Positions 1 to 47,938 of a stretch of 47,938 nt of DNA are shown in pieces. A program made the position numbers and the translations under genes. The notes beneath the pieces are model-generated. The model was not told where the DNA came from. It did no database searches and was given only the letters and a program-made list of their open reading frames with translations. The stretch's first letter is position 1, and every line of letters starts with the position of its first letter. Location of the stretch: positions 1-47,938 of the forward strand of contig JAIPBU010000031.1 in assembly GCA_021738535.1 (NCBI GenBank), given 5' to 3'. The DNA comes from Bacteroidales bacterium. GTDB lineage: Bacteria; Bacteroidota; Bacteroidia; Bacteroidales; VadinHA17.

Positions 1-21
1 AAAATTAATTGCTCAATATGT

Positions 22-50
22 TAACATTATAAACCAGTACGTCAAAGAAC
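22..50 (-). promoter_or_regulatory. Leader-like motif at left edge, facing out of the window
   Basis: Read on the minus strand, this 29-nt stretch begins GTTCTTTGACGTACTGG. It matches 25 of 29 positions of a plus-strand stretch at 47885-47913. Both point outward. The GTTCTTTGA core resembles a boxA-type antitermination element as found in rRNA leaders, but no RNA gene lies within the window, so this is only a suggestion. The rest of 1-154 is AT-rich and shows no gene. Confidence 0.35.
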
Positions 51-154
51 TTAATGTTGCTATTTAATTTGAAAAAATATTTAATAAAAAAAATGCATAT
101 TTACTTGTTTAGCCATATTGCTTTATCTCGCGGGGGTGTTAAGGTATAGGGTTT

Positions 155-1957
155 TTATTTTTTGTTGGCGGTGAAGATGCCGTTGGGCTGGATAAATTTC
201 AGTGCAGTGATTTTATCATCTTGTTCCTCAACGAATTCCACGCTATAGCCATCAAGTCCTTTTATTGAGAATTTATTGTTACCTGTTGAAAGCAGTTCAT
301 ATTCCGGCTGACCCGTGACCAGGACAAATAATTTGTCATCATCTTTAATATAGACTTTTATCGTGGTTCCCATAAGGTCATATGAGCCCGGATACTTTTC
401 CAGGGTTTCTTTTTCAACTTCGACAATTTCCGGTGTACGTTTGAAAGTTATAGGGTCTATAGTTGGTTCCATTTTTACTTTCACTCCTGATATCTCGCCG
501 GCCATAGTGCTTGTAAAATTAAAAAGCAGTTGTATATGTTGTGTTGTATCAGCTCCATCCTCTTTCATTTCAACCGGTTCAAAGACGTCATAATGATAAT
601 GCCTGAGCCAGTATTTATGTAGTGGCATTTCAGCGTAAAGGGAGTCACCACTCAGTTTAATATTAAATGATGAGTAGCCTTTATTTGAGTAGTTACCGGT
701 ATAATTTTCCAGGTTATGGGAGGGCTTTGTTCCTTTTATCCTGTTTGAGCCCGATGTTTTCTGCATTTCTTTTTGTGCTTTCCGGGCTTTTTCAAGTTCT
801 TGTTTAGCTTCTTTTATCCAATTTGTCTTTTCAAGATCAAATATCCGGTCTGATACGATATTCCTGACCACGTTAGGAACAACTGATGAGTTCTGGTTAC
901 TAAGCACTACAATACCAATGCTATCGGACGGGAAAATACATGCATCGGCTGAGAATCCGTCAATATTGCCGCCATGGGCTGCCCTGTAGTGTCCTTTATA
1001 GGAGCTGATAAACCATCCGTAACCATAATTGGTAATATGGATGCCCGGATGATCCTTATCGGGCAGGGCAGATGAAGCAACCAATTGGGAGCTTATCGCT
1101 TTTTGTACAAAATTTGAAGGTATTATCTCTTCGTCCTTAAATTCACCACCATTGATCCATGTTTTAAGCCAGTGGGTCATCTCCCCGGCGCTGCTGTTGA
1201 TACTCCCGGCAGGGCTCATACTGCCAATGTTATAGTAATCCATTTTTTCTATATTACCATCTTCTTTAAGCTGGTATCCGAAAGAAGCGTTTTTGCTTTC
1301 CTTCATTTCTGAAATTGACAGGTTGGAGCGTTTCATTTCCAGGGGTTCAAAAATTCTTTCCCTGATATTGTCCTCCCAGGATTTTCCTGTTATTTCTTCA
1401 ACAATAACTCCCTGGGCAAGGAACATGAAATTATTATAGTACCAGTTTTCTCTTACCCCGGTAAAAGGTTCCTGTTCAGCGACCCTCATAAGCAGGTCTT
1501 TTTTAGTTTTTCCCGGGAAGAAGTACCAGGAAAAATCGTGCCGGGGCAGGCCGGTTCCATGGCTCATCAAATCTTTTATCCTGACATTGCTATTCATTTC
1601 CTCGTTAGAGAAACTGAATCCGGGTATGTGTAATGAAGGTTTATCGTTAAGAGAGAGTTCACCTTCTTTCTCAAGAATACCTATCAGTGAAGTTGTAAAT
1701 GATTTTGTGCATGATCCTATAGCGAAAAGGGTGTTTTCATCGACAGGTATTTTTTCTTCATAATCACGGTATCCGAATCCCCGCGAATAGATCACTTTAT
1801 CTTTTTCAACAACGGCCACTGCAAAACCTGCAGGTTGCAGTTCTTTCAGTACTTTATTTAATTCTTTATCTAGTTCTTTTAATCTTTTATCTGTCTGCTG
1901 GGCATTAGCACTGACAATAGCAACTGCCAGCATTAGTAGAATAAATATTCTTTTCAT
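155..1957 (-). CDS. Secreted serine hydrolase, class C beta-lactamase-like family
   Basis: This 600-residue protein begins with a signal peptide (MKRIFILLMLAVAIVSANAQ), so it acts in the periplasm or outside the cell. The beta-lactamase/penicillin-binding fold of family PF00144 spans about residues 25-370. The active-site SxxK motif is S82-C-T-K85, the YxN-type motif lies in YYNN near residues 173-176, and the third motif is HGG (in AHGGNIDG). A C-terminal extension of about 200 residues, rich in predicted beta strands (starting NYTGNYSNKGY), looks like the DUF3471-type domain often fused to these enzymes. Family members are esterases, D-amino peptidases or carboxypeptidases. The substrate cannot be read from sequence, and true beta-lactamase activity is unlikely. 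It appears monocistronic, 82 bp downstream of the next minus-strand gene. Confidence 0.85.
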   Translation of the reverse strand: MKRIFILLMLAVAIVSANAQQTDKRLKELDKELNKVLKELQPAGFAVAVVEKDKVIYSRGFGYRDYEEKIPVDENTLFAIGSCTKSFTTSLIGILEKEGELSLNDKPSLHIPGFSFSNEEMNSNVRIKDLMSHGTGLPRHDFSWYFFPGKTKKDLLMRVAEQEPFTGVRENWYYNNFMFLAQGVIVEEITGKSWEDNIRERIFEPLEMKRSNLSISEMKESKNASFGYQLKEDGNIEKMDYYNIGSMSPAGSINSSAGEMTHWLKTWINGGEFKDEEIIPSNFVQKAISSQLVASSALPDKDHPGIHITNYGYGWFISSYKGHYRAAHGGNIDGFSADACIFPSDSIGIVVLSNQNSSVVPNVVRNIVSDRIFDLEKTNWIKEAKQELEKARKAQKEMQKTSGSNRIKGTKPSHNLENYTGNYSNKGYSSFNIKLSGDSLYAEMPLHKYWLRHYHYDVFEPVEMKEDGADTTQHIQLLFNFTSTMAGEISGVKVKMEPTIDPITFKRTPEIVEVEKETLEKYPGSYDLMGTTIKVYIKDDDKLFVLVTGQPEYELLSTGNNKFSIKGLDGYSVEFVEEQDDKITALKFIQPNGIFTANKK

Positions 1958-2039
1958 TTTAGTTGGGTTTGGATTTTAATCCCCTAAAAATAGAAAGAAT
2001 ATTATTTAGTAGCTATAAAAGGCACTAATTTATTCAGGC

Positions 2040-2606
2040 TCACATCTTCGGCATATCCATCACCTGGTATCCTTCGGGTATTTCGAAGCTTTTTGAGCCG
2101 GGGGTCCATGGTTCAGGGTTTTTGAGCTCCATGCCTGATCCCGGACCGTCAGTATGGTTTACCAGCTTAACAGGGAAATCGTATTCACCGGAAGTCCATA
2201 CTGTGTACATTTTTTGTGAGGGATTTTCTTTATTGTATAATCCGGTGCGGGTACACCTGATACCATTTACTGTTTCTTCACCTTCAACTTTTGTTATGCC
2301 TTCGTCCCGGTACTGGTTAAATGAGGCTACAGGGTCATTACCCATGCTCATGGGGTTAGTGGCTGAGCCTTTCATTGCCATAAGCTGCTGAGGCATAAGG
2401 ATAATAATCTCAGGAGAGCCCTTTTTGCATATTACGACACCTTCCTGCCCGTTTTCATTGAATTCGTACCTGTATCCCGCATCGGCGGAGTAGACAGTAA
2501 AAACGCGGTCCTGACCCATACTGGTGAAATGCATTTCAGCTTTAAACTGGGCATTTAAGGGCAGTGCCAACAGGCAAACTGCCAGGAGTAAAATTATTTT
2601 TTTCAT
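2040..2606 (-). CDS. Secreted DUF4412-like protein, copy A
   Basis: A 188-residue exported protein. I place the start at the ATG giving MKKIILLLAVCLLALPLNAQ, a clean signal peptide. A longer reading frame reaches 2648, but it would overlap the upstream gene and put charged residues before the signal. The mature part is a small beta-rich domain with YRYEFNENG and GVVICKKG, resembling DUF4412, a Bacteroidota family of unknown function related in shape to LolA-like outer-membrane lipoprotein carriers. It is a clear paralog of the gene immediately upstream (2623-3543), which shares YRY-(D/E)-FNENG, the middle NDP block and the VKLVN segment. It is the last gene of a probable three-gene operon that starts with the OmpA-like gene. 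The precise function is unknown. Confidence 0.75.
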   Translation of the reverse strand: MKKIILLLAVCLLALPLNAQFKAEMHFTSMGQDRVFTVYSADAGYRYEFNENGQEGVVICKKGSPEIIILMPQQLMAMKGSATNPMSMGNDPVASFNQYRDEGITKVEGEETVNGIRCTRTGLYNKENPSQKMYTVWTSGEYDFPVKLVNHTDGPGSGMELKNPEPWTPGSKSFEIPEGYQVMDMPKM

Positions 2607-2622
2607 GATAGCCGGTATTGGT

Positions 2623-3543
2623 TTACCTGTTTTCAGGAATAATTTCAATATTTATGATACCCTCGTGTACCCTTATAAGCTTTTGGTCGCCTGCCTTCCA
2701 GCTATATACATTAGAGAACGACTCACCTGCATACAGACGCCTTGTTCTGTAACTGACTGGTCCCTGCTCGTTGTCGGGCAGTTCTTTCCCATTACGTATA
2801 CCTGTTCTGACAATTTTTGCAGGCTTATCGGTATTATTATTGAGTATAATTTTATAATTCCTGCTCTCAGGGACATCAAATGAAATGACATCACCCCTTT
2901 TGTATTCTCCTTTGATCGGAATTGATGCCTTAATTTCCTTCCATGAATCCGGTGCTGGTGGCTCGGGTATTATGGGGCGCATTTTTTTGTCCACCTCGGT
3001 ATAATCAGCCGGAACCAGGAAAACGTCCTTATTTATTTCACTCTTCTTTATATTTCGAAGTTCCATATAAGTGTCATTGGCCATCTCATTAACCAGTTTA
3101 ACAATAAAATCCAGTTCCGGCGAATACCAGGCAGTATATACCAGCTGGTCAGAAGCATAAAGTTCTGTTTTTATACAATTGAATCCTGCTGTTTTTTCCC
3201 TGCCAAGATCTTTTTCATCATACCTTGATTTGCTGTATAAGAATGCCTGGTAAGGATCATTCATAAGGCTTGTTGAAGAATTGATATCTGTATAATGCAC
3301 ATACTTTTCATCAGGCATCAGTATTGCTGTTTTGCCTGCTTCAGGGTCGACTATTACCGTTCCTTTCATACCGTTCTCATTAAAGTCATACCTGTATTTC
3401 AGCCCGTCTGACTGAAGTTTGTATAATCTTTCAGTCCCTCTCTGAACATTTATCATTTCAGCACTGAAAGGGCTCTGGCAGTAGGTTGATAAAGGGACTA
3501 TGAGAAATAGTAATGTAACTGCACTTAATATTTTTGTTTTCAT
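2623..3543 (-). CDS. Secreted DUF4412-like protein with C-terminal extension, copy B
   Basis: A 306-residue protein with a signal peptide (MKTKILSAVTLLFLIVPLSTYCQ). Residues about 25-190 are paralogous to the 188-residue neighbour downstream: YRYDFNENGMKGTV here against YRYEFNENGQEGVV there, followed by matching ILMP, LMNDP and VKLVNE blocks. Residues about 195-306 form an extra beta-rich domain absent from the other copy, with GEYKRGDVISFDVPESRNYK. It could be a jelly-roll or carbohydrate-binding-like module, which I cannot confirm. The gene starts 6 bp after the OmpA-like stop and ends 16 bp before copy A, so it is co-transcribed. Tandem duplication followed by gain or loss of the tail is the simplest history. 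Envelope localisation is inferred from the signal peptide. Confidence 0.75.
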   Translation of the reverse strand: MKTKILSAVTLLFLIVPLSTYCQSPFSAEMINVQRGTERLYKLQSDGLKYRYDFNENGMKGTVIVDPEAGKTAILMPDEKYVHYTDINSSTSLMNDPYQAFLYSKSRYDEKDLGREKTAGFNCIKTELYASDQLVYTAWYSPELDFIVKLVNEMANDTYMELRNIKKSEINKDVFLVPADYTEVDKKMRPIIPEPPAPDSWKEIKASIPIKGEYKRGDVISFDVPESRNYKIILNNNTDKPAKIVRTGIRNGKELPDNEQGPVSYRTRRLYAGESFSNVYSWKAGDQKLIRVHEGIINIEIIPENR

Positions 3544-3549
3544 GTTAAT

Positions 3550-4812
3550 TTAATTTATTCTCACAAACTCCACCCTGCGGTTTTCAGCTTTTCCTTCGGG
3601 TGTGGCATTTGTACTTACCGGCATAGTTTCGCCAAAGCCCTTTGAGCTTAGCCTGCCGGCTGAAATGCCCATGGATACAAGTTGTTTCATAACGGTTTTG
3701 GCCCTGTCTTCAGAGAGTTTTTGGTTGAGATCGTTATCGCCGTCGCTGTCGGTATGTCCTTCTACACTAACGTTTACACCAGGATGTTCAGACAGCATTT
3801 TATATATTTCGTTCAGTACACCCATTGACTCGGGGCGGAGAGATGCCTTGCCCACGTCAAACCGGATACCATTGGATACTATTTTGCCATCCTGCAGGAA
3901 GCGGTCATAATATTTCACACCCCCTTCGGCAATCCTGAAATTTTTCACGAAAAAGGGATTATTGGCACTTGCATGGTATGCATGAAAGGTTATCCCGGTA
4001 GGGTTAAATTCTGCATGAGGTATATTAATGAGCCTTGTTTCATCAATATATGCCTTTAGCTTTCCATTTGTGTAAGCTATTGATATATGAGCCCATTTCC
4101 CTGCAATGGTTTTTTCGCCGGGCAGGCTGCTCCTGGCGGGGTTAAGATTCATGTAGGTACTTGTTATATCAAGTGTTCTGTTACCGTTTGTCTGATTTTG
4201 GTTTTTCCTGTCATAGAAATACACTTTGAACGAATTGTTCGGAAGGTAGAGATCAAACTCAACAGTGAACATATCAGGCAGATAGTCAATATTCGGATTC
4301 TTAAGATAGGGGACAATGGTTGAGGAATGTCCCCTGAACATAATTACGTTATCCTTGCCGAGAACTGCATTTTCCACAGTACCGTTCACCAGGTCCCACC
4401 GGGAAGGAAACTCCCCATTCTCTTCGCCAATGAGGTTATCCTCAAAGATTATTTTATCACCCGGTACAAAATCGTACTTCGACCATTTTAGTGCAGGTGC
4501 TTTATCGCCCGGTGCCGCACCAGCCGCACTAACTGCAGCATTCTCTGCAGCACCCTGCTGCATAGTGCCGGCCTGGCCGGCTTGTTTTACCGTGTCTGTC
4601 TTCTCATCGTCTCCCTTATTAAAGAGACCTTTCAGACCTTTTTCAAGCTTATTAAAACCTTTATTAACTCCCTTTTCAGTTTTTTCGTTGGCCCGTTTAT
4701 TTGCCTCTTTTTCTATTTTCTTTTTGAGGTTGATTTTTACCTGGCCCGATGCATCATATGAAGCCAGCAGGAAGCAGGCCATTAACAGTGAAACAGCTAT
4801 TCTTATTTTCAT
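3550..4812 (-). CDS. OmpA-family envelope protein with LamG-like middle domain
   Basis: This 420-residue protein has a signal peptide ending near ASYDASGQ and a Lys/Glu-rich, probably helical stretch at residues 28-75. A concanavalin/LamG-like domain follows at about 115-295, with FEDNLIGEENGEFPSRWDLV and AHISIAYTNGKLKAYIDETR. A C-terminal OmpA domain (about 310-420) binds peptidoglycan. The OmpA hallmark appears as VEGHTDSDGDNDLNQKLSEDRA, and the end is NRRVEFVRIN. There is no beta-barrel, so the protein is more likely a periplasmic or outer-membrane-attached anchor than a porin. It heads the operon with the two DUF4412-like proteins. The LamG-OmpA arrangement is common in Bacteroidota but its ligand is unknown. 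A 122-bp gap separates it from the LytTR regulator upstream. Confidence 0.88.
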   Translation of the reverse strand: MKIRIAVSLLMACFLLASYDASGQVKINLKKKIEKEANKRANEKTEKGVNKGFNKLEKGLKGLFNKGDDEKTDTVKQAGQAGTMQQGAAENAAVSAAGAAPGDKAPALKWSKYDFVPGDKIIFEDNLIGEENGEFPSRWDLVNGTVENAVLGKDNVIMFRGHSSTIVPYLKNPNIDYLPDMFTVEFDLYLPNNSFKVYFYDRKNQNQTNGNRTLDITSTYMNLNPARSSLPGEKTIAGKWAHISIAYTNGKLKAYIDETRLINIPHAEFNPTGITFHAYHASANNPFFVKNFRIAEGGVKYYDRFLQDGKIVSNGIRFDVGKASLRPESMGVLNEIYKMLSEHPGVNVSVEGHTDSDGDNDLNQKLSEDRAKTVMKQLVSMGISAGRLSSKGFGETMPVSTNATPEGKAENRRVEFVRIN

Positions 4813-4934
4813 GGTTACATGGTTTTAGCACTAAATTTAGTACTTAAAGGGCTTGTAAGCCAGCAGGAACTAGTATCCGGCGGTGCTTAATTAGCAAAGG
4901 GGCATATATGCTGAGAATTCCCGGAAACCGCAGC

Positions 4935-5687
4935 TCAGAGGTAAAGGGAATTACTTATTTCCTGCAGTACTTTTTTCCTGAGGTTTTGTGACACGGGGAT
5001 TTTGCTTTTATCCTTCATTTCGAGGTAGCCCCCGTCACGTTTTACGAAGGAGCTGATCCAGGCAATATTAACCAGGTGCGACTGGTGTACTCTTATCATG
5101 CCTGATCCTGACAGCAGCCTGTCAAATTCTTTAATGGTACGCGAAACCATAACATTTTTTCCGCCGGACAGGAAGAAGCGGGTGTAGTTACTGTCGGCTT
5201 CGGCTCTTATGATATCATTTATTGCTACAATATGCAGGTTGTCCGAGGTGGGCAGCACTATTCTCTTGAGCACTTTACGGTCGGACAGATTTTCACGGAG
5301 TGCTTTTAGCTTAAGTTGTTCTTCGGAGGTATTGATAAGCTGAAGGGCTTTACTGACAGCTCTGCACAGCTCATCGCTGTCGACCGGTTTAAGGACAAAA
5401 TCCAGGGCACTTACCTTTATTGCTCCCAGGGCATATTCTTCATGGGCTGTAATAAAAATCACCTTGAAATCAACCGAAGGAAGCCTGTCGAGCAGGTCAA
5501 AGCCTGTTCCACCGGGCATTTCCACATCAAGAAAAACCAGGTGGGGCTGATGTGCCAGTATTTCCCTGTATCCCTCATCCACATTTGCTGCGGTAGCGGC
5601 AATTTCTATTTCCGGGTACTTTTCTGTTAGTATAGAGGAGATAGTATTCCTTGCTCCCGCTTCATCATCCACAATAATTATTTTCAT
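4935..5687 (-). CDS. LytTR-family response regulator
   Basis: A 250-residue cytoplasmic transcription regulator. The receiver domain (1-125) has the acidic pair D7-D8, the phosphoacceptor D54 in VFLDVEMP, the switch Thr in FITAHEE and the conserved Lys in LKPVD. A LytTR DNA-binding domain occupies about 145-245, with IIRAEADSNYTRF and IRVHQSHLVNI. It follows the TPR histidine kinase gene by 16 bp, so the two form a cognate LytS/LytR-type pair. Known family members bind direct repeats upstream of target genes. The OmpA-like operon immediately downstream is a plausible target, but no binding site was identified. The regulatory partner is near certain; the target is inference. Confidence 0.93.
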   Translation of the reverse strand: MKIIIVDDEAGARNTISSILTEKYPEIEIAATAANVDEGYREILAHQPHLVFLDVEMPGGTGFDLLDRLPSVDFKVIFITAHEEYALGAIKVSALDFVLKPVDSDELCRAVSKALQLINTSEEQLKLKALRENLSDRKVLKRIVLPTSDNLHIVAINDIIRAEADSNYTRFFLSGGKNVMVSRTIKEFDRLLSGSGMIRVHQSHLVNIAWISSFVKRDGGYLEMKDKSKIPVSQNLRKKVLQEISNSLYL

Positions 5688-5703
5688 ACTTCAGCATTTT
5701 AGA

Positions 5704-7863
5704 TCAGGCAAACATTTTTCTGACAGGCATCATTATCACCACCCTTGTGCCTGCTGCATTATTATCCTTATACAGGTCTTCGATATTATAGGAGATATTT
5801 TTCTTTTTTGTTGTTTTGCGGAAGTGGCCCAGTCGTTTCTTTATCAGTTCTGTTGATATAGATCTCCTGTCTCTTCCATTGGAACCGGCTATAGCGGACG
5901 ATTCTTTTCTTCCCACTCCGTTATCCACCACTTCAAGTTTCAGCAGTCCTTTTTCCAGTTTATAGCTGATATCAACTCTGCCTTTATCCTTATTATGTTT
6001 GAGTCCGTGTTCCACTGAATTTTCCAGGCAGGGCTGGGCCAGCATGGGAGGCACTGCAATATTATCAGCATCAATAAGCCTGTCTATGCTGAACTCATAA
6101 TCAAATTCCCTATCGAACCTTAGTTTTTGAATATCGAGATAAAGCCTCAGTGTTTCTATTTCTTTTTCGAGGGGTATAAACTCTTCCAGTGAGTTCTCGA
6201 GTATATTACGCATCAGGTTTGCAATTTTTGCGAGATAGGTATTTGCTTTTTCAGGGTGACCTGACATGATAAGGTCCTGAACTGCGCTGAGGCTGTTAAA
6301 GATGAAGTGCGGGTTCATCTGTGCTCTCAGCAGTTTTTGTTCGAGCCTTGTTCTGGCGTAGCGTGCCCTCAGCCGGGTGTTATGCAGTATAATGACTGAC
6401 AGGGCAATCACGAGTAGTATAAGCAGGACCAGTCCTTTAAGGTAAAGGTTTTGTCTCTGTATCCTGTTTTCCCTGATCATCAGTTCTCTTTTCTGCCTGA
6501 ACGCGGCTTCTTCCTGTTTCCTGTCATATTCATTCTGCAGTTCGAGCCTGGTAATTTTTTTGAGGAACTCGTTATTGTTAATACTGTCGCTGATAGTATA
6601 ATGTTCTTTCAGGTAATCAAAAGCCAGGTCTTTGCGTCCTGTGTAGCTGTAAAGGTCGCTGAGCAGGGCCGCCGCCGCTGCTATCTTAATAGGTTCATTT
6701 TGTTCACCGGCCATCCTGTATGCTTCACGTCCGTTCGCGAGGGCGGAGGCGTAATCACCCAGCCCTGATTGCACTCTCCCCATTGTTACGAGGTAAGTTG
6801 ACAGTTCAGGGTCATTCAGTTCACGGGCGATATCAACGGATCGTTCAATATAATAAAGAGCAGAATCGGTATTTCCTTTTTGCAGGTGGCTTGAAGCAAT
6901 ATTATGGCATACATTTGCCATCCCGGAGGGGTAGTTCATTGTTTCTGTAAGCAGGAGTCCTTTCCTGAGGTAGAACAGTGAGCTGTCATGTATTTCAAGG
7001 GCTGAATATATCTGGGCTATATTATTGAGTGTTTTACTTGTTTCCCACAGGTTGCCTGTTTGCTCCGATATTGGCAGTTTCATAAAGTTATGCCTGAGGG
7101 CATTCCTGTAATCTTTCTGGTAATAATACATCAGGCCTATTGAACCATAGGCGATGGCCATTCCGCTTGAGTCGTTTTTTGCCTGCCACAGTTCAAGTGC
7201 TCCGTAGTAGGAGTCAATGGCATCGTCAAAGAGCAGCATATCCTTATAAATATTTCCCAGGGTATTCATTGCATCAGCCAGTGGGATTGTGTCATTTACA
7301 GACCTGGCTGTTTTAATGGCTCTTTTTGTGAGATCGATGGCTTTCTCGTAGTCATTCTCATGCCTGGCTGCATAGGTCAGTGTGCTTAGGGCATTGAGCA
7401 CTCCTCTTTTATCGCCTGTTTTCTCGAAATACTCCAGGCTCATGCGGCTGTATTGCCCCGACTTAAGCATATCGCCTTTAAAGCTAAATACATATGCCAG
7501 TCCGTAAGCAGCCCTGGCAATGCCGGCAGGATCATCATCACGGCGATAAATTTCGAGAGCTTTGTTGTTGTAATACAGGGCACTGTCGCCTGCATTATAC
7601 CGGGCCAGGTAGGCCATCCCCAGGGCCAGGCAGGCATCGGCTATTCCTTTGTCATACTGCAGTTTACTAGCCTCAGAAAGAGCTTTGTGCGCATTTTTGA
7701 TAGACTTCCCGGGTTGAGTCCTGGCCTCAATATATGCTTTACGCGTCAGTTCATTTACTGACGCTGTATCTGGGTGCTGACCGTTCATCCCTTCGACAGG
7801 CGGGCTGCTAAGGGCAAGAAGTGACAGCATAGCGAATGTTGACAGCAGGGCACGCATTTCCAA
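5704..7863 (-). CDS. TPR-containing LytS-type sensor histidine kinase
   Basis: A 719-residue sensor with an N-terminal signal sequence. A long array of tetratricopeptide repeats (about 35-430) is predicted to be periplasmic, with repeated A-Y-x-L-G-x-x-Y and DYxxAI patterns. A coiled coil lies at 435-472, one membrane helix at about 475-494, and a His_kinase domain (PF06580) has the phosphoacceptor H519 in QMNPHFIFNSL. The ATPase domain carries NSVEHGLKH and DNGVGR, and the protein ends in a Bergerat-fold strand. Kinases of this type dimerise and phosphorylate LytTR regulators, which matches the gene 16 bp downstream. The TPR array probably senses an envelope protein or peptide, but the signal is unknown. 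The length is typical for Bacteroidota TPR-LytS kinases. Confidence 0.93.
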   Translation of the reverse strand: MEMRALLSTFAMLSLLALSSPPVEGMNGQHPDTASVNELTRKAYIEARTQPGKSIKNAHKALSEASKLQYDKGIADACLALGMAYLARYNAGDSALYYNNKALEIYRRDDDPAGIARAAYGLAYVFSFKGDMLKSGQYSRMSLEYFEKTGDKRGVLNALSTLTYAARHENDYEKAIDLTKRAIKTARSVNDTIPLADAMNTLGNIYKDMLLFDDAIDSYYGALELWQAKNDSSGMAIAYGSIGLMYYYQKDYRNALRHNFMKLPISEQTGNLWETSKTLNNIAQIYSALEIHDSSLFYLRKGLLLTETMNYPSGMANVCHNIASSHLQKGNTDSALYYIERSVDIARELNDPELSTYLVTMGRVQSGLGDYASALANGREAYRMAGEQNEPIKIAAAAALLSDLYSYTGRKDLAFDYLKEHYTISDSINNNEFLKKITRLELQNEYDRKQEEAAFRQKRELMIRENRIQRQNLYLKGLVLLILLVIALSVIILHNTRLRARYARTRLEQKLLRAQMNPHFIFNSLSAVQDLIMSGHPEKANTYLAKIANLMRNILENSLEEFIPLEKEIETLRLYLDIQKLRFDREFDYEFSIDRLIDADNIAVPPMLAQPCLENSVEHGLKHNKDKGRVDISYKLEKGLLKLEVVDNGVGRKESSAIAGSNGRDRRSISTELIKKRLGHFRKTTKKKNISYNIEDLYKDNNAAGTRVVIMMPVRKMFA

Positions 7864-7998
7864 ACTCTTTAGTTTTAGGGCCTAATAAATTTAGCAATTT
7901 TAAGCCAAAAGACTGTCAAAGAGCATACAGAATTTACTCATCCATGGGATAAAGATGAGAACAGGGACCTTTTTGCAGGTGTTATTTTTTTGCCCGGA

Positions 7999-9012
7999 TC
8001 ACCTGCGCGGGTGACTGAAAATTTCCTCGGAATGGAGGATGAGGTCCACATACTGGGCCCTTTTGTACACGAAGGGATCACCGCTCAGCTTCTTTTTTGA
8101 CAGTTTGCCCCTGAAGTCGTCAAGGCTGTCATAATTTTTGGCTGCCATCCACTTATCAATGTCTTTGAGCATTTTGCTGAGGTGGTTGAGGCCATTTTCA
8201 TAGAGTGTGCTTACGACCTGGACGGTTGATGAACCTGCCAGCAGCAGTTTGATTACGTCCTCGCCGGTGAAGATACCGCGCGATGAGCAAATGTCAGCCT
8301 TTATATTGTCATGGAGTATGCCGGCATAGCGGAGCGACTGCCTGTAATCGCCTTCCTTGCTGAGGCTGAATGTTTTAACGTGTTTTTCGTCATTTATGTC
8401 AATATCCGGCTGGAAGAAGGAGTTGAAGAGGACGAAGGCATCGGCTCCCGCATCATCAAGCTTTTTGACCATGCTCAGGATATTGGAATAGTCGGAGCTG
8501 AGCTTAACGCTTACAGGTATTTGAATATTCTTTTTTATTTCTTTCAGTATTGCCACCTGGTCTTTTTCCACATCTTCTGATGATCTGTTGAAGTCGGTGG
8601 GTGTTTTATAGAAATTAATTTCAAGGCCGTCAACTCCTGTTTCTGCCAGTTGTTTTGCATATTCAACCCAGGTGTCGCTGTTAATGGCATTGAGGCTGGC
8701 TATCAGGGGTATAGACAGGTTCTCCTTAGCCCTTTTTAAATTCAGAAGGTGTTCTTGTGGTCCTGCATGTTCAATATTGGGGTGCATGGTTATCATTTCT
8801 GCATGCAGGTCATCGTATTGTGACAGGCTTTCGTCCATCTGGTATCTTTCAAGCTGAACCTGTTCTTCGAAAAGAGATTTGTAAATAATTGCTGCAGCGC
8901 CGTTCTCTTCAGCTGCCTTAAGCTTATCAATGTCGTTTACCATATTGGATGCTCCTGCGATAATGGGATTTTCCAGTTCAATTCCCATATACCTGGTTTT
9001 CATGTTTTTCAT
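7999..9012 (-). CDS. Dihydroorotate dehydrogenase-like flavoprotein
   Basis: A 337-residue TIM-barrel protein of the DHOD/FMN oxidoreductase superfamily. It has ENPIIAGASNMVND near the N terminus, the PVSVKLSSDYSN strand that resembles the FMN-binding Lys segment, and the C-terminal phosphate-binding part ICSSRGIFTGEDVIKLLLAG with STVQVVSTLYENG. The NxSCPN loop that carries the catalytic base in true PyrD is replaced by NFYKTPTDF. It is therefore probably not the pyrimidine-biosynthetic enzyme but a paralog of unknown substrate, usually annotated dihydroorotate dehydrogenase-like. The start could also be the second Met (MKTRYMG). It is divergent from cydA with a 160-bp shared intergenic region, so shared redox control is possible but unproven. 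Confidence 0.8.
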   Translation of the reverse strand: MKNMKTRYMGIELENPIIAGASNMVNDIDKLKAAEENGAAAIIYKSLFEEQVQLERYQMDESLSQYDDLHAEMITMHPNIEHAGPQEHLLNLKRAKENLSIPLIASLNAINSDTWVEYAKQLAETGVDGLEINFYKTPTDFNRSSEDVEKDQVAILKEIKKNIQIPVSVKLSSDYSNILSMVKKLDDAGADAFVLFNSFFQPDIDINDEKHVKTFSLSKEGDYRQSLRYAGILHDNIKADICSSRGIFTGEDVIKLLLAGSSTVQVVSTLYENGLNHLSKMLKDIDKWMAAKNYDSLDDFRGKLSKKKLSGDPFVYKRAQYVDLILHSEEIFSHPRR

Positions 9013-9172
9013 AGCTGTGGTTTTAGTGGTTATAAATATTTTTGATTATTATTTGCCTGTACATTTCCTAAAGTTACGTTATTTATAAGACAATTTCCAT
9101 GTGTAAATGTTTAGCTGCCCTTGTTTTGGATTGTTTTTTTTTTATTAATTTCACATAAATTATTTAAGTAAT

Positions 9173-10564
9173 ATGGAAGTAGAAATTCTATCCAGGCTGC
9201 AATTTGCCTTCACTATTGCTTTTCACTATATCTACCCGCCCTTATCCATTGGTCTTGGGCTTCTAATGGTAATAATGGAAGGTATGTACCTGCGCACAGG
9301 TAACAAGGAATATGAAACGATGGCCCGTTTCTGGACCAGGATCTTTGCACTTACTTTTGCCATTGGCGTTGCCACAGGCATTGTTATGGAATTTGAATTC
9401 GGGACCAACTGGGCAAAATATTCGCGCTATGTGGGTGATGTTTTTGGCAGTGCACTGGCTGCGGAGGGTATTTTTGCCTTTGCGCTTGAGAGTGGATTCC
9501 TGGGTGTCCTGCTTTTCGGCTGGAACAAGGTAAAGCCCAAGGTGCATTTTATTGCTACCATCGGTGTGTTCATAGGGTCAGTATTCTCTGCCGTATGGAT
9601 AGTTGTGGCCAACAGCTGGCAGCAGACGCCTGCAGGTTATCATATTGTGGGTGAGGGTATGCAGGCACGTGCCGAGATAACTGATTTCTGGGCCATGGTC
9701 TTTAACCCTTCTTCAGTTGATCGTTTGCTGCATGTATGGATAGGAGCTTTCCTGGCAGGCGCTTTTCTTGTAATGAGTGTACATGCCTTTTACCTGTTGC
9801 GCGACCGTTACCTTAAGCTTTCACAAAGAACACTTAAGATAGCACTTGTGGTGGCTACTGTAGCTGCATTATTGCAGTTTGCCACGGGACACCAGTCGGC
9901 TGACGGTGTGGCAGAGAACCAGCCGGCCAAGCTGGCTGCCTTCGAGGGTCACTTTGAAGAGAGTGCCCCGGGCGATCTTTACCTTATTGGCTGGGTTGAT
10001 AAGGAAGCGCAGAAGGTGGTTGGGATCAAGTTGCCGGGCGGACTCAGTTTTCTTGTAGACTGGAATTTTACCACTCCCTTGCCGGGACTGAATGCCTTCC
10101 CGGAGGATGAGCGGCCAACAGCCATCAACACTATCTTCCAGTTTTACCATATAATGGTTGCCATTGGCCTGCTGCTGATTGCCATTACACTTTACGGAAC
10201 TATACAATGGTGGCGCGGCAAGATCTTTTACCAGCGCTGGTACCTCTGGGTACTGGTATTTTCAGTATTCCTGCCGCAGGTATCAAACCAGTTTGGCTGG
10301 TATGCTGCGGAGATGGGCAGGCAGCCCTGGGTTGTATGGGGACATCTGAAAACGGCTGATGCACTCTCTGAATCAGTGAGCGCGGGTAATGTGATTTTCT
10401 CACTGATCTTTTTCACCCTGGTGTACCTGTTGTTGTTTGTACTTTTTATTTACCTGCTGAATAAGAAGATAAAGAAAGGGCCTTATGATGAAAGCGATAT
10501 TGATGACAGGCTGAGGCTTAAAGATATAGCAGTTCAATTTGACAGTACTAAAAGTAAATCATAA
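9173..10564 (+). CDS. cydA: Cytochrome bd ubiquinol oxidase subunit I
   Basis: A 463-residue membrane subunit of the quinol:O2 oxidoreductase that carries hemes b558, b595 and d. It has H18 in AFHYIYPP (high-spin heme ligand), H187 in RLLHVWIG (b558 ligand), the acidic residues E98 and E106 of [14 protein letters not shown], the quinol-loop motif [11 protein letters not shown] and the GRQPW motif near the C-terminal third. It is shorter than the E. coli protein (about 520 residues) because the C-terminal half of the periplasmic Q-loop is missing, so it is the short-Q-loop type common outside gamma-proteobacteria. Hydrophobic segments fit nine membrane helices. cydB follows after 11 bp, so they are co-transcribed. 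Bd oxidases have high oxygen affinity and serve microaerobic growth and oxidative or nitrosative stress resistance. Confidence 0.97.
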
Positions 10565-10575
10565 ACTATTTGATC

Positions 10576-11610
10576 ATGCAGACCTTTCTGGGAATAGATT
10601 ATCCGACTATGTGGTTCCTGGTTGTGGGAGCCCTCTTTTCAGGTTATGCCATACTTGACGGGTTCGACCTGGGGGCAGGAGCCTGGCATCTTTTTCTGAA
10701 AGACGACAGGAGCCGCAGGATAGCTCTTAATGCTGTAGGCCCTGTATGGGACGGCAACGAGGTGTGGCTGGTCATTGGGGGAGGAGCTCTTTTTGCAGGC
10801 TTCCCCGAGGCTTATGCAACACTATTCTCTGCAATGTACATTCCTTTTATCCTTTTCCTGGGATTCCTGATTTTCAGGGCAGTATCAATAGAATTCAGGG
10901 GCAAGGAACCCATGAAATGGTGGCGTAATACCTGGGATGTCTGTTACAGCGTCTCCAGTGCAATGCTTGCCTTATTACTGGGTGTGGTGCTTGGTAATGT
11001 ACTGATGGGAATGAGTATGGACACTAACTTTATTTATACCGGTCACTGGCTGGAATTTCTTAATCCTTATTCCCTGCTGGTAGGGTTGCTGTCACTATCC
11101 CTTTTCATGGTGCATGGGGCTATATACCTTACCATGAAGACTGAAGGAAGGCTGTTTGAGAAAATTGCCCGATTGCTGAGGCGTTCCATTATTGTTTTCG
11201 TGGTTTTGTTTGTTATTGTTACGGTGGTTTCAATATTCTTCTATCCCCACCTGACAGACAGGTTTTTGAACAAGCCGGTCTTGTTTATTGTCCCTGCGCT
11301 TGCCTTTCTGAGTATAGCCAATGTGCCGCGCCTGGCCTCAATGGGTAAATATTTGCAGTCGTTTATCTTTTCCGCTCTGTCAATCAGTTTTATGTTGATT
11401 ATAGTAGCAATAGAGCTGTACCCTGTAGTATTACTCAACAGTGCAGGTATGGATGCCAGTATGAGCATATATGATGCTGCTTCATCAGAAAAGGCGCTGG
11501 GTATCATGCTTACAATAACCGCCATTGGTTTCCCGTTGGTAATAGCCTATACCATATTTGTATACCGTGCTTTCTGGGGCAAGGTGCAACTGGATGAGAC
11601 GAGTTATTAA
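10576..11610 (+). CDS. cydB: Cytochrome bd ubiquinol oxidase subunit II
   Basis: A 344-residue membrane subunit partnering CydA. The N terminus has TMWFLVVGALFSGYAILDGF followed by DLGAG, the CydB hallmark, then WDGNEVWLVIGGGALFAGFP, with about eight to nine predicted membrane helices. A TTG two codons earlier (10570) could also initiate, but the ATG at 10576 is preferred. No small CydX-like frame is seen downstream. The 3' end overlaps the end of the convergent TonB-dependent receptor gene: the two stop codons interlock at 11607-11610, leaving no intergenic room for a terminator. The cydC/cydD assembly transporter genes are not in the window. Confidence 0.97.
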   Translation: MQTFLGIDYPTMWFLVVGALFSGYAILDGFDLGAGAWHLFLKDDRSRRIALNAVGPVWDGNEVWLVIGGGALFAGFPEAYATLFSAMYIPFILFLGFLIFRAVSIEFRGKEPMKWWRNTWDVCYSVSSAMLALLLGVVLGNVLMGMSMDTNFIYTGHWLEFLNPYSLLVGLLSLSLFMVHGAIYLTMKTEGRLFEKIARLLRRSIIVFVVLFVIVTVVSIFFYPHLTDRFLNKPVLFIVPALAFLSIANVPRLASMGKYLQSFIFSALSISFMLIIVAIELYPVVLLNSAGMDASMSIYDAASSEKALGIMLTITAIGFPLVIAYTIFVYRAFWGKVQLDETSY

Positions 11611-13976
11611 AAATATATCCTGTAAGTTACCATTGGCATAAAGCCCATCTGGTATGAGGTAGATACTTCCTGCAGTTCATTATTCCAGTTTTGCGTAAAG
11701 ATATTACTATGGTTGGTCATGTTTTGCAGGTCAAGTGCCCATTCGTGGTTTGTATTTTTTGCATTCAGGCGGTATGTTATCCTGCCGTTCAGCCTGAAAT
11801 AGTCAGGAAACTGTTTCTCATAGGCTGTTTCCCAATTATACCTGGTGCCGCCTGCCTCTATTGACTCCTCTTCGTTTATTTCAAGGTAGCGGCTTCCTCC
11901 TGCCCATACCATTTTCATGTCTACCGAGAGGAGGGATTTTTTACCGATCTCCCACTCATAACCGGCCAGGCCATTTATTACGAAGTTGTTATTAAAGGCA
12001 GAGTTACGCCATACACCATCGTATCCACGGTAGCCTGCATCGAAAAAGGAGGCAGTGACCAGGTAGTAAAAGCCATCCTGCAGGAATTTCTCAAGGGTAA
12101 TTTCAATGCCTTTATTTTCACCAGTTCCCTCGTTTTCCATGTTACTGTAAGTCATAAATGAATATGCTCCTCCCTGGCTGAGCAATGAAAATTCCGGCCT
12201 GCTTTGAGCAACGGGTATATTGTAGAGTTTCTGATAATAGATTTCTGCTTTAATCCTGTGCTCATCGCCAAGGCGGTGGTCATAGCCTGCTACCAGGTGG
12301 ATGCTACGGGAGAAGTCCAGGTCCTTGTTGGTCCGTGCATATTCCATTGTACTTGTATCGGTCAGTACCTGGTTAAAATAAACGGCTTTCATCTGGGGCT
12401 GGCTGTGCATACCGGCTCCGATATTGATCCTTCTGCCTGGTTTAACTTCCCACTGAAGGCCGATCCTGGGTTCAACAGCCCCGGTATTATTAAGGCTAAG
12501 CCATGATGCATTAATTCCGCTTTTCACCGAAAGCTTATCAGAGAAACGGTGTTTCCACTCTGCAAATGCTCTTGTCATGGTAGTATTACCTTTTGAGTCG
12601 AGGTAGTTTACGTACCTGTCAAGGCGCTGGTTAAGATTTTCACCTTTATAGTATACACTGAACAGGTCCACTACAAGCCCTGTGTTCAGGTAATTTTTAG
12701 AGCTGAAGCGTTTGGAGAATTTGGATGAGGCAGTATATTTTACTTCGTACATTCTTTCGTTTACTGCTGGCTGGTCCAGTCCTATACCCAGGTCATATAT
12801 TTCAGCCTTGCCTTCTATCCCGGACACGGCTAATGTGTTAGTAAGCTTAGCGTCTTTGCCGGTATATATTACGTGGTTAATACCTGTAACGCCCATCATA
12901 TTGTCATAGTAAAGGTCGTTGCCTGAAAAGCCGTACTGGGCATCATCCTGCCGGCTGTCGAGCATCTCTATGCTGTTTGTTCCACCGAGTCCGAACATAG
13001 ATATCCTTCCGTTTTCCAGGGGGATGTTTACTTTAAATGAAAGGTCCTTGTATTTTGGGATTGCCTCTCCCGTACCGAAACTCATACCCAGGGCATGCAG
13101 AAGCTCGAGGGTACTGTAGCGGAAGTTAAACATATAAGAGGCCTGGCTGTTCTTTGAGAACGGTCCTTCTGCCCCCAGTTCAAAGCCGTTAAACCCTACC
13201 TGTCCCAGGTACTCACGCTTACGATTATTTCCGTTCCTCATTTTCAGGTCGAAGACACCACTCATGGCATTGCCGTATTCTGCAGGAAATGCTGATGTAA
13301 AAAAGTCCGAATTTGCCAGGAGGTTATTATTCAGCATGCTTATGGGACCTCCTGTGGATCCTATTGAGCCGAAGTGGTTGGGATTAGGTATATCAACACC
13401 TTCCAGTCGCCACAGCAGGCTCAGTGGTGAATTTCCTCTTATGATAATATCGTTTCTCTGGTCAGAGACCGAGCTTACACCGGCAAAATTGGTTGCCATA
13501 CGTGAGGGGTCTCCGAGGCTGCCTGCATACCTTTCCGTTTCATCAACGGTAAACGACCGTGCGCTGACAGTTGCCATTTCATTGGAAGCCCTGTCTTTTG
13601 GTGCTTCCGGCCTTACTGTAACTTCTTCCAGCTTATATACTTTTTCTTCAAGCCTGATATCCAGTACCAGTTCCCTGCCGGAGCTTAAAAGCAGGTTAGG
13701 TATGACGGTTGGTTCATAGCCCACCATGCTTACTTTGACACTGATCCTTCCTGTAGGCAGCTTATTGAACTGAAACCTGCCTTCAGGACCGGTCATTGTT
13801 CCTTTTAAAGGGTCTGTCCCCTGTATGACCACGGTTGCTCCGGGCACCGGTTGTTCTGTATATGAATCGATTATCCTTCCCCTGAATGTCTGGGTGATTT
13901 TCTGGGCTAATGCTTGTTGTGAAATCAGCAATACTATTATGCCGGTAGTAATAAAAACTTTTTTACTCTTGTTCAT
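11607..13976 (-). CDS. TonB-dependent receptor with carboxypeptidase-regulatory-like domain
   Basis: A 789-residue outer-membrane transporter. After the signal peptide (ending SQQALAQ), a CarboxypepD_reg-like beta-sandwich covers about 28-115 (RGRIIDSYTEQPVPGATVVI). A plug domain follows at about 130-240 (NDIIIRGNSPLSLLWRLEGV, then DIPNPNHF), and a beta-barrel runs to the terminal YRIYF with a final aromatic as required for BamA insertion. No SusD-like partner is adjacent, so it is not an obvious polysaccharide-utilisation SusC. It could import a siderophore, cobalamin or other ligand, and the substrate is not determinable here. The absence of a linked SusD and the total length of about 790 favour a small-ligand or metal-type receptor. 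It is convergent and overlapping with cydB. Confidence 0.92.
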   Translation of the reverse strand: MNKSKKVFITTGIIVLLISQQALAQKITQTFRGRIIDSYTEQPVPGATVVIQGTDPLKGTMTGPEGRFQFNKLPTGRISVKVSMVGYEPTVIPNLLLSSGRELVLDIRLEEKVYKLEEVTVRPEAPKDRASNEMATVSARSFTVDETERYAGSLGDPSRMATNFAGVSSVSDQRNDIIIRGNSPLSLLWRLEGVDIPNPNHFGSIGSTGGPISMLNNNLLANSDFFTSAFPAEYGNAMSGVFDLKMRNGNNRKREYLGQVGFNGFELGAEGPFSKNSQASYMFNFRYSTLELLHALGMSFGTGEAIPKYKDLSFKVNIPLENGRISMFGLGGTNSIEMLDSRQDDAQYGFSGNDLYYDNMMGVTGINHVIYTGKDAKLTNTLAVSGIEGKAEIYDLGIGLDQPAVNERMYEVKYTASSKFSKRFSSKNYLNTGLVVDLFSVYYKGENLNQRLDRYVNYLDSKGNTTMTRAFAEWKHRFSDKLSVKSGINASWLSLNNTGAVEPRIGLQWEVKPGRRINIGAGMHSQPQMKAVYFNQVLTDTSTMEYARTNKDLDFSRSIHLVAGYDHRLGDEHRIKAEIYYQKLYNIPVAQSRPEFSLLSQGGAYSFMTYSNMENEGTGENKGIEITLEKFLQDGFYYLVTASFFDAGYRGYDGVWRNSAFNNNFVINGLAGYEWEIGKKSLLSVDMKMVWAGGSRYLEINEEESIEAGGTRYNWETAYEKQFPDYFRLNGRITYRLNAKNTNHEWALDLQNMTNHSNIFTQNWNNELQEVSTSYQMGFMPMVTYRIYF

Positions 13977-14171
13977 GTCAATTTAATTTGTTCCGGTTAA
14001 CGCCATAAAGACATTGAGTCTTTTTTAGTGATGCATAATTTTACCGGATCTGACAAAAATCATGTTTTGGAGACTTAAAGAATTAGTTGTGTGACAATAA
14101 GCAGATGGGCGGCAGGTGCAATCAGCAGGAAGTTGATAGTTAAATAGTATTTTAAGGGGGGGGTGAGTTTA

Positions 14172-15779
14172 TTATACGCTTTCTGTTTCAGCCTTAACAT
14201 TCATTTCTGATGTATTGTGGAAGCTGATACCGGGATGTGTTTCCTTTGCTATTTTAAGCATCCAGTCGCTTTCAGCCAGGTAGACCGGTTTGCCGGATTT
14301 ATCATAGGCTATAGTGTTTGATCGTTTACGGATTATCTCATCCATATCCTTTTTATGGTCCGAGCTAAGCCAGTATGCTTTATTAAAGGGCAGCGTCCTG
14401 AAATCACATTTAGCACCGTATTCATGTTCAAGCCTGAACTTAATGACATCGAACTGCAGCTCGCCCACGGTACCTATTATTTTGCGGTTTCCCGGTTGTT
14501 GCACGAACAATTGAGCAAGACCTTCCTCGGTAAGCTGCCTGACTCCTTTTTCAAGTTGCTTGGTTTTCATGGGATCCTTATTGATCACTTCCTTCAGTAT
14601 TTCAGGTGAGAAATTAGGGATGCCTGTGAAATGGAGATTTTCGCCCTCGGTAAGGCTGTCACCTATTTTGAGGTTTCCCGTGTCGTACAGACCGATAACA
14701 TCGCCGGGGAATGCTTCTTCAACGGTACTTTTATCATTTGCCATAAATGTTGCCGGGGCGGCAAAGCGCATTTTCCTGTTTAATCGAGTGTGAAAGTACA
14801 TTTTGTTGCGTTCGAATCTGCCCGAGGATATACGCAGGAATGCCATGCGGTTTCTGTGTTTGGGATCGAGATTTGCATGTATCTTAAATACAAAGCCGCT
14901 GAAATTTTCCTCTTCAGGCATTACCTTTCTCTGATCAGTCCTGGTGCTTAGTGGTGGGGGAGCGATATTAACAAATGTTTCAAGCAGGTCGGGTACACCG
15001 AAGTTATTGAGTGCACTGCCGAAGAAAACCGGTGCCAGGTATCCCTGCAGGTAAAGGTTTTTATCAAATGATTCAAACATTTCAGAGGCAAGCTCAGTTT
15101 CTTCCCGCAGGTTTTTTATTTGATCATCATCCAGGTGTTTTTTCAGATCAGGATCATTAATATCATCTGTACTTAAAAGCAGTTCGGGCATTGAAGATTT
15201 TTCCGGCTGGTAGAGTTGAATCTTTTTTTCTGCCAGGTTATATACACCTTTAAACCTTCTACCACTGCCAATAGGCCATGAAAAGGGGCTGGTTGCAATT
15301 TTCAGTTCATCTTCCAGTTCTTCCAGCAGATCGAAAGGGTCTTTACTGTCCCTGTCCATTTTATTGATAAAGATCATCACAGGTGTGGCTCTCATGCGGC
15401 ATACTTCCATTAGTTTCCGTGTTTGTTCTTCCACCCCTTTACCACTGTCCACAACAAGTATCACACTGTCCACGGCCGTCAGGGTGCGGAAAGTATCTTC
15501 TGCAAAGTCCTTATGACCCGGTGTATCAAGTATATTGATCCTTTTTCCTTTGTAGTCAAGGGTCATTACTGAGGTAGCCACTGATATGCCACGTTGTTTT
15601 TCAATCTCTAGAAAATCGGATGTGGCTGTTTTTTTTATTTTATTGTTTTTTACTGCTCCGGCTACATGTATGGCTCCACCAAGCAGAAGCAGTTTTTCCG
15701 TCAGTGTTGTTTTACCCGCATCCGGGTGTGAGATAATGGCAAATGTTCGTCTGTTGCTGATTTCGGTTTTTAAGTTCAT
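14172..15779 (-). CDS. prfC: Peptide chain release factor 3
   Basis: A 535-residue translational GTPase that removes RF1 or RF2 from the ribosome after peptide release. The GTP-binding domain has G1 [12 protein letters not shown], the switch [21 protein letters not shown]3 DTPGHKDF and G4 FINKMDRD. The C-terminal EF-G-like domains end with the [20 protein letters not shown] block typical of RF3. I use the ATG at 15779 ([15 protein letters not shown]), as in family members. An in-frame extension of 25 residues up to 15854 has no homology-like features. The length matches the usual 525-535. A hairpin-forming leader (15836-15869) lies upstream. An 8-G run at 14156-14163 sits just past the stop. 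Confidence 0.96.
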
Positions 15780-15835
15780 CTGTGTTTGTTGTTGGAAGCG
15801 ATCAGGAGTAGGTGGAATTAAGGAAAACACGGCAT

Positions 15836-15869
15836 GGCAGTGTAGAGTGCACAACGATGGTACACTGCC
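15836..15869. repeat. Inverted repeat in the prfC leader
   Basis: Perfect 9-bp arms GGCAGTGTA (15836-15844) and TACACTGCC (15861-15869) are separated by 16 nt, about 57 bp upstream of the prfC start. They could form a leader hairpin or an operator. No known factor is assigned. Confidence 0.4.
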
Positions 15870-15926
15870 TTACACCGCAGGGTGAAGAGCAATCATGGCG
15901 GCGTGATGCCGCAATATCCGGATCTT

Positions 15927-15965
15927 GTATTATTCATTTGCGGCTGCGAAATTAATGAATAATAC
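15927..15965 (-). terminator. Candidate terminator hairpin after the Kai operon
   Basis: Perfect 12-bp arms GTATTATTCATT (15927-15938) and AATGAATAATAC (15954-15965) lie with a 15-nt loop, 50 bp downstream of the last Kai-operon stop and before prfC. The stem is AT-rich and there is no strong U-run, so termination is plausible but not certain. Confidence 0.4.
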
Positions 15966-16014
15966 CGTCCCGGCAAATTTTATTATGCAGGATCAGTCAA
16001 GTGATGCATCCATT

Positions 16015-17877
16015 TCAGCTAAGGTAGTTATTCATAAGAGACAGCAGCTCATTCTGAACGATTGGTTTTTTTATGTAAGCATTTGCACCGCTCTCCAGTA
16101 TTTTTTTCTCCTCTTCGCGCAAGGCATAAGCAGTTTGAGAGATAACAGGTACCTCACCGGAGATTTGCCTTATTCTCTGCAGAGCCTCATGTCCGTCCAT
16201 TATCGGCATCCTTATATCCAGGAGAATTAAATCCGGAATTTTTTTCTTCACCATCTCAACAAGCTTAACACCATTTTCGGCGTGTAAGATATTTACATTG
16301 GTGCTTTTCAGCAGCTCCTCCAGCAGCATGTATGAGTATATATCATCTTCTGCGATATATACGGTTTTATCTTTAAAGTCGGGGATATCATAAATCTCAT
16401 TCCTGGTATTTAGGTACAGTGTCTTTGATTTGGGTGTTTCATAGGGTATAATAAACCGGAAGGTAGTTCCTTTTCCTTCCTGGGATAATACCCAGATCTC
16501 ACCGCCCAGTATTTTCAGTATTCCTTTTGCAATGCTTAGTCCAAGTCCTGTGCCGTCGCTTTTCATATCGTTATCTATCTGGCGGAAGCGATCGAAGATA
16601 ATTTTTTGTTCTTTCGCGGACATCCCCACCCCGGTATCCCGGATACTGAACTGTATAAAGTTGCCTTCATCATTATAGAACTGTGAATAACTTACTTCTA
16701 TAAATCCTTTATCTGTAAACTTTAATGCATTGCTGATGAGGTTATCGATTACCTGGGACAGCCTCTTTCTGTCGGTAAAAAGTTTCACATCACCGGATGG
16801 TATACTGCTTTTAAGCCTAAGTTCAACATCCGGTTTTTGTTTCTTCAGATTTGATTCTTCATGCTTCCTGATAATTTCCTGGAGCATCCCGTTTAGTTCG
16901 AACCATTCTTTTTCAATATGAAGCTGGTTTGCATCTAACCTGGCAATATCCAGGATATCGTCTATTATTCTCAGTAGCTGGGCCCCGGAGTTTTGAATTA
17001 TATCAACATAGCTGCTTTTATCCTCTTCATTGATTTCAGGATCAACCAGCAGATCTGAGAATCCCATTATTGCGTTCATTGGAGTACGAATCTCATGGCT
17101 CATATTGGAAAGGAAGGCAGATTTAAGCCTGTCGCTTTCCTCAGCTTTCTGCATTGCCTCATGCAATTTATTTTCATAATTCATACGTTCGGTAATATCC
17201 CGTACAGAGACGAGAGTCATCTCTTCATTCTCCCATCTTATATTTACCATTCTCAGTTCACCTGTCCTTGACTTTTCTTTGCCTCCGAATGTTTGTATTT
17301 CAGCACTTTCCCTGCCAATAACAGGGTAGCCAAATTCCATATTGAGCAATGTAGATTCAGGTTGATTAAACATCCTGTCTGCTGCGGGATTAGAAAAGTG
17401 TATCACACCTTCCCTGTCAATAATCAGGATACCGTCATAGACTGTTTCTGTTATCTTCCTGAATCTTGCTTCACTCTCAACAAGATCATCGATAGTGCCC
17501 TTAAGCCTCATAAAGGAGTTTATCCTTGCTACTAACTCCTTATTGTGTATGGGTTTGGTCAGAAATCCGTCTGCTCCATTATCCAGGCCTGCGGATTTAT
17601 CGTCAGTTGTTTTATGTACTGATGACATAAGTACAACAAAGATATCCGAGGTCTCAGGGTCGGCTTTAATTATTTTCAAAAGATCAATTCCGTTTGTATC
17701 GGGAAGGACAATATCAAGTAAGACAAGAGCAATTTTTTCTTGTTTAATAATCTTCATGCCTTCATTGCCTGACTCTGCCGAAAAGACACTATAACCTTCC
17801 TTCTTCAGAATTCTTGAATATGCATTCAGGAGGTGTTTATTATCCTCAACAACCAGGATATTTTTTGGTGCTGCCAT
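16015..17877 (-). CDS. Hybrid histidine kinase REC-PAS-HisKA-HATPase-REC (Kai operon)
   Basis: A 620-residue soluble hybrid kinase. The N-terminal receiver has D55 in LVLLDIVLP and Lys in LTKPI. A PAS domain (about 135-235) begins FRKITETVYDGILIIDREG. HisKA has H261 in NMSHEIRTPMNAIMG, the ATPase has N-box NLISNALKF and G-box DGTGLGLSIAKG, and a second receiver has D554 in LILLDIRMP and KKPI near the end. I place the start at MAAPKNILVVEDN because it follows the kaiC stop after 1 bp (TAA-T-ATG). The longer frame to 17925 would run back into kaiC. There is no membrane segment, so it senses a cytoplasmic signal or is phosphorylated by another kinase. Last in the operon, it is the likely output or integrator of the Kai module. 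Its own output partner is not encoded nearby. Confidence 0.93.
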   Translation of the reverse strand: MAAPKNILVVEDNKHLLNAYSRILKKEGYSVFSAESGNEGMKIIKQEKIALVLLDIVLPDTNGIDLLKIIKADPETSDIFVVLMSSVHKTTDDKSAGLDNGADGFLTKPIHNKELVARINSFMRLKGTIDDLVESEARFRKITETVYDGILIIDREGVIHFSNPAADRMFNQPESTLLNMEFGYPVIGRESAEIQTFGGKEKSRTGELRMVNIRWENEEMTLVSVRDITERMNYENKLHEAMQKAEESDRLKSAFLSNMSHEIRTPMNAIMGFSDLLVDPEINEEDKSSYVDIIQNSGAQLLRIIDDILDIARLDANQLHIEKEWFELNGMLQEIIRKHEESNLKKQKPDVELRLKSSIPSGDVKLFTDRKRLSQVIDNLISNALKFTDKGFIEVSYSQFYNDEGNFIQFSIRDTGVGMSAKEQKIIFDRFRQIDNDMKSDGTGLGLSIAKGILKILGGEIWVLSQEGKGTTFRFIIPYETPKSKTLYLNTRNEIYDIPDFKDKTVYIAEDDIYSYMLLEELLKSTNVNILHAENGVKLVEMVKKKIPDLILLDIRMPIMDGHEALQRIRQISGEVPVISQTAYALREEEKKILESGANAYIKKPIVQNELLSLMNNYLS

Positions 17878-17878
17878 A

Positions 17879-19387
17879 TTATTTGTTATCTGATTCGAAC
17901 ATATTGTCAATACGTGATATTTCACTACCTATATTGGACTGAACGAGTCGGCCGGAGATAATTCCGGATACTTCCTTGAACGGTTTGCCTATATGCATCC
18001 CGCTGCTGTCGATCATGAACTCGCGTATATGTTTTTCATGTGCTGATCCTCTCATTTTAAGTACTGTAATGCCTCTCCTCATATCTCCGTAAGTTTCAAC
18101 ATATCTTAAGAGAATAATGCTATCTGTAATAGTAGAAATATGGGCGTCAGTAATAGTTGTTCCGCCCATCAGGTCAGAGGTTGTAGAGGTAAAGAGTCCG
18201 GCTATCTCCTGGGTCTTTATGAAGGAGTTCAGTCCGATCACGAATTCCCGGAATCCGCGGGGTGTGGATATGCGTTCAAGGGCTGACAGGCTGTCTATTG
18301 CCACCCTGTTGGGTTTAAACTCCGATATAATTGCTTTAATATGTATCAGGTGATCTTCCAGTCCTGCCGATTCTGGGTATTCGCAGACAACTTTCAGTTT
18401 TTCATCCTTTTCCATCTTCTCAAAATCAATTCCCCACCCGCTGGCATTCCTGAACAACTGCTGCCTGCTCTCTTCAAAAGCAAAGAGAAGGCATCTTTCA
18501 TTGTTCTTTACTCCTCCTGCCATAAATTCAGTGGCAGTAAGAGTTTTTCCCGTCCCTGTAGCTCCTGAGAGCAGTATAATGGAATCCCGGAAGAATCCTC
18601 CTCCGCACATATTATCAAGAGCTTTGTTCCCGGAGCTTATTCTTTTTTCGGATGATTCCTGGTCGAGCTTAATATTTGAAAGAGGTATGATAACGAGTCC
18701 TTCCCCGGGAATGATGGTGAAAGGATATTCCCCTTTCCTGTGCATAGTACCACGGAATTTTAATATTTCAACTGTCCGTCTGCGTTTTTCTTCTTCCAGT
18801 ATATTCCTGAAAATAATAACATTATCAGCAACAAACTCCTCGACTCCAAATCGGGCTATTTCTCCGTATTCTTCTGTTCGTTCGGCTGTCATTACAGCTG
18901 TTACATTCATCTGTTTAATGGAATAGGCAATCTTAAAGAGTTCACTCCTGATAGTATTGGCATCAGTGAACTGTGTAAAGATGGCGCCCAGGGAGTCGAG
19001 TGAAATTCTTTTTGCCCCGATTTTTGTGACTGCATGTTCAATTCTTGCCATCAGGGCTGCCAGGTCAAATTCACCTATTATTACAGGAGCCTCACCTGGT
19101 TGTGGGGAAGCATCAACAAACCTCCACCGGTTATTCTTTTCCAGTTTTTCGATATCCCAGCCCAATCCAATCATATTACGCCGTATATCTGCCGGTGATT
19201 CCTCGAAAGTAACAAATACGCCATTTTCATTATTCCTGGTAATACCTTCATACAGGTACTGGGCTGCAAATACTGTTTTCGCACTGCCTGCCGTACCTGA
19301 CACAAGAGTTGTTCTGCCTTCGGGTAAACCTCCATGGGAAACATGATCAAATCCCGGTATGAAGGTTGGAAGCTTTTTGATATCCAT
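17879..19387 (-). CDS. kaiC: KaiC, double-domain circadian-clock-type ATPase/autokinase
   Basis: A 502-residue protein with two RecA-like KaiC domains. CI has Walker A GTAGSAKT (31-38) and the catalytic Glu pair E62-E63. CII has Walker A GATGTGKT (275-282) and E305-E306. The CII phosphorylation loop reads TDAHISTITD, giving S418 and T419 at the positions of S431 and T432 of Synechococcus KaiC, with the equivalent of T426 (T413) also kept. The C-terminal tail keeps GIISG and SEISRI, comparable with the A-loop and KaiA-binding tail. In cyanobacteria KaiC hexamers cycle through phosphorylation under KaiA and KaiB. kaiB lies 25 bp upstream and a KaiA-like regulator precedes that. Many bacterial KaiC-like proteins are not clock parts, but retention of both phosphosites with KaiB is suggestive. 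Confidence 0.95.
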   Translation of the reverse strand: MDIKKLPTFIPGFDHVSHGGLPEGRTTLVSGTAGSAKTVFAAQYLYEGITRNNENGVFVTFEESPADIRRNMIGLGWDIEKLEKNNRWRFVDASPQPGEAPVIIGEFDLAALMARIEHAVTKIGAKRISLDSLGAIFTQFTDANTIRSELFKIAYSIKQMNVTAVMTAERTEEYGEIARFGVEEFVADNVIIFRNILEEEKRRRTVEILKFRGTMHRKGEYPFTIIPGEGLVIIPLSNIKLDQESSEKRISSGNKALDNMCGGGFFRDSIILLSGATGTGKTLTATEFMAGGVKNNERCLLFAFEESRQQLFRNASGWGIDFEKMEKDEKLKVVCEYPESAGLEDHLIHIKAIISEFKPNRVAIDSLSALERISTPRGFREFVIGLNSFIKTQEIAGLFTSTTSDLMGGTTITDAHISTITDSIILLRYVETYGDMRRGITVLKMRGSAHEKHIREFMIDSSGMHIGKPFKEVSGIISGRLVQSNIGSEISRIDNMFESDNK

Positions 19388-19412
19388 TGTTATATACGTT
19401 AAAAATTAAATA

Positions 19413-19682
19413 TTACTTATTAATATATCCCAGTATTTTCTCAGAATCTGAAAAATCACCAATTAACCTCTTCACCGGTGGCGGTATTTTTTTTATCAAT
19501 GTTGGTGTTGCAAGTATTTTTGCTTTTTCTGCTTCTTCCGGTGAATCAAGTACATCGATCACTGTTAAGCTGAAGTCACCACCCAGGTTCTCTTCGCACA
19601 TTTTTCTCAGGTTTGTGATTGCCTGTTCTGACCTGGATGAATTACTTGTTATGTATAATTCAAGGACATATTTATTGCTCAT
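19413..19682 (-). CDS. kaiB: KaiB clock protein
   Basis: An 89-residue thioredoxin-like KaiB. It has the N-terminal strand YVLELYITSNSSRSEQAI, the VIDVLDSPEEAEKAKILATP core and TLIKKIPPPVKRLIGDFSD, matching cyanobacterial KaiB almost residue by residue in the KILATPTL and IGD-SD-EK segments. The start is the ATG at 19682. A longer frame reaching 19832 would lie inside the upstream regulator gene and lacks KaiB character. The start overlaps the end of that regulator by 11 bp, indicating translational coupling. KaiB refolds and binds the CI ring of KaiC, sequesters KaiA and controls SasA/CikA-type kinases in cyanobacteria. Being a free KaiB rather than the KaiB-like domain of a SasA kinase, it is expected to interact directly with the KaiC encoded next to it. 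Confidence 0.96.
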   Translation of the reverse strand: MSNKYVLELYITSNSSRSEQAITNLRKMCEENLGGDFSLTVIDVLDSPEEAEKAKILATPTLIKKIPPPVKRLIGDFSDSEKILGYINK

Positions 19683-20496
19683 GATTAAAAATATTTCGGT
19701 TTCTGTAAATTGTAACCAGGTATCCCATAATTTCCAGTAGTATGAAACGGGCTTCTTCGTGAAACAAAGCCAGCTTCCTGGAAGATATAGCCCTGTCTGT
19801 TTTGCTGAAGAACAGGGAGTGAATTCTAACAAGGTCTTTTGGCCCAGCCTTTAAAAACCCCAATCTGCTTGCAAAGTCTTTCCTGAGGTCTGTGTCAGCA
19901 GCCCCTGTTTTGTATATTCTTGCTTCAACTGCTCTTTTAATTATTTCAGCGTATTTATCAGTTAGTTCTTCTACTAAGTCACTGCCGGGATCTGATAAAA
20001 CCGAGACCTCGTATGCTGATTGTGTAACAGTAGTATCTGAGCCGGACATTATTTTCCATTCTGAAAGTTCACGTTGTTGGACTTTTTTCTCATTTTCAAT
20101 TCGTTTTCGTTCAATTCTTTGGACTGCAAAAATCACCCTGGTTTTTGAAACAAGATCGGTCATAGAGAAAGGTTGGTAAAGGAAGTCTACTGCTTCAAAG
20201 TCATCCTCTTCAATGTCGTCATAAGGATTTGTTTTTTCTCCTGACATCAGGATAAAGGGTTGACTTTCAGAGCCAGGGGTGCTTGTTATTTCTCTGGCCA
20301 GGTCAAGACCACTGCCATCAGGCAGTACTATGTCGATTAACAGCAGATCGGGATTCTCTTTTCTGAAAGATTCTTTACCTTTCTTAAGGGATCTGGCTTC
20401 TTGTACTATATAGCCGGCTTTATCAAGTGCTCTTGAAATTGCTGAGAGTAGTTCTTGATTGTCTTCAATTATTAATATTTTTTTCTTATCGCTCAA
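19672..20496 (-). CDS. Response regulator with KaiA-like C-terminal domain (candidate KaiA3-type protein)
   Basis: A 274-residue protein. The receiver (about 5-125) has E11-D12 and the phosphoacceptor D55 in LLLIDIVLPDGSG. The conserved receiver Lys before the Pro is replaced by Gln (FLYQPF). After a linker (about 125-170), the last 100 residues are helical with DLVEELTDKYAEIIKRA, LRKDFASRLGF, DLVRIH and FILLEIMGYLVTIYR. By eye this follows, with nearly equal length, the KaiA C-terminal domain that binds the KaiC tail (pattern Y-x3-L, DF-V-LFF, EIHMDLMD, DYRLTLIDVIAHLCEMYR). It also resembles the related RsbU N-terminal domain. Synechocystis KaiA3 has the same receiver plus KaiA-C plan. The location directly before kaiB, with an 11-bp overlap, supports a KaiA role. 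The family match is my reading, not a computed hit. Confidence 0.75.
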   Translation of the reverse strand: MSDKKKILIIEDNQELLSAISRALDKAGYIVQEARSLKKGKESFRKENPDLLLIDIVLPDGSGLDLAREITSTPGSESQPFILMSGEKTNPYDDIEEDDFEAVDFLYQPFSMTDLVSKTRVIFAVQRIERKRIENEKKVQQRELSEWKIMSGSDTTVTQSAYEVSVLSDPGSDLVEELTDKYAEIIKRAVEARIYKTGAADTDLRKDFASRLGFLKAGPKDLVRIHSLFFSKTDRAISSRKLALFHEEARFILLEIMGYLVTIYRNRNIFNHEQ

Positions 20497-20508
20497 ACTT
20501 TATCTACG

Positions 20509-21714
20509 TTAATAAGTATTTTTAACAGGCAGTTCAACAAAAAAGCTCGTTCCTTTGCCGGGTTCACTTTCCAGCCATATTTTTCCTTTATGAGCTTCAA
20601 CAATTCGTTTCACTATAGCAAGTCCCAGCCCCGTGCTCTTTTCTCCTTCAGTACCTGCGGATGATGTTGTTTCAAAAGGGGTAAAAATTCTTTCCTGGTC
20701 TTCTTTTTGTATTCCTTTACCTGAATCTTTTACAGTGATCATGACATTATCAGGTAGCGGTTCAATTTTCACTTCTATTTTACTGCCCGGATAAGAAAAT
20801 TTTATTGCATTACCTATGAGGTTTGAAAGAACCTGGTCAATCTTGTAGCGGTCAGCCGTAATTAACAGGCTCTGGTCTGAGTGCACATAGTTAATGGCGA
20901 TCTGCTTTTTGGCCGCAATAGTATTAAGTGAATCAACCAGCTTTCCAGTTTTTTCAATTATGTCAAATTCTGCTTTATTGAGCGTTACTTTGCCTGATTC
21001 AACCCGGGTGTAATCAAGCAGCTCTTCAACCAGGTTAAGCATAAAGGCTGTTGATTCATTTATTGTATGAATAAAGCCCATATGTTCTTCTTCAAGATCT
21101 TCAGCTGCTTCTTCGATAAGGAATTCTGAGTAATTAAGAATGATGCCCAGCGGATTGCGCAGGTCGTGGGCTGCCATTCCCATAAAGTTATTCTTTAATT
21201 CGTTCAGCCTTTCCAGCTCTGCATTCTTCCTGTTCAGCTCCCTCTGCAGGTTAACAAGTTCATTATTCAGGTGGGTTATCTCATCAAAATTTTTTTCGGT
21301 ATCGTCATTCTCCTTGTTATCAGACATGAAGTCCTTCTTAAGCAGTTCGCGAAGGAGGTTGGTTTGTTCATTGTTTATCTCCTGCAGGTGGTTGGTAAAC
21401 TCCATGGCTTCTTTATGGTTATCAGCACCAATAATGAGCATTTCATTGCCCAGGTGAACCCCGATGAAATAGAAGCTTATCAGTTTATTCTTTATATTAA
21501 CCGGTAAGCGGTGGTCGAAGGAAATTTTTTTCTGTCTTATCTCCAGAAGGAAATTCATTGCCCGGTTCCTTGCATCAGCTTCCACCAGGTTTGAAAACAA
21601 CCTTCCTGACAGGTTTTGCCCTGACAAACCAAAGTCATCACGAAGAATTTCACGAATTACTCCTGAATCATCGCACAGCAGTGCAAAGCCCTTTACCGTT
21701 GAATATTCACTCAT
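20509..21714 (-). CDS. PAS-like sensor histidine kinase (Kai operon)
   Basis: A 401-residue soluble kinase. Residues 5-105 form a PAS-like domain (FALLCDDSGVIREILRDDFG). A coiled coil runs over about 135-178, with repeated Glu/Leu/Asn heptads. HisKA carries H183 in AAHDLRNPLGIILNYSEF. The ATPase has N-box LIGNAIKF, G1 DSGKGI, F-box FTPFE and G2 GLGLAIVKRI. There is no membrane helix and no KaiB-like domain, so it is not a SasA ortholog despite its position. The gene starts 5 bp after the B12-protein stop and ends 12 bp before the KaiA-like regulator. The simplest model is that it phosphorylates that regulator in response to the cobalamin protein. The wiring is inferred from gene order only. 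Confidence 0.93.
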   Translation of the reverse strand: MSEYSTVKGFALLCDDSGVIREILRDDFGLSGQNLSGRLFSNLVEADARNRAMNFLLEIRQKKISFDHRLPVNIKNKLISFYFIGVHLGNEMLIIGADNHKEAMEFTNHLQEINNEQTNLLRELLKKDFMSDNKENDDTEKNFDEITHLNNELVNLQRELNRKNAELERLNELKNNFMGMAAHDLRNPLGIILNYSEFLIEEAAEDLEEEHMGFIHTINESTAFMLNLVEELLDYTRVESGKVTLNKAEFDIIEKTGKLVDSLNTIAAKKQIAINYVHSDQSLLITADRYKIDQVLSNLIGNAIKFSYPGSKIEVKIEPLPDNVMITVKDSGKGIQKEDQERIFTPFETTSSAGTEGEKSTGLGLAIVKRIVEAHKGKIWLESEPGKGTSFFVELPVKNTY

Positions 21715-21719
21715 TATAT

Positions 21720-22787
21720 TTAGTTCGTAACAAGTCTGTTAGCGTGTTCTACTGCTGCAAGAGCATTTGGGGCCCATCCATCAGCATCAAAGCCTTCAAT
21801 ATTTGAATTCTTATTTATTGCAGTACCTCCAATCATTATTTTAACATTTTTCCCCATGTTACTCTTCCTTATTGTTGATATTGTCTCCTTCAATAGGTTC
21901 CTGTGGAAGGGCATTGCAATAGACAGTGCTATCATATCAGCTTCATTTTCCTCGGCTGCTTTCATGATTGTGGCAGCAGGTGAATTGGCGCCAAGATAGT
22001 AAGTATCCCAGCCCTCCATCTCAAAGAAGTCAGCTACCATCCTTATTCCAAGCTCATGCAGTTCACCTCCCACACAGGCAGCAACCATTTTTCTGCCAAT
22101 ACGCTCAGCTGAGAAGATATGCTGGTAAAGCTGAGACATTATCATTTGTGTAGCTGCTGAGCAATAGTGTTCTTTTGCAACACTTATCCGGTTTGAAAGC
22201 CACAACCTGCCAATTTCATACTGGGATTTCTGAAAAACTTCAAGGTAGATATCTTTTATTGAGATACCGTTTGCCAGGGCATCGTGAATCATTTTGCCTG
22301 CAAGGTTACGGTTCCCGTCAAGCAGGGCTTCATTATATTTTTTGGCAAGCTTCCCTATCTCTGTTGATTCATCGATAAAGGCTTCCTGCTCATCTACATC
22401 CTGCATCATCTGATCTATGCCTGCCTCAATAAATGGCAGGGTTATATTATAAAGATCTTCAGTAAATTCCTCTTTCAGGACTACAGCTGTACATTCCAGT
22501 GTTTTTATCATTACCGAGTCTTTGAAGTTCAGTCCCCTGAATAGCACCTTGACCCATGCAACGTAATCGGTGAAGATGGATTTATCGCCGGCCACCACTG
22601 CTTCTCCCAGGAAAGGAAGATGGTATGCTGCATCCCTGAGGCTCAGCTCCCTGCCTGAGGCTCCGAATTTATTCCAGTATTCAGGAGAGAGGCTGTACTG
22701 CATGTCAACTATTTTTTCTGCATAGTGTGCACTGTTTACACTGAGCAGAAATTTAATTTTTTCCCGTGGATCTTCCATAATAGGCAT
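21720..22787 (-). CDS. Cobalamin-binding protein with W-x9-EH photoreceptor signature
   Basis: A 355-residue protein. The N-terminal helical domain (about 15-130) has RELSLRDAAYHLPFLGEAVV. I know it only as a region found in some B12-binding proteins. A helical B12-cap domain covers about 140-225 and a Rossmann-type B12-binding domain about 230-352, with E242-L-H244-E-L-G247 (lower-ligand E-x-H-x-x-G type) and GG at 320-321. The cap has W196 followed after nine residues by E206-H207, the W-x9-EH pattern of CarH-type adenosylcobalamin light sensors. There is no MerR DNA-binding domain, so it must signal through protein contact, most simply to the kinase 5 bp downstream. A second ATG three codons in (MEDPREK) is an alternative start. 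It is first in the operon, preceded by a candidate promoter and two inverted repeats. Confidence 0.9.
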   Translation of the reverse strand: MPIMEDPREKIKFLLSVNSAHYAEKIVDMQYSLSPEYWNKFGASGRELSLRDAAYHLPFLGEAVVAGDKSIFTDYVAWVKVLFRGLNFKDSVMIKTLECTAVVLKEEFTEDLYNITLPFIEAGIDQMMQDVDEQEAFIDESTEIGKLAKKYNEALLDGNRNLAGKMIHDALANGISIKDIYLEVFQKSQYEIGRLWLSNRISVAKEHYCSAATQMIMSQLYQHIFSAERIGRKMVAACVGGELHELGIRMVADFFEMEGWDTYYLGANSPAATIMKAAEENEADMIALSIAMPFHRNLLKETISTIRKSNMGKNVKIMIGGTAINKNSNIEGFDADGWAPNALAAVEHANRLVTN

Positions 22788-22792
22788 TTACC

Positions 22793-22824
22793 GCAATATA
22801 TCAACTCTTTGATAAAATATCAAA
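22793..22824 (-). promoter_or_regulatory. Candidate promoter of the Kai operon
   Basis: On the minus strand TTTG (22824-22821) is followed after 20 nt by TATATTGC (22800-22793). This is a partial match to the Bacteroidota -33 TTTG and -7 TAnnTTTG elements (6 of 8 in the -7 box). It would give a very short leader before the ATG at 22787 or 22778. Confidence 0.35.
22808..22824. repeat. Inverted repeat, possible operator at the Kai operon promoter
   Basis: Perfect 7-bp arms TTTGATA and TATCAAA with a 3-bp spacer. One arm contains the candidate -33 TTTG, so a bound protein would compete with RNA polymerase. Confidence 0.5.
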
Positions 22825-22830
22825 TGTTAA

Positions 22831-22856
22831 AAACATATACATATTGTCATATGTTT
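22831..22856. repeat. Second inverted repeat upstream of the Kai operon
   Basis: Perfect 8-bp arms AAACATAT (22831-22838) and ATATGTTT (22849-22856) with a 10-bp spacer, just upstream of the candidate -33 element. The spacing of about two helical turns fits a dimeric activator or repressor site. The factor is unknown. Confidence 0.5.
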
Positions 22857-22889
22857 GTGATTGGTAGTATTTGTATTGTTGCACGGTTT

Positions 22890-23129
22890 GATTTTGGCAA
22901 GGCCTAAATCGGCTGATGAAAAGATGGTTGGTAAGCGGACTGCTCCCCCTGACGATCCTCCTGACGTCGGTTGTCAGGGCTCGCGATCCGGTAGTGGGGA
23001 GACTTTCAACAAAATCCTCATTTTGGCCTTGCCAAAATCGGGGATTTTTTGTGTGGGTGCTCGTTCATATACATATGACTCACCCCACACAAAAAATCCC
23101 CGGCGCTTTCAGCGCTGAGGATTTTGTTG
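22890..23129. repeat. Nested inverted-repeat region next to tRNA-Cys
   Basis: This gene-free stretch is built of nested repeats. The outer 15-bp arms are at 23006-23020 (TCAACAAAATCCTCA) and 23116-23130. The inner 18-bp arms are GGGGATTTTTTGTGTGGG at 23040-23057 and its complement at 23084-23101. Small hairpins lie within each arm (TTTTGGC-CTT-GCCAAAA at 23021-23037 and GCGCT-TTC-AGCGC). A further 15-bp copy, GATTTTGGCAAGGCC at 22890-22904, is complementary to 23025-23039. On the minus strand the structure begins at the 3' end of tRNA-Cys, so it could be its terminator or a small non-autonomous element. No coding sequence is supported here; frames across it are repeat-derived. Confidence 0.7.
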
Positions 23130-23200
23130 AGGTCGGTAGCGGATTCGAACCGCCGTACGCGGTTTTGCAGACCACTGCCTAGCCACTCGGCCAACCGACC
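23130..23200 (-). tRNA. tRNA-Cys (GCA)
   Basis: A complete cloverleaf on the minus strand: acceptor GGTCGGT pairing with ACCGACC, D-stem GCC/GGC, anticodon stem GTGGT/ACCGC (one G-U pair) around loop CTGCAAA with anticodon GCA, T-arm GGCGG-TTCGAAT-CCGCT. Discriminator base U73 is the known identity element for Cys. CCA is not encoded. The 3' base is also the first base of a long inverted repeat. Confidence 0.95.
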
Positions 23201-23308
23201 ATTACATCTATTTATCTTAAAGAACTAATCCCTCTATTCTCATCCGTGGCGGATTGCTCGCCTCATTTCATTCGTCTCGCGAGCTCGCCCCGATTACACG
23301 GGGCTCGG

Positions 23309-23371
23309 TTCGAACCGCCGTACGCGGTTTTGTCCCGAGTACTCGGGACCTGGCCACTCGGCCAACCGACC
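23309..23371 (-). pseudogene. Broken tRNA-Cys copy with palindrome replacing the anticodon arm
   Basis: The 24-bp T-arm/variable segment (23309-23332) and the 19-bp D-arm/acceptor segment (23353-23371) are identical to the intact tRNA-Cys. The anticodon arm is replaced by the perfect palindrome TCCCGAGTACTCGGGA (23333-23348), and the 3' acceptor strand is lost. It cannot fold as a functional tRNA. A second palindrome of similar style, CCCCG-ATTACA-CGGGG, flanks it at 23288-23303. The rest of 23201-23308 shows nothing recognisable. Confidence 0.8.
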
Positions 23372-23538
23372 GTGTACCGTATTCCCGGCGGAATGCAAAA
23401 CTACAAAAAATTTTGTTAATAGATAAACCCAACCTGCCAATAAAGTCTGGTAATAATAATCACAAAACGAATAATTAGTGCTTATTTTAGCGATATTGAA
23501 TGGCTGAATGTTAAAGACTTTTTTGGAGGACAGAGACT

Positions 23539-24831
23539 ATGAAAGACAATTATCCTGACCTGGAAGGCAAAGCTGTTCCGGAATATTTTAAAAAACGAAT
23601 CAGGAGCGCAGCTGAATTGAAACGTCTTATGCCTTACAGGGAAGCAGGGCAGGGTGACCTGGGAAAATCTTTGAATAGTGAGCCGCATGATACCGGCGCC
23701 TGCATTTATATTCATGTCCCTTTTTGTAACAATTCCTGTAGCTTCTGTGGTTATTATAAATGCCTGAACCCTCACAGGGGGCTGGTAGATGCATTTACGG
23801 AGCAGGTGAAAAATGACCTGGAATATCTTTCAGGTATGCCATGGGTGGCTAAGAATAAATTCAGGGCAGTGTATTTTGGCGGAGGAACGCCAAGCTCTTT
23901 GCCTTCAGGTAGTTTTTTTGATATGGTTGACTTAATCAGCCGCGAATTTAATCTTTCAGAAGATTGCGAAATAAGTTTTGAGTCAACTATTTCTGACCTG
24001 GATGAGGAATACCTCGAAGGACTTGGGAAGAGCAGTGTTAACAGGGTTAGCCTTGGGATCCAGTCATTCGATGATAAAGTTCGTAAAAAGAATTCGCGCA
24101 TTTCAGGCACAGATGATATAAGGGATACAATAAGGGGCCTGCGCAGTGCAGGAATAAGCAATATATGTGCTGATTTGATGTACAATATTAAAGGACAAAC
24201 TGTTGATTCATGGCAATCGGACCTGGAAATGATACGTAAGCTGGGACTCAATGGAGCAAGTGTTTATCCTCTTATCCCATTCCCGGGGTCACCTATGGTT
24301 GTGAAAGGTGATTACAGCGAAGCCGAACCGGCGGACGAATACAGGTATTTTGCTATGGCTGATCAGTCGCTACTCTCCATCCCGGGATGGAAATATTACA
24401 CCCCGGTTCAGTATGGTCATTACAAGACAGGTAAGGCAGGGTATGTTGTATCCCAGGCTGATAATGCGGATATACTTGCTATAGGTCCGGGTGCAGGAGG
24501 CAGGATAAATGAAATACAGTATCTGAATACATATACGGTTGAAGATTATGCAATACCCGGGACTTTCCCGAGGCGCAAAATGAAAATAAGCTCAATGGGG
24601 CCGGCTTACAGGGCTGTTGAAAGAAAACTGAGTTTATTCAGGAAAACCAGTGAATATGTTGATAGCCTGGAAGAAGCATATGCAGATGATCATGATTTCC
24701 TGGAATTTTTGCTAAAGAACTCTTTCATCAGGTATGCAAAAAATGAGATCAGCCTTACCAGAACAGGACGTTACTGGTCCGGCAACTTAGCCTCCCTTGC
24801 AACAGGTCATAACCGCCAGCTTAATGTTTAG
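23539..24831 (+). CDS. Coproporphyrinogen III oxidase-like radical SAM protein (HemN/HemW/HutW family)
   Basis: A 430-residue radical SAM enzyme with the 4Fe-4S motif C63-x3-C67-x2-C70 (CNNSCSFC), the FGGGTPSSL SAM-binding strand, ESTISDLDEEYL, RVSLGIQSFDD and the AIGPGAGG segment that parallels GxGAG of HemN-type proteins. Family members oxidise coproporphyrinogen III (HemN), chaperone heme (HemW) or open heme anaerobically (HutW/ChuW). The unusual N-terminal 50 residues and the PLIPFPGSPM region make me favour the HutW-like side, without certainty. No heme-uptake genes adjoin it. A clear GGAGG at 23525-23529, 9 nt before the ATG, is a strong Shine-Dalgarno, unusual next to its neighbours. 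It is monocistronic and ends 53 bp from the convergent GH5 gene. Confidence 0.85.
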   Translation: MKDNYPDLEGKAVPEYFKKRIRSAAELKRLMPYREAGQGDLGKSLNSEPHDTGACIYIHVPFCNNSCSFCGYYKCLNPHRGLVDAFTEQVKNDLEYLSGMPWVAKNKFRAVYFGGGTPSSLPSGSFFDMVDLISREFNLSEDCEISFESTISDLDEEYLEGLGKSSVNRVSLGIQSFDDKVRKKNSRISGTDDIRDTIRGLRSAGISNICADLMYNIKGQTVDSWQSDLEMIRKLGLNGASVYPLIPFPGSPMVVKGDYSEAEPADEYRYFAMADQSLLSIPGWKYYTPVQYGHYKTGKAGYVVSQADNADILAIGPGAGGRINEIQYLNTYTVEDYAIPGTFPRRKMKISSMGPAYRAVERKLSLFRKTSEYVDSLEEAYADDHDFLEFLLKNSFIRYAKNEISLTRTGRYWSGNLASLATGHNRQLNV

Positions 24832-24884
24832 TCTTTTGCAATAATGAATAAAAAGGTAAGCCGGTGCAGGGCCAAAAAAATAAA

Positions 24885-26198
24885 TCATTCATCAAGTATG
24901 CCGGTCAGCAAGCTGTTGTATCTGGCTATAAGGTTTATGGTTGTAGTATCGCTGTCAAACACGGAATATAGTCCCTGCGGTTCATGGGGAGGATCTCCCA
25001 GGTAATCATCGCCACCTTCCCACATGTAGCTTTCGCCTCCTGATCGGCCTTCGCCTGAATATGCCCAGAAGTTGCAGCCTGCCATTATATCTCTGTTTTC
25101 TGCGTGTTCAAGTAATTTTTCAAAGGCATTTTTGTAATATATGTCGCGGTACATCACACCTTCATCAGTATCATACCCATATTCATCACGTGGCATACCA
25201 AATTCTTCAAAAACAATTGGTTTATTCAGTTCACGTGCAACGGCAATGTGATCTTCCATATAGCGGTTGGTTTTAGCTATACTGCTATCCATTCCCGATT
25301 CTACCCCTGAGGGGTCCATCCATCCCCAGTTTTTTGGCCATATATGCATTGTAAGGTAATCAATATCCGGGTTTGCGTGAATCTCCCTGAAGGCATCCAT
25401 TGAATACTCGCAACCGTGCAGTCCCTCTGTTCCGGTAGTCACCAGGTGATTTTCATCAAGTTCCTTTATCAGGGAAGCAGTGGAGGCGATCATCTCCATG
25501 AAAGCGGGCAGATTCTCAGTGCTGAAAGCGCGTGGTTCATTTGCTACTTCCCATGTCATTATTGCAGGGTCTTCCGTGTACTTAACACCCGTATATTTAT
25601 TTGTACGCCCCAGCATGAATCTTATATGGTCATGATACTGTTCTATACATTTTTCACAATCATGAAACTGACCTGCATATTCCATAAACCCGGGCCAGGT
25701 ATTACCGGGAAGGGTGGGATAGGGGATAGGGCCGTAGCCGTTCCAGTTTAGGTACTGTGAAAATCCGCCCGACCATTCCCAGCTGTTATTCAGGTAGAGG
25801 ATGGCATACTGGTTACGTTTACTCATCTCGGCCAGGAGGAAATCGAGACCATCAAGCAGTTTTTCGTTATATTTTCCAGGTTCAACCTGGAGAGCTGGTG
25901 TAACCCTTGTAGGTTCACCGTCCGGTCCTTCAGCACCCACCAGAACACGTAAATTGTTCACCCCAATACTTTGAAGATGATCAAGTTCCCTGATCAGTCT
26001 TTCGCGGTTGCCGTATATGCTTTCAGAGCCAAGGATAGCCCCGTACCAGTAATTGGCACCGATAAAATAATATGGTTCATCCTGTATTTTAAACATACCT
26101 TTGTTAACAGTGATATAATCTTTTTGATCTCCGGTGCAGCTGCTTATTGTCATAGCGAATAAATAAATTAAAGCAAGGAAAAAGGTTCTTGTATTCAT
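24885..26198 (-). CDS. GH5-family glycoside hydrolase lipoprotein, beta-mannanase-like
   Basis: A 437-residue lipoprotein: signal with lipobox ISSC (lipidated C21), so it is membrane-anchored. The TIM-barrel domain shows YFIGANYWYGAILGS near the N terminus, the acid/base E221 in TWEVANEP and the nucleophile E332 in FEEFGMP, the order expected in clan GH-A. The overall look (GANYWYG, NNLRVLVGAEGPDG) is that of GH5 subfamily 7-type endo-beta-1,4-mannanases, though other GH5 specificities such as cellulase are possible. It starts 2 bp after the GH31 gene stop, so the two are one operon, probably acting on the same polysaccharide (mannan, galactomannan or xyloglucan fragments). There is no SusC/SusD pair nearby, so this is not a full polysaccharide-utilisation locus. 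Confidence 0.85.
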   Translation of the reverse strand: MNTRTFFLALIYLFAMTISSCTGDQKDYITVNKGMFKIQDEPYYFIGANYWYGAILGSESIYGNRERLIRELDHLQSIGVNNLRVLVGAEGPDGEPTRVTPALQVEPGKYNEKLLDGLDFLLAEMSKRNQYAILYLNNSWEWSGGFSQYLNWNGYGPIPYPTLPGNTWPGFMEYAGQFHDCEKCIEQYHDHIRFMLGRTNKYTGVKYTEDPAIMTWEVANEPRAFSTENLPAFMEMIASTASLIKELDENHLVTTGTEGLHGCEYSMDAFREIHANPDIDYLTMHIWPKNWGWMDPSGVESGMDSSIAKTNRYMEDHIAVARELNKPIVFEEFGMPRDEYGYDTDEGVMYRDIYYKNAFEKLLEHAENRDIMAGCNFWAYSGEGRSGGESYMWEGGDDYLGDPPHEPQGLYSVFDSDTTTINLIARYNSLLTGILDE

Positions 26199-26200
26199 AA

Positions 26201-29047
26201 TTATAGGTTTATCCTGATTGGTGTTCCATTGTATTTTACAGTTTCATAAGGTTCCCGGTTTGTATCAGTAGCCAGGGAATTGTCTTTTGATATTACAAAT
26301 ATATTAAATGTTCTTTCCTTCAGCATACCAGGAAATTCTCCCTGTCGCTGTGAGATGGTAAGTACCCCGGATTCTTCCTCGTAGCTGAAGGGGATAAGTG
26401 AATAAGCACCATCTTCATAGTTATTATTCTGCTTTTCATCTTCATATAGAGTGAAACTGCCGTTGTTCCCTTTATAAACAAACAGCTTTAGCGGATCAGC
26501 TTTTTTCTCACCTGTGTACTGTATCACCGGTCCAACAGGGATAATTGAACCTGCTTTTACAAAGAGGGGCATCTCACACAGTGGAGCCTGTGCTGAAATA
26601 TCCTGTCCCCCTTCGTAATAGTTCCCGGTATGAAAATCATACCATCCGGTCCCTTCAGGGAGATAAACCTTACGGCTGCGTGCTTTGTACTCATAAACGG
26701 GGTTGACCAAAAAGGCAGGGCCGAACATATACTGGTCTTTAATATCATAAACATTCCTGTCGGGTTGAAAGTCCATTATCAATCCTCTCATTATTGTATA
26801 ATCATTGAGCCATGTTTGCCCGGCAAGAGAATAGATATATGGCATCAGCCTGTATCGTAGTTTGTTATATTTAACCATTGTCTTATAAGCAACATGGTTT
26901 TCAGGTGCAATATTGAATATTTCCCTGTAGGGGTATTGGCCGTGCGATCTGAATATTGGGCAGAAGGCACCATACTGGAACCACCGTGTATTCAGTTCAC
27001 GCCATTCTTCCCGGTCTTCAGGGGAGGGTTCATAATATCTCCTCTCCACTGCAAAACCGCCAATGTCCATTGTCCACCAGGGTATCCCTGACATGCAGAG
27101 GTTTAGACCGCAGGGTATCTGTGCTTCAAAGTCGTGCCACCTGGCAGCTATATCCCCGCTCCAGTTGGCTGCTGAATATCGTTGCAGTCCCGCATATGCA
27201 GATCGGGTCAGTATAAACACACGGCTGCCGGGATCAGCCCTTCGCTGTCCTTCGTATACCCCGCGGGCATTAACCAGGGCGTAGGCATTAAAGAAAAGCT
27301 CTGCGGGTCCTTCTGCAGTGGGGTTCATCAGTGCTTTACGCTCATCCATTGGCAGGTTGGATGTGATATCCGGTTCTGTGGCATCAAGCCACCAGGCATC
27401 AATACCTTTGCTGTAGAGTTTTTCGTTTATTTGTTTCCAGAACTCCTTACGTGCATCTTCATTAAATGCATCGTAGAAGGTAGAAACATATCCCAGCCAG
27501 TCCGCCTGTTCTTTTTCAACGTTTCTTTTATACAGCCATCCCCGGTCGTTCATATATTCATAGTTATCAGTGCCTGTGTAATACTTAGGCCATACTGATA
27601 TCATGATCCGCGTATTAAGTGAATCATGGAGTGTACTGATCATTCCTTCCGGGTCAGGGAACCTTTCAGGATCGAAATCATGTGATCCCCATTTATCCAG
27701 CGGCCAGTACTGCCAGTCCTGTACAATATTATCAAGTGGTATCTCCCTTGCCCTGTATTCCTTTACAACTGACATCAATTCTTCCCGGCTGGTATACCTT
27801 TCCCGGCTCTGCCAGAAGCCCATTGCCCATCCTGGCATCACTGGCGCCTTACCCGTCAGGGTGCGGTAGCCGCTGATTAATTCATCCATATTATTCCCGG
27901 CAATAAAGTAATAATCTATCTGCCCTGCAGCTTCTGAATAGAGTGATATCCTGTCCTGTTCACTGGCAGGGAGTGGATCAAGGTATCTCAGGGCCAGGTA
28001 TGATTGTCCACCATCAGGTATCCATTCAATTCTTATTTTATTCTTTTTGCCCTTTTTCATAAACAGTTCAAACTGGTTATGTGATGCATTCCATGCCTGT
28101 CGCCATCGATCAAACTTAAGAGTATCGTTGATCCATAGCTTTGCATACCCGGCCGAGGTGAAAATAAATTTATGTATGCCATCAACTGCAGATTCCATAT
28201 AACCTTCCCAGGTGACCCTGCCATTATCCGGTTTATATCCTTCCGGGAGTTTTTCCATATCAGGAATAAAGCGGTAGTCAATTTCATTTTCAATACGCCT
28301 GGTGTGAACCTTGTTTTCTTCTAATGACTCTGAATATCTTGCTGTCAGTCCTCCCGGGTTTCCCTTTTCATCATACAGTCTGAGTCCTGATAGTTGTTTA
28401 TATTCTCTTATATCCCCGTATTTCGTCCTGGAATAATTATCCCACAGTATACCGTAATTCCTGCTTGAGATAAAGAAAGGTATAGCCGTCATCGTATTAT
28501 ACTGGTACAGATCCAGGTTTTTCCCTTTCAGGTTCATGAAGGATGTCTGGTTAGCTCCCAGTCCGTAAATAGCTTCACCGGCAGGTGATTCGAATTGCTG
28601 TCTTACTGAATAATAGTCCCTGCCGGGAACTTTACTGAAGGTTTTTCCGCCGCCTTTTTTCTCTGCTAGGAAAGTATTGTTAGTTTTATCCGTGAATCTG
28701 ATTTCCCCTGTTTTTTTAGATGCACAGACATTAAGGGCAGACGTTTGCAGGATAAAGGCCGAGTCATTCTCAGCAATACTGTAATCGACATCAACAGGAT
28801 CAATATCCACGGTCATAAGGCTTAATTTCTCCGGGAATTGACTTCCTTTAACAGAACTCACATGTACAATATTGTCTTTTACAATACTTACTTTTACAAG
28901 TTCATTGGGTTGATCAAGAGGTTTTATTAGCAGTCCGTTTTCTGTTATACCTGTCTTATTCCCCGAGCATGACGTTATAAGAGGGACCAGGCAAACAACG
29001 AGTGATTTAAATATTTTAAACACGGCACTTGTTTTTTTGTTAGTCAT
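26201..29047 (-). CDS. GH31 alpha-glycosidase lipoprotein with PA14 domain, alpha-xylosidase-like
   Basis: A 948-residue lipoprotein with lipobox ITSC (C27). An N-terminal galactose-mutarotase-like domain holds a PA14 insertion (about 265-358, EGYMESAVDGIHKFIFTSAG). The GH31 barrel has nucleophile D555 in WWLDATEPD and acid/base D632 in WSGDIAARW, then a C-terminal beta-sandwich. The PA14 insertion and length match the xyloglucan alpha-xylosidases of Cellvibrio and Bacteroides. Alpha-glucosidase or other GH31 activity cannot be ruled out. It would remove alpha-linked xylose from xyloglucan oligosaccharides at the cell surface or in the periplasm. It is first in a two-gene operon with the GH5 enzyme (2-bp gap) and divergent from the SDR gene. 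Confidence 0.9.
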   Translation of the reverse strand: MTNKKTSAVFKIFKSLVVCLVPLITSCSGNKTGITENGLLIKPLDQPNELVKVSIVKDNIVHVSSVKGSQFPEKLSLMTVDIDPVDVDYSIAENDSAFILQTSALNVCASKKTGEIRFTDKTNNTFLAEKKGGGKTFSKVPGRDYYSVRQQFESPAGEAIYGLGANQTSFMNLKGKNLDLYQYNTMTAIPFFISSRNYGILWDNYSRTKYGDIREYKQLSGLRLYDEKGNPGGLTARYSESLEENKVHTRRIENEIDYRFIPDMEKLPEGYKPDNGRVTWEGYMESAVDGIHKFIFTSAGYAKLWINDTLKFDRWRQAWNASHNQFELFMKKGKKNKIRIEWIPDGGQSYLALRYLDPLPASEQDRISLYSEAAGQIDYYFIAGNNMDELISGYRTLTGKAPVMPGWAMGFWQSRERYTSREELMSVVKEYRAREIPLDNIVQDWQYWPLDKWGSHDFDPERFPDPEGMISTLHDSLNTRIMISVWPKYYTGTDNYEYMNDRGWLYKRNVEKEQADWLGYVSTFYDAFNEDARKEFWKQINEKLYSKGIDAWWLDATEPDITSNLPMDERKALMNPTAEGPAELFFNAYALVNARGVYEGQRRADPGSRVFILTRSAYAGLQRYSAANWSGDIAARWHDFEAQIPCGLNLCMSGIPWWTMDIGGFAVERRYYEPSPEDREEWRELNTRWFQYGAFCPIFRSHGQYPYREIFNIAPENHVAYKTMVKYNKLRYRLMPYIYSLAGQTWLNDYTIMRGLIMDFQPDRNVYDIKDQYMFGPAFLVNPVYEYKARSRKVYLPEGTGWYDFHTGNYYEGGQDISAQAPLCEMPLFVKAGSIIPVGPVIQYTGEKKADPLKLFVYKGNNGSFTLYEDEKQNNNYEDGAYSLIPFSYEEESGVLTISQRQGEFPGMLKERTFNIFVISKDNSLATDTNREPYETVKYNGTPIRINL

Positions 29048-29101
29048 ATAAATAACAGTGAGAATTAAAGATGTAGTAATTTCAATTAACTAATATACAA
29101 A

Positions 29102-30037
29102 ATGAGCAATAATAAATGGACAACAGACGATATTCCGTCACTTTCAGGTAAAGTAATCCTTGTTACAGGCGGTAACAGCGGACTTGGTTATGAGTCTGTG
29201 CGGGCACTTTCAGCAGCAGGGGCAGAAGTAATACTGGCATCAAGGTCGGTAGAGAAGGGGGAAGAGGCAAGAGATAGCATCATTAAGGAATTCAGCGGGG
29301 CAAAAATAAAGGTAATGCAGCTTGATCTGGGTGATCTTTCATCGGTAAAAGAATTTGCCGAAAACTTTTTGAGTGAGTATGACCGGCTTGATGTGCTGAT
29401 GAATAATGCGGGTATAATGACGACCCCGTATTTTCTAACAAAGGATGGTCTTGAGGCACAGAACGGGATTAATCATTACGGTCATTTCGCCCTTACGAGA
29501 TACCTGCTTGACACAATCATTAAAACGGGCGGTGCACGGATAGTAAATATAAGCAGCAATGCCCATAAGGCAGGTAAGATGGATTCTGATGATCCTTTGT
29601 TTAAGGATGGTGCAGGCTATACTCCCATGAAGTCTTATGGCCGCAGTAAATTATCAAACCTGCTTTTCACTTATGAATTGCAGAGAATGTTTGATTCGGA
29701 TGGCACCAATGCGATAGCCGTAGCTGCCCACCCGGGATTTTCCAGGACAAACCTTATAAGGTATATCGATAAGAAGTTCATTTACAAATTATTTAGTCCT
29801 CTGCTTCACCCAGTTTCGCAGAGTGCTGACATGGGTGCTCTTCCCCAGATCCGTGCAGCTGTTGATCCGGCTGTAAAGGGAGGCGAGTATTATGGTCCTG
29901 CCGGTTTTGCCCAGATGAAGGGATATCCCGTGAAGGTCAATTCAAATGCGGCATCGCACGACAGGGAAGCTGCCCGTAAGCTGTGGAAACTTACGGAAGA
30001 ACTGGTAGATAGCAGAATTAAGATTAACGATTTATGA
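29102..30037 (+). CDS. Short-chain dehydrogenase/reductase, retinol dehydrogenase-like
   Basis: A 311-residue cytoplasmic NAD(P)-dependent oxidoreductase of the SDR superfamily. It has the cofactor motif TGGNSGLG near residue 20, NNAG (MNNAGIM), catalytic Ser in VNISSNAH and catalytic Tyr/Lys in SYGRSKLSN. The arrangement and the extended C terminus resemble the WW-domain oxidoreductase/retinol dehydrogenase-like branch. The substrate is unknown. The gene is transcribed away from the GH31-GH5 pair and converges on the M28 peptidase. Its last codons run into a large hairpin (30022-30070) that probably terminates both genes. Confidence 0.9.
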   Translation: MSNNKWTTDDIPSLSGKVILVTGGNSGLGYESVRALSAAGAEVILASRSVEKGEEARDSIIKEFSGAKIKVMQLDLGDLSSVKEFAENFLSEYDRLDVLMNNAGIMTTPYFLTKDGLEAQNGINHYGHFALTRYLLDTIIKTGGARIVNISSNAHKAGKMDSDDPLFKDGAGYTPMKSYGRSKLSNLLFTYELQRMFDSDGTNAIAVAAHPGFSRTNLIRYIDKKFIYKLFSPLLHPVSQSADMGALPQIRAAVDPAVKGGEYYGPAGFAQMKGYPVKVNSNAASHDREAARKLWKLTEELVDSRIKINDL

Positions 30038-30070
30038 TTTAAAGATTTCTTAAATCTTAAATCGTTAATC
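30022..30070. terminator. Bidirectional hairpin between convergent SDR and M28 genes
   Basis: 21-bp arms (30022-30042 and 30050-30070) pair with one mismatch around a 7-nt loop, beginning GATTAACGATTT and ending AAATCGTTAATC. The left arm includes the SDR stop codon and the right arm abuts the M28 stop, the usual place for a shared terminator. The stem is AT-rich. Confidence 0.65.
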
Positions 30071-30071
30071 G

Positions 30072-31637
30072 TCAATCTTCTTTCAGGAAGTCTGGCACTT
30101 CATCCATATTAGCCAGTTTTTCCGTAATGGTATATCCAAGCTTACAGATGCTTTCTGCTTTGGCATAATCTATCTTTTCAGGGTCATCACCTGGCTTGTG
30201 CAGATCTTCATGCACTCCTGAGAAGAAAAAGAAAGCGGGAATTTCCCGGCTTATAAACGACTGGTGGTCGCTTCCCCCGGGGGAATGCTCATCGTCATCA
30301 AAAATCAGGGGGAAATCCGTTATACCATTATTCAGTTCACCTATAAAGGTTTCAAGTGCTGCCAGGTATTTTTTATTGGTAACGACGTAGTGGGCCCTGC
30401 TTTCTTTGTTTTTATTGTCGCTTCGCCCGATCATATCCATATTAAGATTGAACCTGATATTTTCGATGGGATATTCTCCGCTGCCCACAAAGTAACGTGA
30501 TCCGCACAGGCCCATTTCCTCTCCAGTATAGGTAATGAAAATAACCGATCTTTTACAGGGCTTAAGAGCCAGTGCTTCAGCAATCTCAATTACACCTGCC
30601 GAGCCGCTTGCATTATCATCAGCGCCGTTACAAACCTGACCATTGAGTTTCTTAACATGGTCAAGATGTGCTCCTACTGTTATGTATTCATTTTTTAATT
30701 CAGGATCAGTACCTTCAACAAGCCCGACAACATTTTTGGTATAAATAATTTCTTCGTTCAGGACTTCCACCTTGCTATTCAGGTACACACCTTCCAGGAT
30801 CTGAGGTTTATAGTTTTTAAGAATATTATCACTGTACCTGAAAGGACTGCCAGGGTGTCCTTTCATTATTGCTTCCAGGAAAGATGGTTTTACATAATAT
30901 ATTGAAGGTATACGTGAAGATCTCTCCCTGTCACGGTTATCCTGATAAACATATTTTTCGGTACGGAATTCACTGGGTATCATTTCAAAGGGGATTCCCA
31001 TGGAACCATTTATATCTACCATAACAAGTGCTTCAGCCCCTTTGCTGAAGAGATTCCCGAATTTGGCCCTGAAGCCGTTTGGCCCGGTATATTTTTTATG
31101 CACGTCTTCCGGCAGTACGGGTGTCCCATTTTTCTCCGGGGCTCCGTTAATGCATACAATAACTTTTCCTGAAACATCCAGTCCTTCAAAATCGTTCCAC
31201 CCGTGATCAGGTTCTTCAATACCATAGCCTGCCCATGCTATTTCAGTGCGGTCATGGTTAAGCTTACTGCCATACATTATTTTAAAATCTTCCTTGTGCC
31301 CGAATGACATCGACTCACCATTTATCAGAATATTCCAGTTCAGCTTATCGTTGTATTCTGTTTTTGCAAAGGGCACACCCTGGAAAAATGACTTTGTGCT
31401 GTCATTTTTTCCGATTGCCGGTTCCAGTCCCGCTGCAGCAAACTGGGATGCAACATACCGGGCTGCAATTTCATATTCCTCTGATGGTCCGACCCTGCCG
31501 TTCATAAAATCCGAGGCCAGGAAATGTATATGTCCTTTCAGTTCATCTGCACTTATTGTTTCAGGCTGCGCTTGTGTGCATATCGGCAATAAAAAGACAA
31601 GGGCAGCAAATAGGAAGGAGGTTTTTTTAATTATCAT
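30072..31637 (-). CDS. Secreted M28-family metallopeptidase with PA domain
   Basis: A 521-residue zinc aminopeptidase with a signal peptide (ending CTQAQ). A protease-associated domain (about 130-250, EIAWAGYGIEEPDHGWNDFE) precedes the catalytic domain. The two-zinc site residues are visible in GAHLDHV (His), NGADDNASG (Asp), TGEEMGLCGS (catalytic Glu and metal Glu), NMDMIGR (Asp) and DLHKPGDD (His). This class removes N-terminal amino acids or acts as a carboxypeptidase Q-like enzyme on peptides in the periplasm. Its length is usual for PA-M28 proteins of Bacteroidota. It is divergent from the FtsX-like permease with a 143-bp intergenic region that shows no clear promoter box. Confidence 0.93.
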   Translation of the reverse strand: MIIKKTSFLFAALVFLLPICTQAQPETISADELKGHIHFLASDFMNGRVGPSEEYEIAARYVASQFAAAGLEPAIGKNDSTKSFFQGVPFAKTEYNDKLNWNILINGESMSFGHKEDFKIMYGSKLNHDRTEIAWAGYGIEEPDHGWNDFEGLDVSGKVIVCINGAPEKNGTPVLPEDVHKKYTGPNGFRAKFGNLFSKGAEALVMVDINGSMGIPFEMIPSEFRTEKYVYQDNRDRERSSRIPSIYYVKPSFLEAIMKGHPGSPFRYSDNILKNYKPQILEGVYLNSKVEVLNEEIIYTKNVVGLVEGTDPELKNEYITVGAHLDHVKKLNGQVCNGADDNASGSAGVIEIAEALALKPCKRSVIFITYTGEEMGLCGSRYFVGSGEYPIENIRFNLNMDMIGRSDNKNKESRAHYVVTNKKYLAALETFIGELNNGITDFPLIFDDDEHSPGGSDHQSFISREIPAFFFFSGVHEDLHKPGDDPEKIDYAKAESICKLGYTITEKLANMDEVPDFLKED

Positions 31638-31780
31638 GATCTGTTTTGTTTGGTTTATTTCTTTACAAGATTATTTATAAAGACTCTGCAATTTACAGAT
31701 TGATGCTTAAAAAACACAATATATTTTTCATGCAGCGGAGTAGCTTTTCAGTCGTCTTATAGGTACTAAAAACCAATGAC

Positions 31781-34156
31781 ATGATAACCAATTTTTTCAA
31801 AGTTGCTTTCCGGAACCTTGTCAGGAATAAAGGGGTGTCGTTTTTAAATATTTTCGGTCTTGCAACAGGACTGGCAGCCTCGCTGATGATACTGATGTGG
31901 ATGCAGCACGAGCTAAGCTATGATAGATTCTTTAAGGATGCTGAGCAGATTTACAGGGTTGAAGAAGACCAGCACTACAGTGGTGATATTTACCATGTAA
32001 ATGTAACTCCTTTCCCATCAGGAGCTGAATGGAAGAAACGAATTCCTGAGATTACAGAATATTGCAGGATGTCTTACATGAGCAAGGTACTGGTTGAGCA
32101 TGGGGATAAGCATATGATGGAAACAGGCATCCGGGGTGCCGACTCTACATTTTTCAAAATGTTTTCCTTCAGGTTAAAGTACGGAGATCCAAACACGGCA
32201 CTTTTTGAGCCTCACAGCATTGTTCTTACGGAAGAGATGTCGAATAAATATTTTGGTGACGAAAATCCGCTGGGAAAGGCAATTACTATTGAAAACAATT
32301 ATGAATTCATGGTAACCGGTGTACTGGAGGAGCTTCCTGACAACACCTCTTTAAGTTTTAAGGGCTTAATACCTTTCAGGTTTCTTGATGAAATAGGGTA
32401 TACGAATGATCATTGGGGCAGTAACAGCATTACGACTTACGTAAAATGCGTTCCTGACTTCGATATTGCCGGTGTCAATAAAAAAATGACAGAGATACAA
32501 AGGGAGTATGAACCGGAGTCGCTAACCGAATTTATGCTTGCTCCTCTGACAAAAATACACTTACATTCACGATTTGGTTACACTAACAGGCCCGGAGCTA
32601 TTGTCAATGTTTTTGTTTTTGGAGCTATCGGGCTGTTCGTTTTAATAATTGCATGTATAAACTTTATCAACCTGACAACTGCACGTTCTTCACTGCGCGA
32701 CAAGGAGATAGGAGTTAAGAAGGTTGTTGGTGCAAGGAAGAAAAGTATGGTTGCACAGTTTACTCTGGAATCTATCTTCCAGGTATTTATTGCACTGGTA
32801 TTTGCACTGGTAATAATAGCCCTTTTACTGCGGCCGTTTAACACTGTTTCAGGGAAGGCTTTTACTGTTGCTGACATGTTCACACTAAAGCATATATTGA
32901 CATATTTTGTTGTTGCAGTAGTCGTGGGGGCTGTTGCAGGTATTTATCCTGCCTTTTATCTTTCTTCTTTTAAAGCGGTAAATATACTTAAAGGGGAAGT
33001 TACAAAAGGTAAGAAGAGCGGGAATATGAGAAGGGGCCTTGTGATTGTGCAGTTTGTTCTGTCGGTATTTCTTGCAGTAAGCGGGATAGTGATATATCTC
33101 CAGATGCAGCATATGCGGAATATGGATATCGGCTATGATAAGGATAACCTGGTTTCGATACTGATAGCTGAAGATTTTGAGAGCCGTTATAATGCCGTCA
33201 GGGGAGAGCTGAGAGATAATCCCCTCATTGAAAATGTTTCGGCTTCATGGCTGAATCCTGTTTACACCGGCAGTAATTCGGCCGGTATTAACTGGGAAGG
33301 TAAAGATCCTGAGCTTGACGTTCTTGTTACCTTCAATGCCTTTGATTACGACCTGGTTGAGACCATGGGTTATGAAATAGCGCAGGGACGTTCTTTTTCA
33401 CGGGAGTACCCTGGTGACATGGCGAGTGATACTATTGCCAACTTCCTGGTAAATGAAGAGATGGCAAGAATAATGAATGTTGACAATCCTGTGGGTAAGT
33501 GGTTCAGGTTCCAGGGTTACAGTGGTGAAGTAGTGGGAGTGCTGAAGAACTATCATTTCACAAGTGTGCGTAGCGAGATTGAACCTATTGCTGTATTCCT
33601 TGGCAGACCGGAAAGGATGAATTATATTATGGTACGTTTATCATCATCTCATCCTGAGGAAGCAGCTGCAGCCCTCAGGGATATATGGAACAGGAATGTC
33701 TCGGACTACCCGCTTGATTTTGGGTATGTTGACCAGTATCTTGAAGATCTTTACAGGGGTGAGTTACGTATGAGCCGTTTATTTAAATATTTCACAATAC
33801 TGGCAACGCTGATAGCTGCCCTTGGTTTATACGGTTTATCATCTTTCATTGCTGAGAGGAGGACCAGGGAGATTGGCATAAGAAAAGTGATGGGATCATC
33901 TGTCTCGCAGGTTGTCGGAATGCTTACGAGGGAGTTTCTTTACCTCGTATTAATAGCTTTACTTGTAAGTTTCCCTTTATCTTATATTTACCTTAACGAC
34001 TGGCTTAAGGATTTCCCGTTCCGTATTGATATGGGAGCATGGCCTTTTATCGTGGTAGGTGTGGGAGCCCTGCTGATTTCAATTATAACAGTCAGTTTCC
34101 AGTCGTACCGGGCAGCTATTATCAATCCTGCCACGGCAGTAAGGCGCGAAATGTAA
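31781..34156 (+). CDS. FtsX/MacB-like ABC transporter permease
   Basis: A 791-residue inner-membrane protein with duplicated halves. Each half has a MacB-type periplasmic core domain followed by an FtsX permease domain. The N terminus reads FFKVAFRNLVRNKGVSFLNI, then a membrane helix. Helix clusters follow at about 285-385 and at the C terminus (FKYFTILATLIAALGLYGLS), with the coupling motif REIGIRKVMG (and DKEIGVKKVVG in the first half). Such proteins work with a MacB/LolD-like ATPase, which is not encoded here, a common situation in Bacteroidota where several such permeases occur as single genes. The substrate is unknown; roles in antimicrobial peptide sensing or efflux are known for relatives. 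Confidence 0.92.
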   Translation: MITNFFKVAFRNLVRNKGVSFLNIFGLATGLAASLMILMWMQHELSYDRFFKDAEQIYRVEEDQHYSGDIYHVNVTPFPSGAEWKKRIPEITEYCRMSYMSKVLVEHGDKHMMETGIRGADSTFFKMFSFRLKYGDPNTALFEPHSIVLTEEMSNKYFGDENPLGKAITIENNYEFMVTGVLEELPDNTSLSFKGLIPFRFLDEIGYTNDHWGSNSITTYVKCVPDFDIAGVNKKMTEIQREYEPESLTEFMLAPLTKIHLHSRFGYTNRPGAIVNVFVFGAIGLFVLIIACINFINLTTARSSLRDKEIGVKKVVGARKKSMVAQFTLESIFQVFIALVFALVIIALLLRPFNTVSGKAFTVADMFTLKHILTYFVVAVVVGAVAGIYPAFYLSSFKAVNILKGEVTKGKKSGNMRRGLVIVQFVLSVFLAVSGIVIYLQMQHMRNMDIGYDKDNLVSILIAEDFESRYNAVRGELRDNPLIENVSASWLNPVYTGSNSAGINWEGKDPELDVLVTFNAFDYDLVETMGYEIAQGRSFSREYPGDMASDTIANFLVNEEMARIMNVDNPVGKWFRFQGYSGEVVGVLKNYHFTSVRSEIEPIAVFLGRPERMNYIMVRLSSSHPEEAAAALRDIWNRNVSDYPLDFGYVDQYLEDLYRGELRMSRLFKYFTILATLIAALGLYGLSSFIAERRTREIGIRKVMGSSVSQVVGMLTREFLYLVLIALLVSFPLSYIYLNDWLKDFPFRIDMGAWPFIVVGVGALLISIITVSFQSYRAAIINPATAVRREM

Positions 34157-34164
34157 TACAGTAA

Positions 34165-34524
34165 CTATATTTCTTCAATATCATCCCAGAAGTACTGGAA
34201 TTCAATTGCACGGTTATCAGGATCCTTTGCATAGAAATGATAGATCCGGTAGCCGGCATTGTCTTTGGGTGCTGAGTTGGCACTGCTTTCGAGTCGCCTG
34301 TACATTTCATCCACCAGCTCGCGTGTGGGGAAGAAGAAGGTCAGCAGTGCCCCTTTCTCTGTTTCGTCGCGCTGGCAGAAACCGAAGAGCATATTCCCGA
34401 AACGGTATATACGGCATCCTCCCTGGTCGAGCCAGAGAACTGCACCAACTTTCTCAGTGTAAAACTTATGTAACTTTTTCAGCCGGGTGGTCTTATAAAA
34501 TACTATTCCTCCGTGGTTATGCAT
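34165..34524 (-). CDS. VOC-superfamily (glyoxalase/dioxygenase-like) protein
   Basis: A small protein of 119 residues with the beta-alpha-beta-beta-beta paired modules of the vicinal-oxygen-chelate fold: GIVFYKTTRLKKLHKFYTEK at the start and YHFYAKDPDNRAIEFQYF at the end. The usual metal-binding Glu may be the one in IEFQ. It could be a small-molecule lyase, a resistance protein or a binding protein; nothing narrows it. It is convergent with the FtsX-like permease (8-bp gap) and follows the DUF5916 gene in the same direction at about 100 bp. Confidence 0.8.
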   Translation of the reverse strand: MHNHGGIVFYKTTRLKKLHKFYTEKVGAVLWLDQGGCRIYRFGNMLFGFCQRDETEKGALLTFFFPTRELVDEMYRRLESSANSAPKDNAGYRIYHFYAKDPDNRAIEFQYFWDDIEEI

Positions 34525-34626
34525 GATATAAGTTGATCAAGATGATAAGGTGTATAAAGTTAAGAATATTGGATTAACGGAACAATGGAATGATGTATTA
34601 TTGGAGTGAATAAATAATAAATTATA

Positions 34627-37260
34627 TCACCTTAGCCCAAAGCGGTAAGAGATCTTAACCAGGAAGACATTATTTGCTTTTTGTTCGGTAAAAAGATTTT
34701 CCAGGTTATCAGCTATTGCAAATTCACCAATTTGTGAGCTATATGAGCGTGTTTGCGACCATACCAGGTAGGCTGTTGATCCCGGCATAAATTCCCATCT
34801 TACAACCAGGTTTGATAGCCATTCATCAAAATTAAAGTCCGGATTAGAGAACCCATAATCAAAATTAGAGTCGGTGTCTTCGTCAATCATGTAGTATCCG
34901 TCAGATAATTCTATCTGGTTGCCCTGGTAGAGGGAATACCTGTCTTCCATTTCATCGGCCACAGGATCGGTTATCATTTTAAAATTACTGTATTTACCCG
35001 TTGCTATAAATGGCTGACCCCAGTATTGGATTGTCAGGTCAGGAGTAATATTATAGTTAATCCTCAGGGACATGTTAAGTACTTTCTGGTCTATTTCAGC
35101 AAATATGTACCTGTCTTCATCATTCATGTTGCGTCTGCTGACATACTGGAACTGGTCGTTTCTGACAGAGAACCCGGGGCTTAAGGATATCCTCAGGGTG
35201 TTGATTGGCCTTATGGTTATGCCCATGTTATAGTTAGCGTTTAGTGATACTCCTTCTGCCATTCCATTAATAAATGTACCTGCATTGAAAGATACTTTTT
35301 TGCGACTGTCAGTATTGATATACATTCTGTATCTCCAGCTGTTTGGCATTCTCATTGCCGGTCCACCCCTCAGCATAGTGCTCTGGAGGTTAAGGAAGCC
35401 AAAGCCACCGCCTGTTCCCCCGTTCCAGAAGTTTTTAAAGTTTGCATTTACGTTCCATTCATAGCCTATCCCCTGGAGGGTGCCCCCGAAGTCGTTTACT
35501 ATATAAACATCATTATTGAGCCTGAGACTTCTGAAAATGCTGAATGGTTCAGTAAAGTTATATCCTGTCCACAATACATTAAGCAGCCTGTCTGCTTCTC
35601 TCTGGTAGCCCATATCATTTATTTCAAGACCGGGACTTTTCCAGTTAGACATTAAGAGGAAGTTCCATTTGCCTCCTATTTTACCTGCCTGTAGTTTCCC
35701 TCCATGGCCTGTCAGGCTTGTTCTTGTATCATCGTATTCAAGGTGGTCAGCATCAGGTCTCTGGAAGTAGCGGGCCGAGGATCTCTGCGTCCTTGAAATT
35801 GCATCTGTTGATCCTTCTACATGGCTCATGTATATACTGGTACTGATCATGTAGTTCCTGTCCTTGAAATACTGTGTAAAATCGATTCCACCTGTAGTGG
35901 CATTTTTGTGTAAGTACTCCATCCCCGTATCATCCAGCATCCTGATTGTGCTGGTTACAGCACCTCCCAGTATGGTGTTACCCTTGTTAAAATCTTTTTG
36001 CACCCTTGCAAGAGAATAATTGGTAAGGGGTTCAATAACATCAGTTGAGCGCTGTCCGGCACTGTCAACCCTGGCTCTGACTTCGGCAGTTACACTTTCT
36101 AAAAAGCCTATTGAAAGTCCGTTCTTTGTTTTACCGGTCAGTTTGGCTGCTCCAAGAATATTTGTAAAGGTTGGAATATCTGCGTATTCCCCGCTTTCCA
36201 GTGAAGGATAACCATGGGGTCGTCTTCCTATACGCCTGGAATAAAAAAGGTTGTCATTTCCTACTTCACCGTCGCCCAGCCCAACATTAAAACTGGTTAT
36301 GCTGCTTCCCTCGATAAAAAAGGGTCTTTTTTCCTCAAAGTACGTTTCAAAAGCTGTAAGGTTAACCTGCGAAGGGTCGGCCTCAACCTGGCCAAAATCA
36401 GGAAAAATGGTAAGGTCAAGTGTAAGGTTATTTGTTACACCTATTTTGGCATCCAGTCCTGCTTTAAACCTGGGGTCACTTCCTGTTCTGAACGGGTTTC
36501 CTTCTTCGGGCTCATATGTTTCGTAGGCAGCCACACCATAGGGCATTATATCAAATTGCTTGCGGGGTTCAACCCCTTCCAGTCCTCCCAGTTCACCTGC
36601 CATATGCACAACGCCCGGCGCATCTCTGGGTATTTCAGGCCAGAAGCTCATCTCAGCGTGCCTGAATATCTGGCGTGCAAGTATCATCCCCCACACTTCA
36701 TCAGAGTTTTTCTGGAACCTTAGCTGGGTAAAAGGAATCTTCATTTCAGCTGCCCAGCCCCATTCGTGAACCTTTGATTTTGCCTGCCAAATGGGATCCC
36801 AGGTAGGGTCTTCATTCTGGCCATCGTTGGACATTATCATGTCGAACCTGACACCTGCAGAGCTCACCCCAAATACAAAACCGGTTCTTAGGTCATGGTA
36901 ACTGTCCAGGAGGATAAAAACCATGTCTCCGTCGCCGTTATCTCTTCTGCTCATCCTGTTTGTTATACTGTCGGGAGAAGAATCAAAAGCTTTAACTGCA
37001 ACATAAAGGTTAACATCATCAAAGCAGATTTTAAACTCGGTGGGCTGGGAAGGTGATCTTCCCTCGTACGGTTCATGTTGTACGAGTCCGCCCTCCCAGT
37101 GATTACTCAGCCATGCTTCATCATCCAGGTTCCCATCCACAGAGGGAGCATTTTCAATACGCACAGCTTCATAGTACTTCTTTTCTTTGAGGTCCTGGCT
37201 TACAGCAGTAATCGTACAAATTACCAATAGAGTTAAGAGTGAGGTCAGGTTCTTAAGCAT
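34627..37260 (-). CDS. DUF5916 protein with CBM9-like N-terminal domain
   Basis: An 877-residue secreted protein (signal ending TITAVSQ). The N-terminal domain (about 28-240) is like carbohydrate-binding family 9: VDGNLDDEAWLSNHWEG, then VNLYVAVKAFDSSPDS and WGWAAEMKIPFTQLRF. The long C-terminal part (about 245-877, starting with FDIMPYGVAAYETYEPEEG) is beta-strand-rich and ends in an aromatic-Gly-Leu-Arg, suggesting an outer-membrane beta-barrel. This is the DUF5916 architecture, widespread in Bacteroidota and of unknown function. An outer-membrane location is inferred. It is monocistronic as far as spacing shows (138 bp to the TSUP gene). Confidence 0.88.
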   Translation of the reverse strand: MLKNLTSLLTLLVICTITAVSQDLKEKKYYEAVRIENAPSVDGNLDDEAWLSNHWEGGLVQHEPYEGRSPSQPTEFKICFDDVNLYVAVKAFDSSPDSITNRMSRRDNGDGDMVFILLDSYHDLRTGFVFGVSSAGVRFDMIMSNDGQNEDPTWDPIWQAKSKVHEWGWAAEMKIPFTQLRFQKNSDEVWGMILARQIFRHAEMSFWPEIPRDAPGVVHMAGELGGLEGVEPRKQFDIMPYGVAAYETYEPEEGNPFRTGSDPRFKAGLDAKIGVTNNLTLDLTIFPDFGQVEADPSQVNLTAFETYFEEKRPFFIEGSSITSFNVGLGDGEVGNDNLFYSRRIGRRPHGYPSLESGEYADIPTFTNILGAAKLTGKTKNGLSIGFLESVTAEVRARVDSAGQRSTDVIEPLTNYSLARVQKDFNKGNTILGGAVTSTIRMLDDTGMEYLHKNATTGGIDFTQYFKDRNYMISTSIYMSHVEGSTDAISRTQRSSARYFQRPDADHLEYDDTRTSLTGHGGKLQAGKIGGKWNFLLMSNWKSPGLEINDMGYQREADRLLNVLWTGYNFTEPFSIFRSLRLNNDVYIVNDFGGTLQGIGYEWNVNANFKNFWNGGTGGGFGFLNLQSTMLRGGPAMRMPNSWRYRMYINTDSRKKVSFNAGTFINGMAEGVSLNANYNMGITIRPINTLRISLSPGFSVRNDQFQYVSRRNMNDEDRYIFAEIDQKVLNMSLRINYNITPDLTIQYWGQPFIATGKYSNFKMITDPVADEMEDRYSLYQGNQIELSDGYYMIDEDTDSNFDYGFSNPDFNFDEWLSNLVVRWEFMPGSTAYLVWSQTRSYSSQIGEFAIADNLENLFTEQKANNVFLVKISYRFGLR

Positions 37261-37398
37261 AGCGTAATTGTGTTATTTATCCTAAAGACGTTGTGAAGGT
37301 ACTTCTGTTGCAGAAAAACTGACAAATATCAGCCTTGTAAATCTAAAATGCACAATATCAATTAAGTACAGTGTGTTAATTATTGTTAACAATACGGT

Positions 37399-38169
37399 TT
37401 ATTTTAAAAACAGGGCAATTGCTGAGATTACTGTTGTAGCAATAACAAAGTAGCGGTAAAACTTCTCCGGGAAAAGCTTCACCAGGTAGATACCTGCGAC
37501 TATTCCTGCGGCGACGGCAGGAAGGGCAGAGAGACTTATTATTATGGTGTCAGGTGTAATTGTATGCCAGGAGATTATATGGAAGGGGACTTTTATAACA
37601 TTAATAATAAGAAAAAACCATGCAGCTGTGCCAATAAATTCTTTTTTTGGCATTCTCATGGCCAGGAAGTAGAGGTTAAACACCGGGCCTGCCGAATTAC
37701 CTATCATAGTTGCAAATCCTCCGGCGATGCCCATAAGGGAGGAAAATACCGGCCCGTCCGGTATTTTTTTATACTTGTTTTTCATCAGGTCATTGATTAT
37801 CATCAGCACAAGCATAATGACAACCAGAGAACTGAGGATAATACTAAACTGGGCGGAGCTGATATACTTGCCGGTAATCTGTCCTGCCACTATGCCTGCA
37901 ATGCTGGCAGGGAGCAACATTATTATAAACCTCCATTCCGCGTGTTTCCTGTAATATATTACAGCCATTATATCTGCCATTATCAGGACAGGCAATAAAA
38001 TGCCTGTTGATTCCTGTGCACCGAATATAAGGGCCATCACCGGGACTATTGCCAGTCCGATTCCTTTAAGGCCTGCTTTGGCCATTCCTGTGACCATGGC
38101 ACAGAGGAAAAAAAGAAGTACCTGGCCGGGTGTAATATTGTAGTTAAACAGGTTGCTTATATACTCCAT
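37399..38169 (-). CDS. TauE/SafE (TSUP) family membrane permease
   Basis: A 256-residue integral membrane protein with about eight helices, arranged as two repeats of the TSUP fold. The first helix region reads GQVLLFFLCAMVTGMAKAGL, and the second half has SLMGIAGGFATMIGNSAGPV, the glycine-rich signature of the family. Relatives export or import sulfite, sulfoacetate, sulfolactate or other anions and a few organic sulfur compounds. The substrate is not determinable. It is the last gene of the operon marC-rnhA-ybaK-like-TSUP, 18 bp after the deacylase gene. Confidence 0.88.
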   Translation of the reverse strand: MEYISNLFNYNITPGQVLLFFLCAMVTGMAKAGLKGIGLAIVPVMALIFGAQESTGILLPVLIMADIMAVIYYRKHAEWRFIIMLLPASIAGIVAGQITGKYISSAQFSIILSSLVVIMLVLMIINDLMKNKYKKIPDGPVFSSLMGIAGGFATMIGNSAGPVFNLYFLAMRMPKKEFIGTAAWFFLIINVIKVPFHIISWHTITPDTIIISLSALPAVAAGIVAGIYLVKLFPEKFYRYFVIATTVISAIALFLK

Positions 38170-38187
38170 ACTATATCTGCGGGCTCA

Positions 38188-38688
38188 TCAGTCGTCATAC
38201 AATTGCAGGAACTCATAGGAATTACCCTGGTGTTCGAGATACTTGATAAAGTCATCTAAGGATATTATCAGTGATGCCGTATTATCATTGGGGTGAAAGG
38301 ACAATCTGTTAAAATCCAGCAGTTTTTTATCGATAAAAAGGTGTACATGTGTATTGTTATCGTTTATCAGGCCGAAGGGAGAGACCGACCCGGGTTTGAC
38401 ACCCAGGTATTTCATCAGTCTTCTTTCAGAGGCAAAACTCAGCTTACCCTGTTTGAGCCTTGATTCAAGGTCTTTCATATTCAGTTTTCGCAGGTGTTCG
38501 AGTATCACCAGGTAGTGCCTGTTACCTTTGTGGTTTCGCAGAAAAATATTCTTACATCTTCCCGAGTCGTAGTTCTTCCAGTATTTTGTTGCATCTTCAA
38601 TTGTGTTAACCGGTGGATGTTCGCGATAATGATATTCTATCTCCAGCTTATCAAGCAGTTCATAAAGTTCTTTCTGTCCTCTTTTCAT
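38188..38688 (-). CDS. YbaK/ProX-type aminoacyl-tRNA editing deacylase
   Basis: A 166-residue stand-alone editing domain of the YbaK/EbsC superfamily, related to the INS domain of prolyl-tRNA synthetase. It shows EIEYHYREHPPVNTIEDA at the N terminus, SGRCKNIFLRNHKG with the expected functional Lys, and GVKPGSVSPFGLINDN, the motif of the ProX/PrdX branch. Such enzymes hydrolyse misacylated Ala-tRNA(Pro) or Cys-tRNA(Pro). It sits 11 bp after rnhA and 18 bp before the TSUP permease, so it is co-transcribed with them. Confidence 0.88.
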   Translation of the reverse strand: MKRGQKELYELLDKLEIEYHYREHPPVNTIEDATKYWKNYDSGRCKNIFLRNHKGNRHYLVILEHLRKLNMKDLESRLKQGKLSFASERRLMKYLGVKPGSVSPFGLINDNNTHVHLFIDKKLLDFNRLSFHPNDNTASLIISLDDFIKYLEHQGNSYEFLQLYDD

Positions 38689-38699
38689 AAAATGGTTTT

Positions 38700-39197
38700 T
38701 TAATCCTGCAGGTCGCGGTCAAAAAGTTTGCCTGCTTCATTCTCCATGATATATCCTTTATCCTCCGGCAGGTAAGCTTGCCCCGCTGCTTCCACCGCCA
38801 GCCTGTCGCATCTCTCATTACCGGGGATTCCACTATGCCCTTCCACCCAGATAAATTTAACCTTATGTTGCCTGTAAATCCCGAGGAAGCGCTTCCATAG
38901 ATCTGTATTCTTTTTCTTTTTAAATCCTTTGCGTTCCCATTCAAATACCCATCCTTTGCTAACGGCATCGGCCACATACTTTGAATCGGTATAAATAACA
39001 ACCTCAGAATCTTTAAATTTCAATGTTTCCAGGGCCACTATTACAGCCAGCAGTTCCATCCTGTTATTAGTTGTTTTCCTGTAGCCCTGAGACAGCTCTT
39101 TCTTGTGTTTGTCAGTTTGCAATACAATACCGTAACCTCCGGGACCGGGATTACCTTTTGCTGCGCCATCGGTAAAGATTGTGATTTTCTTATTCAT
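38700..39197 (-). CDS. rnhA: Ribonuclease HI
   Basis: A 165-residue RNase HI that cleaves RNA in RNA-DNA hybrids. The metal-binding carboxylates are D10 (FTDGAAKGNPGPGGYG), E48 (RMELLAVIVAL) and D71 (YTDSKYV), with H121 and D131 in EGHSGIPGNERCDRLA, all in standard spacing. The basic handle region WERKGFKKKKNTDLWKR is present, and the length is close to the usual 150-165. The gene follows marC by 1 bp and precedes the editing deacylase gene by 11 bp, forming an operon. The window also holds rnhB (42214-42831). Confidence 0.96.
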   Translation of the reverse strand: MNKKITIFTDGAAKGNPGPGGYGIVLQTDKHKKELSQGYRKTTNNRMELLAVIVALETLKFKDSEVVIYTDSKYVADAVSKGWVFEWERKGFKKKKNTDLWKRFLGIYRQHKVKFIWVEGHSGIPGNERCDRLAVEAAGQAYLPEDKGYIMENEAGKLFDRDLQD

Positions 39198-39198
39198 A

Positions 39199-39798
39199 TC
39201 AGTTTGAAGGTGTGGGTATTACAATCCCGGTATTTGTTAAAAACAGTTTTACAGCTATTGCCAGTAATATAACCCCGAATATTTTCCTGAGTATATGTAC
39301 TCCTGCCGGTCCCAGTATTCTTTCAACAAAGGAGGTCATTCTCAGGACAAGGAATACCACTATCATGTTTAAGATCAGTGCTATTAAAATATTAAGAGCG
39401 GCATATTCAGCTTTAAGTGAGAGGAGGGTGGTTATTGACCCTGCACCGGCAATCAGTGGGAATGCAATGGGTACTATTGTTCCTCCGCCGGGAGTATCGT
39501 GCTTGAACAGCTCAATGCCCATTACCATTTCAAGCCCGAGTAATAGAATTACCAGGGAGCCGGCAATGGCAAATGATGAAATATCAACGCCAAACAGGGC
39601 CAGCAGCGGTTCACCGGCAAAGAAGAACATTAAAAAGATAAGAAAGGCCACAAGCGCGGCTTTCATGGGTCCAATTTTGCCGGCCTTTGCCTTAACATCA
39701 AGAATAATAGGCACTGAGCCAAGTATATCAATTATGGCAAAGAGAACCATAAAGGCAGCCAGTGTTTCTTTTAGAGAGAAATTACTCAGAAATTCCAT
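39199..39798 (-). CDS. MarC-family integral membrane protein
   Basis: A 199-residue protein with about six membrane helices of the MarC/UPF0056 family. It starts with an amphipathic N terminus, then LAAFMVLFAIIDILGSVPII, and has a central GLEMVMGIELFKHDTPGGGT loop and PIAFPLIAGAGSITTLLSL, the family signature. Despite the name, MarC is not shown to confer multiple antibiotic resistance; function is unknown. It is the first gene of the operon with rnhA (1-bp gap). A 204-residue frame on the opposite strand is a shadow. Confidence 0.9.
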   Translation of the reverse strand: MEFLSNFSLKETLAAFMVLFAIIDILGSVPIILDVKAKAGKIGPMKAALVAFLIFLMFFFAGEPLLALFGVDISSFAIAGSLVILLLGLEMVMGIELFKHDTPGGGTIVPIAFPLIAGAGSITTLLSLKAEYAALNILIALILNMIVVFLVLRMTSFVERILGPAGVHILRKIFGVILLAIAVKLFLTNTGIVIPTPSN

Positions 39799-39836
39799 GA
39801 CGATAATAAAATTTTTGCAAAGATAGAATAAATAAA

Positions 39837-39862
39837 GGCTGAGGCTAAGGCTAAGGCTGAGG
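39837..39862. repeat. Hexanucleotide tandem repeat GGCTRA, locus 1
   Basis: GGCTGA-GGCTAA-GGCTAA-GGCTGA-GG, four units upstream of marC. The same hexamer family recurs inverted at 47688-47724. Of the remainder of 39799-40014, only the next inverted repeat stands out. Confidence 0.8.
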
Positions 39863-39915
39863 AATTTTTAAGAGTTTATGCAGCCATAATCAAACAGGGA
39901 ATGGAATACATTAAA

Positions 39916-39976
39916 AATGGTGTGGGGTTCTGCCTTCGCCAAAGCTTACATAGGATGAAGACAACCCCACACCATT
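39916..39976. repeat. Inverted repeat downstream of the S46 peptidase gene
   Basis: Perfect 14-bp arms AATGGTGTGGGGTT (39916-39929) and AACCCCACACCATT (39963-39976) enclose 33 nt. Located 39 bp after the S46 stop, it could terminate that transcript; a TTTT follows on the minus strand. The long loop makes a dispersed repeat element equally possible. Confidence 0.55.
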
Positions 39977-40014
39977 AATTAGTATCAGTCGGTTCTGGTT
40001 TTTTTAATTATTTA

Positions 40015-42162
40015 TTACCTGATATCCATTTCTTCTACCAGGTGACCGGCACCGGCATAGATATCCATGACCCAGAGGACATACCTGATATCAACGCTGA
40101 TAGTCCTTTGCAGGTCGGGTTCAAAAGCAATATCACCGCTCATTGCTTCCCAGTTGCCGTCAAAGGCAATACCAATAAGTTCACCTTTGCCATTCAGCAC
40201 GGGGCTTCCTGAGTTACCTCCTGTTATGTCATTATTTGACAGGAAGCATACGGGCATATAACCGTCAGGATCTGCATATCGTCCGAATTCTTTCTTTTCA
40301 TAAAGATCGATGAGACGCTGTGGCAGGTCAAATTCATAATCTCCCGGCTCATACTTCTCCATTACACCTTCCATTGTTGTATAGTGCTTATAGATCACAG
40401 CATCTTTAGGTTGATAGGGAAGTACTGATCCGTAAGTCAGTCTCATAGTGAAGTTAGCATCGGGATAGCGTACAATCCCGGGGTCCATATCACGTAGTCC
40501 CGCTATATACAGGCGTCTTCCTTTTTGCAGGTTTTTGTCATACTCCCCGCTTTTTTGCATTAATTCCCTGTAAACCTGCAATATATCCATCCCGGCTTTA
40601 AGGGCAGGATCATTTTCCAGTTTTTCTTTGTCAGGATTATCAAGGAAAGCAAAAAGCCTGTCTTTTGTTGTGAATACTGATTCACTGAACATATAATCGA
40701 CATATTTATCCACATTGCCGTCAAATTCTGTTTCGATCTTTTTGACAAAATCAGGCCAGTATTCTATGTCCACATCTTCTTTAAAAAGACTTATCATTGC
40801 TGCTGTAGCCTTTTTATCTGTAGGGTAGTTATAATTTTTATAAAACCCGCCGGCATTTTCCCTTATATTATTGATTGCTTCTTCTAAGGCGGCATCATCA
40901 TCACCTGACAGGGCAGTTAAAAGACCACTTGCCTGTCTTGCTGCCCCAGGCAGTTCCATACCTCTGAGTAAGCACTCAGCGATGTACTGCATTGCATTAT
41001 TGTATTCTGCCCTTTGTTCTATTGATGTTTTAATAAGTTTGAGTGCATCACCATAGAGTTCTTTTCTCTTATTTTTTTTGTTAAGCCATTCTGTGAATGT
41101 CTTTTCCAGGTCTTCCTTTTTAACTTTGACATTAAGTCTTTCAAGTCCCTGCTTCTGGCCAATTGAAAATTTCCAGTAGTTGGATGAACCTGAATACTTG
41201 GAAGCATACTGGATATTCACTTTTGGATCAGCCATCATATCGGCCATAAGAATTTCCTGCCTTATGCCACGGATTTTTATCCTGTTAGGATGTGTGATAG
41301 ACAATACTTCATCAACACCGTATGAGGTCATATATCTTTGTGTACCGCCGGGGTATCCGAGGATCATAGCAAAATCATCCTTGTCAACACCTTTAACGGA
41401 TACAGGAAGGTGGTACTTTGGTTTTAAAGGAACATTTTCTTCACTGTATTCAGCCGGTTCTCCATCAGGGCTCATATATACCCTGAACACGCTGAAATCA
41501 CCGGTATGGCGCGGCCATTCCCAGTTATCAGTATCGTGACCGTATTTACCTATTGATGAAGGAGGAGCACCAACGAGTCTTACATCCCTGTATGTTTCAT
41601 AAACAAGAAGGTAATAATTATTACCACCGAAAAATGAATTTACATTTGCACGGTAATTGTTGCCTTCCGTTGCTTCACGGGATATTGCGGCCCTGGCCTT
41701 GTTAATTTCCTGTGTTCTTTCGTCTTCCGTCATTTCCGCATTTACATTTTCGAGTACCCTGTCGGAAACATCTTCAATCTTTACAAGGAAAGTAACACCC
41801 AGTCCCGGGTTTGGTAATTCCTTATCTTTAGACATAGCCCAGAATCCGTCTTTAAGGTAATCATGCTCCACTGTGCTATGCGACTGGATTCTGCCATACC
41901 CGCAATGGTGATTAGTCAGCAGAAGTCCCTGGTCTGAAACAATTTCAGCGGTACATCCACCTCCGAAAATAACAATAGCATCTTTAATGGAAGGCTGGTT
42001 GAGGCTGTATATTTCCTCTGCACTGAGCTCAAGGCCCAGTTCTGTCATTTCGCCCATGTTAAGTTGCTCCAGGAGAGGCAGCAGCCACATGCCTTCATCT
42101 GCTTTTAAAGTCATATTCATGGTGAATATGAAAGCAATAAGAATAGAAAATAGTCTTTTCAT
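40015..42162 (-). CDS. S46-family dipeptidyl-peptidase, DPP7-like
   Basis: A 715-residue serine exopeptidase with a signal peptide (MKRLFSILIAFIFTMNMTLK); I use the ATG at 42162 so that the signal is N-terminal. The trypsin-like triad is H86 (LTNHHCGYG), Asp in DNWEWPRHTGDF and S651 (TGGNSGSPV). The residue 18 positions after the catalytic Ser is G669; in this family Gly here marks DPP7 (prefers hydrophobic P1 residues), whereas DPP11 has Arg for acidic residues. The enzyme releases dipeptides from peptides in the periplasm, typical of peptide-fermenting Bacteroidota. It lies 51 bp after rnhB in the same direction and may be part of that operon. Confidence 0.95.
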   Translation of the reverse strand: MKRLFSILIAFIFTMNMTLKADEGMWLLPLLEQLNMGEMTELGLELSAEEIYSLNQPSIKDAIVIFGGGCTAEIVSDQGLLLTNHHCGYGRIQSHSTVEHDYLKDGFWAMSKDKELPNPGLGVTFLVKIEDVSDRVLENVNAEMTEDERTQEINKARAAISREATEGNNYRANVNSFFGGNNYYLLVYETYRDVRLVGAPPSSIGKYGHDTDNWEWPRHTGDFSVFRVYMSPDGEPAEYSEENVPLKPKYHLPVSVKGVDKDDFAMILGYPGGTQRYMTSYGVDEVLSITHPNRIKIRGIRQEILMADMMADPKVNIQYASKYSGSSNYWKFSIGQKQGLERLNVKVKKEDLEKTFTEWLNKKNKRKELYGDALKLIKTSIEQRAEYNNAMQYIAECLLRGMELPGAARQASGLLTALSGDDDAALEEAINNIRENAGGFYKNYNYPTDKKATAAMISLFKEDVDIEYWPDFVKKIETEFDGNVDKYVDYMFSESVFTTKDRLFAFLDNPDKEKLENDPALKAGMDILQVYRELMQKSGEYDKNLQKGRRLYIAGLRDMDPGIVRYPDANFTMRLTYGSVLPYQPKDAVIYKHYTTMEGVMEKYEPGDYEFDLPQRLIDLYEKKEFGRYADPDGYMPVCFLSNNDITGGNSGSPVLNGKGELIGIAFDGNWEAMSGDIAFEPDLQRTISVDIRYVLWVMDIYAGAGHLVEEMDIR

Positions 42163-42213
42163 GAAATTAAGATTTTTGTGATTCAATTAGATTTCAAATA
42201 TAATACATTATTA

Positions 42214-42831
42214 TTATTCACTTGAATTCTCTTTTTCAAAAAGGTCCATCTGGGAGTCGCCCAGGTTAAAAGTTTTACGGTGATACGGGCTTATACCATA
42301 TTTTTTTACTGCCTCCTTATGTTCCGGAGTTGGATATCCTTTATTCGTTTTCCATCCATACCGGGGGTAATCCTTATGTAGTTTTGCCATATAATCATCC
42401 CTGTATGTTTTTGCCAGTACAGAGGCGGCGGCAATTGATAAAAATTTACTGTCGCCTTCAATGATTGTTTTAAATGGGATATCCCTGAAGGGTATGAAAT
42501 AGTTGCCGTCTACCAGTATGAATTCAGGTTTTTTACTTAAGCCCTCTATAGCGATGTGCATGGCTTTATATGTTGCCCTGAGAATGTTTATCCGGTCTAT
42601 TTCATTGTTATCCACCATTGCAACATTCCACGATATTGCTTTTTCTTTTATTTCATCCCTGAGCAACTCCCTTGTTTTTGCGGATAGTTGTTTTGAATCA
42701 TTAAGGATGTCGTTACTGTATCTTTTTGGGAGAATAACAGCTGCTGCCACAACCGGACCGGCAATCGGGCCGCGGCCTGCCTCATCGCATCCGGCTTCAG
42801 TTAGTTTCCTGCTAAAAAATGACCTGAGCAT
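42214..42831 (-). CDS. rnhB: Ribonuclease HII
   Basis: A 205-residue RNase HII that removes single ribonucleotides from DNA and cleaves RNA-DNA hybrids. The DEAGRG motif gives D16 and E17, LVDGN gives D108 and IEGDSKF gives D127, matching the four catalytic carboxylates of the family. NDSKQLSAKTRE and AAASVLAKTYRDDYM are also conserved. The length is typical. It starts 4 bp after the glycosyltransferase stop, hence co-transcribed with it. Confidence 0.96.
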   Translation of the reverse strand: MLRSFFSRKLTEAGCDEAGRGPIAGPVVAAAVILPKRYSNDILNDSKQLSAKTRELLRDEIKEKAISWNVAMVDNNEIDRINILRATYKAMHIAIEGLSKKPEFILVDGNYFIPFRDIPFKTIIEGDSKFLSIAAASVLAKTYRDDYMAKLHKDYPRYGWKTNKGYPTPEHKEAVKKYGISPYHRKTFNLGDSQMDLFEKENSSE

Positions 42832-42835
42832 ATCT

Positions 42836-43960
42836 TTATTGTTTGGTTATTCGTGTAATCGATTGCCAGAGCAGTCCTGCTGTTTTGTCCCAGTCAAATT
42901 CTTTTGCCCTGTTAATCCCTTTTTTAATAAGTTCATCCCTCATCTCAGCATTTTTTTCAATACCGGCCATCGCTTTTGCAATATTTGAAGTATCTGCAGG
43001 GTTAACCAGTATTGCTGCATCTCCTGTGATCTCAGGTACAGAGGTGGTATTGGATGCTATTACCGGAGTACCGCATTTCATCGCTTCCACAATGGGAAGA
43101 CCAAAGCCTTCAAACCATGGAATAAAAACAAGAGCGAGGGCCCCTGAGTATAATCTGACCAGTGTGTTTTTATGCTGTGCCCCGGTAAAGAGAATATCAT
43201 CCCTGTATGCTGATTTTACATATATCTTTCTGATATGCCTGTTGTTAAAGAGACTGCCTCCTGCTACAACCAGCCCTGCACTGCCTTTATAATTATTGCG
43301 GTATTTTTCGTAAGCAATAATCAGATTTGATATATTTTTCCTGGGCGAAATATTTCCAACAAAGAGGAAGTAGGGTCTGGGAACAGTGTGCCCTTTAATG
43401 TTTATTTCATTTTGTGTCACGGGAGGTTTGAACTCATCAGATACGCCGTTATGGATAACATCAATCTTATGCGGATCAATATTCCATGTTTCGGCAATAT
43501 CCACGGCAGAATATTCTGAAACAGTTACTATTCTCATGGCCTTCCTGGCAAATTGCATAAAATACTTCCTGTAATATAGTGATTTTAAACGAGGAAGATC
43601 ATGTTTGCGGTGACAAAAATTGATATCATGGATTACACTTATACATGGAATATTTGTTTTCAGTGGGATCATACCATCAGGAGAGAAGAAGATATCTGCA
43701 TTCATTTTTTTCAGAAGGCGCGGTATTCTCTTTTCAAACCAGAGGTACCACAAGATGGGATGCACGGTCCTGGGTCCTGCCACAACCGGTTTAATATTAT
43801 CAGCAAAGATAAACTCAGGATCAAATTTCCTGTCGAAAATAAAGATGAATTCATGTTCGGGATGATCTCTTGCCAGGCGCTTAAGCGTCTCATAACTAAA
43901 CGCTTCAATTCCCCCGTATCTGTTCTTTTGCAGGAGGCGTGTATTAACGGCTATCCTCAT
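42836..43960 (-). CDS. GT4-like glycosyltransferase (GT-B fold)
   Basis: A 374-residue cytoplasmic enzyme with an N-terminal acceptor domain starting RIAVNTRLLQKNRYGGIE and a C-terminal GT1-type nucleotide-sugar domain with FVGNISPRKNISNLI and the E-x7-E motif in FEGFGLPIVEA, followed by CGTPVIASNTTSVPE. Members transfer sugars such as mannose or glucose during lipopolysaccharide or exopolysaccharide assembly. It is divergent from the flippase gene (44048), so both may serve the same envelope glycan. It is followed by rnhB after 4 bp. Confidence 0.92.
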   Translation of the reverse strand: MRIAVNTRLLQKNRYGGIEAFSYETLKRLARDHPEHEFIFIFDRKFDPEFIFADNIKPVVAGPRTVHPILWYLWFEKRIPRLLKKMNADIFFSPDGMIPLKTNIPCISVIHDINFCHRKHDLPRLKSLYYRKYFMQFARKAMRIVTVSEYSAVDIAETWNIDPHKIDVIHNGVSDEFKPPVTQNEINIKGHTVPRPYFLFVGNISPRKNISNLIIAYEKYRNNYKGSAGLVVAGGSLFNNRHIRKIYVKSAYRDDILFTGAQHKNTLVRLYSGALALVFIPWFEGFGLPIVEAMKCGTPVIASNTTSVPEITGDAAILVNPADTSNIAKAMAGIEKNAEMRDELIKKGINRAKEFDWDKTAGLLWQSITRITKQ

Positions 43961-44047
43961 ACTTTATTTGCTGATCAATAAACTTTAAAGCTATGACGAA
44001 TTAAATTTATAAATTGTAGGCCCAATAATGAAATAAAGCAGCTTTTT

Positions 44048-45493
44048 TTGAAACGTATTTTTTTTACCAATATACTCCTGCTGGTCATTTTAAACATCCT
44101 GGTCAAGGCATTCTGGGTTCTGGGAATTGACCGAAGTGTACAGAATGTTGTAGGTGCGGGCGATTACGGTTTTTATTTCTCGCTTTTTAGTTTCTCAGTG
44201 CTTTTCAATATCCTGCTTGATTTTGGTATAACCAATTATAACAACAGGAAGGTTGCAGCTGATCACACCCAGCTCAGGCTGATGATAGGAAATATCTTTG
44301 TTATCCGCTTACTGTTTGCGGTTGTTTACGGCATCTTTGTTTTTAGTCTAGCCATGGCAATTGGCTACAGGGGGGAGCGGTTATCGTTGTTGTCTGTGCT
44401 GATGCTGAACCAGTTCCTGGCTTCCTTTATTATTTACCTCCGCTCAAATATTGCTGCCCTTCAGCTCTATAGAATAGACAGTGTTCTTTCTGTTACGGAC
44501 AGGTTTTTTATGATAATGGTGTGCGGGTATCTTTTATGGGGAAGGGCAGGTGGGTCTGCTTTCAAAATTGAATGGTTTGTATATTCTCAATCAGCTGCCT
44601 ATTTGATCACCTTCCTGCTGGCTTTGTTTATTGTTATACGAAAGGGAAGGGTTTTCAGGCTGAAATTTGACCTCCGGGGTACTTTGAAAATTATCAGGAG
44701 AAGCGCACCTTTTGCCCTGTTGTCATTATTTATGGCCGTGTACTGGAGGATTGATTCCGTTATGATTGAGAGGTTAATGAGCGAGGGTGCCGTAAGTGCC
44801 GGAATCTATGCCCAGGCATTCAGGCTTCTTGATGCTGCAGCAATGATACCTTACCTGTTTGCGGTTATACTGCTGCCCATGTTTTCACACCTTATGAGCA
44901 GTGGTCAAAAGCCGGTACAGATCTTAAGATTTTCTGCAATACTTGTTTTTATTCCTGCCCTTGCAGCAACAGTAATTTCATTTTTGTATTCTGTTGAAAT
45001 AATGGATTTACTTTATGTTGAGCATGTTACCGGATCGGCCGATATCCTGGCAATACTGATGGCAGGGTATATCCCGGTATCAATAATCTACATTTTCAGT
45101 ACCTACCTCACGGCCCTCGGCAGGATGAAAATACTCATCATCACAGCCGGAGCAGGTATGGTCCTGAACCTTATCCTAAACTACATTCTTATACCCGAAA
45201 TAGGAATCAGGGGCTCTGCTTTTGCGAGTGTAACCGTCCAGACTCTTATGAGCATTGTTTTCTTTTTCCGTGTAATAAAAACGGAGAAGATCACTATTGA
45301 TACTCTTTCAATTATCGGGCTCTCGGGCTATGTATTACCGGTTGTCGTTGTCGGACTTCTGTTGCACGGACTGGAGGGTAACTGGATTGCTTCATGTCTC
45401 ATTATTTTGATTTTAGCCCTGGTTTTACCCTTTCTCAGCGGGTTGCTCAATCCGGGCGAATTTGCCTCTTTTTTCAATAAAAACAGTAAATAA
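44048..45493 (+). CDS. Oligosaccharide flippase family protein (Wzx/MATE-like)
   Basis: A 481-residue membrane protein with about 12-14 predicted helices of the polysaccharide-export (MVF/MOP) superfamily. It has FGITNYNNRKVA near the N terminus, the conserved SAPFALLSLFMAVYWRIDSVMI in the middle and a C-terminal flexible set of helices. These proteins flip lipid-linked glycans across the inner membrane. Translation probably begins at TTG (44048), because no in-frame ATG lies upstream and the next amino acids KRIFFTNILLLV form a normal first helix. It is divergent from the glycosyltransferase. The T9SS cargo gene follows after 64 bp in the same direction. Confidence 0.88.
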   Translation: MKRIFFTNILLLVILNILVKAFWVLGIDRSVQNVVGAGDYGFYFSLFSFSVLFNILLDFGITNYNNRKVAADHTQLRLMIGNIFVIRLLFAVVYGIFVFSLAMAIGYRGERLSLLSVLMLNQFLASFIIYLRSNIAALQLYRIDSVLSVTDRFFMIMVCGYLLWGRAGGSAFKIEWFVYSQSAAYLITFLLALFIVIRKGRVFRLKFDLRGTLKIIRRSAPFALLSLFMAVYWRIDSVMIERLMSEGAVSAGIYAQAFRLLDAAAMIPYLFAVILLPMFSHLMSSGQKPVQILRFSAILVFIPALAATVISFLYSVEIMDLLYVEHVTGSADILAILMAGYIPVSIIYIFSTYLTALGRMKILIITAGAGMVLNLILNYILIPEIGIRGSAFASVTVQTLMSIVFFFRVIKTEKITIDTLSIIGLSGYVLPVVVVGLLLHGLEGNWIASCLIILILALVLPFLSGLLNPGEFASFFNKNSK

Positions 45494-45557
45494 ACCTGTT
45501 AATTATTTGTTAATAAATAATTTTTTCTACTTTTATAGCCGTACTTATCCGCATTCT

Positions 45558-46058
45558 ATGCACTACAGGGGGATTATAATAGTATTATTATTAATTGTTA
45601 TCTGTTCTGAAACCAGGGCACAGGATATTTCTCACCGTGTACTTGTTCCTCTGGCTTCTGTAACGGAGGTTAATTATTATAATTTAAACCAGACAGTTGG
45701 GGAGCCTGTAGTGGAGTTACTTGAAACACTTGACTATGATCTGACCCAGGGTTTTCATCAACCCAGTATCAGTATCAGGAATCCAGATCCGCCTGAAGGT
45801 AATGGCGTAGAAGTGTATCCGAACCCGGTAGTTGATTTTTTAAAGGTTGAGCTTTTCGGTGTTGCGGCTTCTAATTTTGAGATCATGATTTTTGGTATGG
45901 ACGGATCTGTTTTTTACCTCAATGATATACAATGCGGAAGAGACTACTGGAGAATTGAGAGAATAGACCTTAGCTCATATAAGAGAGGGATGTATTTTGT
46001 ACGCGTGAGGTCATCCGATGGCAGGATCCAGCGTATATTTAAAATTGAAAAGATGTAA
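45558..46058 (+). CDS. Secreted protein with T9SS type A sorting domain
   Basis: A 166-residue exported protein. The start at 45558 gives MHYRGIIIVLLLIVICSETRAQ, a good signal peptide; the longer in-frame version to 45462 overlaps the flippase. The N-terminal module has LNQTVGEPVVELLETLDYDL and TQGFHQP, a block seen repeatedly before Bacteroidota sorting domains. The C-terminal domain (about 85-166: VEVYPNPVVDFLKVEL, ending RIFKIEKM) is the type A signal for export by the type IX secretion system and surface anchoring. There is no catalytic domain, so it may be a small surface or adhesin component. It ends 12 bp before the collagen-like gene. Confidence 0.87.
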   Translation: MHYRGIIIVLLLIVICSETRAQDISHRVLVPLASVTEVNYYNLNQTVGEPVVELLETLDYDLTQGFHQPSISIRNPDPPEGNGVEVYPNPVVDFLKVELFGVAASNFEIMIFGMDGSVFYLNDIQCGRDYWRIERIDLSSYKRGMYFVRVRSSDGRIQRIFKIEKM

Positions 46059-46070
46059 GTGGCCAAAAGT

Positions 46071-47519
46071 ATGAGAAGTGTAAGAAAAATATCATTATTA
46101 GTTGCGGTTACATTAACAGGTGTTCTGACAATGGCTCAGCAGGTTCCCTATGGAATCAACTACCAGGCTGTAGCCCGCGACAGTTATGGCAATGAGCTCA
46201 CCAGTGAACAGATTGATATACGGTTTACTGTGCTTTCCGGAACACCACAGGGCGACATACAATACCAGGAGGTGCACTATGAAGTATCCACCTCGCGCTA
46301 CGGAGTATTTTCAGTAATAATCGGAAATGGCACTCCTATCATGGGATTGAGTGAATCATTCTCGGCTATCAGCTGGGAGAGTGCTCTCCATTACCTGATG
46401 GTTGAAATTAAATTTGACAATGAGTATCTTGACATGGGAACGATGCAGTTTCTGAGTGTTCCTTATGCTTTGTATGCCGGGAAATCGCTTGAGCCCGGCC
46501 CGGAGGGCCCCCCGGGACCTAAGGGAGATAAGGGAGAGCCCGGTGATCCTGCCAGTGACGATCAGACAATTTCTTTTGATGGCTCTAATCTCAGTATAGC
46601 AGATGGTAATGAGGTGAACCTTGAGTCTTTATTACAAAGTCTTTCTCTTAAGGGAGATACACTCAGCATAACTAGGGGTAATTTTGTCACCTTTTCAAAG
46701 CTTGATGTGGATGATGCCGATCCTGACCCCACAAATGAAATCCAGGATCTGAGACTGGAGAATGACCAGCTGAGGATAACAGGAAATTCAGACCCATCCC
46801 TGGTAGACCTCTCAAACTACCTCGATAATACAGACCGTCAGCAGCTTGTGTTTAATGAAGCCGACAGCACTATTACAATAGACAACGGTAACAGTATTAA
46901 CCTGGCTGGGGTTCTGAGGGATGAGGATACGGATTTCGATCCTGATAATGAGTTACAATCAATTAACATTGATAATAATGTTTTAACAATAGAAAATGAT
47001 CCTCTGTCAACTCAGGTTGATCTTGAACCGTATCTTGATAACACCGATAATCAGCAAATTGAATATGATTCTATAAATTATGATTTGTCAATATCAAATG
47101 GGAACACTGTAAGCATTGGTAGCATAATAGCTTTCAGGTCAAGCATGTCTTCTAATTTTACTCTAAATAATGATGTGTATCAGAAAGTAGTTTTTGATAA
47201 CGACAGTGATCCCAATAATATTTCAAATGTAAATTATAATACTACAACAGGTATTTTTACCGCTCCTACGGATGGTATATATAATATTACAATTACTACC
47301 GAGTTTGGTTTTTCCAATGCTCATCTAAAGGTTGTAAAAAATACATCGGATTATGAGAAATTACTGGGACCAACCAGTGTTGCAGGTACTTTTAATTCAT
47401 CTGTCACATGCAAGTTGAATGCGGGGGATGAAATAAGTATCTGGATTAAGCAAACAAATGGTTTCGATTTATCCAGTGTTCCATTTTCAGGCACTTTTTC
47501 AGGTTTCCGGATCTATTAA
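46071..47519 (+). CDS. Secreted collagen-like/C1q-like fibre protein
   Basis: A 482-residue exported protein; the ATG at 46071 starts a signal peptide (MRSVRKISLLVAVTLTGVLTMAQ), preferred over the GTG at 46059. Residues 25-140 form the Bacteroidota module with GINYQAVARDSYGN and SVPYALYAG. Six Gly-X-Y triplets follow (GPEGPPGPKGDKGEPGD, about 144-161). Then two related repeats of about 68 residues share D-rich DPDPTNEIQ or DFDPDNELQ, LDNTD-QQ and ITIDNGNS-type strands. The end (about 355-482) resembles a C1q/TNF-like trimeric head, from AFRSSMSSNFTLNNDVYQ to SGTFSGFRIY. This suggests a trimeric stalk-and-head surface fibre. No T9SS domain is seen, so export beyond the periplasm is unclear. 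Confidence 0.8.
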   Translation: MRSVRKISLLVAVTLTGVLTMAQQVPYGINYQAVARDSYGNELTSEQIDIRFTVLSGTPQGDIQYQEVHYEVSTSRYGVFSVIIGNGTPIMGLSESFSAISWESALHYLMVEIKFDNEYLDMGTMQFLSVPYALYAGKSLEPGPEGPPGPKGDKGEPGDPASDDQTISFDGSNLSIADGNEVNLESLLQSLSLKGDTLSITRGNFVTFSKLDVDDADPDPTNEIQDLRLENDQLRITGNSDPSLVDLSNYLDNTDRQQLVFNEADSTITIDNGNSINLAGVLRDEDTDFDPDNELQSINIDNNVLTIENDPLSTQVDLEPYLDNTDNQQIEYDSINYDLSISNGNTVSIGSIIAFRSSMSSNFTLNNDVYQKVVFDNDSDPNNISNVNYNTTTGIFTAPTDGIYNITITTEFGFSNAHLKVVKNTSDYEKLLGPTSVAGTFNSSVTCKLNAGDEISIWIKQTNGFDLSSVPFSGTFSGFRIY

Positions 47520-47539
47520 TAAGTTATGATTATCACTCT

Positions 47540-47613
47540 GGGTGGTACCCCCGCCCACCGGCCAATCCCCGGGTGGTACCGGGGCTATTGTTATTCACCC
47601 CCGTCCGGGGGTG
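47540..47613. repeat. GC-rich repeat block, first copy, with hairpin
   Basis: One 31-bp unit (GGTGGTACC...CCGGCCAATCCCC type, 47540-47570) is followed by a 32-bp block (47571-47602) that is identical at 47809-47840. It ends in a hairpin CACCCCC-GTCC-GGGGGTG (47596-47613). This follows the collagen-like gene directly and may end its transcript. Confidence 0.7.
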
Positions 47614-47653
47614 TTAGGGTAATCCCTTCTATATTGAACCTTAGCATAAATTA

Positions 47654-47682
47654 ATATGCACCTAATAACCTGCGGTGCATAT
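47654..47682. repeat. Inverted repeat between the repeat blocks
   Basis: Perfect 9-bp arms ATATGCACC (47654-47662) and GGTGCATAT (47674-47682) with an 11-nt loop. There is no evidence for a gene here. Confidence 0.5.
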
Positions 47683-47687
47683 ACACT

Positions 47688-47724
47688 CCTCAGCCTCAGC
47701 CTTAGCCTCAGCCTCAGCCTTAGG
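47688..47724. repeat. Hexanucleotide tandem repeat CCTYAG, locus 2
   Basis: Two CCTCAG, one CCTTAG, two CCTCAG and one CCTTAG in a row. This is the reverse complement family of the GGCTRA repeat at 39837-39862, showing the hexamer is dispersed. Confidence 0.8.
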
Positions 47725-47818
47725 AACCCCGCCCACCGGCCAATCCCCGGGTGGTACCCCACCCACCGGCCAATCCCCGGGTGGTACCCCGCCCACCGGC
47801 CAATCCCCGGGTGGTACC
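47725..47818. repeat. 30-bp GC-rich tandem repeat, second copy
   Basis: About three units of 30 bp: a partial one (47725-47748), two full ones (47749-47778 and 47779-47808, one base different in the CCC[AG]CCC part) and a partial start (47809-47818). Each unit contains the KpnI-like palindrome GGTACC and CCACCGG. Because 30 bp is ten codons, frames through it read as GTPPTGQSPG repeats; no start signal supports a gene. Confidence 0.85.
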
Positions 47819-47839
47819 GGGGCTATTGTTATTCACCCC

Positions 47840-47869
47840 CTATCTTTGTGCCATATGGCACAAAGATAG
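47840..47869. repeat. Perfect 30-bp palindrome
   Basis: The half-site CTATCTTTGTGCCAT (47840-47854) is followed immediately by its exact reverse complement. It lies just upstream of a TAnnTTTG box, so it may be an operator for a transcription unit beyond the window. Confidence 0.7.
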
Positions 47870-47877
47870 ATTTTAAA

Positions 47878-47885
47878 TATATTTG
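47878..47885 (+). promoter_or_regulatory. Candidate Bacteroidota -7 promoter box facing right
   Basis: TATATTTG matches TAnnTTTG exactly. No TTTG is found at the usual -33 distance; the palindrome at 47840-47869 occupies that space. Confidence 0.4.
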
Positions 47886-47913
47886 TTCATTGACGTATTG
47901 TTTTATATTGTTA
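47885..47913 (+). promoter_or_regulatory. Leader-like motif at right edge, facing out of the window
   Basis: It begins GTTCATTGACGTATTG and matches the minus-strand motif at 22-50 in 25 of 29 positions. It overlaps the last base of the -7 box, so it would lie at the start of the transcript. The remaining 47914-47938 shows no gene. Confidence 0.35.
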
Positions 47914-47938
47914 GTGTCGCTTCTCTCCAACGGGAGCC

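What the first reader, a model, noticed from the sequence alone, without database searches (positions are those of the whole stretch)
16015..22787. Six-gene operon coupling a candidate B12 photoreceptor, histidine kinases and a KaiA-like/KaiB/KaiC module in a Bacteroidota genome
Seen: six minus-strand genes packed with gaps of 1-25 bp and one 11-bp overlap, in the order B12 protein, PAS-like kinase, receiver plus KaiA-like domain, KaiB, KaiC, REC-PAS-HK-REC. Known: KaiA/B/C make the cyanobacterial post-translational clock, and W-x9-EH cobalamin proteins of the CarH type sense light. Inference: the operon encodes a light- or redox-entrained timer with its own input (B12 protein and kinase) and output (hybrid kinase), in an organism with no photosynthesis genes in the window. 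I know of no described system with this exact composition.
Basis: partly seen in the sequence, partly recalled or inferred. Interest (0 to 1): 0.95.

Follow-up and report, generated by a model that had tools for sequence, protein, structure and literature searches.

The report
Light-sensor operon for a KaiABC clock
An apparently non-photosynthetic bacterium carries one row of six genes that joins a predicted vitamin-B12 light sensor and a histidine kinase to relatives of the cyanobacterial clock proteins, so light would probably set its internal timer directly.

The parts
21720..22787 (-). photocobilin-like protein, 355 aa: N-terminal phycobiliprotein/photoglobin-fold domain + C-terminal B12-binding photosensory domain
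22398..22778 (-). globin/phycobiliprotein-like domain (residues 4-130); D52 and W78 fall on the bilin-pocket residues D270 and W296 of SasPcob
   Evidence: profile match to smURFP E 5e-8 and allophycocyanins E about 1e-6; D52/W78 from the second alignment block, numbering from PMC10979010
21729..22364 (-). B12-binding domain (residues 142-353): GxxW196, E206-H207, GxxH244, GxxxP270
   Evidence: the four light-response signatures of PMC11796333 are all present in the window protein
20509..21714 (-). HK1, histidine kinase, 401 aa (HisKA 174-241, HATPase 288-398; N-terminal 160 aa unassigned)
   Evidence: an HK1-like kinase directly follows the B12 protein in L040, L041, L108, L117, L037, L038 and in 15 of 15 of L119-L133
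19672..20496 (-). receiver-KaiA-like protein, 274 aa; phosphoacceptor candidate D55
   Evidence: Response_reg E 2e-18; AF2 pLDDT 85
19699..20004 (-). KaiA C-terminal-like four-helix domain (residues 165-266)
   Evidence: family profile: two KaiA structures lead the 12 PDB matches (E 0.027, 0.029) and 7 of the 12 are labelled KaiA; hhalign to 29 KaiA C-domains E 1.5e-4 for this single comparison, probability 52%, score 30.2 versus at most 17.1 in 40 column shuffles
19413..19682 (-). KaiB, 89 aa
   Evidence: Pfam KaiB E 2e-24; PDB KaiB E 1e-21
17879..19387 (-). KaiC, 502 aa, two ATPase domains, T413/S418/T419 at the T426/S431/T432 positions, C-terminal tail present
   Evidence: NCBIfam circ_KaiC 649 bits, cut-off 546; PDB KaiC 715 bits; motifs
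16015..17877 (-). hybrid kinase REC-PAS-HisKA-HATPase-REC, 620 aa, candidate output or feedback kinase
   Evidence: a REC-first protein also follows KaiC or KaiB in L040, L041, L045, L108 and L150, but in general it is rare after KaiC: 2 of 59 loci, L040 and L082, in a test that needs an uncut kinase domain
23539..24831 (+). HutW/ChuW-like radical-SAM protein, divergent neighbour (possible anaerobic bilin source; not part of the operon)
   Evidence: TIGR04107 E 2e-71, 241 bits, below the 400-bit cut-off; 36% identical homologue directly upstream of the photocobilin in L117

Best explanation
This six-gene operon encodes a photocobilin-like protein, a histidine kinase, a receiver-KaiA-like protein, KaiB, KaiC and a hybrid kinase, and is predicted to be a light-set KaiC timer in which light would act through the kinase on the receiver of the KaiA-like protein. 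Steps: (1, inferred from fold and residues) the B12 domain, with adenosylcobalamin, senses green light, and the phycobiliprotein-like domain may add a bilin for red light; (2, inferred) photolysis changes the photocobilin's assembly and so the activity of its partner kinase HK1, a kinase gene being next downstream in every full-length case whose neighbourhood I read; (3, inferred, supported by covariation) HK1 phosphorylates D55 of the receiver-KaiA protein; (4, by analogy to KaiA3) this changes how the KaiA-like domain stimulates KaiC autophosphorylation, while KaiB opposes it; (5, weakest) the REC-PAS-HK-REC protein passes the KaiC state to the cell or feeds back. Whether the result is a self-sustained oscillator or a light-reset hourglass cannot be said from sequence.
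For: Photocobilin: sequence, AF2 + structure alignment, four light signatures and the D270/W296 equivalents in the window protein. Core: KaiC, KaiB, KaiA-like domain; KaiC 70-71% identical to Roseiflexus KaiC, a genus in which KaiA3B3C3 synteny was reported. Unit: same order in L040 (all six) and L041 (sixth gene cut by the contig end, begins with REC); photocobilin-kinase beside kai genes also in L090, L092, L093, L108, L150. Kinase-to-receiver step: a kinase within 1.1 kb upstream of 28 of 36 KaiA-like proteins with the Asp and 0 of 21 without, Fisher 2.6e-9; clustered at 45% identity 8 both, 3 Asp only, 0 kinase only, 5 neither, p 0.026; within 400 bp 15 of 36 against 0 of 21, p 3.5e-4. Recurrence with another photoreceptor: the kinase overlapping the KaiA-like gene start in L087 is a bacteriophytochrome, PHY E 3e-34. 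No Photo_RC gene in 10 of 10 kai-bearing non-Chloroflexi genomes tested, own included; both Chloroflexi in the same search had it.
Against: No light response, B12 or bilin binding, KaiC phosphorylation or rhythm has been measured. Photocobilins are a minority: 3 of the 46 KaiA-like loci with at least 3.5 kb before the gene (L092 and L093 have one with less room). In the 395-genome Bacteroidota sample only 1 of the 16 other genomes with such a B12 protein has a kai gene (kaiB alone) beside it. L106, a Bacteroidota kai locus, has no photocobilin or kinase next to KaiA-like; the pair lies elsewhere in that genome, its kinase split over two frames. Covariation: the 1.1-kb limit was set after I had seen the distances; 13 of the 28 kinases lie 428-1022 bp away, and in 11 of these a single receiver gene stands between, which may be the true partner; 16 of the 21 Asp-less proteins form one Chloroflexota cluster. 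No heme oxygenase in 27 of 27 genomes tested, so the bilin half may be empty. SasPcob's H137 is T273 here. The receiver's usual conserved Lys position reads Gln (YQPF), Lys in two close relatives.
Confidence: 0.55

Rival explanations
1. The photocobilin and HK1 form a general light-signalling pair whose main target is the hybrid kinase or another regulator; kai genes are carried along and only tuned by it, so light does not directly set KaiC.
For: Photocobilin-HK1 pairs without kai neighbours are the rule in the Bacteroidota sampled; further histidine kinases lie beside several such pairs (L038, L160, L164).
Against: Photocobilin-kinase pairs stand beside kai genes in four phyla, and upstream kinases were seen only with Asp-bearing KaiA-like proteins.
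Confidence: 0.27
2. The B12 protein senses cobalamin status or redox/oxygen rather than light, and the KaiC module is a metabolic or stress timer.
For: No heme oxygenase in 27 of 27 genomes tested; cytochrome bd-type oxidase genes lie in the same window at 9173-11610, so the host may live at oxic-anoxic borders. Across 23 homologues the G of the GxxH signature is kept in only 15 and the P of GxxxP in 22.
Against: W, E, H and the lower-ligand H are kept in 23 of 23 homologues, the bilin-pocket Trp in 23 and Asp in 22; the window protein has all four published light signatures.
Confidence: 0.15
3. [quoted passage not shown]
For: Single-sequence Pfam scan of the window domain finds nothing; RsbU_N (3 of 44 members) and KaiA (2 of 44) match about equally weakly; the fold searches were filled by the receiver and did not test it.
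Against: Profile-profile E 1.5e-4 to KaiA with shuffle controls; KaiA entries lead the PDB list; the domain is found in 59 of 69 KaiC loci and is followed by kaiB and kaiC in 53 of these 59.
Confidence: 0.1

Closest known systems
KaiA3-KaiB3-KaiC3 system (Synechocystis; PMC11372060, 2024, abstract and passages read)
   Same: Receiver + KaiA-like chimera, then kaiB and kaiC; phosphoacceptor Asp kept; synteny reported outside cyanobacteria (orthologues in Roseiflexus, Chloroflexus, Chloroherpeton, Rhodospirillum, Bradyrhizobium)
   Different: Bacteroidota host; the receiver matches PhoB/OmpR-class models best, where the paper describes a NarL-type one; a photocobilin and its kinase lie upstream, whereas the paper says no cognate kinase has been identified
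Photocobilins (SasPcob, AbPcob; PMC10979010, 2024; abstract, section 9, first part of section 7 and passages read)
   Same: B12 domain + phycobiliprotein-like globin domain, W-x9/10-EH, His lower ligand, D270/W296 equivalents
   Different: Domain order reversed (globin first; the paper already reports N- or C-terminal placements), stand-alone protein paired with a histidine kinase
CarH (MerR-type B12 photoreceptor)
   Different: No MerR DNA-binding domain; the residue after W is L, not the H132 of CarH (H132 recalled and named in PDB titles)
Canonical cyanobacterial KaiABC with CikA/SasA
   Same: KaiB and two-domain KaiC with S/T phosphosites; KaiA C-domain. PMC11372060 also says that CikA of Synechocystis, unlike that of Synechococcus, is a true photoreceptor, so a light-sensing kinase near a Kai clock has a precedent
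   Different: True receiver instead of a pseudo-receiver in the KaiA-like protein; photoreceptor candidate and kinase in one operon with the Kai core
KaiB-KaiC hourglass type (Rhodobacter, 8db3/8dba) and KaiC2-like loci of other Bacteroidia
   Same: KaiB and KaiC present
   Different: Window KaiC is only 34-41% identical to the KaiC of the 18 other genomes with a match in a 395-genome class sample, most of which have a longer frame and two kaiB beside it; 309 bits to Rhodobacter KaiC against 715 for the best PDB KaiC

Membership tests
photocobilin | B12-binding domain with W-x9/10-EH, E/DxH lower ligand | tested here: met
   W196, E206, H207, E242xH244; W, E, H, H invariant in a 42-sequence alignment
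photocobilin | fused phycobiliprotein-like globin domain | tested here: met
photocobilin | bilin-pocket Asp (D270) and Trp (W296) | tested here: met
   D52 and W78 by the alignment; Trp in 23 of 23 and Asp in 22 of 23 rows printed
photocobilin | binds AdoCbl and biliverdin, light changes oligomer | not testable with these tools
   needs protein
KaiA3-KaiB3-KaiC3 system | receiver domain with phosphoacceptor Asp + KaiA-like C-terminal domain | tested here: met
   the KaiA part by sequence profile only
KaiA3-KaiB3-KaiC3 system | receiver of NarL type | tested here: inconclusive
   NCBIfam best matches are PhoB, CseB, YycF; NarL models were not compared directly
KaiA3-KaiB3-KaiC3 system | synteny kaiA3-kaiB3-kaiC3 | tested here: met
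   same order in 53 of the 59 loci with a KaiA-like gene
KaiA3-KaiB3-KaiC3 system | KaiC of the KaiC3 clade | tested here: inconclusive
   70-71% to Roseiflexus KaiC; no labelled KaiC1/2/3 cyanobacterial set was in the tree
KaiA3-KaiB3-KaiC3 system | circadian KaiC phosphorylation cycle in vitro | not testable with these tools
   needs protein
CarH | MerR-type DNA-binding domain | tested here: not met
   no such domain in the Pfam scan; the N-terminus has the phycobiliprotein fold
HutW/ChuW (radical-SAM neighbour) | TIGR04107 above curated cut-off | tested here: not met
   241 bits against 400; nearly full-length match, the best of three in the genome

The most novel reading that the evidence does not exclude
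A complete photoreceptor-to-clock phosphorelay in non-photosynthetic bacteria: light excites a dual-chromophore photocobilin (B12 plus an oxygen-independent bilin made by a HutW-like radical-SAM enzyme), which switches a dedicated kinase that phosphorylates a KaiA3-type receiver and so resets a self-sustained KaiABC oscillator; different photoreceptor kinases (photocobilin-HK1, bacteriophytochrome) have been plugged into this same receiver port in different phyla.
Probability: 0.22. Interest if true: 0.93.

Novelty: new variant of a known kind. Interest (0 to 1): 0.81.

Why it matters
[quoted passage not shown] This operon names a candidate kinase with a candidate photoreceptor in front of it, shows that upstream kinases accompany only Asp-bearing KaiA receivers in the set examined, and finds a second photoreceptor kinase type in the same place. 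[quoted passage not shown] A dedicated photoreceptor wired to a Kai core in bacteria without photosynthesis would suggest that light-set timing is useful, and has been assembled more than once, outside phototrophs. It is directly testable with six proteins that have no predicted role for a membrane. I found no paper that describes the combination in the searches; the 2022 photoglobin paper, the one most likely to mention it, was not held.

Tried and rejected
Rejected: CarH-type reading of the B12 protein (no MerR domain, phycobiliprotein-fold N-terminus). Rejected: methyltransferase corrinoid protein (the NCBIfam corrinoid models are all far below their cut-offs; full light signature kept). 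Rejected: one shared origin of all kai-linked photocobilins; on a quick tree they need at least 5 changes of the label, with the caveat that the 18 database proteins in it have unknown neighbourhoods and count as unlinked. Rejected as a strong claim: the HutW-like enzyme as the general bilin source; at E<=1e-40 it is in only 2 of 27 genomes tested, though beside the photocobilin in both, and in 1 of 395 sampled Bacteroidota.

The promoter and terminator scan found 23 promoter-like sites (shuffles 17.9, sd 3.8) and 9 terminator-like ones (7.1, sd 2.1). The careful KaiC tree did not finish; the quick one is cited. A 22-genome scan with TIGR04107 rings in every genome and in 14 of 14 controls through HemN/HemW relatives, so presence counts from it mean nothing. 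Only one reaction-centre family (PF00124) was looked for; type I centres (PF00223) and rhodopsins were not. The count with a 400-bp limit came first (15 of 59 KaiA-like proteins); the 1.1-kb limit was chosen after it.
Full report
What is there. Six minus-strand genes run from 22787 down to 16015: a 355-aa B12 protein, a 401-aa histidine kinase (HK1), a 274-aa receiver protein with an unassigned C-terminus, KaiB (89 aa), KaiC (502 aa) and a hybrid kinase REC-PAS-HisKA-HATPase-REC. Gaps are 5, 12, -11, 25 and 1 bp once KaiB is started at ATG 19682 and the hybrid kinase at ATG 17877 (starts placed by eye). The genome is a 3.43-Mb assembly in 61 contigs, 94.7% complete; the window is one whole contig. 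Close copies of the receiver-KaiA and B12 proteins (95-96%) exist in other sequence sources.

The Kai core. KaiC passes NCBIfam's circadian KaiC cut-offs, has both Walker motifs, the EE pairs and T413/S418/T419, and is 75% identical to KaiC of L040 and 70-71% to Ignavibacteriaceae and Roseiflexus KaiC. In a 395-genome class sample, 18 genomes besides this one have KaiC at E<=1e-60; theirs is 34-41% identical, mostly with a longer frame, and beside two kaiB in 15 of 19 loci. The receiver protein's C-terminus: with a profile of 44 relatives, KaiA structures are the top two PDB matches (E 0.027, 0.029), and 7 of 12 matches with E up to 10 are labelled KaiA; profile-profile comparison with 29 KaiA C-domains gives E 1.5e-4 (single comparison), probability 52%, score 30.2, against a maximum of 17.1 in 40 column shuffles and 15.7 reversed. 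Single-sequence Pfam scans are not informative. An iterated HMM finds the domain in 59 of 69 KaiC loci; in 53 of these 59 kaiB and kaiC follow on the same strand. This is the architecture that PMC11372060 named KaiA3 (abstract and passages read). In the order sample of 295 genomes, only the own genome and G103 gave a match that covers this domain (E<=1e-15).

Conservation of the cluster. A scan of genome contigs with the window + L032 KaiC alignment returned 69 loci. The six-gene order is complete in L040 (Bacteroidales MAG labelled Tobar13.5m; the same contig as G103/L032) and present in L041 (Ignavibacteriaceae; last gene cut, starts with REC). L045 (Ignavibacteriaceae) starts inside the kinase. 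L090, L092 (cut) and L093 (Planctomycetales) have photocobilin, kinase, KaiA-like and KaiC without a kaiB hit. L108 (Opitutia) has photocobilin, HK1, KaiB, a KaiC reading frame with a large internal loss, and a REC-first hybrid kinase. A profile of photocobilins finds these 6 loci (L040, L041, L090, L092, L093, L108) and no more among the 69 (L045 cannot be judged); of the 46 KaiA-like loci with at least 3.5 kb before the gene, 3 have one. In a 395-genome Bacteroidota sample 17 genomes, own included, match the B12 protein at E<=1e-50; of the 16 others, 14 match over both domains and two (G786, G351) over the B12 domain only. An HK1-like kinase follows in 15 of the 16, not in the short stretch seen for G351. 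One of the 16 (G1038, L150) has photocobilin-HK1-KaiB-hybrid kinase, without KaiA or KaiC in the 18 kb read; the other 15 show no kai gene (G351 only). On a quick KaiC tree the photocobilin-linked loci fall in two groups, window + L040 + L041 + L045 (SH-aLRT 93; L045 placed with them on the strength of its neighbours) and the Planctomycetales (99). On a photocobilin tree the kai-linked ones need at least five label changes (18 of 41 rows are database proteins of unknown context, scored unlinked). So the pair has probably been joined to kai genes, or lost from them, more than once.

Evidence for the kinase-to-receiver step. Of 62 KaiA-like proteins (61 + window), 57 have at least 1.5 kb before them; 5 were dropped (L045, L054, L081, one of L086, L100). 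A kinase ORF on the same strand ends within 1.1 kb upstream for 28 of 36 with Asp at the D55 column and for 0 of 21 without it (Fisher 2.6e-9). Sixteen of the 21 are one Chloroflexota cluster, so I also clustered at 45% identity: 8 clusters with both, 3 with Asp only, 5 with neither, 0 with kinase only (p 0.026). The 1.1-kb limit was set after the distances had been seen; with 400 bp it is 15 of 36 against 0 of 21 (p 3.5e-4), and in 11 of the 13 more distant cases a separate single receiver gene stands between kinase and KaiA-like gene, so there the kinase may act on that receiver. The Asp column depends on the alignment; another alignment of 47 proteins (44 of them from the loci) gave 13 non-Asp rows, all non-Asp too. 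Ten of the 28 kinases were scanned (three more): L087's, from a MAG labelled Cyanobacteria SZAS-4, is PAS_2-GAF-PHY-HisKA-HATPase, a bacteriophytochrome; it overlaps the KaiA-like gene by 22 bp, the pair lying on the strand opposite to kaiB-kaiC, and its genome lacks Photo_RC. L106 (Bacteroidetes) has the Asp but no neighbouring kinase; its genome carries photocobilin and HK1 on another contig, HK1 split over two frames.

Mechanism. PMC10979010 reports that light-triggered conversion of B12 alters photocobilin quaternary structure and activates associated enzyme domains, and proposes regulation through protein contacts (abstract and section 9). Applied here: light changes the photocobilin, the photocobilin changes HK1, HK1 sets phosphorylation of the KaiA-like receiver, and this tunes KaiC. 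The first two steps rest on homology and gene pairing, the third on gene order and the Asp covariation, the fourth on the KaiA3 precedent. The output through the hybrid kinase is a guess from position.

Bilin supply. PF01126 heme oxygenase is absent from 27 of 27 genomes tested, with 3 of 14 control genomes positive. Of these 27, 23 have a B12 protein seen over both domains; G023, G786 and G351 match in the B12 domain only, and in G713 (L045) it was not seen. A HutW/ChuW-like radical-SAM gene (TIGR04107 241 bits, cut-off 400) is the divergent neighbour here, and a 36% identical homologue lies directly upstream of the photocobilin in L117, the genome of L106. At E<=1e-40 it is found in 1 of 395 sampled genomes (own) and 2 of the 27 (G000, G716). 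Two different arrangements of so rare a gene beside the same protein suggest a link, perhaps an oxygen-free route to a linear tetrapyrrole (ChuW is cited in PMC10151467, passage read), but 25 of 27 lack it, so the bilin may be imported, made otherwise, or absent.

Novelty. The core is a KaiA3-KaiB3-KaiC3-type system and the sensor a photocobilin-type protein, both known; the joining of the two by a dedicated kinase, its recurrence over phyla, and the kinase-Asp covariation were not found in print in my searches. Earlier work noted histidine kinases near kaiC in many bacteria, mostly downstream (PMC3164672, passages read), and a review cites diel expression and kai genes in mat-dwelling non-photosynthetic Bacteroidota (PMC10173096, passages read). 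The 2022 photoglobin paper could not be read. I file it as a new variant of a known kind.

Noticed in passing
window 23539-24831 and L117 2569-3882: Rare HutW/ChuW-like radical-SAM gene flanks the photocobilin in two kai-bearing Bacteroidota in different arrangements; possible anaerobic bilin source.
   Followed up: partly
window 23129-23200 and 23309-23371: tRNA-Cys next to the operon's 5' side, with a partial second copy of it (24-nt and 23-nt blocks, 100% and 96%) about 165-171 bp away; looks like a tRNA-linked insertion or duplication scar.
   Followed up: no
L150 7091-12388: Photocobilin-HK1-KaiB-hybrid kinase with no KaiA or KaiC in the 18 kb read: possibly a KaiB that works without KaiC nearby.
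   Followed up: partly
L108 2981-3310: KaiC reading frame in an Opitutia MAG that keeps the first about 67 residues and the C-terminal tail but lacks the middle; natural or assembly artefact unknown.
   Followed up: no
L087 6488-9443: Bacteriophytochrome kinase directly upstream of a receiver-KaiA-like gene in a MAG labelled Cyanobacteria SZAS-4, without Photo_RC in its genome.
   Followed up: partly
L053 8616-13369: Helarchaeota MAG contig with a receiver-KaiA-like gene and two KaiB-KaiC pairs, i.e. a KaiA3-type cluster on a contig labelled archaeal.
   Followed up: no
L088, L089, L090, L092, L093: Planctomycetal clusters with KaiA-like and KaiC but no kaiB hit in these five loci.
   Followed up: no
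Magnetococcales loci L065-L084 and others: A single-domain receiver gene stands between the kinase and the KaiA-like gene in 11 of 13 loci with a distant kinase (L053, L065, L067, L069, L076, L078, L079, L080, L083, L084, L103).
   Followed up: partly
window 22890-23130: Nested inverted repeats (20, 19 and 15 nt, 95-100% complementary) between the operon's 5' end and tRNA-Cys.
   Followed up: no
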